From contig NZ_LT629690.1 in assembly GCF_900102185.1 (NCBI RefSeq), positions 744,001-808,000 on the forward strand: a DNA stretch of 64,000 nucleotides, given 5' to 3'. Shown one piece after another: positions 1-64,000 of the stretch. The position numbers were made by a program, and so were the translations under genes. The stretch is from Terriglobus roseus. Lineage in GTDB: Bacteria; Acidobacteriota; Terriglobia; Terriglobales; Acidobacteriaceae. Each line of letters begins with the position of its first letter. The stretch's first letter is position 1. Under the pieces are notes generated by a model. The model was not told the DNA's origin and did not search any database. It saw nothing but the letters and a program-made list of their open reading frames with translations.

Positions 1-323
1 TTGTGCAGGTGGTCCTGATAGCGCGAACGTCCGTACGAGCGGCGTCCCGGAGGCGGCTGTGTGCCGGTGTCAAAGTGCAACGACGCGGAGGGATCTGCCG
101 CTGCAATCGCATCATCTGAGCTGCTGCTGATGCCGGAAGGCTGGTAGTGGAAGTCGTCTGAGGAGACGCTGACAGCATTGGGATTGAAGAGGGGAGCTGG
201 CGTGAGGGATTTTGGGGTGTCCGGTGTCGATGGGCCTGCAGCCAAGGCGGTTGGAGCAAGCGAAATCGCTGACAGAGCCACCGCTGCAGCACAGAGGCCA
301 TGAAGATAAAAGGACCGTTTCAT
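1..323 (-). CDS. Exported protein of unknown function, 3' end outside window
   Basis: The frame opens at ATG 323 and stays open for 107 codons to the window edge, so the C-terminus is missing. The first ~26 residues form a clear signal peptide: K-R start, hydrophobic stretch, then small residues around A-L-A-A. The mature part is rich in Pro, Ser and Ala, low complexity, and ends in an Arg/Tyr/Gly-rich stretch. An AGGAG lies about 11 bases before the ATG. No domain is recognised. A secreted or cell-surface protein is an inference from the signal peptide only. Confidence 0.7.
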   Translation of the reverse strand, partial: MKRSFYLHGLCAAAVALSAISLAPTALAAGPSTPDTPKSLTPAPLFNPNAVSVSSDDFHYQPSGISSSSDDAIAAADPSASLHFDTGTQPPPGRRSYGRSRYQDHLH

Positions 324-506
324 AGGGATCACTGAACTCCTGTAAGTAAAGCCGTGCGTATGTCAGAAACACGCTTGTTTCGATTTAGTTGTGGGACGCT
401 CCGTGCGCCATTTTGGCTTCCTGAGAATTTAGATGCTTCTGGAGGGATAAACCCACGGATTTTCGGGATGGGGGTGCTTTGAGCATTTTCATCGCCCAAA
501 ATGCAT

Positions 507-536
507 GATGCCCAGGTGGGTTTTCACCTGGGCATC
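507..536 (-). terminator. Stem-loop terminator after mqnC
   Basis: A perfect 12-bp stem (507-518 with 525-536) with a 6-base loop sits 10 bases beyond the mqnC stop. Read on the minus strand it is followed by only a short T-rich tract, so it is a moderate intrinsic terminator. Confidence 0.65.
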
Positions 537-545
537 TGAATCGGA

Positions 546-1592
546 TTAATTCAGGAAGTAAGTGGTGTAGAGGGTGTCGCGCTGCACTGGTTTGAAGCCT
601 GCTCCGCGGATGATGCGGCGAAGCTCCTCTTCCGTGGTGCAGTTGGCGGTGCCTGCCGCCTTGACCACGTTTTCTTCCAGCATGACGGAACCAACATCGT
701 TGCCGCCGAAGCGGAGGCCCATCTGCAGCACCTTCAGGCCCTGCGTGACCCACGAACTTTGCACGTTGTTGATGTTGTCCAGGTACATGCGGCTGATGGC
801 GAGAGTCTTCAGATATTCGACGCTCGTAGCTTCGTCCCATCCGCGACCACCGAGGGCGGTGTTGTGCGGCTGGAAGCTCCAGGGGATAAATGCGGTGAAG
901 CCACCGGTTTCTTCCTGAAGCTGGCGTACCACTTCGAAGTGGTTCACGCGCTGCTCCATGGTTTCACCCACACCGAACATCATGGTGGCGGTGGTGCGCA
1001 TGCCGAGCGAGTGTGCCGTGCGATGGACGCTGACCCAGTCTTCTGTGCGGCACTTGAGGCGTGCGATGCGCTTGCGGACATCGTCGTCAAGAATCTCAGC
1101 GCCACCACCGGGGATGGACTGCAGACCTGCATCGCGCAGACGCATGATGGTGTCGCGCAGGCTGATTTCGCTGTACTCCGCAATGGCGAGGATTTCGCTG
1201 GCGGAGAGGCAGTGCAGCCAGATGTTGGGGAAGCGCGTCTTGATGCCGGTGAACAGCTTCTCAAACCAGTCGATCTTCAGGTCAGGGTGAATGCCGCCCT
1301 GCATCAGCACGCCGGTGCCGCCCATCTCTTCTGTTTCGCGAATCTTGTCGTAGATGGTGTCGAAGTCGAGGATGTATCCTTCGCTGGCGAGCTTGCCCTT
1401 CAGCGGACGATAGAACGCGCAGAAGGTGCAGTATTCCGTGCAGAAATTGGTGTAGTTGATGTTGCGGTCGATGATGTAGCTGACCACACCTTCGGGATGC
1501 AGGCGGCGGCGCACTGCGTCGGCTTCCATGCCGATGCCGATAAGGTCGTCTGAAGCGAAGCAGTCAAGGGCCTGTTGCCGCGTGATTCCCAT
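546..1592 (-). CDS. mqnC: Cyclic dehypoxanthine futalosine synthase (radical SAM)
   Basis: This enzyme cyclises dehypoxanthine futalosine in the futalosine route to menaquinone. The 348-residue protein has the radical-SAM cysteine triad C51-x3-C55-x2-C58 in the context N-F-C-T-E-Y-C-T-F-C, which is typical of the MqnC/MqnE/CofH group. It is followed by the conserved G-G-I-H-P-D segment and the C-terminal region seen in MqnC. Length is normal for the family. It lies last in a minus-strand run and is followed by a terminator hairpin. A UbiA-family prenyltransferase at 22.7 kb could act later in the same pathway. MqnE is the main alternative, but the N-terminal sequence and length favour MqnC. 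Confidence 0.9.
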   Translation of the reverse strand: MGITRQQALDCFASDDLIGIGMEADAVRRRLHPEGVVSYIIDRNINYTNFCTEYCTFCAFYRPLKGKLASEGYILDFDTIYDKIRETEEMGGTGVLMQGGIHPDLKIDWFEKLFTGIKTRFPNIWLHCLSASEILAIAEYSEISLRDTIMRLRDAGLQSIPGGGAEILDDDVRKRIARLKCRTEDWVSVHRTAHSLGMRTTATMMFGVGETMEQRVNHFEVVRQLQEETGGFTAFIPWSFQPHNTALGGRGWDEATSVEYLKTLAISRMYLDNINNVQSSWVTQGLKVLQMGLRFGGNDVGSVMLEENVVKAAGTANCTTEEELRRIIRGAGFKPVQRDTLYTTYFLN

Positions 1593-1597
1593 GCTTT

Positions 1598-1795
1598 TTA
1601 GTTTACCGCTTGCTCACAGAGCTTGCAGAGAAGGGTGTGGCCCAGCATGGACTGGCGGCCTTCTTCTGTCTGTGTCCAGGGGCGGGATTGCCAGGGCGGA
1701 TCGTGGCGGACGTGCTGCGTGTGGCCGCAGGCGAGGTCGGCGATCCAGTGGCCTTCTTCGTCCTGATGGAAGCCGGTGATGGGCTGCGGGATCAT
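1598..1795 (-). CDS. DUF3565 small protein
   Basis: A 65-residue protein with the pattern P-I-T-G-F-H-Q-D-E-E-G-H-W, then C-G-H-x-Q-H-V-R-H-x-P-P-W and a C-terminal C-K-L-C, as in DUF3565 proteins. The Cys/His layout (CGH...CKLC) suggests a metal site, but no function is established. The ATG at 1795 overlaps the upstream stop as ATGA, which fixes this start over a longer in-frame extension and indicates translational coupling with the 1792-2208 gene. Confidence 0.8.
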   Translation of the reverse strand: MIPQPITGFHQDEEGHWIADLACGHTQHVRHDPPWQSRPWTQTEEGRQSMLGHTLLCKLCEQAVN

Positions 1796-2208
1796 GCGTG
1801 GCTGCCGAGCAGATGGATCAACGAGCCGTAGAGCACCAACAGGCAGATGCACAACACCACGAGGATAGAAATGAGCACTACCAGCAGCCGCATCTTCGCT
1901 GCCATCGCGTTCATCTGTTGTTTTGTGGCTGTGATCTGCGTTGCCTGTGCCTCGGTGATGGACCGTAGGCGCGCTACGTCAGACGAGAGATGGCCGAGGC
2001 GTTCGGTATTGGCGGCTAGCGCGTCGGATAGTTCGGCGTTGTGCGATGTGATGTCGTCGCGTACCTGCGTGGTGAATTGATCGAAGGAGGCGCGCATCTC
2101 TTCGCGTGCATTGCCGCGAGAGTTGACGAAGACTTCGAGCATGGGAACGCCGCGCGCCAGCAATGGCACGACCTTTTGCAATAACGGAATGATGTCGAGC
2201 CAGCCCAT
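1792..2208 (-). CDS. Small coiled-coil protein with C-terminal membrane anchor
   Basis: A 138-residue protein of unknown family. The start MGWLD at 2208 is chosen because the longer upstream frame overlaps the VKOR reading frame. The N-terminal part contains a short hydrophobic stretch (about residues 5-25). The middle (about 30-105) is polar and heptad-like, rich in Glu, Gln, Ala and Thr. The C-terminus (about 108-130) is one strong transmembrane helix. It is coupled by an ATGA overlap to the DUF3565 gene and follows VKOR by 17 bases. A membrane-tethered coiled coil is what can be seen; its function is unknown. Confidence 0.65.
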   Translation of the reverse strand: MGWLDIIPLLQKVVPLLARGVPMLEVFVNSRGNAREEMRASFDQFTTQVRDDITSHNAELSDALAANTERLGHLSSDVARLRSITEAQATQITATKQQMNAMAAKMRLLVVLISILVVLCICLLVLYGSLIHLLGSHA

Positions 2209-2225
2209 ACGCTTCTTTGATGCGT

Positions 2226-2705
2226 TTAGATGGCGCGAATGTGGAGCCCGGTACGCGCTTTGTCGCGATTGGCGATCCAGAAGTTCAGTGCGGAGAGCAG
2301 AACGATGGCTGCGATGATGCTCTGCGACCAGACGCAGTAGATGCACCACTTCTCAATCACATACTTTTCAAGATAGGTGAGGATCAGTGCGCAGAAGCAG
2401 CCGATCTGTGCGGCTTCAAAGGTGAGGAAGTCGCGGCCCAGGAGCGCGAGGATGGCGATCAGAACGTAGCCGATGATGCCGATGGTGGCGACGGGGATAT
2501 GGCCCTTGCTGTTGGGGTCTTCATCGAAGCCGCGCGCGGGGAAGACGGCGAAGCGCGAGTGGTTGACGGTGCCGCAGTCCCACTGCTCTGTGACGGCGCA
2601 GGGTGGCGCGGCGTTGGGGTCCATCATGTGGACGCGCAGGGCAAGGATGGAGACGACCGTTCCGGCAACGGCGAGCAGGGCAATCAACACGCGAAGAAGA
2701 CGCAT
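2226..2705 (-). CDS. Vitamin K epoxide reductase (VKOR) family protein
   Basis: A membrane thiol-disulfide oxidoreductase that, in bacteria, reoxidises periplasmic disulfide catalysts and passes electrons to quinone. The 159-residue protein has four hydrophobic segments. It carries the loop cysteine pair C36 and C44 (in W-D-C) and the active-site C121-I-Y-C124. This is the minimal VKOR domain with no fused thioredoxin domain, so a separate DsbA/thioredoxin-like partner is expected but is not in the window. It heads a minus-strand group with the two small genes that follow. Confidence 0.85.
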   Translation of the reverse strand: MRLLRVLIALLAVAGTVVSILALRVHMMDPNAAPPCAVTEQWDCGTVNHSRFAVFPARGFDEDPNSKGHIPVATIGIIGYVLIAILALLGRDFLTFEAAQIGCFCALILTYLEKYVIEKWCIYCVWSQSIIAAIVLLSALNFWIANRDKARTGLHIRAI

Positions 2706-2809
2706 ACGCGTTTGACTCTATTCGGAGCAATACGGTGCGGGCAAGGTGCTTCGTACTGTTCTGGACGCTTCGGGTGGTCGAGCTTCGATTGAAATGAGCG
2801 GCTTTGTGG

Positions 2810-4327
2810 TTACGAAAGGGCTTCGACAACGGCCCATTGCATGGCTTCGCGCGGGGCGGGTTCGCCTGTCCATAACGTGAATTGACGGACGCCTTGTTCC
2901 ACGAACATCTCCACGCCGGGGATGACGTACAGACCGTTGTGCTGCGCGAGTTGCAGTAGCGGTGTTTCGATTGGGTTGTAGACGAGGTCGAAGAAGACTT
3001 TGCCGCGCATTTCGTCTGCGGCGATGGGCGCTTCCATCGCCTGATTCTTCATGCCGTAGGGCGTGCTGTTGATGATGGCGTCGAAGGTGTGTGCGGCGAG
3101 GTCTTCGCGGCGAATGGCGTGGACGCCGGCTTCTGTTGCGAGGGCTTCTGCTCGTGCGTGGGTGCGGTTCAGCAGGTAGACGTGTGCGCCTGCATCGCGG
3201 AGGCCGAAGACGGCAGCGCGTGCTGCTCCACCTGCGCCGAGGATGAGAATCTTTGCGCCCTCGAGGGGAAGTACACGTTGCAATGGACCAACGATGCCGG
3301 GGACGTCGGTGTTGTATCCGGCGAAGCCTTCGGTGGTTTTCACGAGGGTGTTGCTGGTCTGCATCTGCTGCACTGCGGTGTCGCTGATTGCGAGGTGCGG
3401 CAGGATGGTTTCCTTAAGCGGCATGGTGACGCTGAGGCCGCGGATGTTGAGGCGATCGACCACTGCGAGGAGTTCTGCGGGGATGTCGGTTTCAAGCGGG
3501 ATGTATACCGCGTTGCGCTTTGCCGTACGGAACGCGGTGTTGTGCATGCACGGTGAGAGCGAGCCCGTGATGGGCAGGCCTGCTACTGCGTAGATCGCGG
3601 TTTCCGGTGTGATGGACTCTGCGCGGTAGAGCTCTTGCAGCGTGGAGATGCTGACCTGACCGGGCGCGGTGCCTGCGTTGCCTTCCGGCGAGGCGAAGGT
3701 GAAGAGTGAGCCGAAGCGTGGGCCGAGGACGCGTGTGAGTGTGCCGCGGAAGCCCATGCTCATGGCGATGAGTCGGCCATCGGTGCCGTGGGTTTCGAGC
3801 AGGTCGATGAGTTGCAGAGCTTCCGTGATGGTTGTCGCGGTGGGGACAATCTTGCGGAAGTCCGGCGCGAAGGGGGCCATGCGATCGAGTTCGGGCGCGA
3901 GCGCGGGTGTGCCCTGGAAGTCGTGCCAGGAGAGGATGACTGCGGCGCCGTTGGCGCGGAGCGTGTCGAGCGCTGCGATGCCGAGTTCTTCGGCGGTTTC
4001 CGTCTCGATGTCGACGAGCTGGCAGCCTGCTGCTGCGGCTTCTGCGAGGATGTCGATTTGCTGCTGCGCGGTGCCCTGGAAGCCTCCGCCGTAGGGCTGG
4101 CGACGACAGGTGGCTACGGCCGTCACTTCAGGATGTTCAGCGAGGAACTTGCGTAGTTGCGGCAGTTGCGCTGCGGGGTCGGGCACGGAATCGAGACGGA
4201 ACTCGAGGAAACGGCAGTCCGGAAGCGTCTGTTCGGCGAGCGAGAACATTTCCGGGCTGGAGACAGCGACGCAGATGCGTCCGGCGCGTTGGTGCAGGGA
4301 TTCCGGTGTGATGACGTGCGCAGGCAT
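2810..4327 (-). CDS. aroDE: Bifunctional 3-dehydroquinate dehydratase (type I) / shikimate dehydrogenase
   Basis: This protein performs two consecutive shikimate-pathway steps: dehydroquinate to dehydroshikimate, then to shikimate. Residues ~15-235 are a class I dehydroquinase with catalytic H135 (S-W-H-D-F) and Schiff-base K159 (R-K-I-V-P-T-A). Residues ~245-505 are shikimate dehydrogenase with the shikimate-binding S-L-S-P (256-259), catalytic K305 (V-T-M-P-L-K), Y-N-T-D and the NADP-binding G-A-G-G-A-A-R-A. The same fusion order is known from plants and some bacteria. It is divergent from ssb. Other aromatic genes lie nearby but unlinked: aroK at 9.5 kb and pheA at 25.2 kb. Confidence 0.92.
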   Translation of the reverse strand: MPAHVITPESLHQRAGRICVAVSSPEMFSLAEQTLPDCRFLEFRLDSVPDPAAQLPQLRKFLAEHPEVTAVATCRRQPYGGGFQGTAQQQIDILAEAAAAGCQLVDIETETAEELGIAALDTLRANGAAVILSWHDFQGTPALAPELDRMAPFAPDFRKIVPTATTITEALQLIDLLETHGTDGRLIAMSMGFRGTLTRVLGPRFGSLFTFASPEGNAGTAPGQVSISTLQELYRAESITPETAIYAVAGLPITGSLSPCMHNTAFRTAKRNAVYIPLETDIPAELLAVVDRLNIRGLSVTMPLKETILPHLAISDTAVQQMQTSNTLVKTTEGFAGYNTDVPGIVGPLQRVLPLEGAKILILGAGGAARAAVFGLRDAGAHVYLLNRTHARAEALATEAGVHAIRREDLAAHTFDAIINSTPYGMKNQAMEAPIAADEMRGKVFFDLVYNPIETPLLQLAQHNGLYVIPGVEMFVEQGVRQFTLWTGEPAPREAMQWAVVEALS

Positions 4328-4370
4328 TTCTAAGCCATGGTACCGGGAGCGGCGGGGCGCGGGTTTCCTT

Positions 4371-4376
4371 TATACT
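4371..4376 (+). promoter_or_regulatory. Probable -10 element for ssb
   Basis: TATACT lies 32 bases before the ssb ATG in the short divergent region between aroDE and ssb. No good -35 is visible at the expected distance, so this is only a candidate. Confidence 0.35.
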
Positions 4377-4408
4377 CGGTCGATAGCAAAAGGGAACGGA
4401 GCGGTGTA

Positions 4409-4903
4409 ATGGCTAAGGGCGTAAATAAGGTAATTCTGCTGGGAAATGTAGGCAAAGACCCGGAGATGCGGGCGACCCAAGGCGGCACCGTGGTGGCAAA
4501 CTTCACGTTGGCTACGGCCGATCGTCAGAAGGACCAGACTGGCAACTGGGTGGATAAGACCGAGTGGCACAACCTGATTGCGTTTGGCCGCACGGCGGAG
4601 ATTGTTCGCGACTACGTGAAAAAGGGATCGCAGCTCTACATTGAGGGCAAGATCCAGACGCGTTCCTGGGACGACAAGGAAAGCGGCCAGAAGAAGTACC
4701 GTACCGAGATCATTGTGAATGACATGTCGCTCCTGGGTGGACGCGCCGGTGGTGAAGGCGGTGGCCAGTATTCTGGCGGTCGCAGCAGCGGCGGTTACAG
4801 CCAGGGCGGCGGAAATTACGGCAATACCACCAGCTTCGATCAGCGCACACCGCAGAACGACTTTGCCAATGAAGGCATTACGGACGACGATATCCCGTTC
4901 TAA
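4409..4903 (+). CDS. ssb: Single-stranded DNA-binding protein
   Basis: A 164-residue SSB that coats single-stranded DNA in replication and repair. The N-terminal OB fold (about 1-110) starts M-A-K-G-V-N-K-V-I-L-L-G-N-V-G and contains W-H-N-L-I-A-F-G and Y-I-E-G-K-I-Q-T-R-S-W. A Gly/Ser/Gln-rich linker follows, then the acidic tip D-D-D-I-P-F that recruits partner proteins. The start at 4409 is preceded by a GGAACGGAG-like Shine-Dalgarno. A longer frame from 4337 adds non-conserved residues and is not used. An intrinsic terminator follows at 4928. Confidence 0.95.
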   Translation: MAKGVNKVILLGNVGKDPEMRATQGGTVVANFTLATADRQKDQTGNWVDKTEWHNLIAFGRTAEIVRDYVKKGSQLYIEGKIQTRSWDDKESGQKKYRTEIIVNDMSLLGGRAGGEGGGQYSGGRSSGGYSQGGGNYGNTTSFDQRTPQNDFANEGITDDDIPF

Positions 4904-4927
4904 GTGGGTGCGTCAGTTTGCGAGTTA

Positions 4928-4950
4928 GCGGGGCCTTCGGGCTCCGCTTT
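4928..4950 (+). terminator. Terminator after ssb
   Basis: An 8-bp G+C-rich stem (4928-4935 with 4940-4947, one G-U pair) closed by a TTCG tetraloop and followed by a T-rich stretch, 24 bases past the ssb stop. Confidence 0.75.
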
Positions 4951-4989
4951 CTGCTTTGTGGAAAGGTCTCGTCGTAGACTGTTTTCACC

Positions 4990-5316
4990 ATGGTGGATGA
5001 ACAGACCTTTCGACGTGATTCCGATACGGCTCTCGAACAGCTTAAGCAGCGCCTGATTGATGGCGAAGACCTGGGCGGCTATGAGACGGAAGAGAACAAT
5101 GGCGTGTTGAACATCATCTTCGACGCGCCCAAGGCGAAGTTTGTGTTCACTCCGAACACACCGGTGCGACAGATTTGGATTTCCGCGCTCTCGACCAGCT
5201 TCAAGCTGGATTGGGCGGAAGGAAAATTTGTGCTGCCGAAGACGGGCGAAGATCTGGATGTGCTCACGGAACGCTTGATCAAAGAGCACACGGACGACGA
5301 TACGTTCGAGCTGTAA
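4990..5316 (+). CDS. cyaY: Frataxin/CyaY-like iron-binding protein
   Basis: A 108-residue protein matching the small frataxin fold. It has an acidic N-terminal helix (D-E-Q-T-F ... D-S-D-T-A-L-E-Q-L), an acidic strand region (E-T-E-E-N-N-G-V-L-N-I-I-F), then P-V-R-Q-I-W-I-S-A and F-K-L-D-W. In this family the acidic ridge binds iron and the protein modulates Fe-S cluster assembly. No isc or suf genes are nearby, so the link is by family only. A terminator hairpin follows. Confidence 0.8.
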   Translation: MVDEQTFRRDSDTALEQLKQRLIDGEDLGGYETEENNGVLNIIFDAPKAKFVFTPNTPVRQIWISALSTSFKLDWAEGKFVLPKTGEDLDVLTERLIKEHTDDDTFEL

Positions 5317-5335
5317 TTCTTCTTAAAAAGCAAAA

Positions 5336-5383
5336 TGCGCGAAGTTCCGTGTGAACCATGGAACTCCGCGCACGTGTGTTTTT
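5336..5383. terminator. Bidirectional terminator between cyaY and pgeF
   Basis: A 13-bp inverted repeat with one mismatch (5336-5348 with 5360-5372). T-runs lie on both outer flanks: TTTTT at 5379-5383 on the plus strand and a T-rich tract on the minus side. It serves the convergent cyaY and pgeF genes. Confidence 0.75.
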
Positions 5384-5388
5384 GAAAG

Positions 5389-6492
5389 CTACTTTGACAT
5401 GCCGATGGAGGCCATCATGCGGCCTGTGAAGCCGTCTTCTGCGCGGTGAGAGAAGAAGCGGCCGGTATCGGCTGCGGTGTCTTCTTCGAGCACGCTGATG
5501 TTCTTTTCCTTCAGGCCTGCGTCCATGAGTTGGCGGCGGTTAGCCTCCCACAGATTCAGGTGAAGCAGCGGGCCGAGTGGTGAGTGGCCGGGTGCGCGTG
5601 CCGTGAGGAAGAGGTTCGGATACTTCTCGCGGATGGGGCCGAGGTCGTAGACGTCTTTGAAGAGCGTGTCGACGTAGGCGAATTGCGATGAGAACTCGTA
5701 ACGGATGTCTTCGCTGACGGAGTAGCTGCCGGGGCCGATGGATGGGCCGATGGCTGCGATGAGGTCTGCGGGGTCGCTGCCGTACTGGCGGCGCATGGTG
5801 CCGATGCCGCGTTCGACGATACGTGCGAGTGTGCCTCGCCAGCCTGCATGGAAGGCACCGATGGCGCGACGCTTGGGGTCGAAGACGAGGACCGGGACAC
5901 AATCGGCAATTTGCACCGTGAGCAGAACGCCGGGGACGTCGGTGAGCATGGCGTCGGCCTTGTGCTTTGCGGGTGCAAGGAAGTCATCGGTCGCTTCTGT
6001 CGACGATGCGATGGTGCGCACGATGGGCGAGTGAAACTGGTGGAGCATGCCGAAGCTGTGGAAGCGGCTGGCCTTGATGCTCTTCAGGTAGCGCGTGCGG
6101 TTGGTGCGGACGTTTTCCGGTTCGTCATGCGCGGTAAAGCCGAGGTTCAGGTCGCCCAGATTCTTGGGCAGATGCGGGCGATAGACGCGGGTGACGCCGC
6201 CGGTGCGCGTGGAGAAGCCGTGTACGAGCGATTCAGCAGCACTGAGGTTTTCTGCGAAGAGTGGCTTGGGGTTTTCCTTGGGAGTGACGGCGGCTTTTTG
6301 GGCGAGGTCTGCCTTTTTGCCCACGAGACGGCGTGCGCCTTCGTTCCACGTGTTGCGGCGGGTGGCGCGGGTGCCGTGGGTGAGGCCGATGGCTCCCAGG
6401 ATGTCATCGACGGCGGCGATGGCTTCGGGGGACTCCAGATACTCGGCGGTGGGCTTCTTCGTTGCTGCGGGTTTCTTACGTGCTGCGGTCAC
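5389..6492 (-). CDS. pgeF: PgeF/YfiH-family protein (laccase-domain, purine-nucleoside/peptidoglycan editing)
   Basis: PgeF/YfiH proteins are cytoplasmic enzymes reported to act on purine nucleosides and to correct peptidoglycan precursors. The core shows H-Q-F-H-S, the Cys site A-D-C-V-P-V-L-V-F-D, H-A-G-W-R-G-T, G-P-S-I-G-P-G-S-Y and the C-terminal F-F-S-H-R-A. These supply the Zn-binding Cys/His set. At 367 residues it is about 100 longer than usual; the extra N-terminal part (about 1-85) is Lys/Ala-rich with no recognised domain. The start is GTG at 6492 with a weak ribosome-binding site, so the true start could be further in. Confidence 0.85.
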   Translation of the reverse strand: MTAARKKPAATKKPTAEYLESPEAIAAVDDILGAIGLTHGTRATRRNTWNEGARRLVGKKADLAQKAAVTPKENPKPLFAENLSAAESLVHGFSTRTGGVTRVYRPHLPKNLGDLNLGFTAHDEPENVRTNRTRYLKSIKASRFHSFGMLHQFHSPIVRTIASSTEATDDFLAPAKHKADAMLTDVPGVLLTVQIADCVPVLVFDPKRRAIGAFHAGWRGTLARIVERGIGTMRRQYGSDPADLIAAIGPSIGPGSYSVSEDIRYEFSSQFAYVDTLFKDVYDLGPIREKYPNLFLTARAPGHSPLGPLLHLNLWEANRRQLMDAGLKEKNISVLEEDTAADTGRFFSHRAEDGFTGRMMASIGMSK

Positions 6493-6504
6493 TGCTTGAT
6501 TTTA

Positions 6505-6759
6505 CTAGTCGGTGCGGTTGCGGTCGCCGAACCATTTGGCGATGCCCAGCAGCAGGAAAAACGTGCCGGTTGGGATGCAGCCGAGGGCGATGATCAATAC
6601 CAGCCAGCCGAAGTTGTTCTTGGGCCCGTGAACGGTCATGCCACCGCTGATCCATACGCCAAGGGCGCAGAGGATGCCGACGCTTTCAATGATGGTGGAG
6701 ACGCGGAGAATGGCGCGGGTGTCCGGGCGGGTGCGGCCTTTGGTTGCAGGAGTACTCAT
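6505..6759 (-). CDS. Small two-helix membrane protein
   Basis: An 84-residue protein with a basic N-terminus and two hydrophobic segments (about 22-42 and 52-75), the second running G-W-L-V-L-I-I-A-L. It starts at 6759 inside the stop of the DUF420 gene (ATGA overlap), so it is translated with that gene in the ctaB group. No family is recognised. A role in respiratory membrane assembly is only suggested by position. Confidence 0.65.
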   Translation of the reverse strand: MSTPATKGRTRPDTRAILRVSTIIESVGILCALGVWISGGMTVHGPKNNFGWLVLIIALGCIPTGTFFLLLGIAKWFGDRNRTD

Positions 6760-7328
6760 CCGTGAACGACCGCCTGAATGACAGCGACCAGAACGCCGGT
6801 GACGGAGACGTAGAGCCAGATGGGGAAGGTCCAGCGCGCAAGTTTCTTATGCTGCGGGAAGCGCTGCGTGAGCGACAGGAAGAACGTGATCAGGATCATG
6901 GGCAGCGCAACGACGCTGAGTACGATGTGCGACAGCAGCATGGGCCAGTAAGTGTTCCAGAGCAGGCCGGTGTGCGCGATGGGCAAGCGGTATTCACCAT
7001 GCAATGCGTGGTTCAGGATGTAGCTGACCAGAAACAGCGTGGAGAAGATGAACGCCGTGAACATTGCGGCGCGGTGCTGCTTGATCTTGCGCTGTTTCAC
7101 GTACGCAAAGCCGATGACGAGCGCGATGGCGCTGAGGCCGTTGAAGACGGCGTTCAGTGAGGGCAGGAAGAGAAGCTTGGTGTGGTTGGTGTCGGCGGGA
7201 GCGTGATAGTAGACCAGCCAGAAAAGGAAGAGGCTTGCCACGGCAGAGACGCCAAGGATGGTCGCGATGATGGACGGCGGCGTCTTGATGCGTTCCTGCT
7301 CGGGAATGGTTTGCGTGTTGGCAGTCAT
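6756..7328 (-). CDS. DUF420 membrane protein (cytochrome oxidase assembly context)
   Basis: A 190-residue protein with five predicted membrane helices. It has the typical DUF420 features P-S-L-N-A-V-F-N-G-L-S-A, R-K-I-K-Q-H-R-A-A-M, a helix with Y-I-L-N-H, and a late H-I-V-L-S. DUF420 proteins (CtaM/YozB group) are usually encoded beside heme-copper oxidase assembly genes, and one member is needed for aa3-type oxidase. Here the gene follows ctaB by 10 bases and overlaps the small membrane protein gene. The His residues in helices could bind heme or copper; this is inference. Confidence 0.82.
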   Translation of the reverse strand: MTANTQTIPEQERIKTPPSIIATILGVSAVASLFLFWLVYYHAPADTNHTKLLFLPSLNAVFNGLSAIALVIGFAYVKQRKIKQHRAAMFTAFIFSTLFLVSYILNHALHGEYRLPIAHTGLLWNTYWPMLLSHIVLSVVALPMILITFFLSLTQRFPQHKKLARWTFPIWLYVSVTGVLVAVIQAVVHG

Positions 7329-7338
7329 GGAGCCTCGG

Positions 7339-8283
7339 TTAAAAGAAGATGCGGCCCTGCGCGTTGAGCATCATGGCGGCCAGCAGAAGCGGAAGGTAAA
7401 TGACGCTGATCTTGAGCAGGTCACGAGCGATCTTGCGGGATTCCGCGGGTGGCAGATCGCGCGTGATGCGAACGAACTTCAGCGTGTACCAGAGGTAGGC
7501 AAGGCCTAGAACGATAGCGATGACGCCGTAGATCCAGCCAGCGGTGCCGAGGTAGACGGGCCACAGGCTGACCGGGATCATCACAACCGCGTAGAAGAGC
7601 GCCTGTGCGGCGGTGGCGACGCCGCCGGGTTTGGCGACGGCCGTGACACGGATGCCTGCCTTGGCGTAGTCGGCGCGATAGAGCCAGCCGATGGCTTCAA
7701 AGTGAGGGAACTGCCATACGAAGAGGATGGCGAACAGCGCGACGGCGGGCCACTCGATGAATCCGCGAGCGGCGGTCCAGCCGATGAGTGGAGGCAGTGC
7801 GCCGGGGAATGCACCCACGAAGGTGGCGACCATGCTGATGCGCTTCAGCGGCGTATAGATTGCGACGTAGCTGATGGCCGTGAGCAGCGTGAGCATGCTG
7901 GTGATGAGATTCGTCGTGACGGCGAGAAACGCCGAGCCCAGCACGATGCAGAGCATGCCCAGAATGAGGCCGTGCGCGAAGGAGATGCGTTCTGCAGCCA
8001 TAGGACGGCTGGCGGTGCGCGGCATCATGGCGTCGGTCCGGCGCTCGATGACCTGGTTCAGCGTGCCGGACCCCGCGGTGACCACGGCCATACCGATCAT
8101 GGCTTCGAGGAATTGCGTGTTGAAGGGGCTGATGCCGGAACGCAGGCAGCCGAGGTAGAAACCCGCTGCTGCGGTAATCATCACCATGAGGGTGACGCGC
8201 GGCTTTACCAGCTCCTTATAGTCGGCGAAGAGGGTGCTGCGACGAGCACTCTGCGTGGCCGATATGGATGCTGCAGTGACCAT
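7339..8283 (-). CDS. ctaB: Protoheme IX farnesyltransferase
   Basis: A UbiA-superfamily membrane enzyme that attaches a farnesyl group to heme b to make heme o for terminal oxidases. The 314-residue protein has about nine hydrophobic helices. The N-terminal K-P-R-V-T-L-M-V is typical. The first substrate motif is R-R-T-D-A-M-M-P-R-T-A-S-R-P and the second lies around Y-R-A-D-Y-A-K-A-G. Length is normal. It is the first gene of a minus-strand group with DUF420 and a small membrane protein, 10 bases before DUF420. No oxidase subunit genes are in the window. Confidence 0.92.
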   Translation of the reverse strand: MVTAASISATQSARRSTLFADYKELVKPRVTLMVMITAAAGFYLGCLRSGISPFNTQFLEAMIGMAVVTAGSGTLNQVIERRTDAMMPRTASRPMAAERISFAHGLILGMLCIVLGSAFLAVTTNLITSMLTLLTAISYVAIYTPLKRISMVATFVGAFPGALPPLIGWTAARGFIEWPAVALFAILFVWQFPHFEAIGWLYRADYAKAGIRVTAVAKPGGVATAAQALFYAVVMIPVSLWPVYLGTAGWIYGVIAIVLGLAYLWYTLKFVRITRDLPPAESRKIARDLLKISVIYLPLLLAAMMLNAQGRIFF

Positions 8284-8330
8284 TTGGGTTCCACTGTTAA
8301 GGATATCGCAGTGGTAGACCGTGACTGTCG

Positions 8331-9320
8331 CTAATCGAGCACGGAGAGGCGGTTGGGGTCTTCATGCTGGACGAGGTATTCATTCGCGAAGACGACCACG
8401 ATGGCAGCGGTGGGCACGGCGACAAGGGCGCCGGGGATGCCGCTGATGGCGGTGCCGACGAGCAGCGAAATGAGGACGGTAACGCCCATCAGGTCCACGC
8501 TGGACTTCATGATGCGGGGGATCAGGAAGGCGTTTTCAAGCTGGATGTAGATGAGGTAGGCGGCGATGACGAGGCCCGCCTTGGTGAAGGAGTCGGCTGC
8601 GGCGATGAGGGTCACCAGGATGATGGTCACGAGATTGCCGGCCACAGGGATGATGTTGGTCAATCCCATGAGGACGCCGAGCAGCAGGAAGTAGCGGACG
8701 TTGAGGATACGGAAGGCGATGATGCTGTAAATCGCCACCAAGAGCATCAGTATCAGCTGGCCGATCAGCCAGCGAGAGACGCGCTCCTCCGCGACGAGCA
8801 GCGTGTTGGCTAGTCGTACGCGGGATTTGGGGACGACGAGTGAAAGGAAGTAGTCGTACACCTGCTGGCCTTCCAGAATGAAATAGACGCACAGGATGGA
8901 GGCGGTGAGGACGTCCAGCAGATGTTCTGCCCATAGCGGCAGGGAACTGAAGACGTATCCCGCGAAGGTCTCCATGGTGGAGGCGAGGCGGTCGTTCAGG
9001 TGGGTGAGGCCGATCTTGTCGGCCATGGGGATGCGCTGCAAGCGGGCCATCAGCACAGGCAGGCGTCCGGGTGCATCGGACAGGAAGTTGCGGAAGTCGT
9101 TCAGAACTGGCGGTAAGCCGAACCAGAACAGAAGAAACAATCCCAGCGCAATTCCCACCACAAGCGCGACCACGGCAAAGGGTTTGGGCATGCTGCGTCC
9201 GCGGATCTGGACGCGGCTGATCTTCATGACGACCGGATTGAGGACGACGGCCAGGAGACCCGAAACATAGACGATGCCCAGAACGTGGCGGATCTTCCAG
9301 AAGAGTCCCATCAGCACCAA
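8331..9320 (-). CDS. AI-2E/PerM-family transporter, start uncertain
   Basis: A multi-helix membrane protein of the AI-2E (PerM/YdiK) family. The 329-residue frame shows typical blocks: L-A-V-V-L-N-P-V-V, G-V-L-M-G-L-T-N-I-I-P-V-A-G-N-L and the late I-P-G-A-L-V-A-V-P. Substrate is unknown. The first usable codon here is TTG at 9320, which lies inside the first membrane helix. The frame is open further upstream to an in-frame TAG near 9475 and encodes a plausible cytoplasmic N-terminus (...F-R-E-T-R-R-H-I-V-F-T-V). The real start is therefore probably upstream at a non-standard codon, for example CTG at 9443, which is preceded by GGAG. Confidence 0.8.
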   Translation of the reverse strand: MVLMGLFWKIRHVLGIVYVSGLLAVVLNPVVMKISRVQIRGRSMPKPFAVVALVVGIALGLFLLFWFGLPPVLNDFRNFLSDAPGRLPVLMARLQRIPMADKIGLTHLNDRLASTMETFAGYVFSSLPLWAEHLLDVLTASILCVYFILEGQQVYDYFLSLVVPKSRVRLANTLLVAEERVSRWLIGQLILMLLVAIYSIIAFRILNVRYFLLLGVLMGLTNIIPVAGNLVTIILVTLIAAADSFTKAGLVIAAYLIYIQLENAFLIPRIMKSSVDLMGVTVLISLLVGTAISGIPGALVAVPTAAIVVVFANEYLVQHEDPNRLSVLD

Positions 9321-9516
9321 CAGGCTGACAGTGAAGACGATATGGCGGCGAGTCTCACGGAAATCGCGGGAGGGGAAGCCGGTATCTGCATCGGCCCGCT
9401 GGACGTCGGCGGACTGTGGCGCGGGCTGAAGCTCGTCAGTCAGAGGTGGTCTCCGGTGTTTACAAATGCACTACTTCCAGTGAGATGCAAGGTACCACTC
9501 TAGCGTTGATTGACGT

Positions 9517-10080
9517 TTAGAGTAACTGCGCGCGGATGGCCGCTACGGTCTGCTCGATGGACAGATTCTCCGTGACGATGCGGTGTGACGAGCAGCGGAT
9601 GTAGTGCGGGATGCGGCGCTGAAAGCGCTTTGCGGCAGCATCGGGGTCCTGCAGATTCGGGCGGACAGCGGCACCTTCCTGCAACACGCAGCGGTCGAAG
9701 AGTACGGCGAAGGGTGCATCGAGGAAGACGACGGTGGTGTTAGGGGTCTGTTCCAGCAGGAGGCGATTGGTGATCTCTTCCGGTGCTCCTCCGCCGAGGG
9801 CGATGACGGTGTTGCGAGCGCCCAGGCTACGTGCGATGGCAGCGGATTCGCGGCGTCGGAATTCGGCTTCGCCGTGTGTGGCGAAGATCTCTTCGATGGT
9901 GGTGCCGGAGTGGCGCTCGATCAGTGAATCGACGTCGAGGAAGTTCCAGCCCAGATTGGCGGCGAGGAGGCGGCCTACGGTGCTTTTGCCCGCACCCATG
10001 AAGCCGGTAAGGACGATGCGTTCGGTAAGGAGGGTGGTGGGCGCTGGGGTCACGGCGGATTCGGCTACGAGCGTTGTCAT
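9517..10080 (-). CDS. aroK: Shikimate kinase
   Basis: Phosphorylates shikimate to shikimate-3-phosphate with ATP in the route to chorismate. The 187-residue protein has a Walker A G-F-M-G-A-G-K-S-T (26-34), the shikimate-binding D-V-D and F-R-R-R-E, L-G-G-G-A-P, and the lid arginine in A-V-R-P. An N-terminal extension of ~18 residues precedes the core. The ATG at 10080 lies 44 bases after an intrinsic terminator preceded by a short aromatic-rich ORF, which suggests attenuation control (see 10125-10309). Neighbours are otherwise unrelated. Confidence 0.93.
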   Translation of the reverse strand: MTTLVAESAVTPAPTTLLTERIVLTGFMGAGKSTVGRLLAANLGWNFLDVDSLIERHSGTTIEEIFATHGEAEFRRRESAAIARSLGARNTVIALGGGAPEEITNRLLLEQTPNTTVVFLDAPFAVLFDRCVLQEGAAVRPNLQDPDAAAKRFQRRIPHYIRCSSHRIVTENLSIEQTVAAIRAQLL

Positions 10081-10124
10081 GATGGTCTCAGGTTTGCGAT
10101 TGGTTGTGTTCCGGAAAAGCGAAA

Positions 10125-10147
10125 GCCGCGACCTTTTGGGTCGCGGC
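10125..10147 (-). terminator. Intrinsic terminator in the aroK leader (candidate attenuator)
   Basis: Read on the minus strand, a perfect 9-bp G+C-rich stem (10147-10139 with 10133-10125, loop CAAAA) is followed by TTTCGCTTTT. It lies 44 bases before the aroK ATG on the same strand. The upstream sigma-factor operon already has its own terminator at 10344-10367, so this one must end a transcript that starts in between. Six bases of the 5' arm (10147-10142) are complementary to 10216-10211 in the leader ORF, a possible antiterminator pairing. Confidence 0.75.
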
Positions 10148-10179
10148 TCAGGAGGATCGAGATTGGTCTTTGGTGTTTC

Positions 10180-10269
10180 TTAGTGTTTCAAGACCGCAGA
10201 ATCCGCCAGGGCCGCGCCTGTAAAGCAGTAGCGGTACCAAAAGGAAGCGGGCTGGGTAAACTGCGTCAT
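10180..10269 (-). CDS. Putative aromatic-amino-acid leader peptide upstream of aroK
   Basis: A 29-codon ORF with ATG at 10269 and TAA at 10180-10182. Codons 9-16 read S-F-W-Y-R-Y-C-F, so five of eight are Phe, Trp or Tyr, and another Phe is at codon 4. All three end products of the shikimate pathway are represented. The ORF ends 32 bases before an intrinsic terminator which itself precedes aroK. A promoter-like pair lies just upstream, leaving a very short 5' leader and only a weak AGAG near the ATG. The arrangement is that of a transcription-attenuation leader peptide. The alternative is chance or a small RNA. Confidence 0.5.
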   Translation of the reverse strand: MTQFTQPASFWYRYCFTGAALADSAVLKH

Positions 10270-10280
10270 CTCTGGTGAGG

Positions 10281-10309
10281 AGCATACACCCGGGGCGGGT
10301 GGTGGGCAA
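10281..10309 (-). promoter_or_regulatory. Promoter for the aroK leader transcript
   Basis: On the minus strand TTGCCC (10309-10304) and TATGCT (10286-10281) are separated by exactly 17 bases. The expected start is about 5 bases before the leader ATG, so the leader mRNA would be almost leaderless. The same TTGCCC -35 appears at 42123. Confidence 0.5.
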
Positions 10310-10343
10310 GCAGTTTGTAAAACTCGTCGGCGGCAAATGAAAA

Positions 10344-10367
10344 GCGGCGTCCCGGTTGGGACGCCGC
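10344..10367 (-). terminator. Terminator of the ECF sigma operon
   Basis: A perfect 10-bp stem (10344-10353 with 10358-10367) with a 4-base loop, followed on the minus strand by TTTTCATTT. It lies 23 bases past the stop of the anti-sigma-like gene. Confidence 0.8.
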
Positions 10368-10389
10368 TGTAGTTCTTTACGAAATCGGT

Positions 10390-10662
10390 TTACTGAATGC
10401 TGTCCTTCGACGTGATTTCCCGCTCAATCTTGCCCCAGAGGTCGGAAGATGGGCCTTCGCCTTCTGGTTCCAACAACATTCGTGCGGTTTCTGCGATGTA
10501 CTCCAAATCGCGGACCAGTTCGGCGGCTTGCGGGCAGTCCCGCAGAATTGCCGCGAAACGCGGATCGGCGCTCAGCTTGCCGCCCTCTGCGCGTTCGAAC
10601 AAATCTGGAAGAGCCTTTTCAAACTCTTCGCAGGTCCAGCGCTTTTCATCATGCTCCGGCAT
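10390..10662 (-). CDS. Small soluble protein coupled to the ECF sigma factor (possible anti-sigma)
   Basis: A 90-residue acidic protein. The start at 10662 shares a base with the sigma-factor stop (TAATG), so the two are translationally coupled. The layout W-T-C-E-E-F-E-K-A-L-P-D-L followed by a helix with R-D-C-P-Q-A-A-E-L-V resembles the zinc-binding anti-sigma (zf-HC2) fold. The His and second Cys of the H-x3-C-x2-C motif are absent and there is no membrane segment. It may be a degenerate soluble anti-sigma factor. The longer frame to 10767 overlaps the sigma gene and is not used. Confidence 0.65.
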   Translation of the reverse strand: MPEHDEKRWTCEEFEKALPDLFERAEGGKLSADPRFAAILRDCPQAAELVRDLEYIAETARMLLEPEGEGPSSDLWGKIEREITSKDSIQ

Positions 10663-11297
10663 TATTTTGACTCCTGCACCAAGGCGGCCTGTTCGTTCTG
10701 CCGCAGAATTTCCCGCAGTTTCAGCCGCGCCTTGTGAAGCTGCGACTTGCTGTTGCCGGTGGAGCATTCCAGCATTCCGGCAATCTCGTTGTGTTCGTAT
10801 CCCTCAACGTCGTGCAGCACAAAGACCAGGCGATATCCCGGAGGCAGTGTTGCTACGGCGCGTTCCAGAGCAACGCGGTCAACGGACCCGGAGAGACGCG
10901 GGTCGCGCGATCCGAAGTCGCGCTTGGGTGCGTCTTCTTCTGAGGGGTTGATGGTCTCTTCCAGAGAGACGAGTTGAAGACCCTTCTTGCGGAGATGCAT
11001 CAGCACCAGATTCACCGTGAGACGGTGTAGCCAGGTGGAGAATGCGCTTTCGCCGCGGAAAGAACCGAGTTTGCGGTAGAGGTGCAGGAAAGCCTCCTGC
11101 GTCATATCCTCTGCCTCAGAAACATTGCCCAGCATACGCAGGCATAGGGTGTACACGCGCCGCTTATGCAGCGCATACAACTTGGAGAAAGCATCCGGGT
11201 CGCCGTTTTTTGCGCGCTCCAGAGCGTCTGCCTCACCAGCGATGGGGGGATTCCGCTTGAAGTGCCCGGCAACCGGGGTCGTATTGTTTTGTGTCAT
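10662..11297 (-). CDS. ECF-type RNA polymerase sigma factor
   Basis: A sigma-70 family factor of the extracytoplasmic-function class, about 211 residues. Region 2 is clear (K-N-G-D-P-D-A-F-S-K-L-Y, then A-E-D-M-T-Q-E-A-F-L-H-L-Y and F-S-T-W-L-H-R-L-T-V-N). Region 4 follows (L-P-P-G-Y-R-L-V-F-V-L-H-D-V-E-G-Y-E-H-N-E-I-A). Between them is a polar linker. ATG 11297 is chosen because an AGGG lies about 8 bases upstream; ATG 11318 and GTG 11339 are in-frame alternatives. The coupled downstream gene is its probable regulator. Its regulon is unknown. Confidence 0.9.
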   Translation of the reverse strand: MTQNNTTPVAGHFKRNPPIAGEADALERAKNGDPDAFSKLYALHKRRVYTLCLRMLGNVSEAEDMTQEAFLHLYRKLGSFRGESAFSTWLHRLTVNLVLMHLRKKGLQLVSLEETINPSEEDAPKRDFGSRDPRLSGSVDRVALERAVATLPPGYRLVFVLHDVEGYEHNEIAGMLECSTGNSKSQLHKARLKLREILRQNEQAALVQESK

Positions 11298-11586
11298 TCC
11301 GTAGCCCTGAACTTCCATTGCAACCCCGGTCTGGCACACCGGTATGGTGAGCCGTCGTTCCTTGAAAGACCTGCAGGCTGTACTCCACCATACAGGACGG
11401 CTCTACGAGCCAAAATTTGCACTGATTCCGATGCGCAAGAGTAGTGGATAGCTTTTTCGGGGTCGAAGGTTGTACGGGACGGGCAAACTATCGGCATTGA
11501 CCTGAGGAAAATAAGGCATATGGAGCGAGGAAGACACTGATGTCCTATGATTTGGAGCGCTCTGAAGGCGTGCGGAGGTGTGCGAT

Positions 11587-11982
11587 ATGACGCTGCGTGG
11601 TGGTTTCCTTGTTTGCGCGACGATGGTGGCCGCCTGTGTCCTGCTGGTGCAGCGATCTGCCATGGCTGCTCAGCAGGAAGGACGTTTGGTCCGAATGGCG
11701 GAACTCACGATTGACGGGGAACAACTGGACGCGTATCGGGCTGCGTTGACGGAGGAGATCACCACGTCGCTGCGTGTGGAGCCGGGCGTGCTCTCTTTAC
11801 TCGCCGTGGCTGTCAAAGGGCATCCGAATCAAATCAGGATTCTGGAGATTTACCGTGACGACGCGGCGTACCGTGCTCACCTTTTGATGCCACATTTCAA
11901 GAAATATAAGAGCGAAACCGCGAACATGGTGAAGTCGCTCACGCTGGTTGAAACGGACCCGATTCTTCTGGGAACGAAGTAG
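11587..11982 (+). CDS. Exported antibiotic-biosynthesis-monooxygenase (ABM) domain protein
   Basis: A 131-residue protein. The first ~28 residues form a signal peptide ending near A-M-A-A-Q. The rest is a ferredoxin-like ABM domain with R-M-A-E-L-T-I-D, Y-R-A-A-L-T-E-E-I, E-P-G-V-L-S-L and L-E-I-Y-R-D-D-A-A-Y-R-A-H, then H-F-K-K-Y-K. ABM proteins include heme-degrading and quinol monooxygenases; the substrate here is unknown. Start 11587 follows GGAGG at 11574-11578 with 8-base spacing, better than the GTG at 11578. It is convergent with the MoeB-like gene. Confidence 0.85.
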   Translation: MTLRGGFLVCATMVAACVLLVQRSAMAAQQEGRLVRMAELTIDGEQLDAYRAALTEEITTSLRVEPGVLSLLAVAVKGHPNQIRILEIYRDDAAYRAHLLMPHFKKYKSETANMVKSLTLVETDPILLGTK

Positions 11983-11997
11983 CGCTGAGGTGGCAGT

Positions 11998-13047
11998 TTA
12001 ACTGCCGATGAAGCGGGCGTAGAGCGCGCGTGCCCTGGGGACTTCACTAGTGCCTTGGATCACTGTGCGTCCGTCTGCAAAAACGCTCAGGGTATATTCG
12101 CCGTGCTGAAAACGCAGCATCATGCTGTTGAATCGCACGTTGCCGAGCGGGCTGAGACGCTGTGCGAGCGACGGGAAGTCAACGGGTCTGTGGTGCTCGT
12201 GGATCTGCACGGAGTTGCGTCCGCAGAGGGTGATGTGCGGACGGCCTTCGCCTGCCAGATAGCGGAAATTGTGTCGACCACAGACTTCGCACGTTGCGCG
12301 TGGCTTGCCTGCCTGGACCTCAGAGCGTTCGCCGGTCCAGAGATCGAATGACAGCAGTGTGCGGCGCAATGCAGAAGGCTGGTCGGTGAGGAGCTTGAGT
12401 GTCTCCGTTACCTGCAACGATGCTGTGAAGTTGACTGCGGTGTTGAGGATGCCTGCGGTATCGCAGGTTTCCACGGTGCCTCCCGGTGGCTCAGGGAAGA
12501 TGCAGGCGAGACAGGCTGTGCGGAAATCGCCCGTGGGGACGATGTTCATCGTCGCCGCGTAAGAACCGATGGCGGCTGCGTAAATCCACGGAGTGCCGGT
12601 CTGGATGGCGAAGTCGTTGATCAGATAACGCGTTTCGAAGTTGTCTGTGGCATCGAGGATGACATGCGCGCCCGCCAGCAATGTGGCAGCGTTGGCGGGA
12701 GTCAGGTCAGCGATGTGGGCGTTGACCGTTACATCAGCATTAATGTCAGCGATGCGGCGGCGTGCTGCTTCGGCTTTGGGAAGAGCTTCGGCTGCGTCGG
12801 CTTCTGTGAATAGCATTTGACGCTGCAGGTTGGAGGGCTCCACGAAGTCGCGGTCGATGATGGTGAGTGTGCCTACACCTGCGCGGGCAAGGAGTCCCGC
12901 AGAAGCCGCTCCGGTGGCACCACAGCCGACAAGAACGACGTGCGCTGCGGCGAGTTTCCTTTGGCCCTCGGCACCGATCGCAGGGAAGAGACGCTGGCGT
13001 GAGTAGCGATCCTCTGCCGAAAATGCTTCGCTGGAAACGACTGTCAC
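11998..13047 (-). CDS. MoeB/ThiF-like E1 adenylyltransferase
   Basis: An E1-like enzyme that adenylates the C-terminal glycine of a sulfur-carrier protein (ThiS/MoaD type). The order is R-Y-S-R-Q-R-L-F, the nucleotide loop G-C-G-A-T-G-A-A-S-A, D-R-D-F-V-E-P-S-N-L-Q-R-Q, D-A-T-D-N-F-E-T-R, and a first zinc C-x2-C in A-C-L-A-C. A second, C-E-V-C, lies later. The conserved catalytic-cysteine region is around E-T-C-D-T-A-G-I. A C-terminal extension of ~90 residues has no rhodanese signature. GTG at 13047 is preceded by AGGAG; an ATG at 13125 with GGAG is an in-frame alternative. No moa or thi genes are nearby. Confidence 0.82.
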   Translation of the reverse strand: MTVVSSEAFSAEDRYSRQRLFPAIGAEGQRKLAAAHVVLVGCGATGAASAGLLARAGVGTLTIIDRDFVEPSNLQRQMLFTEADAAEALPKAEAARRRIADINADVTVNAHIADLTPANAATLLAGAHVILDATDNFETRYLINDFAIQTGTPWIYAAAIGSYAATMNIVPTGDFRTACLACIFPEPPGGTVETCDTAGILNTAVNFTASLQVTETLKLLTDQPSALRRTLLSFDLWTGERSEVQAGKPRATCEVCGRHNFRYLAGEGRPHITLCGRNSVQIHEHHRPVDFPSLAQRLSPLGNVRFNSMMLRFQHGEYTLSVFADGRTVIQGTSEVPRARALYARFIGS

Positions 13048-13252
13048 GCTGGTGCAACTCCTTGCTGTTTCAGTGTACGAGGTTGGACGAAAAGTGGGAG
13101 CGAACCCGAAGGAGTGAACCTGCATCCAACCGCTCCATATCTGGGGTTTTGGGTGTAAAGCATTTGTTTACGCCTTCATGCCAAGCGTAGCTGCCTGAAA
13201 ACAGGCATCATGGCAATAGGGCTGAGAGTCTTCTGGGGGAGCAGGAACGCTG

Positions 13253-16200
13253 GTGCTGGTGAAGCTGTGGACAGGTGGGATTGCGTTGCGACGGAAGGCA
13301 TTGTGCTCGGCGGGCTTGATGGTCCTGTCGAGTGCTGCCCTGACGATGTATGCGCAGGAGCCGAACGGACAGCCTTCGAGCGCGGCGACCTCTGGTAACC
13401 AACAGCAACAGCCGGCAGCAGGTGCACCGCAGCCCGTTCCCGGTGGCGGCAAGACCGTTCAGGTGGTTCCCGGAAAGACGAATGCCGCTGGCGATGTAAC
13501 AAGTGGCACCAGCACGGCGGGAACGACCGCAGGCGCTGCAGCACAGGATGCGGCCCAGGAACAGAATGCGCAGGCGGGAAAAGCAGCCGACAATGCAGTC
13601 GCCGGTGTCTGGGCTTTGCGCGGTAGAAAACTGCACGCCATCGAATTTGAAGGGGTCGAGTTTGGTGAGAACGATCCCTTGCCACAGAAAGAACTCGGGT
13701 TAAAAGCTGGGGATACGATCTCTCCTGACAAGGTTCGGACAGCGACTCGTCGACTGTTTCTTACTGGCTTGTATCGCGACATCGAAGTACGCAGCATCGT
13801 GAACAGCGACGGCAGCGTGACGCTGCTATACGTGGGAACGCCTCGCTACTTTGTGGGTCGTGTGCATATTCAGGGCGTGCATTCAGAGCGGATGACTTCG
13901 CTGCTGGAAGCGGCCTCAGAGTTGCAGCCCGGCCTGCCGTTTACAAATTCGCAGGTTCGCACGGGTGAAGAGGGAATTCGACAGACGCTGGCGCAGAACG
14001 GTTACTACGCTCCGGTGGTTCACTCGGCAACGGAACATCTGCCGGATGGCAAGCAGGTGGATGTCTTCTATCTGGTTGATGTGGGTAAGCAGGCACTGGT
14101 GGGCAATGTCACGGTGAATGGCGATCCCGGCTTGTCGGTTGATGAATTCCGAAAGCGCAGCAAGCTGCAAGAAAAGAACAAGACGCTGTTTGTCTTTAAG
14201 ACGAAGAACAAGGTCACGCGCGATACGGTGGGCAATGGGTTGACCCGTCTACGCAAGTACTACCAGAAGAAGGATCGGCTGGAGGCTGCGATTGCTCTGG
14301 AAAAGAGCCAATATACGGCAGACCGTCAGCAATTGGATTACACCTTCCGCGCCTTCCAGGGGCCGCAGGTCAAGGTGACCATCGATGGTGCGAAGGTATC
14401 GAAGTCACGACAGAAAAAACTACTGCCCATCTATGAAGAGAGCGCTGTCGATAACGATCTGCTGAACGAAGGCGCGCATAACATTCGCGAATTTCTGCAG
14501 CGGCAGGGTTACTTCGATGCTGAGGTGACACCGGCTGTACGCGGTGTTCCGGATACGCCGACGTATGCAGAAGATGGTACGCCGCTACCGCCGCCGAGCA
14601 ACTTGACGGAGACGGTGACGTTTCATGCTGTTCCCGGAAAGAAATACAAAGTGATTGCTGTGAATGTGACCGGCAATAAGTATTTCGAGACGGACAACAT
14701 TAAGGAACGCATGCAGGTGGTGAAGGCAGATAATTACGTCCGCTCTGGACGTTTCTCGCCTGTGCTGCTGTCCAACGACATTGATTCCATCACGTCGCTC
14801 TACATGGCAAATGGCTTCACAAAGGTGAAGATCACGACGAATGAGAAGAAGAGCGATGAAGACAAGAAGATAGGCTCGATCACTGTGAATCTTCATATTG
14901 ATGAAGGCTCGCAGCAGAAGTTTGGCAACATCACGCTGACCGGCGTGGATGATGCTCGTGCAGAACAGATGAAGGCGCTCATCACTGCGGAGACGAATCA
15001 GCCTTTCGCCCTTGCGAATGTCTCGAACGATCGCGACAACATTCTGCAGTCCTATCTTTCCAAGGGTTTTGACCAGGCAAAGGTTGAGGTGCGGCAGGCA
15101 GTACGCAAGGATGACACAACGCGTACGGACATTACTTATCTTGTGACCGAAGGCGAGCAAGTGAATGTAGATCGCGTATTGATCTCTGGCGTTCACCATG
15201 TACGACAGAAGCTGGTGGATGATCAAACGTTGCTGAAGCCGGGAGATCCGCTGGACGAAAGTGCCATCGTCGAAATGCAGCGCCGCTATTACGATCTTGC
15301 ATTGTTTAACGAAGCGAATGTTGCTGTGCAGAATCCGGAAGGCCTTGCGGATCGCAAAAACGTGTTGGTGCAATTGACTGAGGCAAAGCGCTGGGATGTA
15401 ACGTATGGCGCGGGCTTTGAAGCGCAGCTTTCCACGCCGCAACCCAACTGCCGTGCTCAGCAATCGATTGGCAATACGACGTGTTCGCCGGAAGGCAAGG
15501 CTGGCGCATCGTTCCGAGTTTCTGCCGATGTATCGCGCATCAACCTATTCGGCACGGATCAATCGCTGGCATTCCACGTAACGTATGGCCTGCTGGAGCG
15601 CATTGCCACGGCAACGTGGACTACTCCAAAGTTCCTTGGCCGTCCGAATTTCTCAACGCAGGTGAGTGGTGGCTATTCCAACGTGCAGAACATTTCCACG
15701 TTTAAGGCCAGCACACTGCAAGGCTTGTTCCGCCTAACGCAAAAGGTTCCCAAGGCAGACACCTTTATCTATGACTTCACCTATCGGCGCGTGTCGGTGG
15801 ATCAGAACAGTTTGCAGGTAACGGCAAACCTGATTCCGCTGTTGTCGCAGCCGGTGCGTGTGGGTGGCCCCGCATTTACGTGGTTCCACGACACACGCGC
15901 ACCCCTGCAGCTTGATGCGCAGAAGGGCATGTATCTTTCGTTCACGGATTTCTTGGCGAGCGGTATCTTTGGTTCGCAGACGGACTTCAACAAGGTGGAT
16001 GTGACTTACTCCTCGTATTACACATGGGGCAAGAAGAGGAAGTACACGTTTGCGCGGAATACGCGCTTTGGCGTGGAGACGACGTCTGGCGTGAATCCGA
16101 ACGCAGGCATTGAGGGCTGCCAAGGGAATTTGCTGAATACGAACGCTTCCTGTAACTCGGTTCCACTGCCGGAACGCTTGTATGCAGGTGGCGCTACATC

Positions 16201-16675
16201 GCATCGTGGTTTCGGTATCAACCAGGCAGGACCGCGAGATTTGACCACGGGCTATCCGGTCGGCGGTTCCGCTGTACTTATCAATACTCTCGAACTGCGT
16301 ATGCCAGCGCCGGTGCTGCCACTGGTTGGTGAGAGTGTTTCGTTTGTTCTCTTCCATGACATGGGTAATACATTCCTGCATGTGGGCGACGTGTTTCCGT
16401 CCATTGCCCGTTTCCATCAACCGAACCGCGATACGTGCCGCCAGGTGTCAGGCTTTGTTACGGTGGGCACTTGCGACTTTGCTTATTTCTCGCATGCGGT
16501 GGGACTTGGCGCGAGATACAACACGCCCATTGGGCCAATTCGTCTGGATGCAGCGTACAACCTGAATCCGCCGATTTATCCCATCATTGATGACTACACG
16601 CAAGCCGTGCCCACGCACCATGTGGGACAGTCCAGCCACTTCCAGTTCTTCTTCTCGATCGGCCAGAGCTTCTGA
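13253..16675 (+). CDS. Omp85-family outer-membrane assembly protein (BamA/TamA type)
   Basis: A 1140-residue exported protein. After a signal peptide (about 1-35, ending M-Y-A-Q) comes a Gln/Pro/Ala/Thr-rich linker to ~110. A series of POTRA repeats of about 75-90 residues follows, for example I-E-F-E-G-V-E-F-G, V-H-I-Q-G-V-H, V-I-S-G-V-H-H. From ~730 there is a 16-strand-type barrel with R-G-F-G-I-N-Q-A-G-P-R-D (lid-lock region) and the terminal aromatic strand F-Q-F-F-F-S-I-G-Q-S-F. It starts with GTG after GGGGGAGCAGGA. The stop overlaps the SurA-like start (TGATG), and TamB follows. That context fits TamA or a BamA/TamA hybrid. Confidence 0.9.
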   Translation: MLVKLWTGGIALRRKALCSAGLMVLSSAALTMYAQEPNGQPSSAATSGNQQQQPAAGAPQPVPGGGKTVQVVPGKTNAAGDVTSGTSTAGTTAGAAAQDAAQEQNAQAGKAADNAVAGVWALRGRKLHAIEFEGVEFGENDPLPQKELGLKAGDTISPDKVRTATRRLFLTGLYRDIEVRSIVNSDGSVTLLYVGTPRYFVGRVHIQGVHSERMTSLLEAASELQPGLPFTNSQVRTGEEGIRQTLAQNGYYAPVVHSATEHLPDGKQVDVFYLVDVGKQALVGNVTVNGDPGLSVDEFRKRSKLQEKNKTLFVFKTKNKVTRDTVGNGLTRLRKYYQKKDRLEAAIALEKSQYTADRQQLDYTFRAFQGPQVKVTIDGAKVSKSRQKKLLPIYEESAVDNDLLNEGAHNIREFLQRQGYFDAEVTPAVRGVPDTPTYAEDGTPLPPPSNLTETVTFHAVPGKKYKVIAVNVTGNKYFETDNIKERMQVVKADNYVRSGRFSPVLLSNDIDSITSLYMANGFTKVKITTNEKKSDEDKKIGSITVNLHIDEGSQQKFGNITLTGVDDARAEQMKALITAETNQPFALANVSNDRDNILQSYLSKGFDQAKVEVRQAVRKDDTTRTDITYLVTEGEQVNVDRVLISGVHHVRQKLVDDQTLLKPGDPLDESAIVEMQRRYYDLALFNEANVAVQNPEGLADRKNVLVQLTEAKRWDVTYGAGFEAQLSTPQPNCRAQQSIGNTTCSPEGKAGASFRVSADVSRINLFGTDQSLAFHVTYGLLERIATATWTTPKFLGRPNFSTQVSGGYSNVQNISTFKASTLQGLFRLTQKVPKADTFIYDFTYRRVSVDQNSLQVTANLIPLLSQPVRVGGPAFTWFHDTRAPLQLDAQKGMYLSFTDFLASGIFGSQTDFNKVDVTYSSYYTWGKKRKYTFARNTRFGVETTSGVNPNAGIEGCQGNLLNTNASCNSVPLPERLYAGGATSHRGFGINQAGPRDLTTGYPVGGSAVLINTLELRMPAPVLPLVGESVSFVLFHDMGNTFLHVGDVFPSIARFHQPNRDTCRQVSGFVTVGTCDFAYFSHAVGLGARYNTPIGPIRLDAAYNLNPPIYPIIDDYTQAVPTHHVGQSSHFQFFFSIGQSF

Positions 16676-17469
16676 TGACGCGCTTTTATCCATTCCGTTT
16701 CGATATCGCGAATTGCCTGCTGGCCGTTGGCATAGCGTCTGCGAGCGTCCAAATGCTCGCACAAAAGCCTGCGCCGAAGTCGGTGGAGCAGGGCAAGTCG
16801 CAGACGAAGGAACAGGTGCGTGCGGATGCACATAAGCTGCCCGCTGAACGCGGTCAGGTGGTCGATCGCATTGTCGCCATCGTGAATGGCGACCTGGTGC
16901 TGGAAAGCGATGTCGAGGAAGAAGAGCGTTTCTCGAAGCTGTATCCCTATGGCGAGGATGAAACGAAGCCGCCGCGTGAGCAGGCCATCACGCGTTTGAT
17001 TGATCGCACTCTCGTGGTGCAGCAGCTTGGTGGTTTTCCGCAGGTTGCCATTTCCGATGATGAAGTCAATAAGGAAGAGGCTGATCTACGCAAGGACTTG
17101 CCCGCATGCGCACATGCGGATTGCGCAAGCGAAGCGGGATGGAAAAAGCTTTTGGAGCAATCGGGATTCACGGAAGAAGAGCTGCATGATCGCTTGAAGT
17201 TGCGCGCACAAGTGACGCATTTCATTGAGCAGCGTTTCCGCAGCGGCATCCGTATTGGCGATCAACAGATCGAGGACTATTACAACAACACGCTGTTACC
17301 GCAGTATGCGAAGCAGAAGGCGACTGCACCGCCGCTGGATTCCATCCGCGACCGGATTGAAGAAATTCTTTTGCAGGAGCAGGTAAGCACGCTGCTGGAT
17401 TCATGGCTAAAGACGTTGCGCGACTCCGGACACGTTCGCATGATGCAACCGAATGAGGAGGCGCCCTGA
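16675..17469 (+). CDS. SurA-like periplasmic chaperone lacking a PPIase domain
   Basis: A 264-residue protein with an N-terminal signal sequence (about 1-30). From ~60 it shows the SurA N-terminal pattern V-V-D-R-I-V-A-I-V-N-G-D-L-V-L-E-S-D-V, then A-I-T-R-L-I-D-R-T-L-V-V-Q-Q and the helical R-L-K-L-R-A-Q-V-T-H-F-I-E-Q-R-F. The parvulin (rotamase) domain of SurA is absent, so this is a chaperone module only. It overlaps both neighbours by TGATG, so all three proteins are made together and probably escort outer-membrane proteins to the Omp85 machine. Confidence 0.85.
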   Translation: MTRFYPFRFDIANCLLAVGIASASVQMLAQKPAPKSVEQGKSQTKEQVRADAHKLPAERGQVVDRIVAIVNGDLVLESDVEEEERFSKLYPYGEDETKPPREQAITRLIDRTLVVQQLGGFPQVAISDDEVNKEEADLRKDLPACAHADCASEAGWKKLLEQSGFTEEELHDRLKLRAQVTHFIEQRFRSGIRIGDQQIEDYYNNTLLPQYAKQKATAPPLDSIRDRIEEILLQEQVSTLLDSWLKTLRDSGHVRMMQPNEEAP

Positions 17470-20400
17470 TGACATTGCTGGACGCGAATACTCCTCCGCC
17501 GAATGAAAACGCACCTGCGCCAAAGAAGTCGCGTGGGTGGCGCATCACCGCATGGATTACGGCTTCCGTGCTGCTGCTCGTGGTACTGCTGGTTGTCGGT
17601 CTCGGTATATACACCACGACAGATGATTTTCAGAATCGCGTACGCACGCAGTTGATCGCTACCCTGGAAGATGCCACCGGCGGCAAGGTGGATCTGGCAA
17701 AGGTGCAGTTCAGCCTGATGCATCTGGCAGTAGAAGCTGATGGGCTGGTCATTCATGGGCTTGAAGGACCCGGTGAAGCTCCGTATCTTTCGGCGGATCG
17801 CATCCTGGTGCGCATCACGCTGAAGAATCTATTCGCGCATGCGACGGATTCCAAGGGCGCGATGAAATACATCACGCTGTCGCTGCTGCACGTGGACAAG
17901 CCGCAGATCCATCTGATCGTGGACAAGGACGGTAACACCAACCAGCCTGTACCTAAGACGAAGAGCACCAGCAACGAGCCAGTAATGGATACTCTGTTGG
18001 ATTTGCAGGCTTCGAAGGTGGAACTTGCGGACGGTGTTGCACTGCTGAATGATCGCGCGATTCCGTTTGATCTGGCGGCGCGTGATCTTGGTGTGAACGT
18101 GCACTACATCACGCGCACGGATCACTACGGTATTGATGTTGGTGTAAGTGACATCCGTACGCGGATGGATAAGATGCCGGAGGCGCAGTCACGGCTGAAA
18201 GTAAAAGCTGAGATTGGCCGCAAGCTCATCAGCATTCAACAGCTGAGTTTTGATACCGGGAAGAGTTCTCATCTGGATGCGACCGCGCATGTGGAGAACT
18301 TTGATAACCCCGTCTGGAATGTGACTGTGAAGGGCAATGTAGAGGTTCCGCAGATCTCTGTGTTGAGCGGTTTCCCAGGGCTTACAGAAGGCACAGTCGA
18401 TCTTGATCTTGCGGGACACTCCTGTGCTGTTGCACCGCAGGAGGCGCAGAAGAAGCCGCGCTTCTGGCAGCGTCGTAACCCAAAGGCAAATCCTTCCAGT
18501 ACAAAGACACTGCCGCCTACTCCTGAATGCGAGAAGGGATATCTGATGGTGGGCAGCGCGAAGCTGCACACGGTTGGCTATCACGATGAGTATGTGGTCG
18601 TGAATGGAGTGAATGGTGGCGCGGCGTTGAAAGTAACGCCGACGGAGCTACTGTTTAATGCGATCGCGCTGGACCTTCCCGGTGGCGGCACGATTGCTGG
18701 TGACATGCGCATCCACAACTGGCTCGGAGAGGTTCCACCGGACGCGCCTGCTCAATCTCCCACGGTTATCGCTGGACAGAAGACGGCGAATGCAACTGCG
18801 AAGATTGCGAATGCCAAGCCGCCCGCGACGGGCTCTCTGACGATTGCGCCGGTTGAACGCGCGCATGCCTACATTGACGTGAAGCTGGCGGGCATTTCGC
18901 TGCGAACGATTAATGAGGTCACTGAACCACGTCACTATTCTGACCTGGGCATTGATACGGCCGTGAATGGTCCTGTGCATGTGGAGTGGGGCGGAACGAC
19001 GAATGATTTGCCGAGCTCAGTGATTGTGGCTGCTGATCTGAAGCTGGCGCCACAGAACCTTCACCGCCGCGGTGCGATACAGAATATTCCGCTGAATGGC
19101 GTGGTGAAGGCGACGTATCGCGGATCCAACGAGACTGTTGCGATTCAGCAGTTGGAAGCTCATACGCCGGCATCGACGATTCAAGCAACGGGAACACTGG
19201 GTGTTGCTGGTGGCGATCGGCTGACAAGTCTGAACCTGATTGCAGACTTCCGTGATTTGTCTGAGTTTGATTCTGTTTTGAACACCGTTGGCTACGAGAG
19301 CAATGGCAAGAAGGGAAGCGCTGCACTGCCTGTGGCGCTGCATGGCGATGCGCACTTTCAGGGCGTTGCCTCAGGCCCGATTGCTGGACTGGATATCAAG
19401 GGACATCTGCAGGCCAATGATCTGACGGCACATCTCGGCAGTGCGGGTGATGTTGCGATTGATTCGCTTGTTGCCGATGCGGAGTATTCGCCGTCTGGTG
19501 TGACGGTTGCGAGTTCAACGATTCATCGTGGCACGGCGGTCTTGAATGCTTCGGGTGTGGTCAAGCCTCACCGCGTGGTGAAGCGTCGTGAAGTGTCGTA
19601 CGAGTTTGACGATCAGACTGAAGTGCAGGCGAAGCTGCAGCTTGCAGATGCGCAGATTCATGACGTGCTGGAAATTGCGGGTCAGGGTGCGCTGCCTGTT
19701 ACAGGTGTGATCGCTGTGAATGCCAATGTGAATGGAACCTTTGGCAATCTCATCGGTGACGGAACGTTGTCGTTGCGCAATGGTGTGGCGTATGACCAGC
19801 CCTATGACTCGGTAACGGCGAATGTTGCGGTGCGTGGTCAGGAGATATCCGCATCCACGCTGGATGTGAAGGCGCAGGGCGCGGAAGTTACCGGCAACGG
19901 TAGCTATGACCTGACGTCGAAACACGTTAAAGCTCATCTGCAGGCGAACGATGTTCGTTTGTCGAATCTATTGGTGATCCGAAAAGCAGGGACACCGGTG
20001 GATGGCGTGTTGACGTTACGCGCCGATGCGGATGGAACGCTGGATGCCCCCGGATTGAATGCGCACCTGCAACTGGTGAATGCAACGTACCAGAAGAAGG
20101 CGATGGGGCAGTTGACCGCGGACGTGAACAGCAGCGGCAACACGATCTATCTAAAGGCCCATAGCGATCTGTTGACCGCGAAGCTGGATGCAAATGGTCA
20201 GTTGCAGCTGGTGGGCGACTATCCCATGCAGGCGCATGCCACTTTCAGCAATCTTGATGTCGCTCCGATATTGAAACTCACAGACTCTTCGTTCGAAGCG
20301 ACTTCTGTGATCGCTGGCGAACTGAATGTGAGTGGTCCAGCGAGGAAGCCTGCGGCGCTGAATGGGGCGCTCACCGTAAATCCGCTGCAGGTCACCACGC

Positions 20401-21842
20401 AAGGACTTACCTTTACCTCTGCTGGGCCGATGCATGCCTCGTTGACGAACGGAACGGTGCGGCTGGATCAACTTCACATCACCGGCCCTGAGACGGATCT
20501 AAATGCTTCAGGCTCTGTGCAGGTGTTCTCTGCGGACGGCAAGCCATTGCCTGCCCAGGGAGGCGCGATCAATGCGCAGGCGAACGGCAGTCTGAATGTT
20601 GCACTGGCACATCGGTTGAAGCCGCAGGTGATTGCGTCTGGCATGGTCAACTTCAACGTGACGGCCAGCGGAAGTAGGTCGAAGCCGAACCTGGGCGGCA
20701 AGATGACGTTCAGCAACACGAACATTGCGTACGACACGATTCCGAATGGATTGTCGAACATTACTGGAACCGCAACGTTCACGGATGACCGGCTAGTGAT
20801 GGACAACGTCACCGCCACCAGTGGCGGCGGTCGCATTAAGCTGACGGGATTTGTACAGTTCCGTGGTGGCTTGTTTGCAGACATGACAGCGACAGCAACT
20901 GCGGTCCGTGTGCGCTATTACGGCGTGTCCGCAACGATGAATGCTTCGCTTCGGCTGCAGGGTTCGGGCGATGGCGCATCGCTTTCTGGCAACATCCTGA
21001 TCACGCGCTTTGGTCTTGCGGAGACATTTGACTTTGCTTCTGTCGCAGGCAGCACTGGCGATGTGTCGGCACCGCCTGACCCAGACTCGTTGTTGAACAA
21101 GATTGTTCTGAATGTTCATGTTCAGTCGTCACCGGCGTTGGATTTCCAGAACAGCTACGCGCGTATTGCGGGTACGGTGGACCTGTCATTGCGCGGCACA
21201 GCGGCTGTTCCGGCTGTGCTGGGCAAGGTAACCATCAATGATGGTTCGGCAACGTTCTCGGGGACGAAGTATCAGTTGCAGCGCGGTCAGATTTACTTCA
21301 ACAATCCGATCCGCATCGATCCTTTAATTGACCTGGATGCTACGGCGCGCGTGGAGAATTACGACGTGACCATTGGTGTTCACGGCACGTCGAAGAACTT
21401 CAAGCTGACGTATCGGTCGGAGCCGCCGTTGTCGCAGGCGGATATCTTCAACCTGCTGGCGCTGGGTCGCACACAGGAAGAGGCTGCGATTAATACGCAG
21501 CAGCTTCAGCAGCAGGGGCAGGATCCTACGACGAATGCGCTGTTGGGAGGAGCCTTGAACGCGACCGTCTCCAACCGCGTAAACAAGCTGTTCGGCGGCA
21601 GCGGCAAGGTGAAGATCGATCCTGCGTATGTAGGAACGATTGGCGCATCTTCGGCTCGCATTACGGTGGAGCAGCAGGTAACGCGGCAGATTACGGTGAC
21701 CTTTGCAACCAGCATCAATACGTCGGCACAGCAGTTAATTCAGTTGCAATACCAGTTGAGCGATAACAAATCGATTGTGGTTACGCGCGATGAAAATGGC
21801 GTGTTCTCCATGGTGTACAAGATTCGCAAGCGGTATCGTTAG
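17469..21842 (+). CDS. tamB: TamB/DUF490 translocation and assembly module protein
   Basis: A 1457-residue AsmA/TamB-type protein. One N-terminal transmembrane anchor (about 28-52) is followed by a very long periplasmic beta-rich stretch with repeated V-x-G-x-V and D-L-x-A patterns, expected to form a hydrophobic groove. The C-terminal TamB domain (about 1150-1457) has the conserved A-L-G-R-T-Q-E-E and V-T-F-A-T-S-I-N-T-S. TamB spans the periplasm and works with TamA in outer-membrane protein or phospholipid delivery. It begins inside the SurA-like stop codon (TGATG), and the Omp85 gene heads the operon. Confidence 0.92.
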   Translation: MTLLDANTPPPNENAPAPKKSRGWRITAWITASVLLLVVLLVVGLGIYTTTDDFQNRVRTQLIATLEDATGGKVDLAKVQFSLMHLAVEADGLVIHGLEGPGEAPYLSADRILVRITLKNLFAHATDSKGAMKYITLSLLHVDKPQIHLIVDKDGNTNQPVPKTKSTSNEPVMDTLLDLQASKVELADGVALLNDRAIPFDLAARDLGVNVHYITRTDHYGIDVGVSDIRTRMDKMPEAQSRLKVKAEIGRKLISIQQLSFDTGKSSHLDATAHVENFDNPVWNVTVKGNVEVPQISVLSGFPGLTEGTVDLDLAGHSCAVAPQEAQKKPRFWQRRNPKANPSSTKTLPPTPECEKGYLMVGSAKLHTVGYHDEYVVVNGVNGGAALKVTPTELLFNAIALDLPGGGTIAGDMRIHNWLGEVPPDAPAQSPTVIAGQKTANATAKIANAKPPATGSLTIAPVERAHAYIDVKLAGISLRTINEVTEPRHYSDLGIDTAVNGPVHVEWGGTTNDLPSSVIVAADLKLAPQNLHRRGAIQNIPLNGVVKATYRGSNETVAIQQLEAHTPASTIQATGTLGVAGGDRLTSLNLIADFRDLSEFDSVLNTVGYESNGKKGSAALPVALHGDAHFQGVASGPIAGLDIKGHLQANDLTAHLGSAGDVAIDSLVADAEYSPSGVTVASSTIHRGTAVLNASGVVKPHRVVKRREVSYEFDDQTEVQAKLQLADAQIHDVLEIAGQGALPVTGVIAVNANVNGTFGNLIGDGTLSLRNGVAYDQPYDSVTANVAVRGQEISASTLDVKAQGAEVTGNGSYDLTSKHVKAHLQANDVRLSNLLVIRKAGTPVDGVLTLRADADGTLDAPGLNAHLQLVNATYQKKAMGQLTADVNSSGNTIYLKAHSDLLTAKLDANGQLQLVGDYPMQAHATFSNLDVAPILKLTDSSFEATSVIAGELNVSGPARKPAALNGALTVNPLQVTTQGLTFTSAGPMHASLTNGTVRLDQLHITGPETDLNASGSVQVFSADGKPLPAQGGAINAQANGSLNVALAHRLKPQVIASGMVNFNVTASGSRSKPNLGGKMTFSNTNIAYDTIPNGLSNITGTATFTDDRLVMDNVTATSGGGRIKLTGFVQFRGGLFADMTATATAVRVRYYGVSATMNASLRLQGSGDGASLSGNILITRFGLAETFDFASVAGSTGDVSAPPDPDSLLNKIVLNVHVQSSPALDFQNSYARIAGTVDLSLRGTAAVPAVLGKVTINDGSATFSGTKYQLQRGQIYFNNPIRIDPLIDLDATARVENYDVTIGVHGTSKNFKLTYRSEPPLSQADIFNLLALGRTQEEAAINTQQLQQQGQDPTTNALLGGALNATVSNRVNKLFGGSGKVKIDPAYVGTIGASSARITVEQQVTRQITVTFATSINTSAQQLIQLQYQLSDNKSIVVTRDENGVFSMVYKIRKRYR

Positions 21843-21887
21843 AGCAACTTTGCCGGGTAATCCGGGTTTGTCTCTTTGGAGATGGAA

Positions 21888-22658
21888 ATGAAGATCAGAT
21901 CAAATGCGGGAATGGTGTTGGCGCTGGCAGCCGTGATGATGCCTACGCTCGCGCTGCGTGCTCAGGCGAAGGTGCCGGATGCGCAGATTCAGTCAGACGT
22001 ACAGAAGTCGCTGGATAACAAACAGTTCCATGATGTCCATAGCACCGTGAAAAACGGCATGGTGACGTTGACCGGCAATGTGGACCTGTACGCCACAAAG
22101 GAAGACGCGGAACACAAGATTCATCACAAGAAGGGCGTTGTCGCCGTGCAGAACCTGATCCAGGTGCAGGGTGGCAGCGAATTGTCCGACGTGCAGTTGC
22201 GCGACAAGCTTGCGGAGAAGCTGGCGTATGACCGTGTGGGTTATGGCACAACGGCGTTTAACAGCTTCACCATCGGCGTGCAGGGTGGTGTGGTTACGCT
22301 GGGCGGCGTAGCTTATGGTCCTACGGATAAGGATTCGGCGATCTCGTTGGTGTCCCACTATCCCGGTGTGAGGGATGTGGTGGACGATATTGAAGTGGCG
22401 CCGCTATCCCCGAACGATGATCGAATCCGTTTGTCTGCGGCACGCGCTATCTACGGTTTCCCGTCGCTCCAGCGGTATGCAATGGATCCGGCTAAACCCA
22501 TCCGCATTACGGTGGTGAACGGCGACATTACGCTGACCGGTGTGGTAGATCGGCAGGCGGATAAGGACGCTGCAGGCATCCGGGCGAACAGTGTTCCGGG
22601 AGCCTTTAAGGTGACCAATAATCTGCAGGTTGCCGGGGAATCGGCCGGCGAAAAGTAA
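21888..22658 (+). CDS. Exported protein with three BON domains
   Basis: A 256-residue protein. Its signal peptide ends near L-R-A-Q-A. Three BON repeats follow: I-Q-S-D-V-Q-K-S-L ... V-K-N-G-M-V-T-L-T-G-N-V, then L-R-D-K-L-A-E-K-L ... V-Q-G-G-V-V-T-L-G-G-V-A, then I-R-L-S-A-A-R-A-I ... V-V-N-G-D-I-T-L-T-G-V-V. BON modules are thought to bind membranes or peptidoglycan (OsmY type). Start 21888 follows GGAG by 6 bases. It lies 45 bases after tamB and may be its last operon gene, consistent with an envelope-stress role. Confidence 0.88.
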   Translation: MKIRSNAGMVLALAAVMMPTLALRAQAKVPDAQIQSDVQKSLDNKQFHDVHSTVKNGMVTLTGNVDLYATKEDAEHKIHHKKGVVAVQNLIQVQGGSELSDVQLRDKLAEKLAYDRVGYGTTAFNSFTIGVQGGVVTLGGVAYGPTDKDSAISLVSHYPGVRDVVDDIEVAPLSPNDDRIRLSAARAIYGFPSLQRYAMDPAKPIRITVVNGDITLTGVVDRQADKDAAGIRANSVPGAFKVTNNLQVAGESAGEK

Positions 22659-22702
22659 CGCAGTGGATTGCAGCAGGCGTGCGGCCATACACTAAGAGGT
22701 GT

Positions 22703-23593
22703 ATGGCCGTTTCGCTTGCACACACATGGCGCAGTACGCGCATTACGCTGGAGATGATCAAGTGGGAACACTCGATCTTTGCGCTTCCTTTTGCCCTGAC
22801 CGGCGCAGTGCTAGCCGCGGGTGGATGGCCGCATGCGGTGACACTGCTCTGGATCGTGGTGTGCATGGTGTCGCTGCGTACAGCGGCGATGGCGTTTAAT
22901 CGCTGGGCCGATGCCGAGATTGACAGCCTGAATCCTCGCACCAAGATGCGCGCCATTCCCGCGGGCCTTTTGTCGAAGGGATTTGTGGCGATGTTCACCA
23001 TCGTCTCGTTGGCGATCTTTTTGTTCGCTGCGGCGATCCTGAATCACCTGACGCTGCTGCTGAGTCCGATTGCGATTGTGGTGGTGCTTTCGTATAGCTA
23101 CATGAAACGGCTCACGCGTTGGTCGCACCTGGTGCTTGGACTGGCGTTGGGCATTGCGCCTTCAGCTGCTTGGATTGCTGTGCGAGGCACGCTTGATCCG
23201 CGCATCATTGTGCTGACCGGTGCGGTATTGCTGTGGGTTGCTGGTTTTGATGTGCTGTATGCGTGCCAGGACTTTGAGCACGATCGCACGCATGGATTGA
23301 ACAGTGTGCCGCAGGCATTCGGTGTGCAGGGCGCGTTCTTGTTGGCTCGGCTGATGCACGTGCTGATGCTGGGATTGCTGGCTTGGCTGGTGGTGCTGTT
23401 TCACCTTGGCCCGATTGCGATTGCGGGTGTGGTGTTGGTGGCAGGGCTGCTGCTCTATGAGCACAGCCTGGTTTCACCCAAAGACATCAGTCGCATGAAT
23501 GCTGCGTTCTTCACGCTGAACGGAATCATCTCCGTAGTGTTCTTTATTTCTGTGGCTGCGGATATCGCTGTACGGAACCTGCAGAGCCGCTAA
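22703..23593 (+). CDS. UbiA-family prenyltransferase (candidate MqnP)
   Basis: A 296-residue protein with eight or nine hydrophobic helices. The first Asp-rich motif is in N-R-W-A-D-A-E-I-D and the second in Y-A-C-Q-D-F-E-H-D. These Mg/prenyl-diphosphate-binding motifs are typical of 4-hydroxybenzoate-type prenyltransferases. In organisms using the futalosine route (mqnC is at 0.5 kb) such a UbiA homologue usually acts as MqnP, prenylating the naphthoate intermediate. That assignment is inference. Start 22703 has AGAGG very close upstream; GTG 22679 is an alternative. Confidence 0.85.
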   Translation: MAVSLAHTWRSTRITLEMIKWEHSIFALPFALTGAVLAAGGWPHAVTLLWIVVCMVSLRTAAMAFNRWADAEIDSLNPRTKMRAIPAGLLSKGFVAMFTIVSLAIFLFAAAILNHLTLLLSPIAIVVVLSYSYMKRLTRWSHLVLGLALGIAPSAAWIAVRGTLDPRIIVLTGAVLLWVAGFDVLYACQDFEHDRTHGLNSVPQAFGVQGAFLLARLMHVLMLGLLAWLVVLFHLGPIAIAGVVLVAGLLLYEHSLVSPKDISRMNAAFFTLNGIISVVFFISVAADIAVRNLQSR

Positions 23594-23670
23594 AGATATC
23601 GCTATCGCAGAAGTGCATCGTTTAACCTGCCTGTGGCTGTTGTAAGCAATCATGGCTGTGGGGAGAGGCG

Positions 23671-24348
23671 ATGCGCGCTGCTGCGTTGATGATGATGTTT
23701 GTGGTGTCTATCGCTGGGTTTGCGCAGACAGCGCCTCCTGCAAACTCTGCTGAAGCTGACTTCTCTCAGAGTCGTCGATATCACGATGCCAATGCGACTG
23801 CGAAAGCGCGAGTAGTGTTTCTTGGTGATTCGATCATGGATTACTGGGGTAGTCACAACGGCAAGTGGTTCGCTTATACGGGTTGGATCAACCGAGGCAT
23901 TGGCGGCCAGACCACGCAACAATTGCTACTCCGAGAGCGCCACGATGTGTTGGATCTTCACCCTCAGGCGGTGGTGCTGGAAGGCGGCAGCAACGACATG
24001 CGGCTGGGATTTTCGCCGGAGGAGATTCGCGACAACGTTCTCTCTATGGGCGAGCTTGCGCAGGCGAATGGATTGAAGGTGTACGTCGCGCAGATGACGC
24101 CAGTGTGTGATTGTGTGAGGGTGCTAACGGGATTGCGCACGGTGGAACACATTCATCATTTGAATGAACTGCTGGTAGCGATGGCGCAGAAGAAACATTG
24201 GGATGTTCTGGATTTCAACTCGCCGCTAGCGGATGCCGAAGGGAAGATGCGTGCCGAGTTGACTGTGGATGGAGTGCATCCGAATGATCGCGGATATGAG
24301 TTGCTAGCTCCTGTTGTGGAGCGTGCGCTGGCTGGTTATACCAAGTAA
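23671..24348 (+). CDS. Secreted SGNH/GDSL-family hydrolase
   Basis: A 225-residue esterase/lipase-like protein with a signal peptide of ~18 residues. The four SGNH blocks are visible: F-L-G-D-S-I (Ser), G-I-G-G, G-G-S-N-D (Asn) and D-G-V-H-P (Asp/His). The W-I-N-R-G-I-G-G-Q-T-T context is typical of sialate-O-acetylesterase or platelet-activating-factor acetylhydrolase-like members that deacetylate sugars or lipids. Substrate is unknown. It is followed by a terminator and is convergent with the CsbD gene. Confidence 0.88.
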   Translation: MRAAALMMMFVVSIAGFAQTAPPANSAEADFSQSRRYHDANATAKARVVFLGDSIMDYWGSHNGKWFAYTGWINRGIGGQTTQQLLLRERHDVLDLHPQAVVLEGGSNDMRLGFSPEEIRDNVLSMGELAQANGLKVYVAQMTPVCDCVRVLTGLRTVEHIHHLNELLVAMAQKKHWDVLDFNSPLADAEGKMRAELTVDGVHPNDRGYELLAPVVERALAGYTK

Positions 24349-24369
24349 TTTCGCAGCGATGAAAAAGAG

Positions 24370-24395
24370 ACGGCGGGAAGATATCTTCCCGCCGT
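24370..24395. terminator. Bidirectional terminator between GDSL and CsbD genes
   Basis: A perfect 11-bp stem (24370-24380 with 24385-24395) with a 4-base loop. The minus side continues TCTCTTTTT; the plus side has a weaker TGTTATT. Confidence 0.75.
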
Positions 24396-24414
24396 TGTTA
24401 TTAGTGCAAGGTTG

Positions 24415-24753
24415 TTATGCGGAGCGACGAAGGTCGTCACGCTTGATCTGCTCGCGCGTCTTCATTTCATCCATTTTGCTGTTTACAGAGTCTTTGATGT
24501 TCTCAACGCCCGCTGCAAATTTGTCGCGCGCTGTTACGGGTTCTCCACTGACTACGTCCGCACGTGTCTTGGCGGTCTTTTGCATCTCGTGGACGGTGTC
24601 CTTCGCATTTCCCCACGTTTCCTTCGCGGCACCCTTTACACGATCTTCTGCGCCTGCATTGGCGAGGTCGTGGCTGCCTACTGCGTTGCCCACTGCTTCT
24701 TCTGCCTTGCCGAATGCATTCTGCATCTTGCCCTTGATCTGATCGGTGTTCAT
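24415..24753 (-). CDS. CsbD-family stress protein
   Basis: A 112-residue, highly charged helical protein. It opens M-N-T-D-Q-I-K-G-K-M-Q-N-A-F-G-K-A-E-E-A-V-G, the CsbD signature, with a second copy-like segment D-R-V-K-G-A-A-K-E-T-W-G-N-A-K-D. The C-terminal extension past ~65 is polar. CsbD proteins are induced by general stress; their molecular role is unknown. A strong GAAGGAG lies before the ATG. Confidence 0.88.
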   Translation of the reverse strand: MNTDQIKGKMQNAFGKAEEAVGNAVGSHDLANAGAEDRVKGAAKETWGNAKDTVHEMQKTAKTRADVVSGEPVTARDKFAAGVENIKDSVNSKMDEMKTREQIKRDDLRRSA

Positions 24754-24820
24754 CGTTTTCTCCTTCGCATTGATGCTGCGTTCTTACGCGAACGATGGGT
24801 ATGATGCAGCGCGGAATGGA

Positions 24821-24850
24821 AAAGGCCACCGCATGGTTGCGATGGCCTTT
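24821..24850 (-). terminator. Terminator after the lmo0937-like gene
   Basis: An 8-bp outer stem (24821-24828 with 24843-24850) with further G+C pairs inside, followed on the minus strand by TTTTCC. It lies about 40 bases past the stop of the 49-residue membrane protein. Confidence 0.65.
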
Positions 24851-24887
24851 CATGAGTTTCAAAATGTCGCGTTGATTTTTACAGGGC

Positions 24888-25037
24888 CTAAAGAGATCTG
24901 CGTCCCGCCAGAAGATTGAAGATCAGCGAGATGATCGCGAGCACGATCAGAATATGAATCCAGCCACCGACGGTATAGCCGCTGACGAGGCCCAGCAGCC
25001 ACAGTACAAGCAGAATTACGGTAATTGTCCAAAGCAT
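24888..25037 (-). CDS. lmo0937-family small membrane protein
   Basis: A 49-residue protein made of two transmembrane helices around the turn V-S-G-Y-T-V-G-G-W-I-H-I-L, ending N-L-L-A-G-R-R-S-L. This matches the tiny lmo0937/DUF5670-type membrane proteins often found beside CsbD and other stress genes. A good GGAGAG lies 8 bases before the ATG at 25037, and a terminator follows. It sits just upstream of csbD on the same strand, which suggests a shared envelope or osmotic-stress role; function is unknown. Confidence 0.8.
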   Translation of the reverse strand: MLWTITVILLVLWLLGLVSGYTVGGWIHILIVLAIISLIFNLLAGRRSL

Positions 25038-25166
25038 CGTCGACTCTCCAGATGCCCTGGCCAGCCGGGCCGGGGCGGGGAATTAGTGTGTACCAACGCC
25101 ATGCGTGACATGACGTTTGCAGCCACATCAACATAGTTGCCGGGTAAACTTGGCGAGTTGTCCCTT

Positions 25167-25192
25167 GCGCGAAAACAATGTCGATTTCGCGC
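25167..25192 (+). promoter_or_regulatory. Hairpin immediately before pheA
   Basis: A perfect 8-bp inverted repeat, GCGCGAAA and TTTCGCGC with a 10-base loop, ends 5 bases before the ATG at 25198. It could hinder ribosome access or mark a start further inside the gene. No T-run follows, so it is not a terminator. Confidence 0.4.
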
Positions 25193-25197
25193 GGCGC

Positions 25198-26061
25198 ATG
25201 CAGGAGAAGAGTGAGTTGAAGAAGATTGCTATCCAGGGAGAGCCGGGTTCCAATAGCCACCTGGCAACACGTCAATTGTTAGGCGAAGTGGAATTGGTGC
25301 CGTGTGCGCTGTCCGTGGAAGTGCTGGAAAAACTCACGCGTTCCAAGGAGGCGGATGCGGCTGTACTGCCGGTGGAGAACAGCCTGCATGGCGCGGTGGC
25401 AGATCACTCCGATCTGCTGCTGCGTTACGGCGTCCAGATTGTGGCCGAGTGCTCGCTGCGGATCCGTCATGCGTTGATGGCTGTACCGGGCGTGACCCAG
25501 GAGCAAGTGAACCGGGTGCTGTCGCATCCGGTGGCGTTGTCGCAGTGCCGCAAGTTCTTTATGGAGCATCCGGCGCTGGAAGCCGTCCCGTTCTATGACA
25601 CGGCGGGTGCGGTCAAACACCTGATGGCAAACCACGTAACGGACGCTGCCGCGATTGCCGCTCCGTTTGCCGCGGACGTGTATGGCGCGGAGATCCTGCG
25701 CAGCGGCCTGGAGGACGATCCGAAGAACTTTACCCGGTTCTTTATGCTGACCCGGAAAGAGGATGCAGAGGCACTCCGTCCGGCGGGATCGGTGGTCAAT
25801 AAGTTGTCTCTTGCGTTTGACTTACCGCATCGGCCGGGGTCGCTGCTGGAGGCGCTGAAGGAACTGGTGGCCGCCGGGGCAGACTTGACCCGGATTGATT
25901 CGCGGCCGGTCCCTGGACGGCCCTGGGAATACACGTTTTTTGTGGATTTGCGGATTCCTTCGGCCGAGGCAGCCGACACGATTGTGGCCGGATTACGCCA
26001 ATCCTGCCGGGAAGTGGTGGAATTGGGCCGGTATGAGGCAGCGGTGCTTCCTGAGGAGTAG
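25198..26061 (+). CDS. pheA: Prephenate dehydratase
   Basis: Converts prephenate to phenylpyruvate in phenylalanine synthesis. The ~287-residue protein has the dehydratase core: I-Q-G-E-P-G-S-N-S-H-L-A, P-V-E-N-S-L-H-G-A-V, L-S-H-P-V-A-L-S-Q-C and the catalytic-site region N-F-T-R-F-F. A C-terminal ACT domain (about 200-285, L-P-H-R-P-G-S-L-L-E-A-L, then R-I-D-S-R-P) should bind phenylalanine for feedback inhibition. There is no chorismate mutase domain. ATG 25198 has a poor Shine-Dalgarno; TTG 25216, after an AGGAGAAGAG stretch, is a realistic alternative. Confidence 0.92.
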   Translation: MQEKSELKKIAIQGEPGSNSHLATRQLLGEVELVPCALSVEVLEKLTRSKEADAAVLPVENSLHGAVADHSDLLLRYGVQIVAECSLRIRHALMAVPGVTQEQVNRVLSHPVALSQCRKFFMEHPALEAVPFYDTAGAVKHLMANHVTDAAAIAAPFAADVYGAEILRSGLEDDPKNFTRFFMLTRKEDAEALRPAGSVVNKLSLAFDLPHRPGSLLEALKELVAAGADLTRIDSRPVPGRPWEYTFFVDLRIPSAEAADTIVAGLRQSCREVVELGRYEAAVLPEE

Positions 26062-26247
26062 ACTTCCGCTGCGCTCGAATGCGGCCTCCATTTGCGGCGA
26101 AATAAGCGCAAATCGAGCGGCAAAGATTTGTGCCAAAGCATCCATTCTGAAGACGGCAATTTTTGCCGATAGGCAGTTCAGACCCTCATAGATCCGGTTG
26201 TATTTGCCGCTTTCTGGACCCCGGATGAATCCATGCGTGACTTGAGG

Positions 26248-26271
26248 CATCAGATGTGTGAATATCTGATG
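26248..26271 (+). promoter_or_regulatory. Hairpin abutting the lon ribosome-binding site
   Basis: A perfect 8-bp inverted repeat, CATCAGAT and ATCTGATG with an 8-base loop. Its 3' arm ends at the first G of the GGAAGGA Shine-Dalgarno (26271-26277), 15 bases before the lon ATG. It is A/T-rich enough to melt, so a temperature-responsive role is conceivable but unproven. Confidence 0.4.
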
Positions 26272-26286
26272 GAAGGACACTCAACT

Positions 26287-28887
26287 ATGTCAAACGATTT
26301 TGTAAGTGTGATCCAGCCGACGGCGTCGGACCCGGACCGCAAGCGCAGCGCGCGCGCCCTCCCCGTCCTTCCCGTCCGCGATACCGTGCTTTTCCCGCAT
26401 GCGGTGCTGCCTTTGACGGTGGGCCGGGATAGCTCGATTCAACTCATCCAGTCCCTGGGTGACGAAAAGACCATCCTGGTGGTGGCGCAGCGTGATGCCC
26501 GGCAGGACACGCCGGACGCCAGCGAACTGCACCAGACCGGAACCCTGGCCACCATCCACAAAGTGGTGAAGATGCCGAACCAGAGCCTTTTTGTGTTCAC
26601 AGAAGGCACGGAGCGCATCCGTCTGGGTGAATTTGAGCAGCGTACGCCGTTCCTGACGGCCAGTTACGAGTTGGTTCCCGACAACGACGCCGAAAAGACG
26701 CCGGAGTTGGAGGCGATGCAGCGCAATGTGGTTTCGCAGTTTCAGCAGATTGTGGCGGCTTCGCCGACACTGTCTGACGATCTGCAGACGATTGCTCTGA
26801 ATATCGAGGAGCCGGGCCGGTTGGCCGATTTCATCGGTTCGTCGCTGCCGTTTTTGACCACGGCTGACAAGCAGGAATTGCTGGAAACCACGGACGTGGA
26901 AGCTCGTATGGAGCGCCTGAACAAGCACCTGGTGAAGGAGCTTGAGGTGCAGCAGCTTCGTTCGAAGATTCAGAACGAGGTGCAGGATGCCGTGCAGCAG
27001 TCGCAGCGTGAGTACTACCTGCGCGAGCAGCAGAAGGCGATCAGCAAGGAACTGGGCGAGACCGACGAGACCAACAAGGCCATTGAGGAACTACGCGCCA
27101 AGATTGAAGCGGCGGGCATGCCGGAGGACACGAAGAAGGAGGCTCTGAAGGAGCTGAACCGTCTTCAGCGCATGAATCCTGCGCAGCCGGATTACAGCAT
27201 GACGCGCAGCTACATTGAATGGCTGGCGGTGCTGCCATGGGCCAAGTCCAGCGGCAAGCAGGTGGATATTCCGCAGGCTGCTGCATTCCTGGATGAGGAT
27301 CACTACGGTCTGCAGAAGGTGAAGGATCGCATTCTGGACTACCTCTCTGTGCGGCGTTTGAAGCCGGATATGAAGGGGCCGATCCTGTGCTTTGTTGGAC
27401 CTCCGGGCGTGGGTAAGACCTCGCTGGGCAAGAGCATTGCACGTGCGCTAGGACGTAAGTTTGCGCGTATCTCGCTGGGCGGTATGCATGATGAGGCGGA
27501 GATCCGTGGACATCGTCGTACGTACATTGGCGCGATGCCTGGGCAGATCATCCAGAACCTGAAGCGTGTGGAGACGAACGATCCGGTGTTCATGCTGGAC
27601 GAGATCGACAAGCTGGGCCGCGACTTCCGTGGCGATCCGGCGAGTGCGCTGCTTGAAACGCTGGACCCTGCGCAGAATGGCACGTTCCGCGATAACTACC
27701 TGGATCAGCCGTTCGATCTGAGCAAGGTGTTGTTCATCTGCACGGCGAATCAGCTCGATCCGATTCCGGCACCGTTGCTGGACCGTATGGAGATCATCGA
27801 ACTCACCGGTTATACCGAGGAGGAGAAGATCAGCATTGCGGAACGGTATCTGGCTCCGCGGCAGATCAAGGAAAACGGCATCGATGGCGATGAGCCAAAG
27901 GAGAAGGATCACAAAGCTGGAAACGGTGTTCCTGTAGCTGCTGTTTCCGACGATCGCGGTGATCTGCTGAGTGGCGATGCGGCAGTTGCGCATTCCACGG
28001 CGGAGAGCAGCCCGGAGGTTCCGGAGTCCCAGTTGCCGAAGCAGACGGCTGAACCGAAGATCATCTTCCCGCGTGAGTCGCTGGGCATCATTGCACGGCA
28101 TTACACGCGTGAGGCTGGCGTTCGCCGGTTGGAGCAGTTGATTGGCACGGTCTGCCGTAAGCAGGCGCGCCGCATCGCTGAAGGCAAGACGGAGACGTTG
28201 ACCGTGACGCCTGAGGTGATTCGCGAGTTCCTTGGTGGTTACAAGGTGCGCGTGGATACGGAGATTGCGGAGCGTACGAAGCGTGCAGGTGTAGCGGTTG
28301 GGCTTGCGTGGACTCCTGTGGGTGGCGATGTGTTGTTCATCGAAGCCAACAAGATGAAGGGCAAGGGCAGCTTCCAGATCACGGGCCAGATTGGCGACGT
28401 GATGAAGGAGAGCATGCAGGCAGCACTGACATGGGTGCGTTCCAACGCGACCAAGCTGGGGCTGGATGAGGATGTGTTGAAGGACATTGATCTTCATCTG
28501 CATGTGCCTGCGGGAGCGATCCCGAAGGATGGCCCAAGCGCAGGTGTGACGATGGCTACGGCGATTGTTAGCTTGCTTACCGATATGCCGGTCCGTCCGT
28601 TGCTGGCAATGACGGGCGAGATCACGCTGAGCGGCAATGTGCTGCCGGTGGGCGGCATCAAGGAGAAGTTCCTTGCTGCGAAGCGTGCCGGTGTGAAGGA
28701 CGTGATTCTGCCGATTGATGTGAAGCCGAACGTTGAGGAAGATCTCACGGCCGATCAGATTGAAGGCATCACGATTCACTATGCGTCGCGCATTGAGGAT
28801 GTGCTGGCAGTCGCTCTGCCGCACACGATGAACGAACTGAAGAAGGACACCGAGGTGCGCGAAGAGCTGGTGCACCAGGCAGCGTAA
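26287..28887 (+). CDS. lon: ATP-dependent protease Lon
   Basis: Cytoplasmic AAA+ serine protease for damaged and regulatory proteins. The 866-residue protein has a LON substrate domain (about 15-220), an AAA+ module with Walker A G-P-P-G-V-G-K-T from residue 371 and Walker B F-M-L-D-E-I-D-K, and a protease domain with the catalytic dyad S751 (D-G-P-S-A-G) and K794. An unusual ~50-residue acidic, Ser/Pro-rich insertion (about 534-590) interrupts the lid between Q-I-K-E-N and I-I-F-P-R-E-S. Start 26287 follows GGAAGGA; the longer frame to 26233 runs through a hairpin and is not used. A terminator follows. Confidence 0.95.
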
Positions 28888-28908
28888 AACTGAATTGCAG
28901 CTGAATGA

Positions 28909-28937
28909 CGCGCGATCTGAAAAGGTCGCGCGTTTTT
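28909..28937 (+). terminator. Terminator after lon
   Basis: A 7-bp stem, CGCGCGA (28909-28915) with TCGCGCG (28926-28932), followed by TTTTT and CTTTT, 22 bases past the lon stop. Confidence 0.8.
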
Positions 28938-29022
28938 CTTTTGCAGGATGGCATGAGTTTTATCAAGACGAATCAACTCAAATGGGTTGCAGACGCTCTT
29001 ATGGTTTGAGAACGGAGTGTCT

Positions 29023-29529
29023 ATGGCGAAAGCTGCTGCAAAGAAAGTGAGTGCGACAAAGAAGTCTGTGCGGCGTTCCATGCCCAAGGAAGGGCGCGAT
29101 CCGAAGGGCGGGCTGACCGAAGCGGGGCGTGCGTGGTATGCCGCGAAGACTGGCGCAAACCTGAAACCGGGCGTGAAGGGGCCGCCGGATACCCCGGAGA
29201 AGATGCGTCGCAAAGGTTCGTTCCTGGTGCGGATGTTTACGAATCCACGTGGGCCAATGCAGGATGCGAAGGGAAGGCCGACGCGGTTGGCGCTAAGTGC
29301 GCAGGCGTGGGGAGAGAAGCTGCCGAAGACGATGCATGAGGCGCATATGCTGGCGGCGGAGGGTAGGCGTTTGCTGGCGCAATACCATGTGGCGAAGAAG
29401 GCTGCAGCGAAGATAGCAATTGCGAAGAAATCGGCCGTGAAGAAAGTTTCTGCAAAGAAAGCTGCTGCGAAGAAGTCCGCCGTTAAGAAATCGGCTTCAA
29501 AACCTGCTGCGCGAAAAGCGAAGTCTTAG
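29023..29529 (+). CDS. DUF6321-like protein with histone-H1-like Lys/Ala-rich tail
   Basis: A 168-residue very basic protein. After a short Lys/Ala leader comes a conserved-looking core (about 20-110) with P-K-E-G-R-D-P-K-G-G-L-T-E-A-G-R, then G-A-N-L-K-P-G-V-K and R-R-K-G-S-F-L-V-R-M-F. This core matches remembered DUF6321/'DUF4099-free' chromosomal proteins only loosely. The last ~50 residues are repeats of A-K-K-S-A-V/A-A-K-K type, like eukaryotic histone H1 tails and bacterial H1-like DNA binders. DNA compaction is inferred from the tail. Start 29023 has GGAG upstream. Confidence 0.7.
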   Translation: MAKAAAKKVSATKKSVRRSMPKEGRDPKGGLTEAGRAWYAAKTGANLKPGVKGPPDTPEKMRRKGSFLVRMFTNPRGPMQDAKGRPTRLALSAQAWGEKLPKTMHEAHMLAAEGRRLLAQYHVAKKAAAKIAIAKKSAVKKVSAKKAAAKKSAVKKSASKPAARKAKS

Positions 29530-29557
29530 TGGGATCGAAAGGTCCTTCTTGCACTAT

Positions 29558-29593
29558 CTGGATTGCCAAGACAACCTTGGCAATCCAGTTTTA
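29558..29593. terminator. Strong bidirectional terminator
   Basis: A perfect 13-bp stem (29558-29570 with 29576-29588) with a 5-base loop, followed on the plus strand by TTTTATTTT. It separates the H1-like gene from the convergent FAH-family gene. Confidence 0.85.
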
Positions 29594-29595
29594 TT

Positions 29596-30417
29596 TTATC
29601 GCGTGGCTACTCTGTTTTCTAACGTACCGATGCCGTCGATGCTCACCTGGATCACATCGCCGTGAGAGAGTGTGAATTCCGTGGGCGGCACAATGCCTGT
29701 GCCAGTCAGCAGAAATGCGCCCGTTGGAAAATCAAGCTCACGGTAGAGATATTCGAGCAGCTCTGCGGGATCGCGTTTTAACTCTGCCAGCGTTGTGCTG
29801 CCGCTGACGACGGTTTCATCGCCACGCAGAATCTGTAGTGTGATCTTTGTGGCGCGATCCACCGAGCCATTCCATAACAGGATGCAGGGACCGATTGCGC
29901 AACTGCCGTTGTAGACCTTTGCCTGCGGGAGATACAGAGGGTTCTCACCTTCGATATCGCGCGAGCTCATGTCGTTGCCGATGGTTAGGCCAATGAGCTT
30001 GCCCTTGTTATTTGCCACCAGCGTTAACTCAGGCTCGGGAATTGACCACGTAGCATCGCGGCGGATACGCACTTCATCGCCGGGATGAATCACGCGCCAC
30101 GGTGACGCCTTGAAGAACAGTTCTGGACGTTCCGCAATGTACACGCGGTCGTAGAAGTCGCCGCCGCCAGCAGCCTGGCTCTCTTCCATGCGCGCGTTGC
30201 GGCTGCGATAGTACGTCACGCCGGAAGCCCAAACCTCCTGCGATGTCACTGGCGTAAGCACGTCACCTGTGATGGTTTCGGCGTTGCCTTTGGAGGCGTT
30301 TACTGTGGCAATCACGTCTTCGCTGTTGAGCAGGGCATCCCAATCGGCTGTGTTCACGCGGTGGGTGGCGCCATTGTCTTCCACGAAGATGCCTGTGGTG
30401 GTTCGGTAGAGCTTCAC
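29596..30417 (-). CDS. FAH-family 2-keto-3-deoxy-sugar-acid dehydratase
   Basis: A 273-residue fumarylacetoacetate-hydrolase-fold protein. The metal site is indicated by [10 protein letters not shown], and by [23 protein letters not shown]. The latter block is typical of 2-keto-3-deoxy-D-arabinonate/xylonate dehydratases, which yield 2-oxoglutarate semialdehyde. It starts 4 bases after the IlvD/Edd gene stop, so both are in one operon. That pairing fits a Weimberg-type non-phosphorylating pentose pathway. The semialdehyde dehydrogenase is not in the window, so the pathway is an inference. Confidence 0.8.
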
Positions 30418-30421
30418 GGTG

Positions 30422-32389
30422 TTACTCCTTCAGTGCGGCTTTCGCGCCGCGTGCAAGCTGGGTTATGACAGCATCCGCATCATAGACGCAACCACCCCAC
30501 ACTCCGCCACTGGCCTGCACGAGCGCTGCCCATAAGCGGGTGTCGTTGGTCATTGCGGGATGTGGATGCAGGTCTTCGCGCAGACTGCGCATCGCTAATC
30601 GACGCGCACCTTCTTCGGCGGAGAATGTCTCATTGGCTTCGCCCACCAGATCGACCGAGGCGCTCAGCGTGGTGCGGTTTACGGTGATGTGAATGGTGTC
30701 TCCCTCGCGTACTTTGCCGATGGGGCCGCCAGCAAGTGCCTCGGGTGAGATATGGCCGATGCACGCTCCTGTTGAGACACCGGAGAAGCGCGCATCGGTG
30801 AGTACTGCAACGTGTTTGCAGAAGGGCAGGTTCTTCAACGCGGAGGTCACCTGATACACCTCCTGCATGCCCGCGCCCATCGGCCCGCCGCAGATCATCA
30901 CCATCACGTCGCCATGCGACACCTCGCCAGCCTTGATGGCGTGAATCGCATCCTCTTCGGTGAGGAAGATGCGTGCTGGTCCAGTGTGGCGATAGACACC
31001 ATCAGCATCGATGAGAGTGGGATCGATCGATGTGCTCTTGATCACCGATCCTTCCGGTGCAAGGTTGCCGACAGGGAAGCTGACAGTGGAGGTCAGGCCG
31101 CGTGCGCGTGCTCCATCCGGAGAGAAGATGACGTTGTCTGGATCAATCCCATCGACTTCTTGTAAGCGTTGTCGCATGCCGCGCCGACGTTCGCTTTGCT
31201 CCCACCAATCCAGATTGGCATCCAGTGTCTCGCCTGTAACTGTGCGGACGGAAGTATCCAACAGACCGGCGCGACGAAGATGCAGCATGACTTCTGGCAC
31301 AGCGCCAGCGAGGAATACCTGCACCGTCGCATAACCCACCGGCCCGTTGGGCAGTGCGTCTACGAGACGCGGGATTGCCCGATTCACGGCGATCCAATCC
31401 TCTGATGTGGGACGGCTCAGTCCAGCGGCATGCGCGATTGCAGGGATGTGCAAAAGCAGATTGGTTGATCCGCCAAAGGCTGCATGGACCACCATTGCGT
31501 TGCGGACGGCAGCGTTGGTAAGTACATCGCGCGTGCCGATACCCGACTGCGTCATGCGCAGAATGGCTTCGGCCGACTGCGCGGCAGCGCGCAGCCATAC
31601 TTGCTGACCAGATGGGGCTAGCGCGCTATGTGGCAAGGAGAGTCCCAACGCCTCGCTCACCACTTGTGATGTAGCGGCAGTGCCCAGGAACTGGCATCCC
31701 CCGCCTGGCGACGCGCAGGCACGGCAGCCCATCTCTGCGGCCGTCTCCAGGCTGATCTGTCCCTGCGAATAACGTGCGCCGATAGTCTGTACCTTGCCCG
31801 CATCCTCGCCGCTCTCAGGCAGGAGTGTGACTCCACCGGGAACGAGGACGCTGGGATAGTCTCCGGATGAGGCCAGCGCCATCATCATGGCGGGCAGTCC
31901 CTTGTCGCAGGTTGCAATGCCGATCACTCCGCGTCGTGTGGGGAGCGACCGCATCAGTCGACGCAGCACCATGGCAGCGTCGTTGCGGTAGGGCAGCGAG
32001 TCGAGCATTCCCGCAGTCCCTTGCGTGCGGCCATCGCATGGATCAGTGCATGCTCCGGCAAACGGGATAGCGTGACGATCTCGCAGAGTGCGTGCGGCTT
32101 CCGCCACCAGCAATCCCACCTCCCAGTGTCCTGTATGGAAGCCAAGTGCGATGGGCGTTCCATCCGCTGCGCGGAGGCCACCGTGGGTGCTCAGGATGAG
32201 GTATTCCGGATCGCGTAGACGTGCGGGGTCCCATCCCATGCCGGCGTTTTGCGAGAGCCCAAACAAGTTGCCGGAAGGTTGCTGAAGCAACATCTCCGGT
32301 GTGATGGGAAGAGCGCCCTGCGGCCCGGCGTCGTGCGTGCGGAGTGTTTCCCAGTCGTTTCCGCCGTCCAACAACTGCTGCAGCGTCAT
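30422..32389 (-). CDS. IlvD/Edd-family sugar-acid dehydratase (YjhG/YagF type, probable xylonate dehydratase)
   Basis: A 655-residue Fe-S dehydratase. The cluster cysteines appear in [24 protein letters not shown] and [13 protein letters not shown]. The C-terminal barrel has [12 protein letters not shown] and [12 protein letters not shown]. Length and sequence style match the YjhG/YagF branch, which removes water from D-xylonate, rather than IlvD proper. Start 32389 follows GGGAG. The FAH-family gene is 4 bases downstream. A GntR regulator lies 1.4 kb away and is a plausible controller. Confidence 0.85.
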
Positions 32390-32519
32390 TACGTCTCCCT
32401 GTGTGCGGATTGCGACGGGATTATCGTACCTGCCGGGATGCGCCGATGGCGAAAAGCAGAGCAAGTGGACCCAGGAAGTCGTTGACACGCGACTGTGTAT
32501 CCGCAGAGACTGCGGGGCG

Positions 32520-33659
32520 ATGGTTAATCGTTCAACTTCGTATGTTCGGCGCGTGCTCCGCCGATTTCAGGTGCCGGTTGGTGTTGTGTTTCTTCTGCTT
32601 GTGCTGTGGTCTCTGCCGCTTGCGGGACAACGGGCCTCATCGCGGATGGATGAGCTTGATCTTGCTGCGGCGATGCAGCCCGTTCCTTCGACTGCGGTCT
32701 TTCGCGATCCGGGATACTTTGTGTGGTGCGGAACGATGGTGCGCGGTGAAGATGGCAAGTATCACCTGTATTACTCGCGCTGGAAGGTTTCGACTGGATT
32801 TGAGAGTTGGGTGACGGCTTCTGAGGTCGCACATGCAGTTGGAGCTTCGCCAACAGGGCCGTTTGCGTTCCATGATGTTGCGTTGCCACCACGAGGTCCG
32901 CATCTATGGGACGGCATGGTGACACACAATCCCACGGTGCAGAAGTTCGGGAAGAAGTACTACCTGTACTACACAGGAAATACAGGTGATGGCGTGATTC
33001 TGCCCACGTTGAACTGGACACATCGCAATCACAATCGTGTGGGAGTGGCTGTTGCGGATAATCCCAATGGACCGTGGCAACGGTTCGATCATCCGCTGAT
33101 TGATGTGAGCGCGGATGCGTCTGCACCCGACTCGCTTTCCATTTCGAATCCCAGTCTGACGCAAGGGAAGGATGGCACGTTTTACCTGTTGTACAAGGCG
33201 GTAGGACAACAGAAGCCGTTGCCGTTTGGCGGACCCGTGGTTCATCTGATGGCAACATCGAAGTCGCCGACAGGGCCGTTTCAGAAGGACCTGACGCCAA
33301 TGTTTACGATTGCTGGAAACAACTTTCCATTTGAAGATCCGTATTTCTGGTTTGATCGGCAACGCAATCGGTATTTCGTGATCATGAAGGACAACAAGGG
33401 TGCAGTTTCCGGGACGGGACGCTCATCATTAGTGCTCTATCAGTCAGTGGATGCGAAGGATTGGAAGGCTGCGAAGCATCTGCTGGTGTCTGACCTGGTT
33501 TTGCATTGGAAGGATCGACCTGCACAAACAGTGGCACGCATGGAGAGACCGCAGATCTTCTTTGATACGCGCGGCATCGCACAGGTGTTGCTGGTTGCAA
33601 TTTACGAAGACTCGAAGACCACTTACAACGTCCGTATTCCATTGGATACGCAGCAATAG
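32520..33659 (+). CDS. GH43-like five-bladed beta-propeller protein with N-terminal signal anchor
   Basis: A 379-residue protein. An N-terminal basic stretch and hydrophobic helix (about 15-37, [11 protein letters not shown]) export or anchor it. The rest shows propeller blades: [44 protein letters not shown] and E-D-P-Y-F-W. These resemble GH43/GH32/GH117-type glycosidases that act on plant polysaccharide side chains. It is divergent from the sugar-acid dehydratase, so pentose release and use may be linked. Catalytic acids cannot be assigned with certainty. Confidence 0.75.
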
Positions 33660-33686
33660 CTCCTGTTGCTGATTTAGTAATTTTTG

Positions 33687-33706
33687 GCCCAAATTGGGAA
33701 TTGGGC
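33687..33706. promoter_or_regulatory. Inverted repeat upstream of the GntR gene
   Basis: GCCCAA (33687-33692) and TTGGGC (33701-33706) are inverted around an 8-base spacer, and CCCAAATTGGG (33688-33698) is itself palindromic. It lies about 90 bases before the regulator gene and could be its operator; it could also be a weak terminator of the GH43-like gene. Confidence 0.35.
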
Positions 33707-33797
33707 GCGGACTGGCCGACCGAAAACAGATGAAATCTGAGGCCCGCGTGTAAGCTGAGTGGCACACCACACAACCAAGAAGGGATGAACCGGTTCC

Positions 33798-34448
33798 ATG
33801 ACACCCCCACGGCCTATGACCTCATCCAGCCTCACGGAACACGCACACCAGAGCATTAAGCGCCACATCCTGAGCACCAGCATGACGAGAGGTGAGCGGC
33901 TAACGGAGGAATTCTTTGCGCGAGAGCTGGGTATAAGCAAGAGCCCAGTGCGAGAAGCCATGAATTCTCTTGAACGCGAAGGCTTATTAAGGATTGAGCC
34001 GCGTCGAGGAGCATATGTCAGAACGTTTTCTGATCGGGAGATTGCGGACCTGTATGCCGTGCGCGAGATCCTCGAAGCTTATGCGGCGACACATGCAGAT
34101 GTGACGGACGAGTTTGTCGCCGGATTGCGTGCCAGTGTGAACCGGACGAAGGAAATTCTGCAGCGTGACGACAAGGCCTCGCACATTGAGGAAGACATTG
34201 CGTTTCATGCGCAGATTGTGGAGGCCGCGGGGAATGCAGAGTTGACTCGTGTCCATGCCAACATTCAGGACAAACTTTGGTTATGCCGCTGCCAGACGTA
34301 TCAGATTACGTCGACGGATACGCCCAAGGCGCATGGAGAGATTACAGAGCGCTTTGCTGCAGGTGACCGCGCAGGAGCCGTGGAGGCCGTACGCGGTCAC
34401 ATACAGTTCGTATCGAAGGCATTGCAACGAGCGCAGTTGCCTGCGTAA
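33798..34448 (+). CDS. GntR-family regulator, FadR/FCD subfamily
   Basis: A 216-residue DNA-binding repressor or activator. The N-terminal winged helix (about 12-75) has R-L-T-E-E-F-F-A-R-E-L-G-I-S-K-S-P-V-R-E-A followed by L-E-R-E-G-L-L-R-I-E-P-R-R-G-A-Y-V. The helical FCD effector domain (about 85-212) has D-L-Y-A-V-R-E-I-L-E and D-I-A-F-H-A-Q-I-V. FCD regulators often sense sugar acids, which suits the neighbouring dehydratases. Its stop abuts the convergent trpS stop with no gap. Confidence 0.9.
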   Translation: MTPPRPMTSSSLTEHAHQSIKRHILSTSMTRGERLTEEFFARELGISKSPVREAMNSLEREGLLRIEPRRGAYVRTFSDREIADLYAVREILEAYAATHADVTDEFVAGLRASVNRTKEILQRDDKASHIEEDIAFHAQIVEAAGNAELTRVHANIQDKLWLCRCQTYQITSTDTPKAHGEITERFAAGDRAGAVEAVRGHIQFVSKALQRAQLPA

Positions 34449-35528
34449 CTACAGGCCGATAGCAGAGCGGACTTCCACCATGGTGGATTCCGCGAAGCTG
34501 CGTGCTTTCTGTGCGCCTGCTGCGAGGATTTCTGTCACGAGCTGCGGCTGCGCTTCGAAGTGAGCGCGGCGTTCGCGGATGGGTTCAATCTCGCGCAGGA
34601 TGCTGTCAGCAGCCCAGCCTTTGCACTCAATGCAGCCGATGGAGGCGCTGCGGCAACCTTCGTACACCTTCGCCATCGTCTCAGGTGTTGAGAAGACTTT
34701 GTGCAAATCGCCCACTGGGCAGACATCGGGGTTGCCGGGATCGGTGCGGCGAACGCGCGCAGGATCGGTGACCATGCCTTTCAGTTTCTTGCGTACGTCC
34801 TCTGCAGGTTCTGTCAGGCCAAGCGTGTTGCCGTAGCTCTTGCTCATCTTGCGGCCGTCGAGACCGGGCAGCTTGGGCGAGGGCGTAAGCAGAACTTTCG
34901 GCTCGGGAAGAATCTGGCGTTCGAGAACGTTTTCGCTGATCTCCGCCTTCATCAATTCCTTGTCAGACTCTGCCGCCGCAATTTCGGGAGTGACTGCTGA
35001 GCCATAGAGCTGGTTGAACCGTCGCGCAACTTCTCGCGTGAGTTCCACGTGCGAAACCTGGTCCTGTCCAACGGGAACAAAGTCCGGCTTGTACAGCAGG
35101 ATGTCTGCCGATTGCAGCAGGGGATAGCCGAGGAAGCCGAAGGTTGCAAGATCCTTCTCGCGAAGCTGTTCCTGCTGGTCTTTGTACGTGGGGACGCGTT
35201 CCAGCCAACCGAGCGGCGTGAACATGCCGAAGAGCGTGTTCAGTTCGCTGTGTTGCGGCACATCACTCTGCTTGAAGATGGTGCAGCGTTCGGGATCGAG
35301 GCCTGCACCAAGAAAGTCGAGCGCGACTTCACGCGACTTGGCGCCGACGTTCCCGGGGTTCGCGTAGTCCGTAGTCAGCGCGTGGATGTCTGCGATGAAG
35401 AAGTAGCAGTCGTACTGCTCCTGCAGACGCACCCAGTTGTATAGGGCGCCCATGTAGTTGCCCAGGTGAAGACGCCCAGTGGGGCGCATACCGCTAAGGA
35501 CGCGGCGCTTGCTCAGTTGTTCGGTCAT
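34449..35528 (-). CDS. trpS: Tryptophanyl-tRNA synthetase
   Basis: Class I aminoacyl-tRNA synthetase that charges tRNA-Trp. The 359-residue protein has the HIGH-like signature R-L-H-L-G-N-Y-M-G and the KMSKS loop G-R-K-M-S-K-S-Y-G-N. Other conserved parts are F-I-A-D-I-H-A-L-T and V-G-Q-D-Q-V-S-H-V-E. Length is as expected for bacterial TrpRS. It is followed without spacing by the convergent GntR gene, and an M50 protease gene lies 32 bases upstream on the same strand. No leader peptide or T-box is visible upstream. Confidence 0.95.
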   Translation of the reverse strand: MTEQLSKRRVLSGMRPTGRLHLGNYMGALYNWVRLQEQYDCYFFIADIHALTTDYANPGNVGAKSREVALDFLGAGLDPERCTIFKQSDVPQHSELNTLFGMFTPLGWLERVPTYKDQQEQLREKDLATFGFLGYPLLQSADILLYKPDFVPVGQDQVSHVELTREVARRFNQLYGSAVTPEIAAAESDKELMKAEISENVLERQILPEPKVLLTPSPKLPGLDGRKMSKSYGNTLGLTEPAEDVRKKLKGMVTDPARVRRTDPGNPDVCPVGDLHKVFSTPETMAKVYEGCRSASIGCIECKGWAADSILREIEPIRERRAHFEAQPQLVTEILAAGAQKARSFAESTMVEVRSAIGL

Positions 35529-35560
35529 TCCTCTTTGAGGATAGCTGAAACCGTGCCGTT

Positions 35561-36265
35561 TCAGAGAAGCACGATCAGATGATCGAAGATGGAGAGCAGC
35601 GGCATGTAAAACCAGCCGAGGATGGGGGTACGGATGAGGATCAGGAAGGCGACAATGCCGATAATGCCGCTCATGTTGTCGTAGCTTTGCTGGATGTTGT
35701 ATGGCAGGAAATTGCGCAGAATGCGCGATCCGTCCAGCGGCGGAATCGGAACCAGGTTAAAGATCGCCAGCACGATATTGATGACGACCGAGCAATACAG
35801 CAGCAGCGACAGCGGATAAATCACTGATGTGCCGGAGAGCGACGCGTCGACTAGTCCGTGGCGGAAGTCGACCGCGTTGAACACGGCGTCTGTTCCGGTT
35901 TTAAAGATGTGCTTGATAGCGAGCAGCAGAATGAGCGAGGCGATGGCCAGCAGCAGGTTCGACGCAGGACCAGCAAGGGTGACGAGCATGTCGTCGCGCT
36001 TGATGTTGCGAAGATTGCGTGTGGTGACGGGCGTCGGTTTAGCCCAGCCGAGAAGCGGCATGTGGGTGAACGCGGAGAGCAGCGGAAGCACCACGGAACC
36101 GATCGGATCAAGATGCTTGATGGGGTTGAGCGTGACGCGGCCCATCATACGCGCTGTCTGGTCGCCAAAGTAGGAAGCCGTCCACGCGTGTGCAAATTCG
36201 TGGAAGGTGAAGGCGAAGATCAGTGCCACAAATTCAAAGAGGACGAGTGCGGTTTCCTGGCTCAT
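35561..36265 (-). CDS. Site-2-type zinc metalloprotease (M50 family)
   Basis: An intramembrane or membrane-bound protease of the SREBP-type M50 branch, 234 residues with about six hydrophobic helices. The zinc motif H-E-F-A-H is in the first helix and the third ligand region is P-P-L-D-G-S-R. The A-G-P-A-S-N-L motif is also present. No PDZ domain is present, so it belongs to the short YwhC-like group with unknown substrates. Start 36265 is chosen at M-S-Q-E-T-A-L; a longer frame to 36391 overlaps the DUF374 gene and looks non-coding. Confidence 0.9.
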   Translation of the reverse strand: MSQETALVLFEFVALIFAFTFHEFAHAWTASYFGDQTARMMGRVTLNPIKHLDPIGSVVLPLLSAFTHMPLLGWAKPTPVTTRNLRNIKRDDMLVTLAGPASNLLLAIASLILLLAIKHIFKTGTDAVFNAVDFRHGLVDASLSGTSVIYPLSLLLYCSVVINIVLAIFNLVPIPPLDGSRILRNFLPYNIQQSYDNMSGIIGIVAFLILIRTPILGWFYMPLLSIFDHLIVLL

Positions 36266-36317
36266 GCTGCTTTGCCGAGTGTAGCAAGTTACGGACGCTT
36301 GGACCTGCCGCAGGCCT

Positions 36318-36950
36318 CTAACGGGGCGTTTCGGCTTGGTTAACGGCCTCATCCAGCAGTTGTTGGAGTTGCTGAGTGGTTGGCGTGGCAACGGGGGCTT
36401 GCCAGACGATGCGAACGCGGCTGAAGGGCTTGGGGATGAGGAAACGATCCCAGCTTTTCAGTGTCCACGCACTTTCCGGGTGAAGGTAAAAGCAGGACGC
36501 GGTGCTGTTGCTGCGGTTGGCAATGGCGGCTGCGCCTTCTTTGGCGACGTAATTGGGGCCGCGTGGACCGTCGGCCGTGATGGCGACCTTGTGACCCTCT
36601 ATGCGGGCGCGTGTGGCTGTTAAGAGCGCTGCTGCGCCTCCGCGTGAGGATGATCCGCGAACGGGCACAAAGCCGAGTCGCTGAACCAGCCTCGCAATTA
36701 GCTCGCCGTCAAAAGAGTCGGAGATGAGGATACGTATGCCGAGATTGCGGTACCGCCATGCCGCCAGCAGAAGGCAACGATGCCAGAAGACGTAGACCTC
36801 GGGCTCAGCCGGGTACACATCGGCAGGATGCGCGAGCGGGGCATAGTCGGGCTGCCAACGGAAGGTCGCGCCCAAAAGGTGCAATAGCCCGCTGGCGACG
36901 CGCGGAATGACGGCCAGAAGAACTCGCTGTTTTGGGGTGAAGTCCGCCAC
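36318..36950 (-). CDS. DUF374-family lysophospholipid acyltransferase-like protein
   Basis: A 210-residue inner-membrane-associated protein. DUF374 proteins resemble acyltransferases of lipid A or phospholipid synthesis. Visible blocks are V-Y-V-F-W-H-R-C-L-L-L, I-S-D-S-F-D-G-E-L-I-A-R, G-F-V-P-V-R-G-S-S-S-R-G-G-A-A-A and the characteristic I-T-A-D-G-P-R-G-P-N-Y-V-A-K-E-G. The His and Asp-Gly pair stand in for the H-x4-D of classical acyltransferases. It is the first gene of a minus-strand run leading to M50 and trpS. Confidence 0.85.
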   Translation of the reverse strand: MADFTPKQRVLLAVIPRVASGLLHLLGATFRWQPDYAPLAHPADVYPAEPEVYVFWHRCLLLAAWRYRNLGIRILISDSFDGELIARLVQRLGFVPVRGSSSRGGAAALLTATRARIEGHKVAITADGPRGPNYVAKEGAAAIANRSNSTASCFYLHPESAWTLKSWDRFLIPKPFSRVRIVWQAPVATPTTQQLQQLLDEAVNQAETPR

Positions 36951-37059
36951 CGCGATTTATTGTATGTTGCCTGACACGCTCTATTTTGTTTTTGATAGAG
37001 GACTTTGTTCTGTAGCAGGTGTGACATAGACTGTGTGAACTATTCCCTGGAATCCATCC

Positions 37060-38949
37060 ATGAAAGACGTTGAGGACAAACGGAAGTCTGAGGCGAGACC
37101 GTCTGCGTTAGAGCAGGCGGTGATGGCTGCTGATGTGACAGAAGACCTTCGTTGGGTTCTGGATAAGTTGCCGGACGGCGTGCTGTTCATGGATCGGGAA
37201 TGGCGGATTACCTATGCCAACGAAATGGGCAGGAAGATCAGCCGTCTGCATCCTGAGGACCTGAACGGGCCTACGCATTGGGAGTTGTTTCCTGCTGCGG
37301 TGGGGACCGAACAGGAAGAACGCTATCGGCGTGTGATGGAGCAACGTGTAACGGAGGAACTGGAGTTTTTCTATCCTCCGTTCCAGGTCTGGATTCATTT
37401 GCGGGCTGTGCCAATCTCCGGTGGCATGGCGGTGATTTTCAGCGACGTAACGGAGCTCCACCACGCACAGGATGACGCTGCGAAGCTTACGCAACAGTTG
37501 CAGCGGGTGTTTGAAGCAACCTCCGATGGTGTTGCAGTGCTGAATCGGGAGTGGCGCTACACGTATCTGAATCGTCGCGCGAAGGAAATCCTGGAGCGGG
37601 ATGGCAGGGAATTGCTAGACCAGAATCTGTGGAACATGTTCCCGGAAACAGTCTTTGAAGGATCGGCCTACGTTGAAAACTTCTATCGCACGATGAATGA
37701 TGGCGTGGCCACTGCGTTTGAGGCGTACTATCCAGCGCCTTTGAATGGATGGTTTCGGCTGGAAGCGCAACCGTCGCCAGATGGCATCGTGTTGTTCTTC
37801 CGCGATATCACGCGTTCGAAACAGTATGAGGCGGAACTGCTGGCGGAGAAGGCTGAGACAGAGCGACAGAAGGCGGAACTGGAGGCCGTGTATCGGACTG
37901 CACCAGTTGGCCTGGCGCTTTTTGATGCGAAGGAATTTCGTTATCTGCGGGTGAATGACCGGCAGAGCGAGGTCGTCGGCGTGCGTCCTGAAAAGCTGTT
38001 GGGTATGCGGATTGAAGATGTTGTGGTGGCGCCCGCAGTGCCCAATCTGTTTCGAGAGCGCGTATCTAAAGGCGAGACAATTCGCGACATGCTCTATGAG
38101 ACGGAGTTGCGGACCAGACCTGGTGAAGTACGAGCTTTCAATGTGAACTACTCGCCGATCATGGATGAGGCTGGCGAGGTACGCGCAATCAGTGCGGCTG
38201 TTCTTGAAGTGACGCAGTTGCGCAAGACGGAGAAGGCGCTTCTGCAGAGTGAGAAGCTGGCAGCCGTAGGTCGGCTTGCCTCGTCCATCTCGCATGAGAT
38301 TAACAACCCGCTGGAAGCTGTAACGAATTTGCTGTACCTGGTGCAAAGGGTAGGTGGCTTGCCAGAAGAGGCTCGCTCCTACCTGTCGTTGGCGCAGGAT
38401 GAATTGGTTCGCGTGTCACAAATTGCCACGCAGACGTTGCGCTTTCATCGGCAGGCGAACAAGCCGACACATGTGACGGCGGCGCAACTGGTGGATGCGG
38501 TGTTGAATCTGTTCGCTGGCAGATTGCTGAATAGTGGCATTCACGTGGAAGCTGGGTATAGTACCGCGGCTCTCATTCTGTGTTTTGAAAACGATATTCG
38601 GCAGGTGTTGAACAATCTGATCTCGAATGCCATGGACGCGATGAGAACGGGTGGACGCTTGTTCGTGCGCGCTCACGACGCAGTGGACCCTGAGACTGGA
38701 GTTGTCGGAGTGCGAATCACTGTTGCTGATACGGGGACAGGCATGTCTTCCGATACGCAGCGGCGATTGTTTGAGCCCTTCTTCACCACGAAGGATTTGA
38801 ACGGTAATGGGCTGGGGCTCTGGATCTCGCGGCAGATAGTCGATCGTCATTGCGGAAGGCTCACGTTTCGCTCTAAGCAGGGCGAGGTGTTGCACGGTAC
38901 GGTGTCCGCATTGTTCCTGCCTTGTGAATCGACTGAGCTGCAGCGCTAG
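37060..38949 (+). CDS. PAS-domain sensor histidine kinase
   Basis: A 629-residue cytoplasmic sensor with no membrane segment. Three PAS domains are visible (about 28-135, 145-250 and 275-390); each begins with a segment like L-P-D-G-V-L-F-M-D-R-E-W-R-I-T-Y-A-N. A dimerisation domain follows with phosphoacceptor H412 (I-S-H-E-I-N-N-P-L). The ATPase domain has N-N-L-I-S-N-A-M-D-A-M, D-T-G-T-G-M-S and G-N-G-L-G-L-W-I. No response regulator is adjacent, so it is an orphan kinase. The downstream glycosyltransferase starts 50 bases later but need not be related. Confidence 0.92.
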   Translation: MKDVEDKRKSEARPSALEQAVMAADVTEDLRWVLDKLPDGVLFMDREWRITYANEMGRKISRLHPEDLNGPTHWELFPAAVGTEQEERYRRVMEQRVTEELEFFYPPFQVWIHLRAVPISGGMAVIFSDVTELHHAQDDAAKLTQQLQRVFEATSDGVAVLNREWRYTYLNRRAKEILERDGRELLDQNLWNMFPETVFEGSAYVENFYRTMNDGVATAFEAYYPAPLNGWFRLEAQPSPDGIVLFFRDITRSKQYEAELLAEKAETERQKAELEAVYRTAPVGLALFDAKEFRYLRVNDRQSEVVGVRPEKLLGMRIEDVVVAPAVPNLFRERVSKGETIRDMLYETELRTRPGEVRAFNVNYSPIMDEAGEVRAISAAVLEVTQLRKTEKALLQSEKLAAVGRLASSISHEINNPLEAVTNLLYLVQRVGGLPEEARSYLSLAQDELVRVSQIATQTLRFHRQANKPTHVTAAQLVDAVLNLFAGRLLNSGIHVEAGYSTAALILCFENDIRQVLNNLISNAMDAMRTGGRLFVRAHDAVDPETGVVGVRITVADTGTGMSSDTQRRLFEPFFTTKDLNGNGLGLWISRQIVDRHCGRLTFRSKQGEVLHGTVSALFLPCESTELQR

Positions 38950-38999
38950 TGGTGCGTTAGCATGATGCTTGTGCTGCATGAGGAGGCGGCAGGCCAACT

Positions 39000-39764
39000 A
39001 TGGATCTGACGCCGGTTCCATGCTGCACGCTTGTGGTGCCCTGCTACAACGAAGAACTCCGCTTTTATGCGGATGCGTTTACGGCATTCCTTCAGGCACA
39101 ACCGGATGTCCATCTGCTGTTTGTCAACGATGGCAGCAGTGATGGAACGTTGGCGCGTTTGCAGGCCTTTTGCGCGGAGCATCCCGGTCAGACGTCTTTA
39201 CTGGATCTTCAGCCGAATGGCGGTAAGGCTGAAGCGGTTCGCAAAGGAATGCTTCATGCGATGGCGTCGGGTGGTGGAAGCACCGTTGGTTTTTGGGACG
39301 CTGATCTTGCCACGCCGCTGGATGCCTATCCTGAGTTTCGCGAAGTGTTGGACGAACGACCCGAAGTGGAGATGGTGTTCGGAGCGCGCATCCGATTGCT
39401 GGGACGTCACGTTGCCCGTAATCCCATGCGGCATTATGCAGGACGCGTCTTTGCCACGACCGTATCGATCATGCTGGGGCTGGCCATCTACGATTCTCAG
39501 TGCGGTGCAAAGGTGTTTCGCGCCACACCGCGATTGGAACAGGTACTGCGGCAGCCGTTTGTGTCGCGATGGATCTTCGATGTTGAGATTCTTGCGCGCT
39601 TCCTGAATTCGTGGCGCGCCGACGGACTGAATCCCGACGGGCGCATCTACGAATTGCCGCTGCAGACATGGATCGATGTGCCGGGTTCGAAGGTGAAGTT
39701 GAACGATTTCATTCGCTCTTTCACCGACCTGCTACGTATCCGGAAGAACTTTCCTAGCCGTTAG
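39000..39764 (+). CDS. Family-2 glycosyltransferase (dolichyl/polyprenyl-phosphate sugar transferase type)
   Basis: A 254-residue GT-A enzyme that probably moves a sugar from a nucleotide donor to a polyprenyl phosphate. It begins L-V-V-P-C-Y-N-E-E, then [10 protein letters not shown], the metal-binding D-A-D-L-A-T-P, and later [15 protein letters not shown]. This matches the ALG5/DPM1-like branch. There is no C-terminal membrane segment. Its TAG stop overlaps the TAA stop of the convergent ABC gene (39761-39764). Confidence 0.88.
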
Positions 39765-40510
39765 TGAGTCGCCGTAGCAGGGACGAGCTTGTGTGAAGGC
39801 TTGTCGCTTGCGATGACGCCGTCGCGGATCGTGACAACGCGGTTCGCATGTTCCGCGATATCCGGCTCATGGGTCACAAGCACAATGGTGTTGCCCTGGC
39901 GATGCAGCTCTTCAAAGAGATTCATGATCTCGATCGAGGTTTTCGAATCGAGGTTGCCGGTGGGTTCGTCGGCAAGGATGATGGAAGGGCTGTTCACCAG
40001 AGCGCGCGCAATGGCCACACGCTGACGCTGGCCGCCCGACATCTCATTGGGCTTGTGATCCATACGTGAACCGAGGCCCACGGATTCCAACACAAACTTA
40101 GCGCGTTCGATTCGTTCTGCAGCGGGTGTGCCGTTGTAGATCAACGGCAGTTCCACATTGTGCAGAGCGGATGCGCGTGCCAGCAGGTTAAACGTCTGGA
40201 AGACGAAGCCGATTTCCTTGTTGCGGATGCGGGCCAGTTCGTCGTCCGTGAGACGTGAGACATCGTGCCCGTTCAGGCAGTAGGAGCCCTGGGTGGGGGA
40301 ATCCAAGCAGCCGATGAGATTCATCAGCGTGCTTTTGCCAGAACCTGACGGGCCCATGATGGCGGTGTATTCATTCCGCTGGATTCGCAGGTTGACGCCG
40401 CGAAGTGCGTGAACCTCCTGCTCGCCCATGATGTAGGTTTTCCAAAGGTCGTTGGTGACGATCACATCGTTCGGATCGCACGTTACGCTGGAATTTGCTG
40501 CTGAACCCAT
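39761..40510 (-). CDS. ABC transporter ATP-binding protein (MacB/LolD type)
   Basis: A 249-residue ATPase of the MacB/LolD group. Walker A is G-P-S-G-S-G-K-S-T, the signature is [14 protein letters not shown] and Walker B with D-loop is [21 protein letters not shown] and H-A-L-R-G-V-N-L are typical of this subfamily. The adaptor gene lies 20 bases upstream on the same strand. The FtsX-like permease that should complete the tripartite pump is not in the window. Confidence 0.92.
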
Positions 40511-40530
40511 AGTGTCCTTCAGTGTAATGC

Positions 40531-41931
40531 TCAGGAGTTCTGGCCTTCGTTACCGGTGCTGTTGTCGCGCTTGACGGCGGTGCCACTGGTGAGTTCACGA
40601 AGCACCTTGTAGCGGCCAGTGACCACTTCATCGCCGGGCTTGAGACCACTGAGTACTTCAATGTCAGTCAATGCTGTGATGCCGGTCTTGATGGGAGTGA
40701 AGTAAGCGCGCTGCTTGCCATCCTGTTGGCGCAGAACGTAGACGCCCTGAACCTTCGGTGCGGCCTTCGTATTGTCAGTCGATTTGGATGTATCGACGTC
40801 CTGGCGCTTGCCGCGATTCTTGGCGAGCACGGCTTCTGCAGCCGTATCGCGCGAGACGAGTGCCTGCAGCGGCAGAACGACGGCCTGCGAAACAGTAGCG
40901 GTGGTGATCTTCGCCGTAGCGGAGAGGCCGGGGCGGAGTGACTCGTTGTTCTGGCCGTCAATGTTGTCGAGGGTGACGACAATCTTGAAGTCCTTTGCCT
41001 CTTCCGTGCCGGTTGTGGATTGCGAGGTGGCAATGCCGGTGGTGCGGAGCAGAGCCTGATCGCCTACTTCTGTGACGTGGCCTTTGAAGACCTTGCCGGG
41101 CAGGGCATCCACTGTGACATCCACGGCCTGGCCGTTCTTGACGAAGACGACGTCGGTTTCATCGACCTTGACCTCAGCCGTGACGACGGACATGTCGGCG
41201 ACGGTCATGAGGGTAGAGCCGAGCGCGTTCTGGATGCCGGTGACCATGGTTTCGCCCTCGCGGACGGGAACGTTGGTGACGAGGCCGTCAAACGGTGCAC
41301 GCGAAATGGTACGGTCAAGCTGGTCGTAGTTAACGCGCTGCGAAGCGACCTGCTGGTTGACGTGGCTGACGGCTGAGGTGGTCTGTGCCTTGGATTGGGC
41401 AAGGGAAGCCTCACGCTGTTGCACTGTGGCAGCGCTGACGTCGAAGGCGGCCTTCTTTGCGTCGTAGTCCTGCTTTGCGATCAGTTTCGCGTCGTAAAGC
41501 TGCTGTGCGCGGTCCATGTCGAATTTTTTCTGCACAAGATCGGCCTTCGCCTGGACGAGGTTGGCTTCGGCAGTCTTCTCCGCGGCGACGTAGCTGTTGA
41601 CGTCGGTCTTCATAGACGCGATATTTGCGTCCTGCGCAGCGACCGTGGCGGCAGGCTGCACGCTTTCAATGGTCGCGAGCGTTTGGCCCGTCTTGATGTG
41701 ATCACCCTCCTGGACGTAGAGGTGGGTGATGCGGCCAAATGCGGTGGCGCCGATGTTCACATAGTTCTTCGGCTTGATCTGGCCCGTGCCGGTGACTACG
41801 GAAGTCAGGTCCTGCTTTGTGATTTTGGCTGTGGTGACGGCGGTGACGCCGGACCGGCTGTGGTAGATGGTTCCTCCAATGATGGCAGCGAGGAGGATGA
41901 CGCCAAGAACAATCAACAGGACTTTTTTCAT
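40531..41931 (-). CDS. Periplasmic adaptor of a MacA/RND-type efflux pump
   Basis: A 466-residue membrane-fusion protein. One N-terminal transmembrane helix anchors it (about 3-22). A first lipoyl half ([12 protein letters not shown]) precedes a long coiled-coil hairpin (about 75-205, rich in Ala, Gln, Lys, Asp). The second half then appears with [14 protein letters not shown], followed by beta-barrel and membrane-proximal domains. It joins an inner-membrane ABC pump to an outer-membrane channel. Start 41931 (M-K-K-V-L-L-I-V) is more typical than the frame start at 41955. The ABC ATPase follows. Confidence 0.9.
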
Positions 41932-42122
41932 AGAGATTCGTCTATCCGTCAGCAAACGGGTTTCAGCACGGATACGGATGGATTCCCGGGAAGGTTCCCT
42001 GAATTACACCCTGGAATTGCGCTGGGATGAGGTTCGAACCGGTCGCGGAACCATCATAGCAGTCGTAAATTGACGTGGCAGCACCGATTCGGCATTGGCT
42101 TTGGGCGCATCCAATACGTCGC

Positions 42123-42151
42123 TTGCCCGGCTGGTGTGAGGTCTTTACAAT
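42123..42151 (+). promoter_or_regulatory. Promoter of the GWxTD gene
   Basis: TTGCCC (42123-42128) and TACAAT (42146-42151) with an exact 17-base spacer, 45 bases before the ATG at 42196. Confidence 0.6.
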
Positions 42152-42195
42152 ACAGTTACCCGAAATATCGTTCGGGTTGGCGGAGCAGCAACAGC

Positions 42196-43968
42196 ATGAG
42201 CAAGGCAGTCTGGCAGGGAAAGATCGGTGCAGTGGCGCTGATCTGTGGATGGATGGTAATGACCGGGAGCGCTCACGCGCAGACCTCGACCCCGCCTGAT
42301 TCGCAGCAACCGCAACAGCAGCAAGAAGCTGTCCCTTCTGTTAATAAGAACGCGCCGCCGGAAGAACGACCGGATCCGATGAAGCGCCGCCTTTCTGACC
42401 GCGAGCGCGTGCAGCAGCAGAAATATCTGAAGAACGAATTGAAGCCTGACGGCACCTGGAAGAAGTGGCTGGAACAGGACGTGGTTTGGATCATCACGGA
42501 CCAGGAGATGCAGGCGTTCAAGCAGTTGAAGAACGACGAAGAGCGCGAGAACTTCGTTGAAAACTTCTGGCTGCGCCGCAATCCGAATCCGGATTCGCCC
42601 GAGAACGAGTACAAGGACGAGCACTACCGTCGCATCGCCTACACAAACGAACATTTTGCGGCAGGTAAGCCGGGATGGAAGACCGACCGCGGCCATATCT
42701 ACATTGCGTTCGGTAAGCCGGATTCGATTGATTCGCATCCTTCTGGTGGTACCTATCAGCGTCCGATTGAAGAAGGTGGCGGCACCACATCGACCTTCCC
42801 GTTTGAGACATGGCACTATCGCTACATCGAAGGTATCGGCGACAACATTGACTTGGAATTCGTCGACACCTGCCAGTGCAACGACTACCACCTGACCATC
42901 GACCGTTCTGAAAAGGACGCGCTGAAGTATGTGGCGGGTGCAGGTTCCACGCTGTATGAGCAGATGGGTATTGCCAAGCGCGAAGACCGTATGAACAACG
43001 GTCTGGAACAGCTGGGCAATGGCCCGATGGCGACCTCGCAGCAGTCGAAGCAGTTTGACCGCATCAACCTGTACGCAAAGATCATGGCTGCACCGCCCAT
43101 CAAGTTCAAAGACATGGAGCACTACCTGACCACGTCTGAAATCCTGAAGGGACCGCCGTTCCTATTCGACGTCCGCACGGATTATGTGAAGGTGACGAAC
43201 GATACGGTGCTGGTGCCAGTAACGCTGCAGATCCGCAATCAGGACATCACGTTCAACACCAAGGAAGGTGTTTCTACCGGCACCGTGAACATTCTGGGGC
43301 AGGTATCGAACATCAACCACCGCGTGGTGCAGACGTTCGAAGACACCGTAAATGTGCAGGTGCCGAGCGAATTCCTGGCGCGTACGCAGGCACAACGCAA
43401 CCTATATTGGAAGGCCCTGCCGCTGCGTCCGGGCATGTACAAGGTCGATATCGTTATCAAGGACGTGAACAACCCCGACCACGTAGGCACGTGGAAGCGT
43501 TCGGTGAACGTTCCAAAGTATGACGACGACCATCTATCGGCTTCGTCCCTGATTCTGGCTTCCAGCATGACGCGCGTGCCGTCGAAGGAAATTGGTGCGG
43601 GTTCGTTCGTCATCGGCAACACCAAGGTGATGCCGAGCGTGACCACTGGCCCCGGTGTTCCGGCGACGTTCAAGAAGTCGACGAATCTAAACTTCTGGAT
43701 GCAGGTTTACAACCTGGGCATTGACGACAAGAGCAAGCAGAACAACGCAGAAATTCAGTACCAGGTGACCAACCTGGATACGAACAAGCAGGTGCTGGAC
43801 ACAACGGAGTCCACCACCAAGACAAATCCGAACGCTGACCAGGTGACCCTGGAAAAGAGCCTCCCGCTGGGAAGCCTGGCACCCGGAAAGTACCAACTTG
43901 CCATCAAAGTGAACGATGGCATTTCCAAGCAGCAGATTTCGCAGACAGCGAACTTTGTTGTGGAGTAA
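42196..43968 (+). CDS. Exported GWxTD-domain protein
   Basis: A 590-residue protein with a signal peptide (about 1-30, ending A-H-A-Q) and a Gln/Pro-rich linker. The GWxTD domain (about 75-200) contains F-W-x-R-R-N-P, N-E-Y-K-D-E-H-Y-R-R-I and the naming motif K-P-G-W-K-T-D-R-G-H-I-Y-I-A-F-G-K-P-D. The C-terminal half is beta-rich with Ig-like segments, for example N-K-Q-V-L-D-T and P-G-K-Y-Q-L-A-I-K-V-N-D. These proteins are frequent in Acidobacteriota and related Gram-negatives; their role is unknown but extracytoplasmic. A good promoter precedes it. Confidence 0.88.
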   Translation: MSKAVWQGKIGAVALICGWMVMTGSAHAQTSTPPDSQQPQQQQEAVPSVNKNAPPEERPDPMKRRLSDRERVQQQKYLKNELKPDGTWKKWLEQDVVWIITDQEMQAFKQLKNDEERENFVENFWLRRNPNPDSPENEYKDEHYRRIAYTNEHFAAGKPGWKTDRGHIYIAFGKPDSIDSHPSGGTYQRPIEEGGGTTSTFPFETWHYRYIEGIGDNIDLEFVDTCQCNDYHLTIDRSEKDALKYVAGAGSTLYEQMGIAKREDRMNNGLEQLGNGPMATSQQSKQFDRINLYAKIMAAPPIKFKDMEHYLTTSEILKGPPFLFDVRTDYVKVTNDTVLVPVTLQIRNQDITFNTKEGVSTGTVNILGQVSNINHRVVQTFEDTVNVQVPSEFLARTQAQRNLYWKALPLRPGMYKVDIVIKDVNNPDHVGTWKRSVNVPKYDDDHLSASSLILASSMTRVPSKEIGAGSFVIGNTKVMPSVTTGPGVPATFKKSTNLNFWMQVYNLGIDDKSKQNNAEIQYQVTNLDTNKQVLDTTESTTKTNPNADQVTLEKSLPLGSLAPGKYQLAIKVNDGISKQQISQTANFVVE

Positions 43969-44023
43969 ACTGCTGGGCAGGCTGGTTTGCCATGCAGGGC
44001 TTCGGCTGGTAAGTGCATCGGGC

Positions 44024-44044
44024 GGATTCCGTAGATCGGAATCC
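44024..44044 (+). other. Stem-loop between the GWxTD and outer-membrane protein genes
   Basis: A perfect 8-bp stem, GGATTCCG and CGGAATCC, with a 5-base loop, 56 bases past the GWxTD stop. No strong T-run follows. It may be a weak terminator or a 5'-UTR structure of the next gene, whose leader (43969-44173) has no other ORF. Confidence 0.4.
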
Positions 44045-44173
44045 CGTTCTTAGGGACGAGCAAGAAGGCAGGACACGACACGCCGCTCGCCCGAAAGTAT
44101 TTCGTTTTCCCGGGTTCGCAAGATTGAGAACTTTCCGGGTGAGGCTGATACGCAGAGAAGGCACACCTACGCA

Positions 44174-45937
44174 GTGAAGCAGTCGACGTTGCAATCCGGA
44201 ATGCTCCTTACGCTGGCAGCGCTGGCGTGTTCGCCATTGGCGGATGCGCAGTCACGACGCGTGGTGGATGCAGCGGGAAGCGGCCTGCTCACTGGCGTAA
44301 TCCGTGATGCAGAAGGTGTTCCGCAGATGGGCGCGCTTGTTGAGGCGATCCTGCCGGACACCGGCCTGGTGGCTTCTGCCGTAACCGATTCGCGTGGACG
44401 TTACCATCTGAATCTGCGTCCGGGACAGTACAAGATCAAAGCAACTGCAGCATTGCTGATGCCTGCGGTTCGACAGCATTTAGTTCTGGCGCGCGGCGGA
44501 CGCACCGTTGTGGACATGACGCTGTCCACGTTGTTGGCTCCCAGCGGTTGGATTCCCGCCTCGCGTCGCACCGTGAATGAACCGAGCGATGACTGGATGT
44601 GGACGCTGCGTTCCTCGGCAAGCCGTCCCATGCTGCGATACGCGGATGAGAAGACCTATAAGGTCGAAACAAACGATGATGGCCAGTTAAGTGTCTCCTC
44701 AAGCCAGCAGGAAAGCCGCCGTGGTGCAACGGGCGGAAGCGTTTCTTTGAAAGCCAGCGACGGCGGATTTGGTCGTGGCGGTAGCCACCAGGTACTGGTG
44801 CTGACACGTGTTGACGATCATGGCAGCGGCTCCGTCTTGCGTGCTGACCTGTCCGGGCCAAGAACCCCCTATCCTGTTTCCCCATCTGCCGATGTGAGTG
44901 TTGGGTTCCAGCGCCGCACGATGCTGAACGGATACGCACGCACGGTCCTAAGCTATAGCGGTCATCCTGAGTTGACTTCCGGTGTTGGACAGACTGGCCT
45001 GCAGGGAGCCGTGCTTCGTTCTGCGGAACGGATGGAGCTGGGCGACATGATCCGCGTGGACGTGGGGTCCGTTCTGCGCGAAGTGAATTTGAGCGGCAAT
45101 GCGGTGGCTATGGAGCCGTTTCTGCGCGTACAGGCACATGGTCCCGGCGGTCTGATGCTTGCGTACGGGATGACACGGTCGCGTGGCACGGAATCGATTG
45201 AAGATCTGGATCGTGTGCAGGCGCCGCTTCCGGTTGCCGTGATGCGTAAGGGCCATCTCCGCATGGAAACGGGAAGTCATCACGCATTGTCTGCTGCAAA
45301 GAAAATTCGTGGCGAAGGCGTGATCGAAGTGGCGCTGTACCAGGATTCATTGCAGAATCCGTTGATCAGTGGCATTGGAACGTTGGCCGTTGCAGAGATT
45401 CCAGCAGAAGGTTTCATTGCCGACCCAACGACCGGAACGTATCGTGTAGTGGGCAGAGACTACTCCAGCGGCGGAGTACGTGTCTCATTCCGTCAACCTG
45501 TGACGCATAGCTTGAGCCTCGGAGCAGAAGTTGCAACGGGACGTGCTTTGCGCGCAGCCTTTGTGCAGCAGCAGGGAAGTTTGAACGACGTTCTCGCGGG
45601 ACTTTCGCCGGATCGCATGTATGCCGGAACAGCTTTTGCCGATGGAAAGATTCTGCGTACAGGCACAACACTGCGGGCGTCTTATCGCTGGCAGCCAGCA
45701 CGAACGCTGACGGCCGTGGATGCTTATCGCGTGGGTGATGATGGAGCTTATCTCTCGTGCTCCGTGCGTCAATCACTGGCACGTTTGCCGGGATTGCCAC
45801 AAGGATTGGAAGCAGTCGTGGATCTGCAGAATCTACTGGCGGAAGGATACCAACCGTACCTCTCCACCGATGGGCAAACGCTTTATTTAGCGCAGACACC
45901 GCGCGCTTTGCAGGCCGGGCTGACGTTCACCTTCTAA
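44174..45937 (+). CDS. Outer-membrane protein with N-terminal carboxypeptidase-regulatory-like domain
   Basis: A 587-residue exported protein. The signal peptide ends near L-A-D-A-Q-S. An Ig-like CarboxypepD_reg domain follows (about 35-115: L-T-G-V-I-R-D-A-E-G-V-P-Q-M-G-A-L-V, then T-D-S-R-G-R-Y-H-L-N-L-R-P-G-Q-Y). The remainder (about 140-587) alternates short beta-strands and ends with G-L-T-F-T-F, a terminal aromatic residue as in outer-membrane barrels. No TonB box or plug domain is obvious, so transport is uncertain. It starts with GTG at 44174 after AGAAGG. Confidence 0.75.
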   Translation: MKQSTLQSGMLLTLAALACSPLADAQSRRVVDAAGSGLLTGVIRDAEGVPQMGALVEAILPDTGLVASAVTDSRGRYHLNLRPGQYKIKATAALLMPAVRQHLVLARGGRTVVDMTLSTLLAPSGWIPASRRTVNEPSDDWMWTLRSSASRPMLRYADEKTYKVETNDDGQLSVSSSQQESRRGATGGSVSLKASDGGFGRGGSHQVLVLTRVDDHGSGSVLRADLSGPRTPYPVSPSADVSVGFQRRTMLNGYARTVLSYSGHPELTSGVGQTGLQGAVLRSAERMELGDMIRVDVGSVLREVNLSGNAVAMEPFLRVQAHGPGGLMLAYGMTRSRGTESIEDLDRVQAPLPVAVMRKGHLRMETGSHHALSAAKKIRGEGVIEVALYQDSLQNPLISGIGTLAVAEIPAEGFIADPTTGTYRVVGRDYSSGGVRVSFRQPVTHSLSLGAEVATGRALRAAFVQQQGSLNDVLAGLSPDRMYAGTAFADGKILRTGTTLRASYRWQPARTLTAVDAYRVGDDGAYLSCSVRQSLARLPGLPQGLEAVVDLQNLLAEGYQPYLSTDGQTLYLAQTPRALQAGLTFTF

Positions 45938-45962
45938 GACGTTTTCCTCATGCGTGAACGCT

Positions 45963-45991
45963 TTGAGGCATGCCCCAGTCTGTGCTATAGT
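45963..45991 (+). promoter_or_regulatory. Promoter of tRNA-Lys
   Basis: TTGAGG (45963-45968) and TATAGT (45986-45991) with an exact 17-base spacer, 89 bases before the tRNA. Confidence 0.65.
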
Positions 45992-46080
45992 TACGGAGTA
46001 ACGCAGCTGTGACGGAGCTCTCCGCTCCCTGCCGTGTTGGCCTTTCGGTCTTCGGTACGTTCTCAGCGTGTTCCCAACCT

Positions 46081-46156
46081 GGACGCGTAGCTCAACTGGC
46101 AGAGCATTCGACTCTTAATCGACAGGTTGTAGGTTCGATTCCTACCGCGTCCACCA
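46081..46156 (+). tRNA. tRNA-Lys (anticodon CTT)
   Basis: A complete cloverleaf. The acceptor stem pairs GGACGCG (46081-46087) with CGCGTCC (46146-46152), then A and an encoded CCA. The D-arm region reads GCTCAACTGGCAGAGC, the anticodon loop is CTCTTAA and the T arm contains GGTTCGATTCC. Anticodon CTT reads AAG. A/T-richer accessory DNA begins directly downstream, so this gene is a possible integration site, although no second copy of its 3' end and no integrase was found. Confidence 0.95.
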
Positions 46157-46744
46157 TTCAATCAACAACTTACAACCTTGCTCGTATGAGCATTCGATTT
46201 CCAGTCGACACATCCGATCAGATGACTGGCTGTAAAGGCTTTAAAAGCAATGGTTTGAACGTTTCGAAAATTGGGCTATGACGCTATGTCTTGTGCAGAT
46301 GAGTTACGATCCCGGTTTGACATCCGTTCGCCGCTTCGTCAGAAGCGTTTGAGTTGGCCTTCCCAGCCTTAGAACCTCCGATCGTACCAGCGAATGGGGG
46401 GAGGTGCTTAAGTTCTAACGTCAGGAAGTTATTCGCGCGAATGGAGCGGGCCGACGAGAGTCTAAACGAACTGAGCCCGCGGCATGCTCTACGGTTAATG
46501 ACCGGCTTTGTATTGCGTCTAGCGATTTGCGTTGGACGAGTTCACCTGAAGATCTATCCACTCAGCGAGAACCACACCATCCTCCGAGACTCAAGCTATT
46601 TGTGCCAGACGCTCGAAACGCGGCTAACGGTTCTCAGTGCGAGAGGACTCCGCGATTCGCCTCCCGAGGTTGCATGCTGAAGCCGTGCGTTCCTAGAGAT
46701 GTGACTGATGGCGAACTGGGAGACCTGGACCTTGCAGTGGGTCC
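46157..46744. other. Gene-poor stretch after tRNA-Lys
   Basis: No convincing gene on either strand. The open frames present have no recognisable features and poor codon usage. Base composition is visibly more A/T-rich than upstream. It may hold the remains of an insertion; no repeat or recombinase could be identified. Confidence 0.5.
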
Positions 46745-48403
46745 CTAGACCGACAACCTGCAACTTCCAAGCCTCCGCTTTTCACTTGTTGCTTGCAAAG
46801 TATTCAAGATGGCTGTTCCGTTTGGAGTTTCGAGCCCTGTGCAGGCATCCCATCCTTTGTTGGCGGCGTATCCGACAATCGTATTTGCGATACCGTTATC
46901 GCCCTTTACAACGTCAGTCAATGTGCCTGGGTTGGAATAGAGGAATGGGTTTATAAAACCGACATTCTTCTGTGTTGCTTGATTGATGACAGCAATGAGA
47001 GCGGACATGAGAGGAGCAACTGCGCTGGTGCCTCCGCCCGCATATTCAACGGAGTCGACTCGAACAAAATAGTTCGTAGCGCTCATCGCGATATCCGGGA
47101 CTCCGCGACCCGGTCTTCCTCTGACGAGTGAATCTGGTAAACCTGCATTGAGTTGGTAGTCGGGTACGTCATAAGAGACACTTATACCGCCTCCGGAGGC
47201 CCACCCGCCACCATCTCGGCTATTCGTGTCGAACGGATTGCCGTCGTTACAAAGAACGTCGACACCGTTGCTGATTTGAGTGCCACCGCAGGCCAGTACG
47301 TATGGGTCGACCGCTGGGTGATCGACATGAATCACTTTGTCCCATTGGTTGGCTGGTAGGTCAGCGACTCCGTGATCACCCGAGGCGACACAGACGGTGA
47401 TGCCTAAAGCAGCAGCATCTATGAAGAGGTCGTGATACGCGGACAGCTCTTGTCCACCGGCGCTTGCAGGCTCTGGTCCACCCGAGCTAATCGAAATGAC
47501 ATCGATCGATCGTTCCTGATCGTGAACGGCGGCGCGAATTGGGTCGAGGAAGCCCGCATCACCTTGGTTTGGGGCGAAGTAAACAAATATGTTTGCTCCT
47601 GGCGCACACGCTCCGATGATTTCGATATCGAGAGCAACTTCATCGTCATCGCCCCCTTCTTGTGTTGGCGAATTCGTCACATTGTCGACCGATACTTGAG
47701 TGATCTTCGGTAGCGGAATGCTGATTTCATCGAAGTAGATCTGCAAGTCAGCAACTCGATACCCTCCTCCCAATTCAATGATCGCTATCGATTGGCCCGT
47801 TCCGTCCAGCTTCCGGCCTTGGTACTGGGTCGGGAAGGAGTACCGGTTTGCGAAGTACGTCGGCGCCTCTCCGTTGTCGCCTCCCGGTCCGTCCAGAGCG
47901 GACACTCTAACCCGAGATGAGGCCCGTCTCTTGCGTCGCGTATCAAACCCAATAATCCCAACCACGAGACCCGCTAGTTCAGGTGGAATCTGTATCTCTC
48001 CTGTTCGGCCGCGGTAAGTCCCAGAGGCGTGTTGGTAGATCCGGATATTGGCAGGGAAAGCCTGTAGCAGGTCAGAAATTCGCCCCCTCACGATGACCGA
48101 ACGGGACTGCTGGTTGCGATCGACAACTGTCAGATTGTGCCGTGATGCATACTGCTCGACTGCATCGAGATCCGCGGGATCGGCGCCATACCGCGTCGCT
48201 AGCTCTTCTCGCGAGAGATATGTACGTTCCGATAACTGTGTTTTAGCCGTCTCTTGTACAAGGCGCTCAAGTTCTTCCCGAGATCCCAAAGAACGGACTC
48301 GAACGATGAGACTGGCCATCTCGTTTGGGTCTACTGGTCCGACGAGGGTTGAATTGGGCAGAAGGGTCCGTTGACTTCCTTCAAGAGAAACAAATTTGGG
48401 CAT
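46745..48403 (-). CDS. S53-family serine-carboxyl peptidase (sedolisin/kumamolisin type)
   Basis: A 552-residue protease with an N-terminal pro-kumamolisin domain (about 15-165) and an S53 catalytic domain. Catalytic residues are visible as E255 and D259 (D-D-E-V-A-L-D-I-E), oxyanion D343 (A-S-G-D-H-G) and the nucleophile S460 (G-G-G-T-S-A-V-A-P). The C-terminal calcium loop region is G-W-D-A-C-T-G-L-E-T-P-N-G. No signal peptide is seen, although relatives are secreted. ATG 48403 follows GAGG, better than the frame start at 48430. It lies in the A/T-richer accessory region. Confidence 0.9.
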   Translation of the reverse strand: MPKFVSLEGSQRTLLPNSTLVGPVDPNEMASLIVRVRSLGSREELERLVQETAKTQLSERTYLSREELATRYGADPADLDAVEQYASRHNLTVVDRNQQSRSVIVRGRISDLLQAFPANIRIYQHASGTYRGRTGEIQIPPELAGLVVGIIGFDTRRKRRASSRVRVSALDGPGGDNGEAPTYFANRYSFPTQYQGRKLDGTGQSIAIIELGGGYRVADLQIYFDEISIPLPKITQVSVDNVTNSPTQEGGDDDEVALDIEIIGACAPGANIFVYFAPNQGDAGFLDPIRAAVHDQERSIDVISISSGGPEPASAGGQELSAYHDLFIDAAALGITVCVASGDHGVADLPANQWDKVIHVDHPAVDPYVLACGGTQISNGVDVLCNDGNPFDTNSRDGGGWASGGGISVSYDVPDYQLNAGLPDSLVRGRPGRGVPDIAMSATNYFVRVDSVEYAGGGTSAVAPLMSALIAVINQATQKNVGFINPFLYSNPGTLTDVVKGDNGIANTIVGYAANKGWDACTGLETPNGTAILNTLQATSEKRRLGSCRLSV

Positions 48404-48564
48404 AGGAACCTCACTCGCTTTCGCGGTCATTTTTTATGCATGAGCGGGACAATGCGGATCGACTGGTTCAACTCAATCGAGACGAAGAATCAGTACAGAC
48501 GCGCGATAAGGGCGATTTACTTGGTTGCGAGAAGTCCTGGCCCGATGCATAGCGTTCCCAAGCC

Positions 48565-48891
48565 TTGCTTCAACGAAATAACAGCGTCGTGTTACTCGCA
48601 GTCGATGTATTCGTGGCCGGCGTGAAGAAGGCGATCTGCGCTCAGGCGGGTGTACTCAGCAGTGTGGATGTCTTGGTATTCACAGGGGGAATAGGAGCGC
48701 GTGCTGCTGTGATACGTGAGGCGAACGGTCTCACGTTGAGTTCGCGTAATCGCTACTTATCAGAACCGGAACGGCGGGAAGCAGAAGCCTTATCGAGAAG
48801 CCTCCATGCGGCTCAGGTAGAGGTCACTGGAGGACAACGTGACACGGTCCTACTTAGGTTCTATCTGGACAGCGACGCAACGCTTGTCTGA
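48565..48891 (+). pseudogene. Hybrid remnant: acetate kinase fragment joined to pantothenate synthetase fragment
   Basis: The translated stretch has two unrelated parts. The first (~40 residues) reads L-A-V-D-V-F-V-A-G-V-K-K-A-I then S-S-V-D-V-L-V-F-T-G-G-I-G, the C-terminal region of acetate kinase. The second reads R-E-A-N-G-L-T-L-S-S-R-N-R-Y-L-S-E-P-E-R-R, the conserved substrate-binding region of pantothenate synthetase (PanC). Both genes are lacking their other parts. The join lies at a short stretch (I/V-R-E) common to both families, which suggests recombination at microhomology. The product would be non-functional. Identification is from remembered motifs. Confidence 0.65.
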
Positions 48892-48928
48892 AGCCACACT
48901 GAACCCAAATGAAGCCGCCATTCATGTG

Positions 48929-50098
48929 TCATATCAAGCCGTGGAACTCTAGTTGGTCGAGCCACGTCGCGTGGTTGCGATCCTGCGATTCATCCACAAG
49001 CAGCCACTCTTCGTGCATAGCCCTAGACCAAGCCAGTGAAACTTGTCGCGGCCTTCGCATGCTGACCAGAGCTTGCAAAAACCTCTGTTTCAGGGGATCG
49101 GAAGCCCACTCAATCACCGAGTCGATCACCGTCGTTTGCGATAACTGACCAATGCTATGGGGAAGCGGCGGTAAGGGATTGTAGTAGGCTCTCGATCTCC
49201 ACTGTCTCTCGATACGGCGGAGGAGGTTGGAGTTTCCTTGCATGGCGCTTTGGTTTGCCATAAGAATGACAACGAGAGTGTTGTCTCTTTTATCTGACCC
49301 GCGAGCTAGATGATGCTGTTCCTCATCCTTCCTTATTTGTGCGAGTCGGGGTGTTAAAACTTCCGCGGCCGGGATTTCAGAATTGGCTGACAAGAACTGT
49401 CCGAGTATGTTGAGCGTTGCATTTCGATGTTTTGAAGAATCCATCCAGCCATTGGGCAAACGATAGTCCTGTCTGTTCGATCCTGGGATCTCCCGCGCGT
49501 TGATAAAGAGGAACCATCTCTGATTCGAAGAGTTGATGATGCGCCGTATTTCAGCAGCTATTGAAACGACGCCACCCAACTCTTGCTCATCGTGAAAGCT
49601 GAAGAGAGGTGTCCAATCCATTTCTCCCAACCTGTGAAACGCAGCCTCTTGAAAGGCCTCAAACAGGTCGTCGGGATGATAGATGTCATTCATATCAAGC
49701 CAAAGGCAGTTAACGGCCGTCTCGTATTTGCGAAACACTTCGGCCGCTATTGACGCTACGCCTTCCTTCCCAGGATCCGCAGTCACAACAACCAAACTAG
49801 TTTGCAGATGATGAAGGGAAACTCGACTCCAGGTTTTTACTAGTCACCAGAGGAAGCTCTCACTCTCTCGGCCAGTAAATGGGCGATTGGGCACTAGTTC
49901 AGGTGCGTCAATGAGAGTAAACGCGTTTCTCAGAAGCAGCCGCTGCCGCGACTCCTGTTGGTCTTGATGCGCCTCATACCCACAGCGTCGATAAACCTGT
50001 CGATGTCGGTCATGGAGCAGACCAGAGTTCCGTCCGGCCTCTCGTAAGCAGACAGGGGCGCTCCAACTGCGATACAGTGATGAAACTATTCCCCGGCA
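48929..50098 (-). pseudogene. Broken P-loop/STAND-like NTPase gene with in-frame TGA
   Basis: The 3' part (48929-49795, 288 codons from TTG) begins L-V-V-V-T-A-D-P-G-K-E-G-V-A-S-I-A. This sits where a P-loop (GxPGxGKS) would be expected, but the Lys/Ser pattern is degenerate. Reading upstream in the same frame, a single TGA (49844-49846) is followed by 84 more open codons to a second TGA at 50099. These contain L-I-D-A-P-E-L-V-P-N-R-P-F-T-G-R-E-S-E, the typical linker before the P-loop of STAND or NACHT-like ATPases. No usable start was found. Upstream residues resemble no domain I recognise. Confidence 0.55.
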
Positions 50099-50304
50099 TC
50101 ATGAGGCAAATCAAGATGAAGTGGATGCCATAAAAGCCTGGGTATCATGCCCTTTCCTGGGCACGGAAACCCTAACGCCGATCACCAACGCTCCGGCCTA
50201 GCTAGGGGCAAGATTGCAGCGCATGAGTTACGAAAACCGAGTCAATGGTTTTTGTGCGCTGCGCTTTGACATACAGTTTGCCTGCACGAACAACTAGGGA
50301 TTTT
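50099..50304. other. Non-coding stretch with a long inverted repeat
   Basis: No gene seen. GCAGCGCA (50216-50223) and TGCGCTGC (50255-50262) form an 8-bp inverted repeat, and a second A/T-rich repeat (AAAACC/GGTTTT) lies inside it. It is about 45 bases downstream of the PLD gene and may be its terminator. Confidence 0.4.
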
Positions 50305-52143
50305 TCAGGAGTGTCCCCAGAGCTTCCGGTCCATACAGTGGAGGTCATTGGGGTCGAAGTACGATCTCGTCCAGTGGTCGTTTGTATCGAGGAACCAAGC
50401 GGCACTGGCGGCGGCGTGGGCTAACGATGCAGGAGGTGTCTTCTTAACGTTGGTGGCCTTCGCACCCGCGGCCTCCGTCGCGTACTTGTCCAGGAAGTCG
50501 AAGTGGTCCACCAGTGCCAGGGCTTCGATCGCGAAACATTCGGCGATGTCGGAATCGTGAATGGTGATGAGATTGTCACCGTTCTTATGCTCGCCGCTAT
50601 TCGCGAAATTGGATGAGCCGAGATACACGACGGGGTTCGGTCCGTTGATTCCGCAAACGATGAACTTGTGATGCACCTGATGATCTAGGCCGATGCTCGC
50701 AACCTGATTGAACGGAGGCGGCAACTGCGGCGAGCCCGGTTTACCCGTAACAAGCACGCCAGTTTTATTACGAGGGCTATACAACTGAATACCGTCCTTC
50801 GTGTCGGTGATGCCGTACGTGTATATGTCCTGGTTTTTATGGAGATCCTTGAGTTCGTTATAGACAGTGTTCTTTTCTCCGCTCAATTGCATGACTGCGA
50901 ATAGGACATTACCAACGTAGGTGCGGCTGCTTTTCTCCTGCTGCACACGTTCTACGATTGCCTCAAGAATCTGATCGGCGTAGTCCTGAGTGTGTGGCGA
51001 AAAAGTGATTTCCGTCTGTGGTGTCTTCGCGGTCTTGATGGAGAATACGTTTTTGCCAAGGTCCGAATCTTCGAAGGCTGTCATCGAGACCTTATCTGTC
51101 CAAGCTTCTTCGAAGACCTTTGCATACTCTGAGGCCACCTTGGGATCGTTGAAGACTATGATGTGGTTCGAGTTCACATACAGGCCGTTCACCGAGAAAT
51201 TCGTTGACCCACTTAGCACTTTGATCGGCTTGTTGTCTTTTGAGACGACCAAGACTTTGTCGTGGGCAAAACTGCCAAACTTGCCCCGCAGGATCGCTGC
51301 TCCTTTCTTAGCGGCTTTGTTGAACGCGGTCTCAAACTGATCCTCCGGTTTCGTACCTGCGGCATTGTGGTGGAGAGAGGCGTTGTCGAGGATGATTTGA
51401 ATTCGGCCGACTTTGGCCAGCTTCAGCAGAATCGTGATCAAGTCCGGTTCGGTGAGATCGTATGCGAACATTTGGAGTGTTAAGGAGTCGTCCGCTAACA
51501 CTTCGTTTGCGATCGCGAAAATCTTCTCTCTCGCGCTGTAGCCCAGCCATTTGTATTCGTCTTCGTAGGTGTACTGTTGTCCTTCTGCATTGGTGCCGGA
51601 AATCTCAGAGGTGTCGAAGATCAGGTCCTTACCTTTCGGACGGATCAAGGCCTTCTTCCCGAAGTGATTTAAAAACGCTTGAGATTGTACGAAGCCACGG
51701 GTGAAGCCTAACTCTACATCCCGCTTTACGAACGGGCCGACGTTTACTGTCACGTCCACGCTAAGTGTTGGATCGAGAGGTTTCATTGAGTTGTTTGAGT
51801 CGAAATATCGCGGCGTCACCGTGTAGGTGTAGGGACCTGTGAGGGGCTCTGTGCCTTGATGAAACGAACCCGGTACATCGAGCCAGCGAAACTTGCGGAA
51901 CGGAGCATTGATCGAAGATCGAGCTGGCTGTGTAGCGTCCTGAGCATGGTCTGCAGGATGCTCAAACTGAAGATCGTTCAGCAGATAGTAAGGTGTATGT
52001 CCCTTCGGTTCGCACCGAATAGTGAACCCTGCAAGATTCTTCGCGGCCGCCTTGGTTGTGAAGTTGAACGCGAGCATCGTTTTGGCGTCACCGATGTACG
52101 CCTTGACTGAAAAAGATCCGTGGCTTGCAGTCTTGAAACTCAT
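50305..52143 (-). CDS. Phospholipase D-like protein with two HKD motifs
   Basis: A 612-residue protein. The N-terminal third (about 1-190) is beta-rich with no recognised family. Two PLD domains follow: the first HKD at F-A-H-D-K-V-L-V-V-S-K-D with G-S-T-N-F-S, the second at V-H-H-K-F-I-V-C-G with L-G-S-S-N-F-A-N-S-G-E. This is the arrangement of phospholipases D, nucleases and transphosphatidylases; the substrate cannot be told. No signal peptide is seen. Start 52143 follows GGAGG by 8 bases. It lies in the accessory region next to a broken NTPase gene, and some PLD nucleases act in defence, but that link is speculation. Confidence 0.85.
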   Translation of the reverse strand: MSFKTASHGSFSVKAYIGDAKTMLAFNFTTKAAAKNLAGFTIRCEPKGHTPYYLLNDLQFEHPADHAQDATQPARSSINAPFRKFRWLDVPGSFHQGTEPLTGPYTYTVTPRYFDSNNSMKPLDPTLSVDVTVNVGPFVKRDVELGFTRGFVQSQAFLNHFGKKALIRPKGKDLIFDTSEISGTNAEGQQYTYEDEYKWLGYSAREKIFAIANEVLADDSLTLQMFAYDLTEPDLITILLKLAKVGRIQIILDNASLHHNAAGTKPEDQFETAFNKAAKKGAAILRGKFGSFAHDKVLVVSKDNKPIKVLSGSTNFSVNGLYVNSNHIIVFNDPKVASEYAKVFEEAWTDKVSMTAFEDSDLGKNVFSIKTAKTPQTEITFSPHTQDYADQILEAIVERVQQEKSSRTYVGNVLFAVMQLSGEKNTVYNELKDLHKNQDIYTYGITDTKDGIQLYSPRNKTGVLVTGKPGSPQLPPPFNQVASIGLDHQVHHKFIVCGINGPNPVVYLGSSNFANSGEHKNGDNLITIHDSDIAECFAIEALALVDHFDFLDKYATEAAGAKATNVKKTPPASLAHAAASAAWFLDTNDHWTRSYFDPNDLHCMDRKLWGHS

Positions 52144-52170
52144 GATCGCGTCCTCCAACCGTCCTGATTC

Positions 52171-52587
52171 TTAGTGCGCCTCGCAATATAGCACTGGAAA
52201 GTTGAGCGTTAGATGAAATTTCTCTCTCAATCGAGTTTCTGTGGTGCTCGAATGCGATGGCTCAGAACGCACTTTGAAGGACAGGACGGCAACTCCGGGA
52301 TCGTTGTTCTGTATGGGATTTAGCAGTCCGAAGTTGGCGTTGGAGACATCGTTGGACAGCAGTGTGGTGAAGTACGGATGATTGATCACATTGAATACAT
52401 CCGAGCGCAATTGCCACCCAAGCGACTCATATAGGGCAAAGTGCTTGGCAATCGATATGTCTGTTGTGAGGAGTCGAGGGAAGCGGATATCCGTGATACG
52501 TGTGGAGCAATCGCGAATGTCATATGTGCTGAGGGCGGTGGACGGAAAGCCGATCGGTTGAGGATGGAATCGGTGAGGATATTGGAC
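52171..52587 (-). pseudogene. C-terminal remnant of an Oar/TonB-dependent-receptor-type protein
   Basis: Only the last ~135 codons remain. The pattern R-F-P-R-L-L-T-T-D-I-S-I-A-K-H-F, then W-Q-L-R-S-D-V-F-N-V-I-N-H-P-Y-F and A-N-F-G-L-L-N-P-I is that of the final barrel strands of carboxypeptidase-regulatory-like TonB-dependent proteins common in Acidobacteriota. The ending is aberrant, lacking a final aromatic strand, and the upstream frame overlaps the ATL gene on the other strand without similarity. It is a decayed fragment. Confidence 0.65.
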
Positions 52588-52592
52588 ACGTG

Positions 52593-52958
52593 ATGCACTG
52601 GTGCCGGACTTGCGATGGGGCAGGCGGTGCGACACGCTCAGACGAGCCCCGAGATCTTGCCTTCCAACGAATGATTTTGTCGATCCCATTCGGTAAGGTG
52701 AGTACCTATGGTGCAGTTGCTGCCGCTGCAGGATACCCTCGCTACCACCGTGCGGTGGCGCGACTACTGCACAACGCTCCAGTCGACCATTTGCCATGGC
52801 ATCGTGTCGTCGGTGCGGGTGGCGAGATCAAGGTGCCAGGTGCGGGAGCAAGGGAACAACGCGTTCGGCTCAAACTTGAAGGTGTTGCGTTCGAGGGAAA
52901 GCGCATCGACATGGGGCGGTTTGAACATATATTCAAGCCGTGGGAAGTCTATGAATAG
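52593..52958 (+). CDS. Alkyltransferase-like (ATL) protein of the MGMT family
   Basis: A 121-residue protein related to O6-methylguanine-DNA methyltransferases. The DNA-binding helix and core read I-P-F-G-K-V-S-T-Y-G-A-V-A-A-A-A-G-Y-P and R-A-V-A-R-L-L-H-N. The catalytic P-C-H-R motif is replaced by P-W69-H-R, the hallmark of ATL proteins, which bind alkylguanine and flag it for nucleotide excision repair rather than removing the alkyl group. The conserved start is uncertain: GTG 52590 and ATG 52593 are in frame and the first ~20 residues look atypical. A convergent AlkB gene lies 67 bases away. Confidence 0.82.
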   Translation: MHWCRTCDGAGGATRSDEPRDLAFQRMILSIPFGKVSTYGAVAAAAGYPRYHRAVARLLHNAPVDHLPWHRVVGAGGEIKVPGAGAREQRVRLKLEGVAFEGKRIDMGRFEHIFKPWEVYE

Positions 52959-53025
52959 TCTTTGACTTGAAGTGATGTTGTTGGGCGTTGCATCTCCGAA
53001 AGGATGGTAGGTCGTACCGCACGTC

Positions 53026-53643
53026 TCAGATCACGTTGGCACGTGGAGTCTTGGCAAGAAAACGTTCGGAAAGCGTCCGAAATGTTATGGAATAACGCAG
53101 AGATTCCTGAGCTGGTACGCTGTGCTCCCAGAGCAATCGTGCTTCGCCTGAGAGGATGTAGATCGAGCGTGGTTCCAGATCGAAGGAGACCCTATCCCAA
53201 CCGCCCTTTGTGGATCTGCGAAACCTCATTGTGGCCGGGCTAAGAAGTGAGATACCGGCGATGATTCCGAATTCAGGTTTGTCTTTGTGCCATCCGATCC
53301 CGGCGCCAGGCCTATATTCATTCACCCCGACCTGCTGAAACTGTTCCGAAGCCACGTTTGCGAAGGCCGCCACACGAGGAACAAGTTCTTGGATGAATCG
53401 GGGGAATGCCGGGGCAGGATCAACAGTTCGGCGTCCGAAGTCGTACTTCAAACCAAAACTGGTAACTCTGCGATTCCCCAAATGGCCTTGAAATTCGAAT
53501 GGCCTCAAGTCCAACGCAGATAACTCTATTGCAAGATCCCTCTCTTCTTTAAAGGAAAGAAACTCCTTCCTATACCGGAATCCCGAGAGTGCTTCGTTCG
53601 CCGTCGGTTCGGTTTCTCCGAACAGTGCGACTTGTTTTTCCAT
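53026..53643 (-). CDS. alkB: AlkB-type 2-oxoglutarate/Fe(II) dioxygenase
   Basis: A DNA/RNA repair dioxygenase that removes alkyl groups from bases by oxidative dealkylation. The 205-residue protein has the iron facial triad H119-x-D121 (G-W-H-K-D-K) and H174 (W-E-H-S-V-P), and the 2-oxoglutarate arginines R183 and R189 (R-Y-S-I-T-F-R). N-x-Y (V-N-E-Y) precedes the triad as in AlkB. The sequence style fits the shorter ALKBH-like branch. Together with the adjacent ATL gene it makes a small alkylation-repair locus. Confidence 0.87.
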   Translation of the reverse strand: MEKQVALFGETEPTANEALSGFRYRKEFLSFKEERDLAIELSALDLRPFEFQGHLGNRRVTSFGLKYDFGRRTVDPAPAFPRFIQELVPRVAAFANVASEQFQQVGVNEYRPGAGIGWHKDKPEFGIIAGISLLSPATMRFRRSTKGGWDRVSFDLEPRSIYILSGEARLLWEHSVPAQESLRYSITFRTLSERFLAKTPRANVI

Positions 53644-53681
53644 CTTCCATTCCCTCAGAGTTCAGGGGCCTGTTCGGAGTG

Positions 53682-54023
53682 TTAGGGATTCAACAGATCT
53701 TGCCAGTTCCGAGGCACTCTGCCTTTCGGTCCTGGGACGCCTTGATGGACAGGATGGTGATCGGGGCGAGCTAAAAGAGGGCCTGCGATGGCTTGCTTCT
53801 TGGTGTAATCCCAGAACCAGTCCTCTCCGGGTTCGAAACTCTGCATGATTGGATGTCCTGTTGCTTCAAAGTGCTTCGTCGCATGCTGCTTCGGTGAGTT
53901 GTCACAGCAGCCGACGTGACCACATAAGGCACAGCGACGGAGGTGTAGCCACCATCCGCCTTCACGCTCACAATCGGCACAGCCTGGACCACTTGGAGGG
54001 ACTTTCTCGTCGATTCCGTGCAT
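53682..54023 (-). CDS. UBP-type zinc-finger protein
   Basis: A 113-residue protein built almost entirely of a ZnF-UBP domain. Zinc ligands appear as C-x2-C (C-A-D-C), C-A-L-C-G-H-V-G-C-C-D, then H-A-T-K-H and G-H-P-I. W-W-L-H-L-R-R-C and S-F-E-P-G-E-D-W-F-W are typical of bacterial members. In eukaryotes this fold binds the C-terminus of ubiquitin; the bacterial role is unknown, since ubiquitin is absent. Its neighbour upstream on the same strand is the GMC oxidoreductase group, 200 bases away. Confidence 0.85.
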   Translation of the reverse strand: MHGIDEKVPPSGPGCADCEREGGWWLHLRRCALCGHVGCCDNSPKQHATKHFEATGHPIMQSFEPGEDWFWDYTKKQAIAGPLLARPDHHPVHQGVPGPKGRVPRNWQDLLNP

Positions 54024-54220
54024 GACTGACTCCTAGTTCGAATCGTAGCGGAGGATGCCGGATCGTTCTATTTGATTCCGGATGTGACGTTTCCGCAGCG
54101 CTCTCGACCTTCTTTTGGAGTCATCGAGAGCTACTGATCTCTTTCATTAACATTAGGTACACCGATCCGACCACCTCCTGGACGCTAGCGAAGAAATCTG
54201 CGCATGTCATGCACAGAGAT

Positions 54221-55912
54221 TCAGAGTTCGCCCTTCTTCATCTGGGTCACAGCATAATCGCAGGCTCGCGCTGTCATAGCCATGTAAGTAAGCGACGGAT
54301 TCTGACAGGCTGACGACGCCATGAATGAGCCGTCGGTCACAAACAGGTTGGGAACGTCATGTGCCTGATTGTGAGAATTCAGAACAGATGTTTTTGGATC
54401 GTGTCCCATGCGGGCGCTGCCCATCTCGTGAATACATTCGCCCGGTATTGAGGGAACGGTACTCATCACGATGTCTTTTACCCCGGTTGCTTCCAGCATT
54501 TCTGCGGCTGTAACTTGCGCATCTTTAAAGATTGCAAGTTCATTGGGGCCCCATCTGTGGTTGACCTTGATGGTTGGAATTCCCCACGCGTCTACCTTGT
54601 CGTGGTTGAGCTCCATATAGTTGCTGTGGTTGGGAAGGCATTCTCCCCAGGCACCGATGTTGATATGCCACGGGCCTGGATCCCGTAGTGCGTTTTTAAA
54701 CTCGACCCCGAAGCCCGGCATGTCTGCGCCGCGCGACCAGGTTTCGCGGGCGGCGCGTCCTTGGAAGCCATACCCGCGCACAAAGTCTGGATGTTTGTCG
54801 TGAATGTTTCGAAAGCGGGGGATATAGATCCCATTGGGTCGATTGCCCAATTGCACGTGATCTTCAAAGCCGGGCAGCCTTCCACTCGCGCCGCTATGGA
54901 AGATGTGGTCCATCAGGTTATGTCCCAGTTCGCCGCTTGAATTTGCGAGTCCGTTTGGAAATTCGGAGGTAGCCGAGTTCATGAGGATGCGTGCCGATTC
55001 GAGCGTGGATGCGCATAGGAAGATCAGCTTCGCATGGAACTCCATCGTCTGGCGAGTGTCTGCATCGATGATGCGAACACCTGTGACGCGGCGTGTTGCC
55101 GGATCAAAGATCAAGCTGTGGACCACGCTCATGGGACGCAACGTTAGCTTGCCGGTGGCTTGTGCCGCAGGCAATGTGGAGTTGATGCTGCTGAAGTAGG
55201 ACCGTGTAATACAGCCGTGATCGCACGGGCCGCACTGGTGGCATGCGTAGCGGCCCTTATGGTCTACCGTCAGGATCGCGGTCCGGCCAATCGTCACTTT
55301 GCGCTGTGGGAATTTCGCCTCGACTGCGTGCTTCATTGCAATCTCACCGCAGTTCATTTCAAAGGGAGGAAGAAACTTGCCGTCAGGCAGTTGCGGTAAG
55401 CCTTCGGCCTGTCCGCTGACGCCGATGAAATCTTCCACGTAGTCGTACCAGGGTTCAATATCCTTGTAGCGGATTGGCCAATCGACGCCATGCCCGTCCT
55501 TGCTGTTGGCTTCGAAGTCGATGTCGCTCCAGCGGTACGACTGCCGGCCCCACATCACGGAACGACCGCCCACATGGCGTCCACGCAGAAAGAGATAGGG
55601 TGCGTCCGCTGGTGTGGTGTATGGGTTGTCAACGTCGTTGACGAAGAACTTGGAGTTCCACTCGTCACCGATGTGGCGCTGCATGGGTTGGTAGACCTCT
55701 TCGTATTTACGATCGCGCAGCCCACGGAACTTTACTTCCCACACAGGCAGATGGTCGACGTAGTCGCGCTCGGGGATGATGGTCTGTCCTGCTTCGAGCA
55801 CAAGCGTCTGCATGCCCTTTTCGGTAAGCTCTTTCGCAGCCCAGCCGCCGCTCATGCCGGAACCGATCACGATTGCATCAAAGGTATTCGTCTTCAAAGT
55901 GACTATGTTCAC
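54221..55912 (-). CDS. GMC-family FAD-dependent oxidoreductase
   Basis: A 563-residue sugar or alcohol dehydrogenase of the glucose-methanol-choline family. The FAD-binding motif is I-G-S-G-M-S-G-G-W near the N-terminus, with V-G-G-R-S-V-M-W-G as the second flavin motif. A Cys-rich segment, C-H-Q-C-G-P-C-D-H-G-C, is characteristic of the gluconate-dehydrogenase-like branch, where it carries an iron-sulfur cluster. The C-terminus has Q-N-P-S-L-T. GTG 55912 overlaps the upstream gene's stop (GTGA), so the pair is coupled; the longer frame to 55939 is rejected. Electrons would pass to a cytochrome, and two are encoded at 59.5-62.2 kb. Confidence 0.9.
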   Translation of the reverse strand: MNIVTLKTNTFDAIVIGSGMSGGWAAKELTEKGMQTLVLEAGQTIIPERDYVDHLPVWEVKFRGLRDRKYEEVYQPMQRHIGDEWNSKFFVNDVDNPYTTPADAPYLFLRGRHVGGRSVMWGRQSYRWSDIDFEANSKDGHGVDWPIRYKDIEPWYDYVEDFIGVSGQAEGLPQLPDGKFLPPFEMNCGEIAMKHAVEAKFPQRKVTIGRTAILTVDHKGRYACHQCGPCDHGCITRSYFSSINSTLPAAQATGKLTLRPMSVVHSLIFDPATRRVTGVRIIDADTRQTMEFHAKLIFLCASTLESARILMNSATSEFPNGLANSSGELGHNLMDHIFHSGASGRLPGFEDHVQLGNRPNGIYIPRFRNIHDKHPDFVRGYGFQGRAARETWSRGADMPGFGVEFKNALRDPGPWHINIGAWGECLPNHSNYMELNHDKVDAWGIPTIKVNHRWGPNELAIFKDAQVTAAEMLEATGVKDIVMSTVPSIPGECIHEMGSARMGHDPKTSVLNSHNQAHDVPNLFVTDGSFMASSACQNPSLTYMAMTARACDYAVTQMKKGEL

Positions 55913-56496
55913 GAGCGGGCCTCCGAAAGTGGTGCGCATCCCGCATGCTTCGGCGGGATGATTGAGGCTCCAAGTTCTTTTAAGAAGCCAATCTCAGATG
56001 TGTAGTAACCCACGATCGTGAGGCGTTTCACGGTGTAGAAGAAGTTTGCGGGAGGTTGGGCAGACTTGGTCTTTTGCGCAAGTTTCGAAGTCCGCACGTA
56101 CGCCATCGCTTCGTTGTCCCAGCCCTTCATCAGTTGCGTCTGCTGCGCGGCGGAGCATTGCACGAACGTTTTTCCGAACTGCTTCTGGCTTGCGGCATCC
56201 GCGTCGGCGATGCCCTGCAGAAACCGTTCGGTATCCGGCTTGTCATACCACTCGGTGAGCAACAGATCGATGAACTCATTCACCTTTGCACCCTTTGCGC
56301 CTGGTGTGGCTGTTTCCGGGATGATCAACTCGCTGATGGTTGTGATGGTTTCATTCTGATGCGCATTCAATGTTCTCAAGCCCACAGTGGGGCCGACTTC
56401 TGCCCGGGCTTGTTGAAGAGACTGGAGCATCTCCAATGGCAGTGAAGATACGACTGCTGCTGAGGTCAGCAGGCGGAGAACATCTCGTCGTTGCAT
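55909..56496 (-). CDS. Gluconate 2-dehydrogenase subunit-3-like protein
   Basis: A 195-residue exported protein. The N-terminus M-Q-R-R-D-V-L-R-L-L with a following hydrophobic stretch is a Tat-like signal. The body matches the subunit-3 family: I-S-E-L-I-I-P-E-T-A-T-P-G-A-K, then I-D-L-L-L-T-E-W-Y and F-L-Q-G-I-A-D. Such small subunits help fold and co-export their partner GMC flavoprotein through Tat. The stop overlaps the GMC start, so both are produced together. It sits first in the minus-strand pair. Confidence 0.88.
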   Translation of the reverse strand: MQRRDVLRLLTSAAVVSSLPLEMLQSLQQARAEVGPTVGLRTLNAHQNETITTISELIIPETATPGAKGAKVNEFIDLLLTEWYDKPDTERFLQGIADADAASQKQFGKTFVQCSAAQQTQLMKGWDNEAMAYVRTSKLAQKTKSAQPPANFFYTVKRLTIVGYYTSEIGFLKELGASIIPPKHAGCAPLSEARS

Positions 56497-56544
56497 GGAT
56501 CGACTCCTTTTGATTTTGCGTAGTAGCTCAAAGCCGCACTGCTG

Positions 56545-57423
56545 CTACACATCGCAACGGTTGACCGCTTGCAGCAGGGCTGCGTACGGATCGCCAAGTG
56601 GTTTGAATTCGTGCGCAACGTAACCATTGAAACCAGTGGCTGCGATGCCGCGCATCACCCCATCCCACTGCACTTCCTGCATGTCATTGAGGTCGTTCCG
56701 GCCGGGAACGCCGCCGGTGTGAAAGTGACCGATCCACTTGATGTTCTTTGTGATGGTGGCGATCAGATCACCTTCCATGATTTGCATGTGATAGATGTCG
56801 TAAAGCAATTTGCAGCTGGGTGAGTTGACCTGCTCCATGACCTGCGCTCCCCACTCTGTATGGTCCGCCATGTAGTCCTTGTGGTTGACCTTACTATTGA
56901 GGAGTTCGAGGCACAGGGTGATGTTGGCGTCTTCCATCATGTGTTTGACTCGGTTGAGACCGATGATGGTGTTCTTTGCGCCTTCTTCATCAGACATACC
57001 GTTTCTGTTGCCGGAGAACGTGATGAGATTCGGTACGCCCGCTTTGACCGCGAGCGGGATGGTCTGGCGAAGAGCTGCTTCGATTGGCGCGTGATTTTCA
57101 GTCCTGTTCAGGCCATCCTTGATGGTTCCCGCGCCTGCGTAGCCCATGGCGCAGGTGAGCCCGTACTTCTTAGGGGTTTCGAAGTCTGCGGGCTGCAACA
57201 GGTCGATACCCTTCAGGCCGATGTGAGCGCCATAGCGGCAGAGTTCATCGACGGTAAGTCCGGGATAGGGTCCTTTACAAACCGATTGCCTGATTCGACC
57301 CTTGCGAACAATGGGAGCATCCTTATCCTCGACCTTCTGGCCTGACGACGAAGATGGGCTGGCGGCAAATGCTGCCGCAGCCAAGCCACTCTGGAGCATG
57401 GCCCGACGAGATACCAATGCCAT
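56545..57423 (-). CDS. Exported sugar-phosphate isomerase/epimerase-type TIM barrel (Hyi-like)
   Basis: A 292-residue protein with a Tat signal (S-R-R-A-M-L-Q-S then a hydrophobic Ala-rich stretch). The AP-endonuclease-2-like TIM barrel shows I-T-F-S-G-N-R, L-C-L-E-L-L-N-S-K-V-N, Y-D-I-Y-H-M-Q-I-M-E-G-D, G-H-F-H-T-G-G-V-P-G-R-N and Y-V-A-H-E-F. These acidic and His residues form the metal site of hydroxypyruvate-isomerase-like enzymes. The substrate is likely an unphosphorylated sugar in the periplasm. It precedes the oxidoreductase pair and probably forms an operon with it. Start 57423; the longer frame is not used. Confidence 0.82.
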   Translation of the reverse strand: MALVSRRAMLQSGLAAAAFAASPSSSSGQKVEDKDAPIVRKGRIRQSVCKGPYPGLTVDELCRYGAHIGLKGIDLLQPADFETPKKYGLTCAMGYAGAGTIKDGLNRTENHAPIEAALRQTIPLAVKAGVPNLITFSGNRNGMSDEEGAKNTIIGLNRVKHMMEDANITLCLELLNSKVNHKDYMADHTEWGAQVMEQVNSPSCKLLYDIYHMQIMEGDLIATITKNIKWIGHFHTGGVPGRNDLNDMQEVQWDGVMRGIAATGFNGYVAHEFKPLGDPYAALLQAVNRCDV

Positions 57424-57624
57424 AAAAACAACCTCGTTATTCGGTGTGGAAGATGCGTTCGTCTGCTGGCAACTTACCGGTGCCTGTTTGCGGCAGCTCG
57501 ACACCTCTTTTGAGCTAAAAGACGGATTCGTCGTGTGGCGAACATCTTATCTGTCATTCAGTAAAACCGGCAAGAACCCGGATGCGCCGGTGGGTTTTGG
57601 GTCGTATGATGGCTCGTGATCGCG

Positions 57625-59469
57625 ATGACCCCTATCAGGCTGGCAAAACTTGTCATTTCACTGACAGCGTTGTTTATGAGCGTTTCTCTTCTGTATGGCC
57701 AGAACCCACTGGAACAGCGGACGCAGAAATCACAGGAGGGTGCGCAGTCTCCCGCTCAGGGGGGTTCGAACACTGCAGGAGCCCACCCGCCTGTACTCGG
57801 CGCAGACAACCGGCCGATCACTCTCGGTGGCACGGTTCGCACCGGTCCAGTTCCGTACACGGATGTGACCGCGGCTGCGGGGCTTTCTGTGTGGAAGCAT
57901 GTTTCAGGGCAGGACGAAAAGCGATACATCCTGGAGGTGGTCGGCTCTGGTGTCGCGCTATTCGACTACGACAACGATGGCTGGCTCGACATCTATCTGC
58001 CCAACGGTTCTACGCGAGCCGCGATGGAAGGTAAGGCGGAGGCTCCTCGCGCCGCACTATTCCACAACAATCATGACGGTACCTTCGAAGATGTAACGGA
58101 TAAGGCCGGCGTGGCCAACGGGCGGTGGGCATTCGGCGCAGTTGCCGGAGATTTTGATAATGATGGCTGGCCGGACTTGTATGTCACGAACTTTGGCAAG
58201 AACCGGCTCTATCGCAATAATCACGACGGCACGTTCGTCGATGTTGCAGAGAAGGCCGGAGTGGCCCTGGGCGGCTGGTCCACAGGAGCGACCTGGGGCG
58301 ACTATGACGGCGACGGCAAGCTGGACCTGTTCGTGCCGGGCTATGTGAAAGTCGATCTGAAGAATCTGCCAGAAGCTGCACCGGGCGCAGCCAGTCTCGC
58401 CTACTGTTCGTTTCGCGGAGTGCCTGAATACTGCGGCCCGAGAGGCCTTCCGGGGGAGTCTGATCATCTGTTTCACAACAAGGGCGACGGTACTTTCGAA
58501 GACGTCAGCGCCAAGGCAGGGGTAGCCGACAACCCGGGATACTACGGCCTGGCCTCCGCATTCGTCGATGTAAACAATGACGGCAAGCTTGACCTGCTGG
58601 TGGCGAACGACTCCACGCCAAACTACCTTTACCTAAATAAAGGCAACGGCACTTTTGAAGATGTGAGTTACGCCTCCGGTTATGCACTCAACAAGGATGG
58701 AAGAGAGACAGCTTCCATGGGAATAGGGATTGGCGACTACCGCAACAATGGACTCGTCGATATCTTCAACACGACCTTCTCCGATGACTACAAGCCCCTC
58801 TACCGAAACGATGGTGATGCGAACTTCACTGACGTGAGCTACGAGTTACATATCGCGGAGGGCACCATCCCGTTCCTTGGCTGGGGAACGGTGTTTCTCG
58901 ACTATGACAATGACGGCTGGAAAGACCTGGCCTTCGTCAATGGCCACGTGTACCGCGATGCAGATAAACAGCCCTGGGGAACAAGCTGGGCGGAGCGCAT
59001 GCTGCTGTTTCGGAACGTGCAGGGCAAGCTGGAACCCGTTCCCGCTGTGGAAGGCACGGCGCTTGCGATGCCCCGCGCCTCGCGTGGACTAGCTGTTGGC
59101 GATTTGTTCAATACAGGACGGCTCGACCTGGTAATCAACAATATGGATGAGTCTCCGACGCTGTTGCGGAATGCTTCTAAGGGGCAGAATCACTGGGTCA
59201 GTTTCCACCTTGTCGGTGGCCCGAAGAGCCCACGCGATGCCACGGGCGCGGTCGTCTACCTGCAGGCTGGTGGCATACGCCAACGCGCCGATGTGGTAGC
59301 AGGCGGAAGCTTTGCCTCGAGTTCGGACCCACGTCCTCACTTCGGTCTGGGCTCAGTCAGCCACATCGATTCCGTTGAGGTGCACTGGCCCAGTGGAGCT
59401 GTCGAGAAGTTGAGAGTGCCCGGCCCGGACCGTATGTATACGGTCGTAGAAGGCCACGGTGTTCAATAG
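57625..59469 (+). CDS. CRTAC1/FG-GAP propeller protein with ASPIC/UnbV domain
   Basis: A 614-residue exported protein. After a signal peptide (ending near L-L-Y-G-Q) come at least six FG-GAP/VCBS repeats with the Ca-binding pattern D-Y-D-N-D-G-W-L-D-I, D-F-D-N-D-G-W-P-D-L, D-Y-D-G-D-G-K-L-D-L and D-V-N-N-D-G-K-L-D-L. These build a beta-propeller. The C-terminal ASPIC/UnbV domain (about 540-610) has G-G-S-F-A-S-S-S-D-P-R-P-H-F-G-L-G and V-E-V-H-W-P-S-G. Its role is unclear. It is followed 80 bases later by a pentaheme cytochrome and is divergent from the isomerase. GTG 57616 is an alternative start. Confidence 0.9.
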   Translation: MTPIRLAKLVISLTALFMSVSLLYGQNPLEQRTQKSQEGAQSPAQGGSNTAGAHPPVLGADNRPITLGGTVRTGPVPYTDVTAAAGLSVWKHVSGQDEKRYILEVVGSGVALFDYDNDGWLDIYLPNGSTRAAMEGKAEAPRAALFHNNHDGTFEDVTDKAGVANGRWAFGAVAGDFDNDGWPDLYVTNFGKNRLYRNNHDGTFVDVAEKAGVALGGWSTGATWGDYDGDGKLDLFVPGYVKVDLKNLPEAAPGAASLAYCSFRGVPEYCGPRGLPGESDHLFHNKGDGTFEDVSAKAGVADNPGYYGLASAFVDVNNDGKLDLLVANDSTPNYLYLNKGNGTFEDVSYASGYALNKDGRETASMGIGIGDYRNNGLVDIFNTTFSDDYKPLYRNDGDANFTDVSYELHIAEGTIPFLGWGTVFLDYDNDGWKDLAFVNGHVYRDADKQPWGTSWAERMLLFRNVQGKLEPVPAVEGTALAMPRASRGLAVGDLFNTGRLDLVINNMDESPTLLRNASKGQNHWVSFHLVGGPKSPRDATGAVVYLQAGGIRQRADVVAGGSFASSSDPRPHFGLGSVSHIDSVEVHWPSGAVEKLRVPGPDRMYTVVEGHGVQ

Positions 59470-59548
59470 TGCTGTTTGCAATTAGATGCTTCGCAGACTG
59501 ACAGTTTGCATTCGTCTGGCATACCATGTTGTGCACGTCAGGACGTCT

Positions 59549-61813
59549 ATGTCTTCCTATCGTTTCACGCGTGTCTCGATCGGCTTTTTTCTGCTTTCCA
59601 TGGCGCTTGCCGTGGGCAGCTTTGTTGTACGAAATACTGTTCACGCGGCAACAGACGATGACACGCACAAGGCGGCACGCACGGCTTACAACGATAAGAT
59701 TGCGGCGACATACAACTATCGTTATGGCAAGGATCATCCGTTCACGCCGTCGAACATGACCACGGATAACGGCGAATTCATCGATCCCAAGGACTTTCCC
59801 ACGGCACAGTACTGCGGCCATTGTCATCAGGCTGCGCACCAGCAGTGGCGTGAGTCGGCCCACTCGAATTCCAACCGCGTGCCTTGGTATCTGAAGAACG
59901 TCGGGCTGCTGAACGAGGAAAAGGGAATCGAGTTTTCGCGACACTGCGAAGGTTGCCATGATCCAATCGCCATGGTCGCGGGAGCACTGACGCAGGCCGG
60001 ACCGAAGAAGCGGCCATATGACGCCGACGGTATCACCTGCTCCGTCTGTCACAGTATGCAGAAGAATGATCTGCGCGGAACGGGCAGTTACGTTCTGGCA
60101 GTGCCTGCAGTACTAGTCGATGAAACTGGTGAACCCATTCATCGCAAGGTTTCCGACCTGGAGATTCTTTCGCATCTCGACCGTCATTCCGCTGCCGTGA
60201 TGAAGCCGTTCTACAGGACCAGCGAGTTTTGTGCGAGCTGTCACAAGGCCGCGCTGCCGCATGAGTTGAACGACTACAAATGGCAGCGCGCGATGACGCC
60301 ATATGACGAGTGGCAAAACTCGAGCTTTGCGAAACAGTCTCCGTTGCCGTTCTATGTAAAACCGGCGGTCTCCACATGCGAGACGTGCCACATGCCCCGC
60401 GAGGCTTTAACGGGCAAGGGCGACCCCGGTGCGAAGAACGGCCAGCTTGCCAGTCATCGCTGGCTTGGAGCGAATTCGCTGATTCCGGCCTATTACGGAT
60501 ATGAGGAACAGGCAAAACGCGTTCGAGAGTTCCTAGCGAATAGCGTCTTCAACGTAGATATCTTTTCCCTTGAGCGCGATGGCGAAAACGGCCAGCCCAA
60601 CAGGATCATTGCGCCACTGGGCACTGTTTCCTACGCGGTAGCTCCGGGTGAAAAGCTAACAGTCACGGTTGTGATTCAGAACAAGGGCGCTGCACATTCC
60701 CACGTTCCCGAACAGCGCGACATGTACGAAAGCTGGACGGCGTTCACGGTGAAGGACAGCAATGGTAAGTTGATCGGTCAAAGCGGCAACCTGCAGCCTT
60801 CCGGCGATCTTGATCCTGCGGCACACAGCTTCACGAACCGGCTGATCAACAAGGAAGGAACGCTCAATGGCCAGCATGAAGTCTGGAACAATCGAGTTGT
60901 TGCTTACAACAACACGATTCAGAGCGGCCGATCGCAACTTGTGCGTTACAGCTTCACCATTCCCAAGGACTGCACTGGATCGATCACCATTACGGCTGCG
61001 GTCAGGTATCGCCGCTTCGATCAGCAATTCATCAATTTCGCACTGAAGTCGAACTACCAGCAGCCGGTGCTCGACATGGTGACGGCAACGCGAACCATCA
61101 ACATCGGCAAGACCTTACCCTCTACACCCGACGCTGCCGAGAATCCTGTCTGGATGCGCTGGAACAACTACGGCATCGGCCTGTTGGATGCACAACAGTA
61201 CGCAGCGAGCGTCAGCGCGTTCGAGCAAGTGGCGAAACTACGGCCGGACTATGCGGATGCCTATACCAACGTGGCCATCGCAGACATCCAGTGGGAAAGA
61301 TACGCGGAAGCACTTCCGAGCTTGAACAAAGCCCTGGCGCTGTCTCCTGACAATGCTCGCGCGCTCTACTACCTTGCTCTGATTCAGAGGAACGAAGGGC
61401 AGGTGGATGAAGCCATTGTCAATCTGCGGAAGGTGGCGCAACAGTTCCCACGATCCCGCGATGCTCATCGTGAACTTGGCTTCAGCCTTTACCAAAAACA
61501 GCGTTACGCGGAGGCGAGGACCGAGTACGAGGCGGTCCAGTCGATCGATCCAGATGACCTTGCGGCTCACTACAACTTGTCGATCATCTATCGCCGACTT
61601 GGATTGAAGGAGGCGGCCAACAGGCAGGCGGCCTACTTCGCAGATCAGAAGGACGACCCCACGGCGAGTACCTTTGCGTTGGAGTACTTGCGAAAGCACG
61701 GCGACATTGCGCAGGAATCCGTGCCATGGCATACCCATGACCTGGATGCACACGGCAAAGCTTCAGCGGGTGAACTTACAACGAGCATGTTGCCGTCGCA
61801 GCAACAGCCTTGA
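59549..61813 (+). CDS. Pentaheme c-type cytochrome with C-terminal TPR repeats
   Basis: A 754-residue exported electron carrier. The N-terminal segment (about 8-30) is a signal peptide or anchor. Five heme-attachment C-x2-C-H motifs lie at residues 89, 133, 164, 228 and 277, in a cytochrome c554-like layout with extra His ligands. A beta-rich middle follows (about 330-520), and from ~540 to ~720 there are tetratricopeptide repeats such as A-Y-T-N-V-A-I-A-D-I-Q and A-R-A-L-Y-Y-L-A-L-I. The TPRs probably dock a partner. It lies between the CRTAC1 gene and the monoheme cytochrome gene, suggesting a common redox chain. Confidence 0.88.
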   Translation: MSSYRFTRVSIGFFLLSMALAVGSFVVRNTVHAATDDDTHKAARTAYNDKIAATYNYRYGKDHPFTPSNMTTDNGEFIDPKDFPTAQYCGHCHQAAHQQWRESAHSNSNRVPWYLKNVGLLNEEKGIEFSRHCEGCHDPIAMVAGALTQAGPKKRPYDADGITCSVCHSMQKNDLRGTGSYVLAVPAVLVDETGEPIHRKVSDLEILSHLDRHSAAVMKPFYRTSEFCASCHKAALPHELNDYKWQRAMTPYDEWQNSSFAKQSPLPFYVKPAVSTCETCHMPREALTGKGDPGAKNGQLASHRWLGANSLIPAYYGYEEQAKRVREFLANSVFNVDIFSLERDGENGQPNRIIAPLGTVSYAVAPGEKLTVTVVIQNKGAAHSHVPEQRDMYESWTAFTVKDSNGKLIGQSGNLQPSGDLDPAAHSFTNRLINKEGTLNGQHEVWNNRVVAYNNTIQSGRSQLVRYSFTIPKDCTGSITITAAVRYRRFDQQFINFALKSNYQQPVLDMVTATRTINIGKTLPSTPDAAENPVWMRWNNYGIGLLDAQQYAASVSAFEQVAKLRPDYADAYTNVAIADIQWERYAEALPSLNKALALSPDNARALYYLALIQRNEGQVDEAIVNLRKVAQQFPRSRDAHRELGFSLYQKQRYAEARTEYEAVQSIDPDDLAAHYNLSIIYRRLGLKEAANRQAAYFADQKDDPTASTFALEYLRKHGDIAQESVPWHTHDLDAHGKASAGELTTSMLPSQQQP

Positions 61814-61826
61814 TGGTTGAGGATCA

Positions 61827-62189
61827 ATGACACGCCACAGACCTACTCCTCAGCTTGCCTTCATACTGCTCTTCGCCATGTTTCTTTTGACGGCGCAACG
61901 GTCGTTCGCCCTCGATCCTCAGAGTGAAGCAGTGAAGGCGGGCGCTGTGCTCTTTGGTAAATCGGGGTGCACGTACTGTCACGGCCCTGCCGGAGCGGGA
62001 ACCGAACGAGCGCCGTCGCTACGCGGTGTGTCGAGCCGACGGAGTGACGAGCAGATTCGGCATCAGATCCATGATGGAGGCCAGATGATGCCGCCCTTTG
62101 GTGAAGCGCTTACCGAGGATGAGATTGCGCAGCTCTCGGCCTTTCTACAAGCGAAAGATGCATGGGATCTGGTGCCTCCGTCTAAGTGA
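61827..62189 (+). CDS. Monoheme cytochrome c
   Basis: A 120-residue exported class-I cytochrome c. A signal peptide ends near S-F-A-L-D. The heme motif C48-T-Y-C-H is followed by G-P-A-G-A-G, and the axial Met is probably in Q-M-M-P-P-F-G, as in the electron-transfer subunits of PQQ/flavin dehydrogenases. It begins 13 bases after the multiheme gene, in the same operon, so it may carry electrons between the dehydrogenase and the multiheme protein or an oxidase. Confidence 0.88.
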   Translation: MTRHRPTPQLAFILLFAMFLLTAQRSFALDPQSEAVKAGAVLFGKSGCTYCHGPAGAGTERAPSLRGVSSRRSDEQIRHQIHDGGQMMPPFGEALTEDEIAQLSAFLQAKDAWDLVPPSK

Positions 62190-62203
62190 CTGCGGAAGGC
62201 ATC

Positions 62204-62785
62204 TCAATGCGTCGCGGTCGCTACGGAAATGCTGACCCAGCTACGCCCCAGGTAGAGCTTCAGTCCACCTGCAGGACCGCTCAGCAGTTGTAGGGGACGA
62301 GGTCGCGGCATGCTTTGGTCCAGATTGGTATCTGCCTGTAGGAGTGTGTGACCTCCCACGTCGGTGACGATGAACTTGCCGTTGACCACTCCGGCGCCGT
62401 AAGCGCCCGGACCCAGGGGCCTGTCACCGATCATCAGAGTGCTTTCCGTGATCAGGTACATCTGATAAATCTCCTGCACGCTGCTGGCGTAGCCGCTGGT
62501 ATCGACCATTGCCACGAGCAGATATCCGTCTGGGGTGAACCTCGCACCGGCGGAGTTGCGCAGTTGAATGGGGGCGCTCTGGCCTCGGTAATAAACAGTG
62601 GCAGGCATCAAGTGCTCCACCTGTGCAGGCGTTAGCAACGTCGGTGCCGGATCGCTCGGCGTTGGGGACGTGGTGGCGCTCTGTAACCGGCTGTCTGCTG
62701 GGCCAGATTTTGCATGGATTGCAGGCGCAACAGCCAGCATGAAAGAGACGGTAGCGACGGAGAATGCATTTGCCAGATGACCCAT
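62204..62785 (-). CDS. Exported hypothetical protein
   Basis: A 193-residue protein with a signal peptide (about 1-25, hydrophobic, ending A-I-H-A-K) and a Ser/Thr/Pro-rich linker. The rest (about 55-190) is beta-strand-rich with G-Y-L-L-V-A-M-V-D-T and L-L-Q-A-D-T-N-L-D-Q, with no known family. Start 62785 follows AAGGA; ATG 62791 is in frame. It is convergent with the cytochrome c gene and divergent from the sensor at 62.9 kb. Its position at the edge of the redox cluster may be coincidental. Confidence 0.6.
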   Translation of the reverse strand: MGHLANAFSVATVSFMLAVAPAIHAKSGPADSRLQSATTSPTPSDPAPTLLTPAQVEHLMPATVYYRGQSAPIQLRNSAGARFTPDGYLLVAMVDTSGYASSVQEIYQMYLITESTLMIGDRPLGPGAYGAGVVNGKFIVTDVGGHTLLQADTNLDQSMPRPRPLQLLSGPAGGLKLYLGRSWVSISVATATH

Positions 62786-62878
62786 TGCCATCCTTTATCG
62801 CATGGAGAAGGCTTGGTTTGCATGGATGGCTTGCACTCTCTGTTGCGCGAGTTCGGCGTGCGGCCTAATCTACTCCGT

Positions 62879-64000
62879 ATGCCCGGCAGAACCGCGCTGA
62901 CGCGCGCAACCCGCCAAGTTGCAAGCCAACTCCTACCGGCTTGTCTTGTTGCGGTGTTGCTGAGCATGCTGGCCGCAGCGCAGGACCTAAGGTATCTGCG
63001 ACACGGTAGCTGGTCTACGGAAAATGGGCTTCCGCAAGACAGCGTTCATCAGGTTCTGCAAACAAAGGATGGCTTCCTCTGGATTGCTACGGAGGACGGC
63101 ATCGCACGTTTTGATGGCGTGGTGTTCAAAGTTTTCAAGCACGATAACGAGCCGACGTTTGCAAGCAATGACGCGTGCTGCCTTGCGGAAGGATCTTCCG
63201 GCGATCTCTGGGTAGGAACCAATGATGGTTTGTTGCGGTTGCGACGGGGTGTTTTCAAACGCTTTAGTGAGAAAGACGGCCTTCCGTCGGCCGGCATCCT
63301 CGAACTGCAGGTAACAGATGCCGGCGATCTGCTGGTACAAACGGCGTCCGGCTTAGTCGTACAGAGCGGGGAACGTTTTCTGCCACGCGTTGGCAAAATC
63401 TCTGACAACACGGGCATTGTTCATCCAGTTGTGAAGGGCCCTCTTGGAGAAGTCTGGGCTATGTCCGGGACGGACGTAAAGCTGACGACGCCGACAGCGA
63501 CTCGGGAATGGACCATGTCAAACGGTCTGCCGGGTACACGCGTTGTGTCGCTCTTTGTAGATCGTGAGCGCAATGCATGGGTAGGCACCAACGATGGTCT
63601 CGCTGTCATCAAGCATGGGGCAGACCACCCGGAAAGTATTGCTTCGTTACGTGGCAACTCGGTCCAGCAGACCTATCAGGATCGCGAAGGTAACTATTGG
63701 ATCGGAACAGAATCCACAGGCCTGCATCTGCTGCACACGGAAGTTTTTCGTGAGGCTGCGGGACTTGCAGACCAGACGCTGACATCCATTGTTCAGGGAA
63801 GCAATGGAGGTATATGGGTAGGCACCCGGAATGAAGGTCTTCGCCGTATCCGTGATGGTCGCGTTGACAATCCGGTGCGTGCGGACTCTCTCACCAGCCG
63901 TTTCATTCTTGCGCTGGCACCCGGACGCTCCGGTGATGTCTGGGTGGGCACGCCGGACGGGTTAAATCACGTCGATGCTACCGGCAAGGTGCAGCGTTTC
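62879..64000 (+). CDS. Two-component-regulator-propeller sensor, 3' end outside window
   Basis: An open frame of 374 codons runs to the window edge. After a signal peptide (about 1-37, ending M-L-A-A-A-Q) come repeats of the regulator-propeller type: W-S-T-E-N-G-L-P-Q-D-S-V-H, F-L-W-I-A-T-E-D-G-I-A-R-F-D-G, D-L-W-V-G-T-N-D-G-L-L-R-L and I-W-V-G-T-R-N-E-G-L. At least eight blades are seen. Such N-terminal propellers normally precede a Y_Y_Y domain, a membrane helix and a histidine kinase or diguanylate cyclase; the output part lies outside. ATG 62822, in frame and with a GGAGAAGG upstream, is an alternative start. Confidence 0.88.
   Translation, partial: MPGRTALTRATRQVASQLLPACLVAVLLSMLAAAQDLRYLRHGSWSTENGLPQDSVHQVLQTKDGFLWIATEDGIARFDGVVFKVFKHDNEPTFASNDACCLAEGSSGDLWVGTNDGLLRLRRGVFKRFSEKDGLPSAGILELQVTDAGDLLVQTASGLVVQSGERFLPRVGKISDNTGIVHPVVKGPLGEVWAMSGTDVKLTTPTATREWTMSNGLPGTRVVSLFVDRERNAWVGTNDGLAVIKHGADHPESIASLRGNSVQQTYQDREGNYWIGTESTGLHLLHTEVFREAAGLADQTLTSIVQGSNGGIWVGTRNEGLRRIRDGRVDNPVRADSLTSRFILALAPGRSGDVWVGTPDGLNHVDATGKVQRF

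Follow-up and report, generated by a model that had tools for sequence, protein, structure and literature searches.

The closest described counterparts of the element reported here are the trpL attenuators of Proteobacteria and Actinobacteria, in which a short ORF with regulatory codons, competing RNA pairings and a terminator likewise precede a biosynthetic gene. The available text of PMC1183508 deals with the attenuator in the E. coli trp leader and counts the pheA leader among known attenuators, and that of PMC1262725 deals with the trp leader attenuators of Actinobacteria. A further trp attenuator RNA, rnTrpL of Sinorhizobium meliloti, is leaderless, with its transcript starting at the ATG of the leader ORF, according to the accessible sections of PMC7298713. 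For the Acidobacteria, the available part of a survey (PMC2965389) reports predicted attenuators, almost none of them with an associated function; the words aroK, shikimate and aromatic are absent from word counts of its main text, as far as the accessible version of that source extends.

Here we present an element ahead of aroK, the shikimate kinase gene, of Terriglobus and related soil bacteria among the Acidobacteriota. It differs from trpL in mixing Phe, Tyr and Trp codons in a single run and, in the trp genes examined, in sitting before trpB. Similar F/Y-rich leaders of the Acidobacteriota precede genes for chorismate mutase/prephenate dehydratase, as does the enterobacterial pheA attenuator, with which no sequences were compared; the phylum is a different one, and the element family is found on aroK and trpB as well. 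The S. meliloti element shares the leaderless start, but it is concerned with Trp only and lies on trpE(G), and the 5' end of the Acidobacteriota transcript is inferred from promoter position. We consider it very probable that the Acidobacteriota element is a ribosome-mediated transcription attenuator sensing how fully the Phe, Tyr and Trp tRNAs are charged, a proposal made without transcript, ribosome or reporter data.

Layout of the aroK leader locus

The locus lies on the minus strand of a 64,000-nucleotide stretch of the Terriglobus roseus genome, hereafter the window (Table 1). A sequence-only reading of this DNA had proposed an aromatic-amino-acid attenuator in front of aroK, and the parts that it listed are largely in place. 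These include a promoter-like pair with a 17-nt spacer, a leader ORF of 29 codons with the aromatic run at the codons claimed, as read from the window sequence, a separate terminator for the preceding operon, and an aroK start codon 44 nt past position 10125. Likewise, the complementarity claimed between the leader ORF and the terminator arm is there, segment 2 of the ORF being able to pair with GCCGCG (10147-10142). The terminator upstream of aroK is also present, but its helix, put at 9 bp in that reading, has 11 pairs in our terminator scan. The leader region as a whole folds better than its shuffled versions (z -2.28; 4/200 shuffles equally good). The fold additionally contains a hairpin at the leader stop codon, which is perhaps a pause site. 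Other hairpins were noticed by eye at a similar place in relatives.

Table 1. Parts of the aroK leader region, with positions in the window
Feature	Positions	Strand	Remarks
-35 element TTGCCC	10304..10309	-	TTG, 17-18 nt, TAnnnT in 29/29 aroK leaders
-10 element TATGCT	10281..10286	-	Ends 11 nt upstream of the leader ATG
Leader peptide ORF, MTQFTQPASFWYRYCFTGAALADSAVLKH	10180..10269	-	Aromatic-core ORF also at 28 related aroK loci
Putative sensor codons 9-16, S-F-W-Y-R-Y-C-F	10222..10245	-	Most frequent core among relatives, F-T/S-Y/F-R/C-Y-W
Segment 1, over the aromatic codons	10226..10234	-	Pairs with segment 2, interrupted in the window
Segment 2, CGCGGC (core GCGGC)	10211..10216	-	Common to the 1:2 hairpin and the antiterminator
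Hairpin at leader stop codon, GGTCTT ... AAGACC	10165..10195	-	From the fold
Intrinsic terminator 3:4, GAGCCGCGACC-CAAAA-GGTCGCGGCTT, then T-rich	10123..10149	-	5' arm is segment 3
aroK, shikimate kinase, putative controlled gene	9517..10080	-	Pfam PF01202, E 1.7e-38
Terminator of preceding operon, separating it from the attenuator	10343..10368	-	Terminator scan

Conservation of the leader ahead of aroK

An aroK protein search of 150 genomes of the window's family matched 146, from which 30 loci were kept, and the best 80 loci from one further collection were joined to these. A rule asking for an ATG-initiated ORF no more than 600 nt upstream, with 4 or more aromatics in a stretch of 9 residues, flagged 34 of the 110 loci, 28 of which were judged to be leaders and six to be chance (L061, L068, L084, L086, L087 and L088). 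Three leaders were added by eye (L011, L038 and L043) and two loci dropped because their contigs were the same as others (L033 and L051), leaving 29 leaders with the window's included. One locus (L034) offered only 199 nt of upstream sequence, too short to judge, and most of the unflagged loci outside the family were judged by the leader rule alone. Since the remaining loci of the 110 went unflagged, the predicted element does not accompany aroK in general.

The 28 related bearers belong to Terriglobus, Granulicella, Edaphobacter and other Acidobacteriota, and conserve the promoter, the leader ORF with its aromatic core, the GyGGC segment and the terminator. The sequence-only reading had suggested an alignment of aroK upstream regions as a check, and in this alignment the ORF, its aromatic codons and the terminator are indeed kept together. 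The proposal of a transcription attenuator ahead of aroK is thus strongly supported by its conservation in 28 relatives and by the wider family described below, in the absence of expression data. Standing out in the 29-leader alignment are the TTGC of the -35 element, the TAnnnT of the -10 element, the ATG, parts of the TTT and TAY-TGG core, GyGGC and GCCGC. The GyGG is found in 30/30 rows of a further alignment (A5), and the C that follows it in all 29 rows with a letter there. A terminator 5' arm with the complementary GCCGC occurs in 28/29 leaders and is missing at that place only in L037. The terminator itself was detected by script in 25/29 leaders and by eye in L007, L011, L032 and L041; those of L007 and L011 are misaligned in alignments A2 and A3, and alignment A4 omits L007, L011, L003 and L042.

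Taken alone, the promoter of the window is no more than chance: it matches 8 of 12 consensus positions, and a strict promoter scan of the region returned no site. It is supported because the pattern of TTG, a 17-18 nt spacer and a TAnnnT ending 7-11 nt before the ATG is conserved in all 29 aroK leaders, whereas 4 of the 1586 other ATGs in these loci carry it (a control from which the leader ATGs and 14 ATGs nearby were excluded). Just 2/29 of these leaders have AGGA, GGAG or GAGG upstream. The lack of a clear Shine-Dalgarno had been held a weakness of the attenuator proposal, an objection that we reject, since an mRNA made from a promoter so placed would be near-leaderless; the inferred 5' UTR of the leader would be only a few nt long, its 5' end being unmapped. 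A TANNNT motif about 12 bp ahead of the start is given as a mark of leaderless bacterial genes in the available portion of PMC3160421.

A family of elements on unlinked aromatic biosynthesis genes

A covariance model (R1) built from 25 of the 29 aroK leaders alone found a second match in the window's own genome (G000:C1:4718136-4718302, E 3.4e-9; L143 and L151), which lies between trpF (PF00697) and trpB (TIGR00263, E 6.3e-188) and codes for the peptide MVRSVYFWRFTFRYGATPAAPMEHAL. The E-values of 10 of the 12 R1 matches in this genome were 0.15 or worse, and these were set aside. Across the family, R1 at E up to 0.1 matched 221/398 genomes and 43/79 genera. A second model (R2) was trained on 30 leaders taken from several genes; with an E cutoff of 0.01 it matched 162/298 genomes in the order (160 belonging to the family and 2, weakly matched, lying outside it), 37/40 chosen genomes, and 50/396 genomes of the phylum (34 in the family and 16, with weaker matches, outside). 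By these sequence matches, the putative attenuator of the window is one member of an element family and not an aroK oddity.

Among 20 weak hits that were fetched (E about 1e-7 to 0.01), 12 have an F/Y-rich leader, with runs such as FYFAFTYRFFF, RFYFYFYF and YFYFYYFYLK, ahead of genes for chorismate mutase (aroQ), prephenate dehydratase (pheA) or DAHP synthase. Eight of the 12 come from outside the window's family (L249-L252, L255, L256, L258 and L259), and Pfam confirms the gene in six of those (L249, L250, L251, L252, L255 and L258). Whether these looser F/Y forms are homologous to the strong family or convergent upon it remains open. The other eight hits (L253, L254, L257, L260, L261, L266, L267 and L268) show no aromatic leader or matched gene and look like terminator-only matches. 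At four loci (L195, L249, L256 and L264), a single gene run downstream of the leader seemingly contains chorismate mutase, prephenate dehydratase and DAHP synthase.

Over 107 leaders, the core positions hold F in 83, Y or F in 63, Y or F in 87 and W in 82, with synonymous TAC/TAT changes at these positions; the aromatic codons of leaders beyond the 29 of aroK are partly selected, because those leaders were found with leader-trained models. Such a run could in principle act through the peptide that it encodes, in the manner of TnaC, an arrest peptide that reads tryptophan: the leader peptide would then be a nascent-chain arrest peptide reading free aromatic amino acids, rather than a codon-stalling sensor of charging. 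The core F-T-Y/F-R-Y-W-x-x-V-A-A, conserved among many of the trpB leaders and some of those of DAHP synthase, lends this reading some support. However, the residues between the aromatics vary, Y and F interchange, the ends differ in length and sequence, and the weak hits elsewhere in the phylum carry quite different F/Y runs. Moreover, gaps right after the core, of 1 nt in L047 and 2 nt in L038 (the latter from a metagenome assembly), switch the frame and alter the downstream peptide, yet the GyGGC RNA segment is kept. As the genes are biosynthetic, induction driven by their product would also be odd. Hence, we regard an arrest peptide as quite improbable and continue with the codon-stalling attenuator.

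In all 113 strong leaders that were checked (model E about 1e-7 or better, sequence duplicates removed), a match to an aromatic gene begins 1-281 bases downstream: aroK in 44, trpB, that of the window's own genome among them, in 34, DAHP synthase in 25 and chorismate mutase in 10. Three of the leaders (L203, L225 and L226) had no match among the first reference genes and were then found to have chorismate mutase downstream. The downstream match is independent evidence of function because the models encode nothing on the downstream gene. The loci were those returned by the searches together with picks for second copies or other genera, never chosen by gene; the downstream reference set held aromatic genes only, and the aroK share is inflated by 30 loci that were the top-scoring matches of R1, itself trained on aroK leaders. 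The same placement bears on the notion that the unit is a stand-alone gene for a small RNA or small protein whose terminator merely happens to lie ahead of aroK. Its own conserved promoter and terminator would suit such a gene, and the released trp attenuator RNA and peptide of S. meliloti act in trans, according to the accessible sections of PMC7298713; nevertheless, with 113/113 strong copies no more than 281 bases from an aromatic biosynthesis gene match, we attach very little credence to it, and a trans role could exist in addition to attenuation.

None of 4227 Rfam models matched window positions 9900-10500 at E 5 or better, nor 12 related loci at E 0.1 or better, a further difference from trpL. 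This absence, together with the conservation of the ATG, of the frame through the core and of the aromatic codons, leaves next to no room for a terminator run by a protein, for which TRAP-like proteins are the model, or by a metabolite-binding RNA switch, with the ORF incidental, even though GyGGC, GCCGC and the terminator are very conserved. The sole Rfam match in the window at the gathering score is a tRNA at 46081-46153.

Competing helices and the predicted switch

Returning to the ribosome-mediated attenuator, we compared its pairings in A5, an alignment of 30 leaders whose structure was partly drawn from L006, a bias in its favor. The 1:2 hairpin and the 3:4 terminator are together paired in 88.9% of cells, against 33-54% when slid. 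Their double-changed cells number 26, compared with 6.7 for shuffled alignments, and 0/500 shuffles equaled that count. The terminator helix alone is paired in 93.9% of cells, with 6/11 pairs changed on both sides, and 2 pairs of helix 1:2 are so changed. The 2:3 antiterminator, which overlaps the 5' arm of the terminator and is complementary in register, is paired in 84.5% of cells against 28-47% when slid; its core is nearly invariant, 423/500 shuffles reach its paired percentage, and it displays no covariation. Thus, the compensatory changes for which the sequence-only reading had suggested looking are found in the terminator and, in smaller number, in the 1:2 hairpin, but not in the antiterminator pairing.

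The register of the 1:2 hairpin varies between groups of relatives: it forms an unbroken 10 bp in L006 (CCGCTACTGG/CCAGTAGCGG) and in L007 (CCGCTATTGG/CCAATAGCGG) and is interrupted in the window. RNAalifold predicted the terminator, and not this hairpin, from the aroK-only alignment A3, and the hairpin in part from A5; a short stem that it gave in A3 was not trusted.

For calculations of the switch, 107 of 129 distinct leaders could be placed, and the 22 unplaceable ones were excluded. Pairing of segment 2 with upstream sequence stands at 0.54 and falls to 0.14 when the upstream part is shuffled; the shuffling raises 2:3 from 0.33 to 0.80, and the upstream pairing of segment 2 is greater in the real than in the shuffled sequence in 89/107 leaders. 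A 28-nt mask over the aromatic codons shifts the balance toward the antiterminator by a mean of 4.7-6.8 kcal/mol, and with the best of three mask positions the shift exceeds 1 kcal/mol in 105/107 leaders. A control mask downstream of segment 2, placed at one position as against these three, does so in 29/107 leaders, with a mean of 0.9 kcal/mol the opposite way. Even with the mask, the terminator keeps an average stability advantage of 4.9-9.6 kcal/mol over the antiterminator, so timing must matter. Segment 2 is released much less by a stall placed exactly on the W codon (mean P 0.43 versus 0.82-0.91).

Codon-by-codon scans of five leaders gave varied pictures. The antiterminator of L004 fares best with the A site on TTT ACC TAC CGC TAC TGG and worst after passage, and most of the aromatic run is favorable in L049. 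Help in L006 comes from the first three codons of the run, TTT-ACC-TAC, only, and early codons are equally good. No clear optimum was seen in the scans of the window leader (L002) and of L003. Masking brings no gain for the antiterminator in the window leader, the best shift being positive, and merely -0.6 kcal/mol in L003. Before segment 4 is made, 2:3 is favored in the window leader even when unmasked. As modeled, the switch in the window's own leader is weak or absent.

Based on these features, we propose that RNA polymerase would initiate a few nt ahead of the leader ATG and that a ribosome would begin on the near-leaderless mRNA. When the aromatic aminoacyl-tRNAs are all plentiful, the ribosome would clear the F/W/Y run and segment 1 would pair with segment 2 behind it, leaving segment 3 free for segment 4, such that transcription would end before aroK. 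Conversely, when one aromatic aminoacyl-tRNA is scarce, the ribosome would stall on the run and cover segment 1, whereupon the GCGGC of segment 2 could pair with the GCCGC of segment 3, no terminator would form and aroK would be transcribed. The comparison of sequences indicates that the promoter, ORF core, segments and terminator are conserved, that 1:2 and 3:4 covary and that strong copies are confined to aromatic genes; translation, stalling, termination, read-through and the sufficiency of one amino acid are inferred.

Origin and significance of the family

The kind of mechanism is ordinary, classical ribosome-mediated attenuation. The new features are the phylum, the mixing of Phe, Tyr and Trp codons in one run, a near-leaderless ORF and the presence of one shared element on unlinked genes. 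We found no description of the aroK element in open-licence PMC articles among the matches listed, and an earlier description elsewhere is possible. Predicted attenuators of the Acidobacteria have been nearly without an assigned function, judging from the available part of PMC2965389, and the present family offers a concrete case with a testable signal.

The family covers the first step of the pathway (DAHP synthase), its middle (shikimate kinase) and both branches (chorismate mutase/pheA and trpB). We lean slightly toward the view that a homologous attenuator cassette was copied between unlinked aromatic genes across the Acidobacteriota, with the Phe/Tyr form on DAHP synthase and aroQ-pheA probably the older and the Trp forms recruited later; the latter recruitment would have been to aroK and trpB in the Terriglobus/Granulicella/Edaphobacter group. 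If this is true, several pathway steps respond to the charging state of three tRNAs. For asking how mixed regulatory codons combine, a single leader polling three amino acids is a natural test case, and its near-leaderless ORF is a chance to test coupling without a Shine-Dalgarno.

Gene neighborhood upstream of aroK

The operon preceding the attenuator in the window consists of an ECF sigma gene and a small gene (10390-11339); the latter, which has no Pfam or NCBIfam match, perhaps codes for an anti-sigma factor. In several of the loci without the attenuator, a similar small gene was seen by eye directly upstream of aroK.
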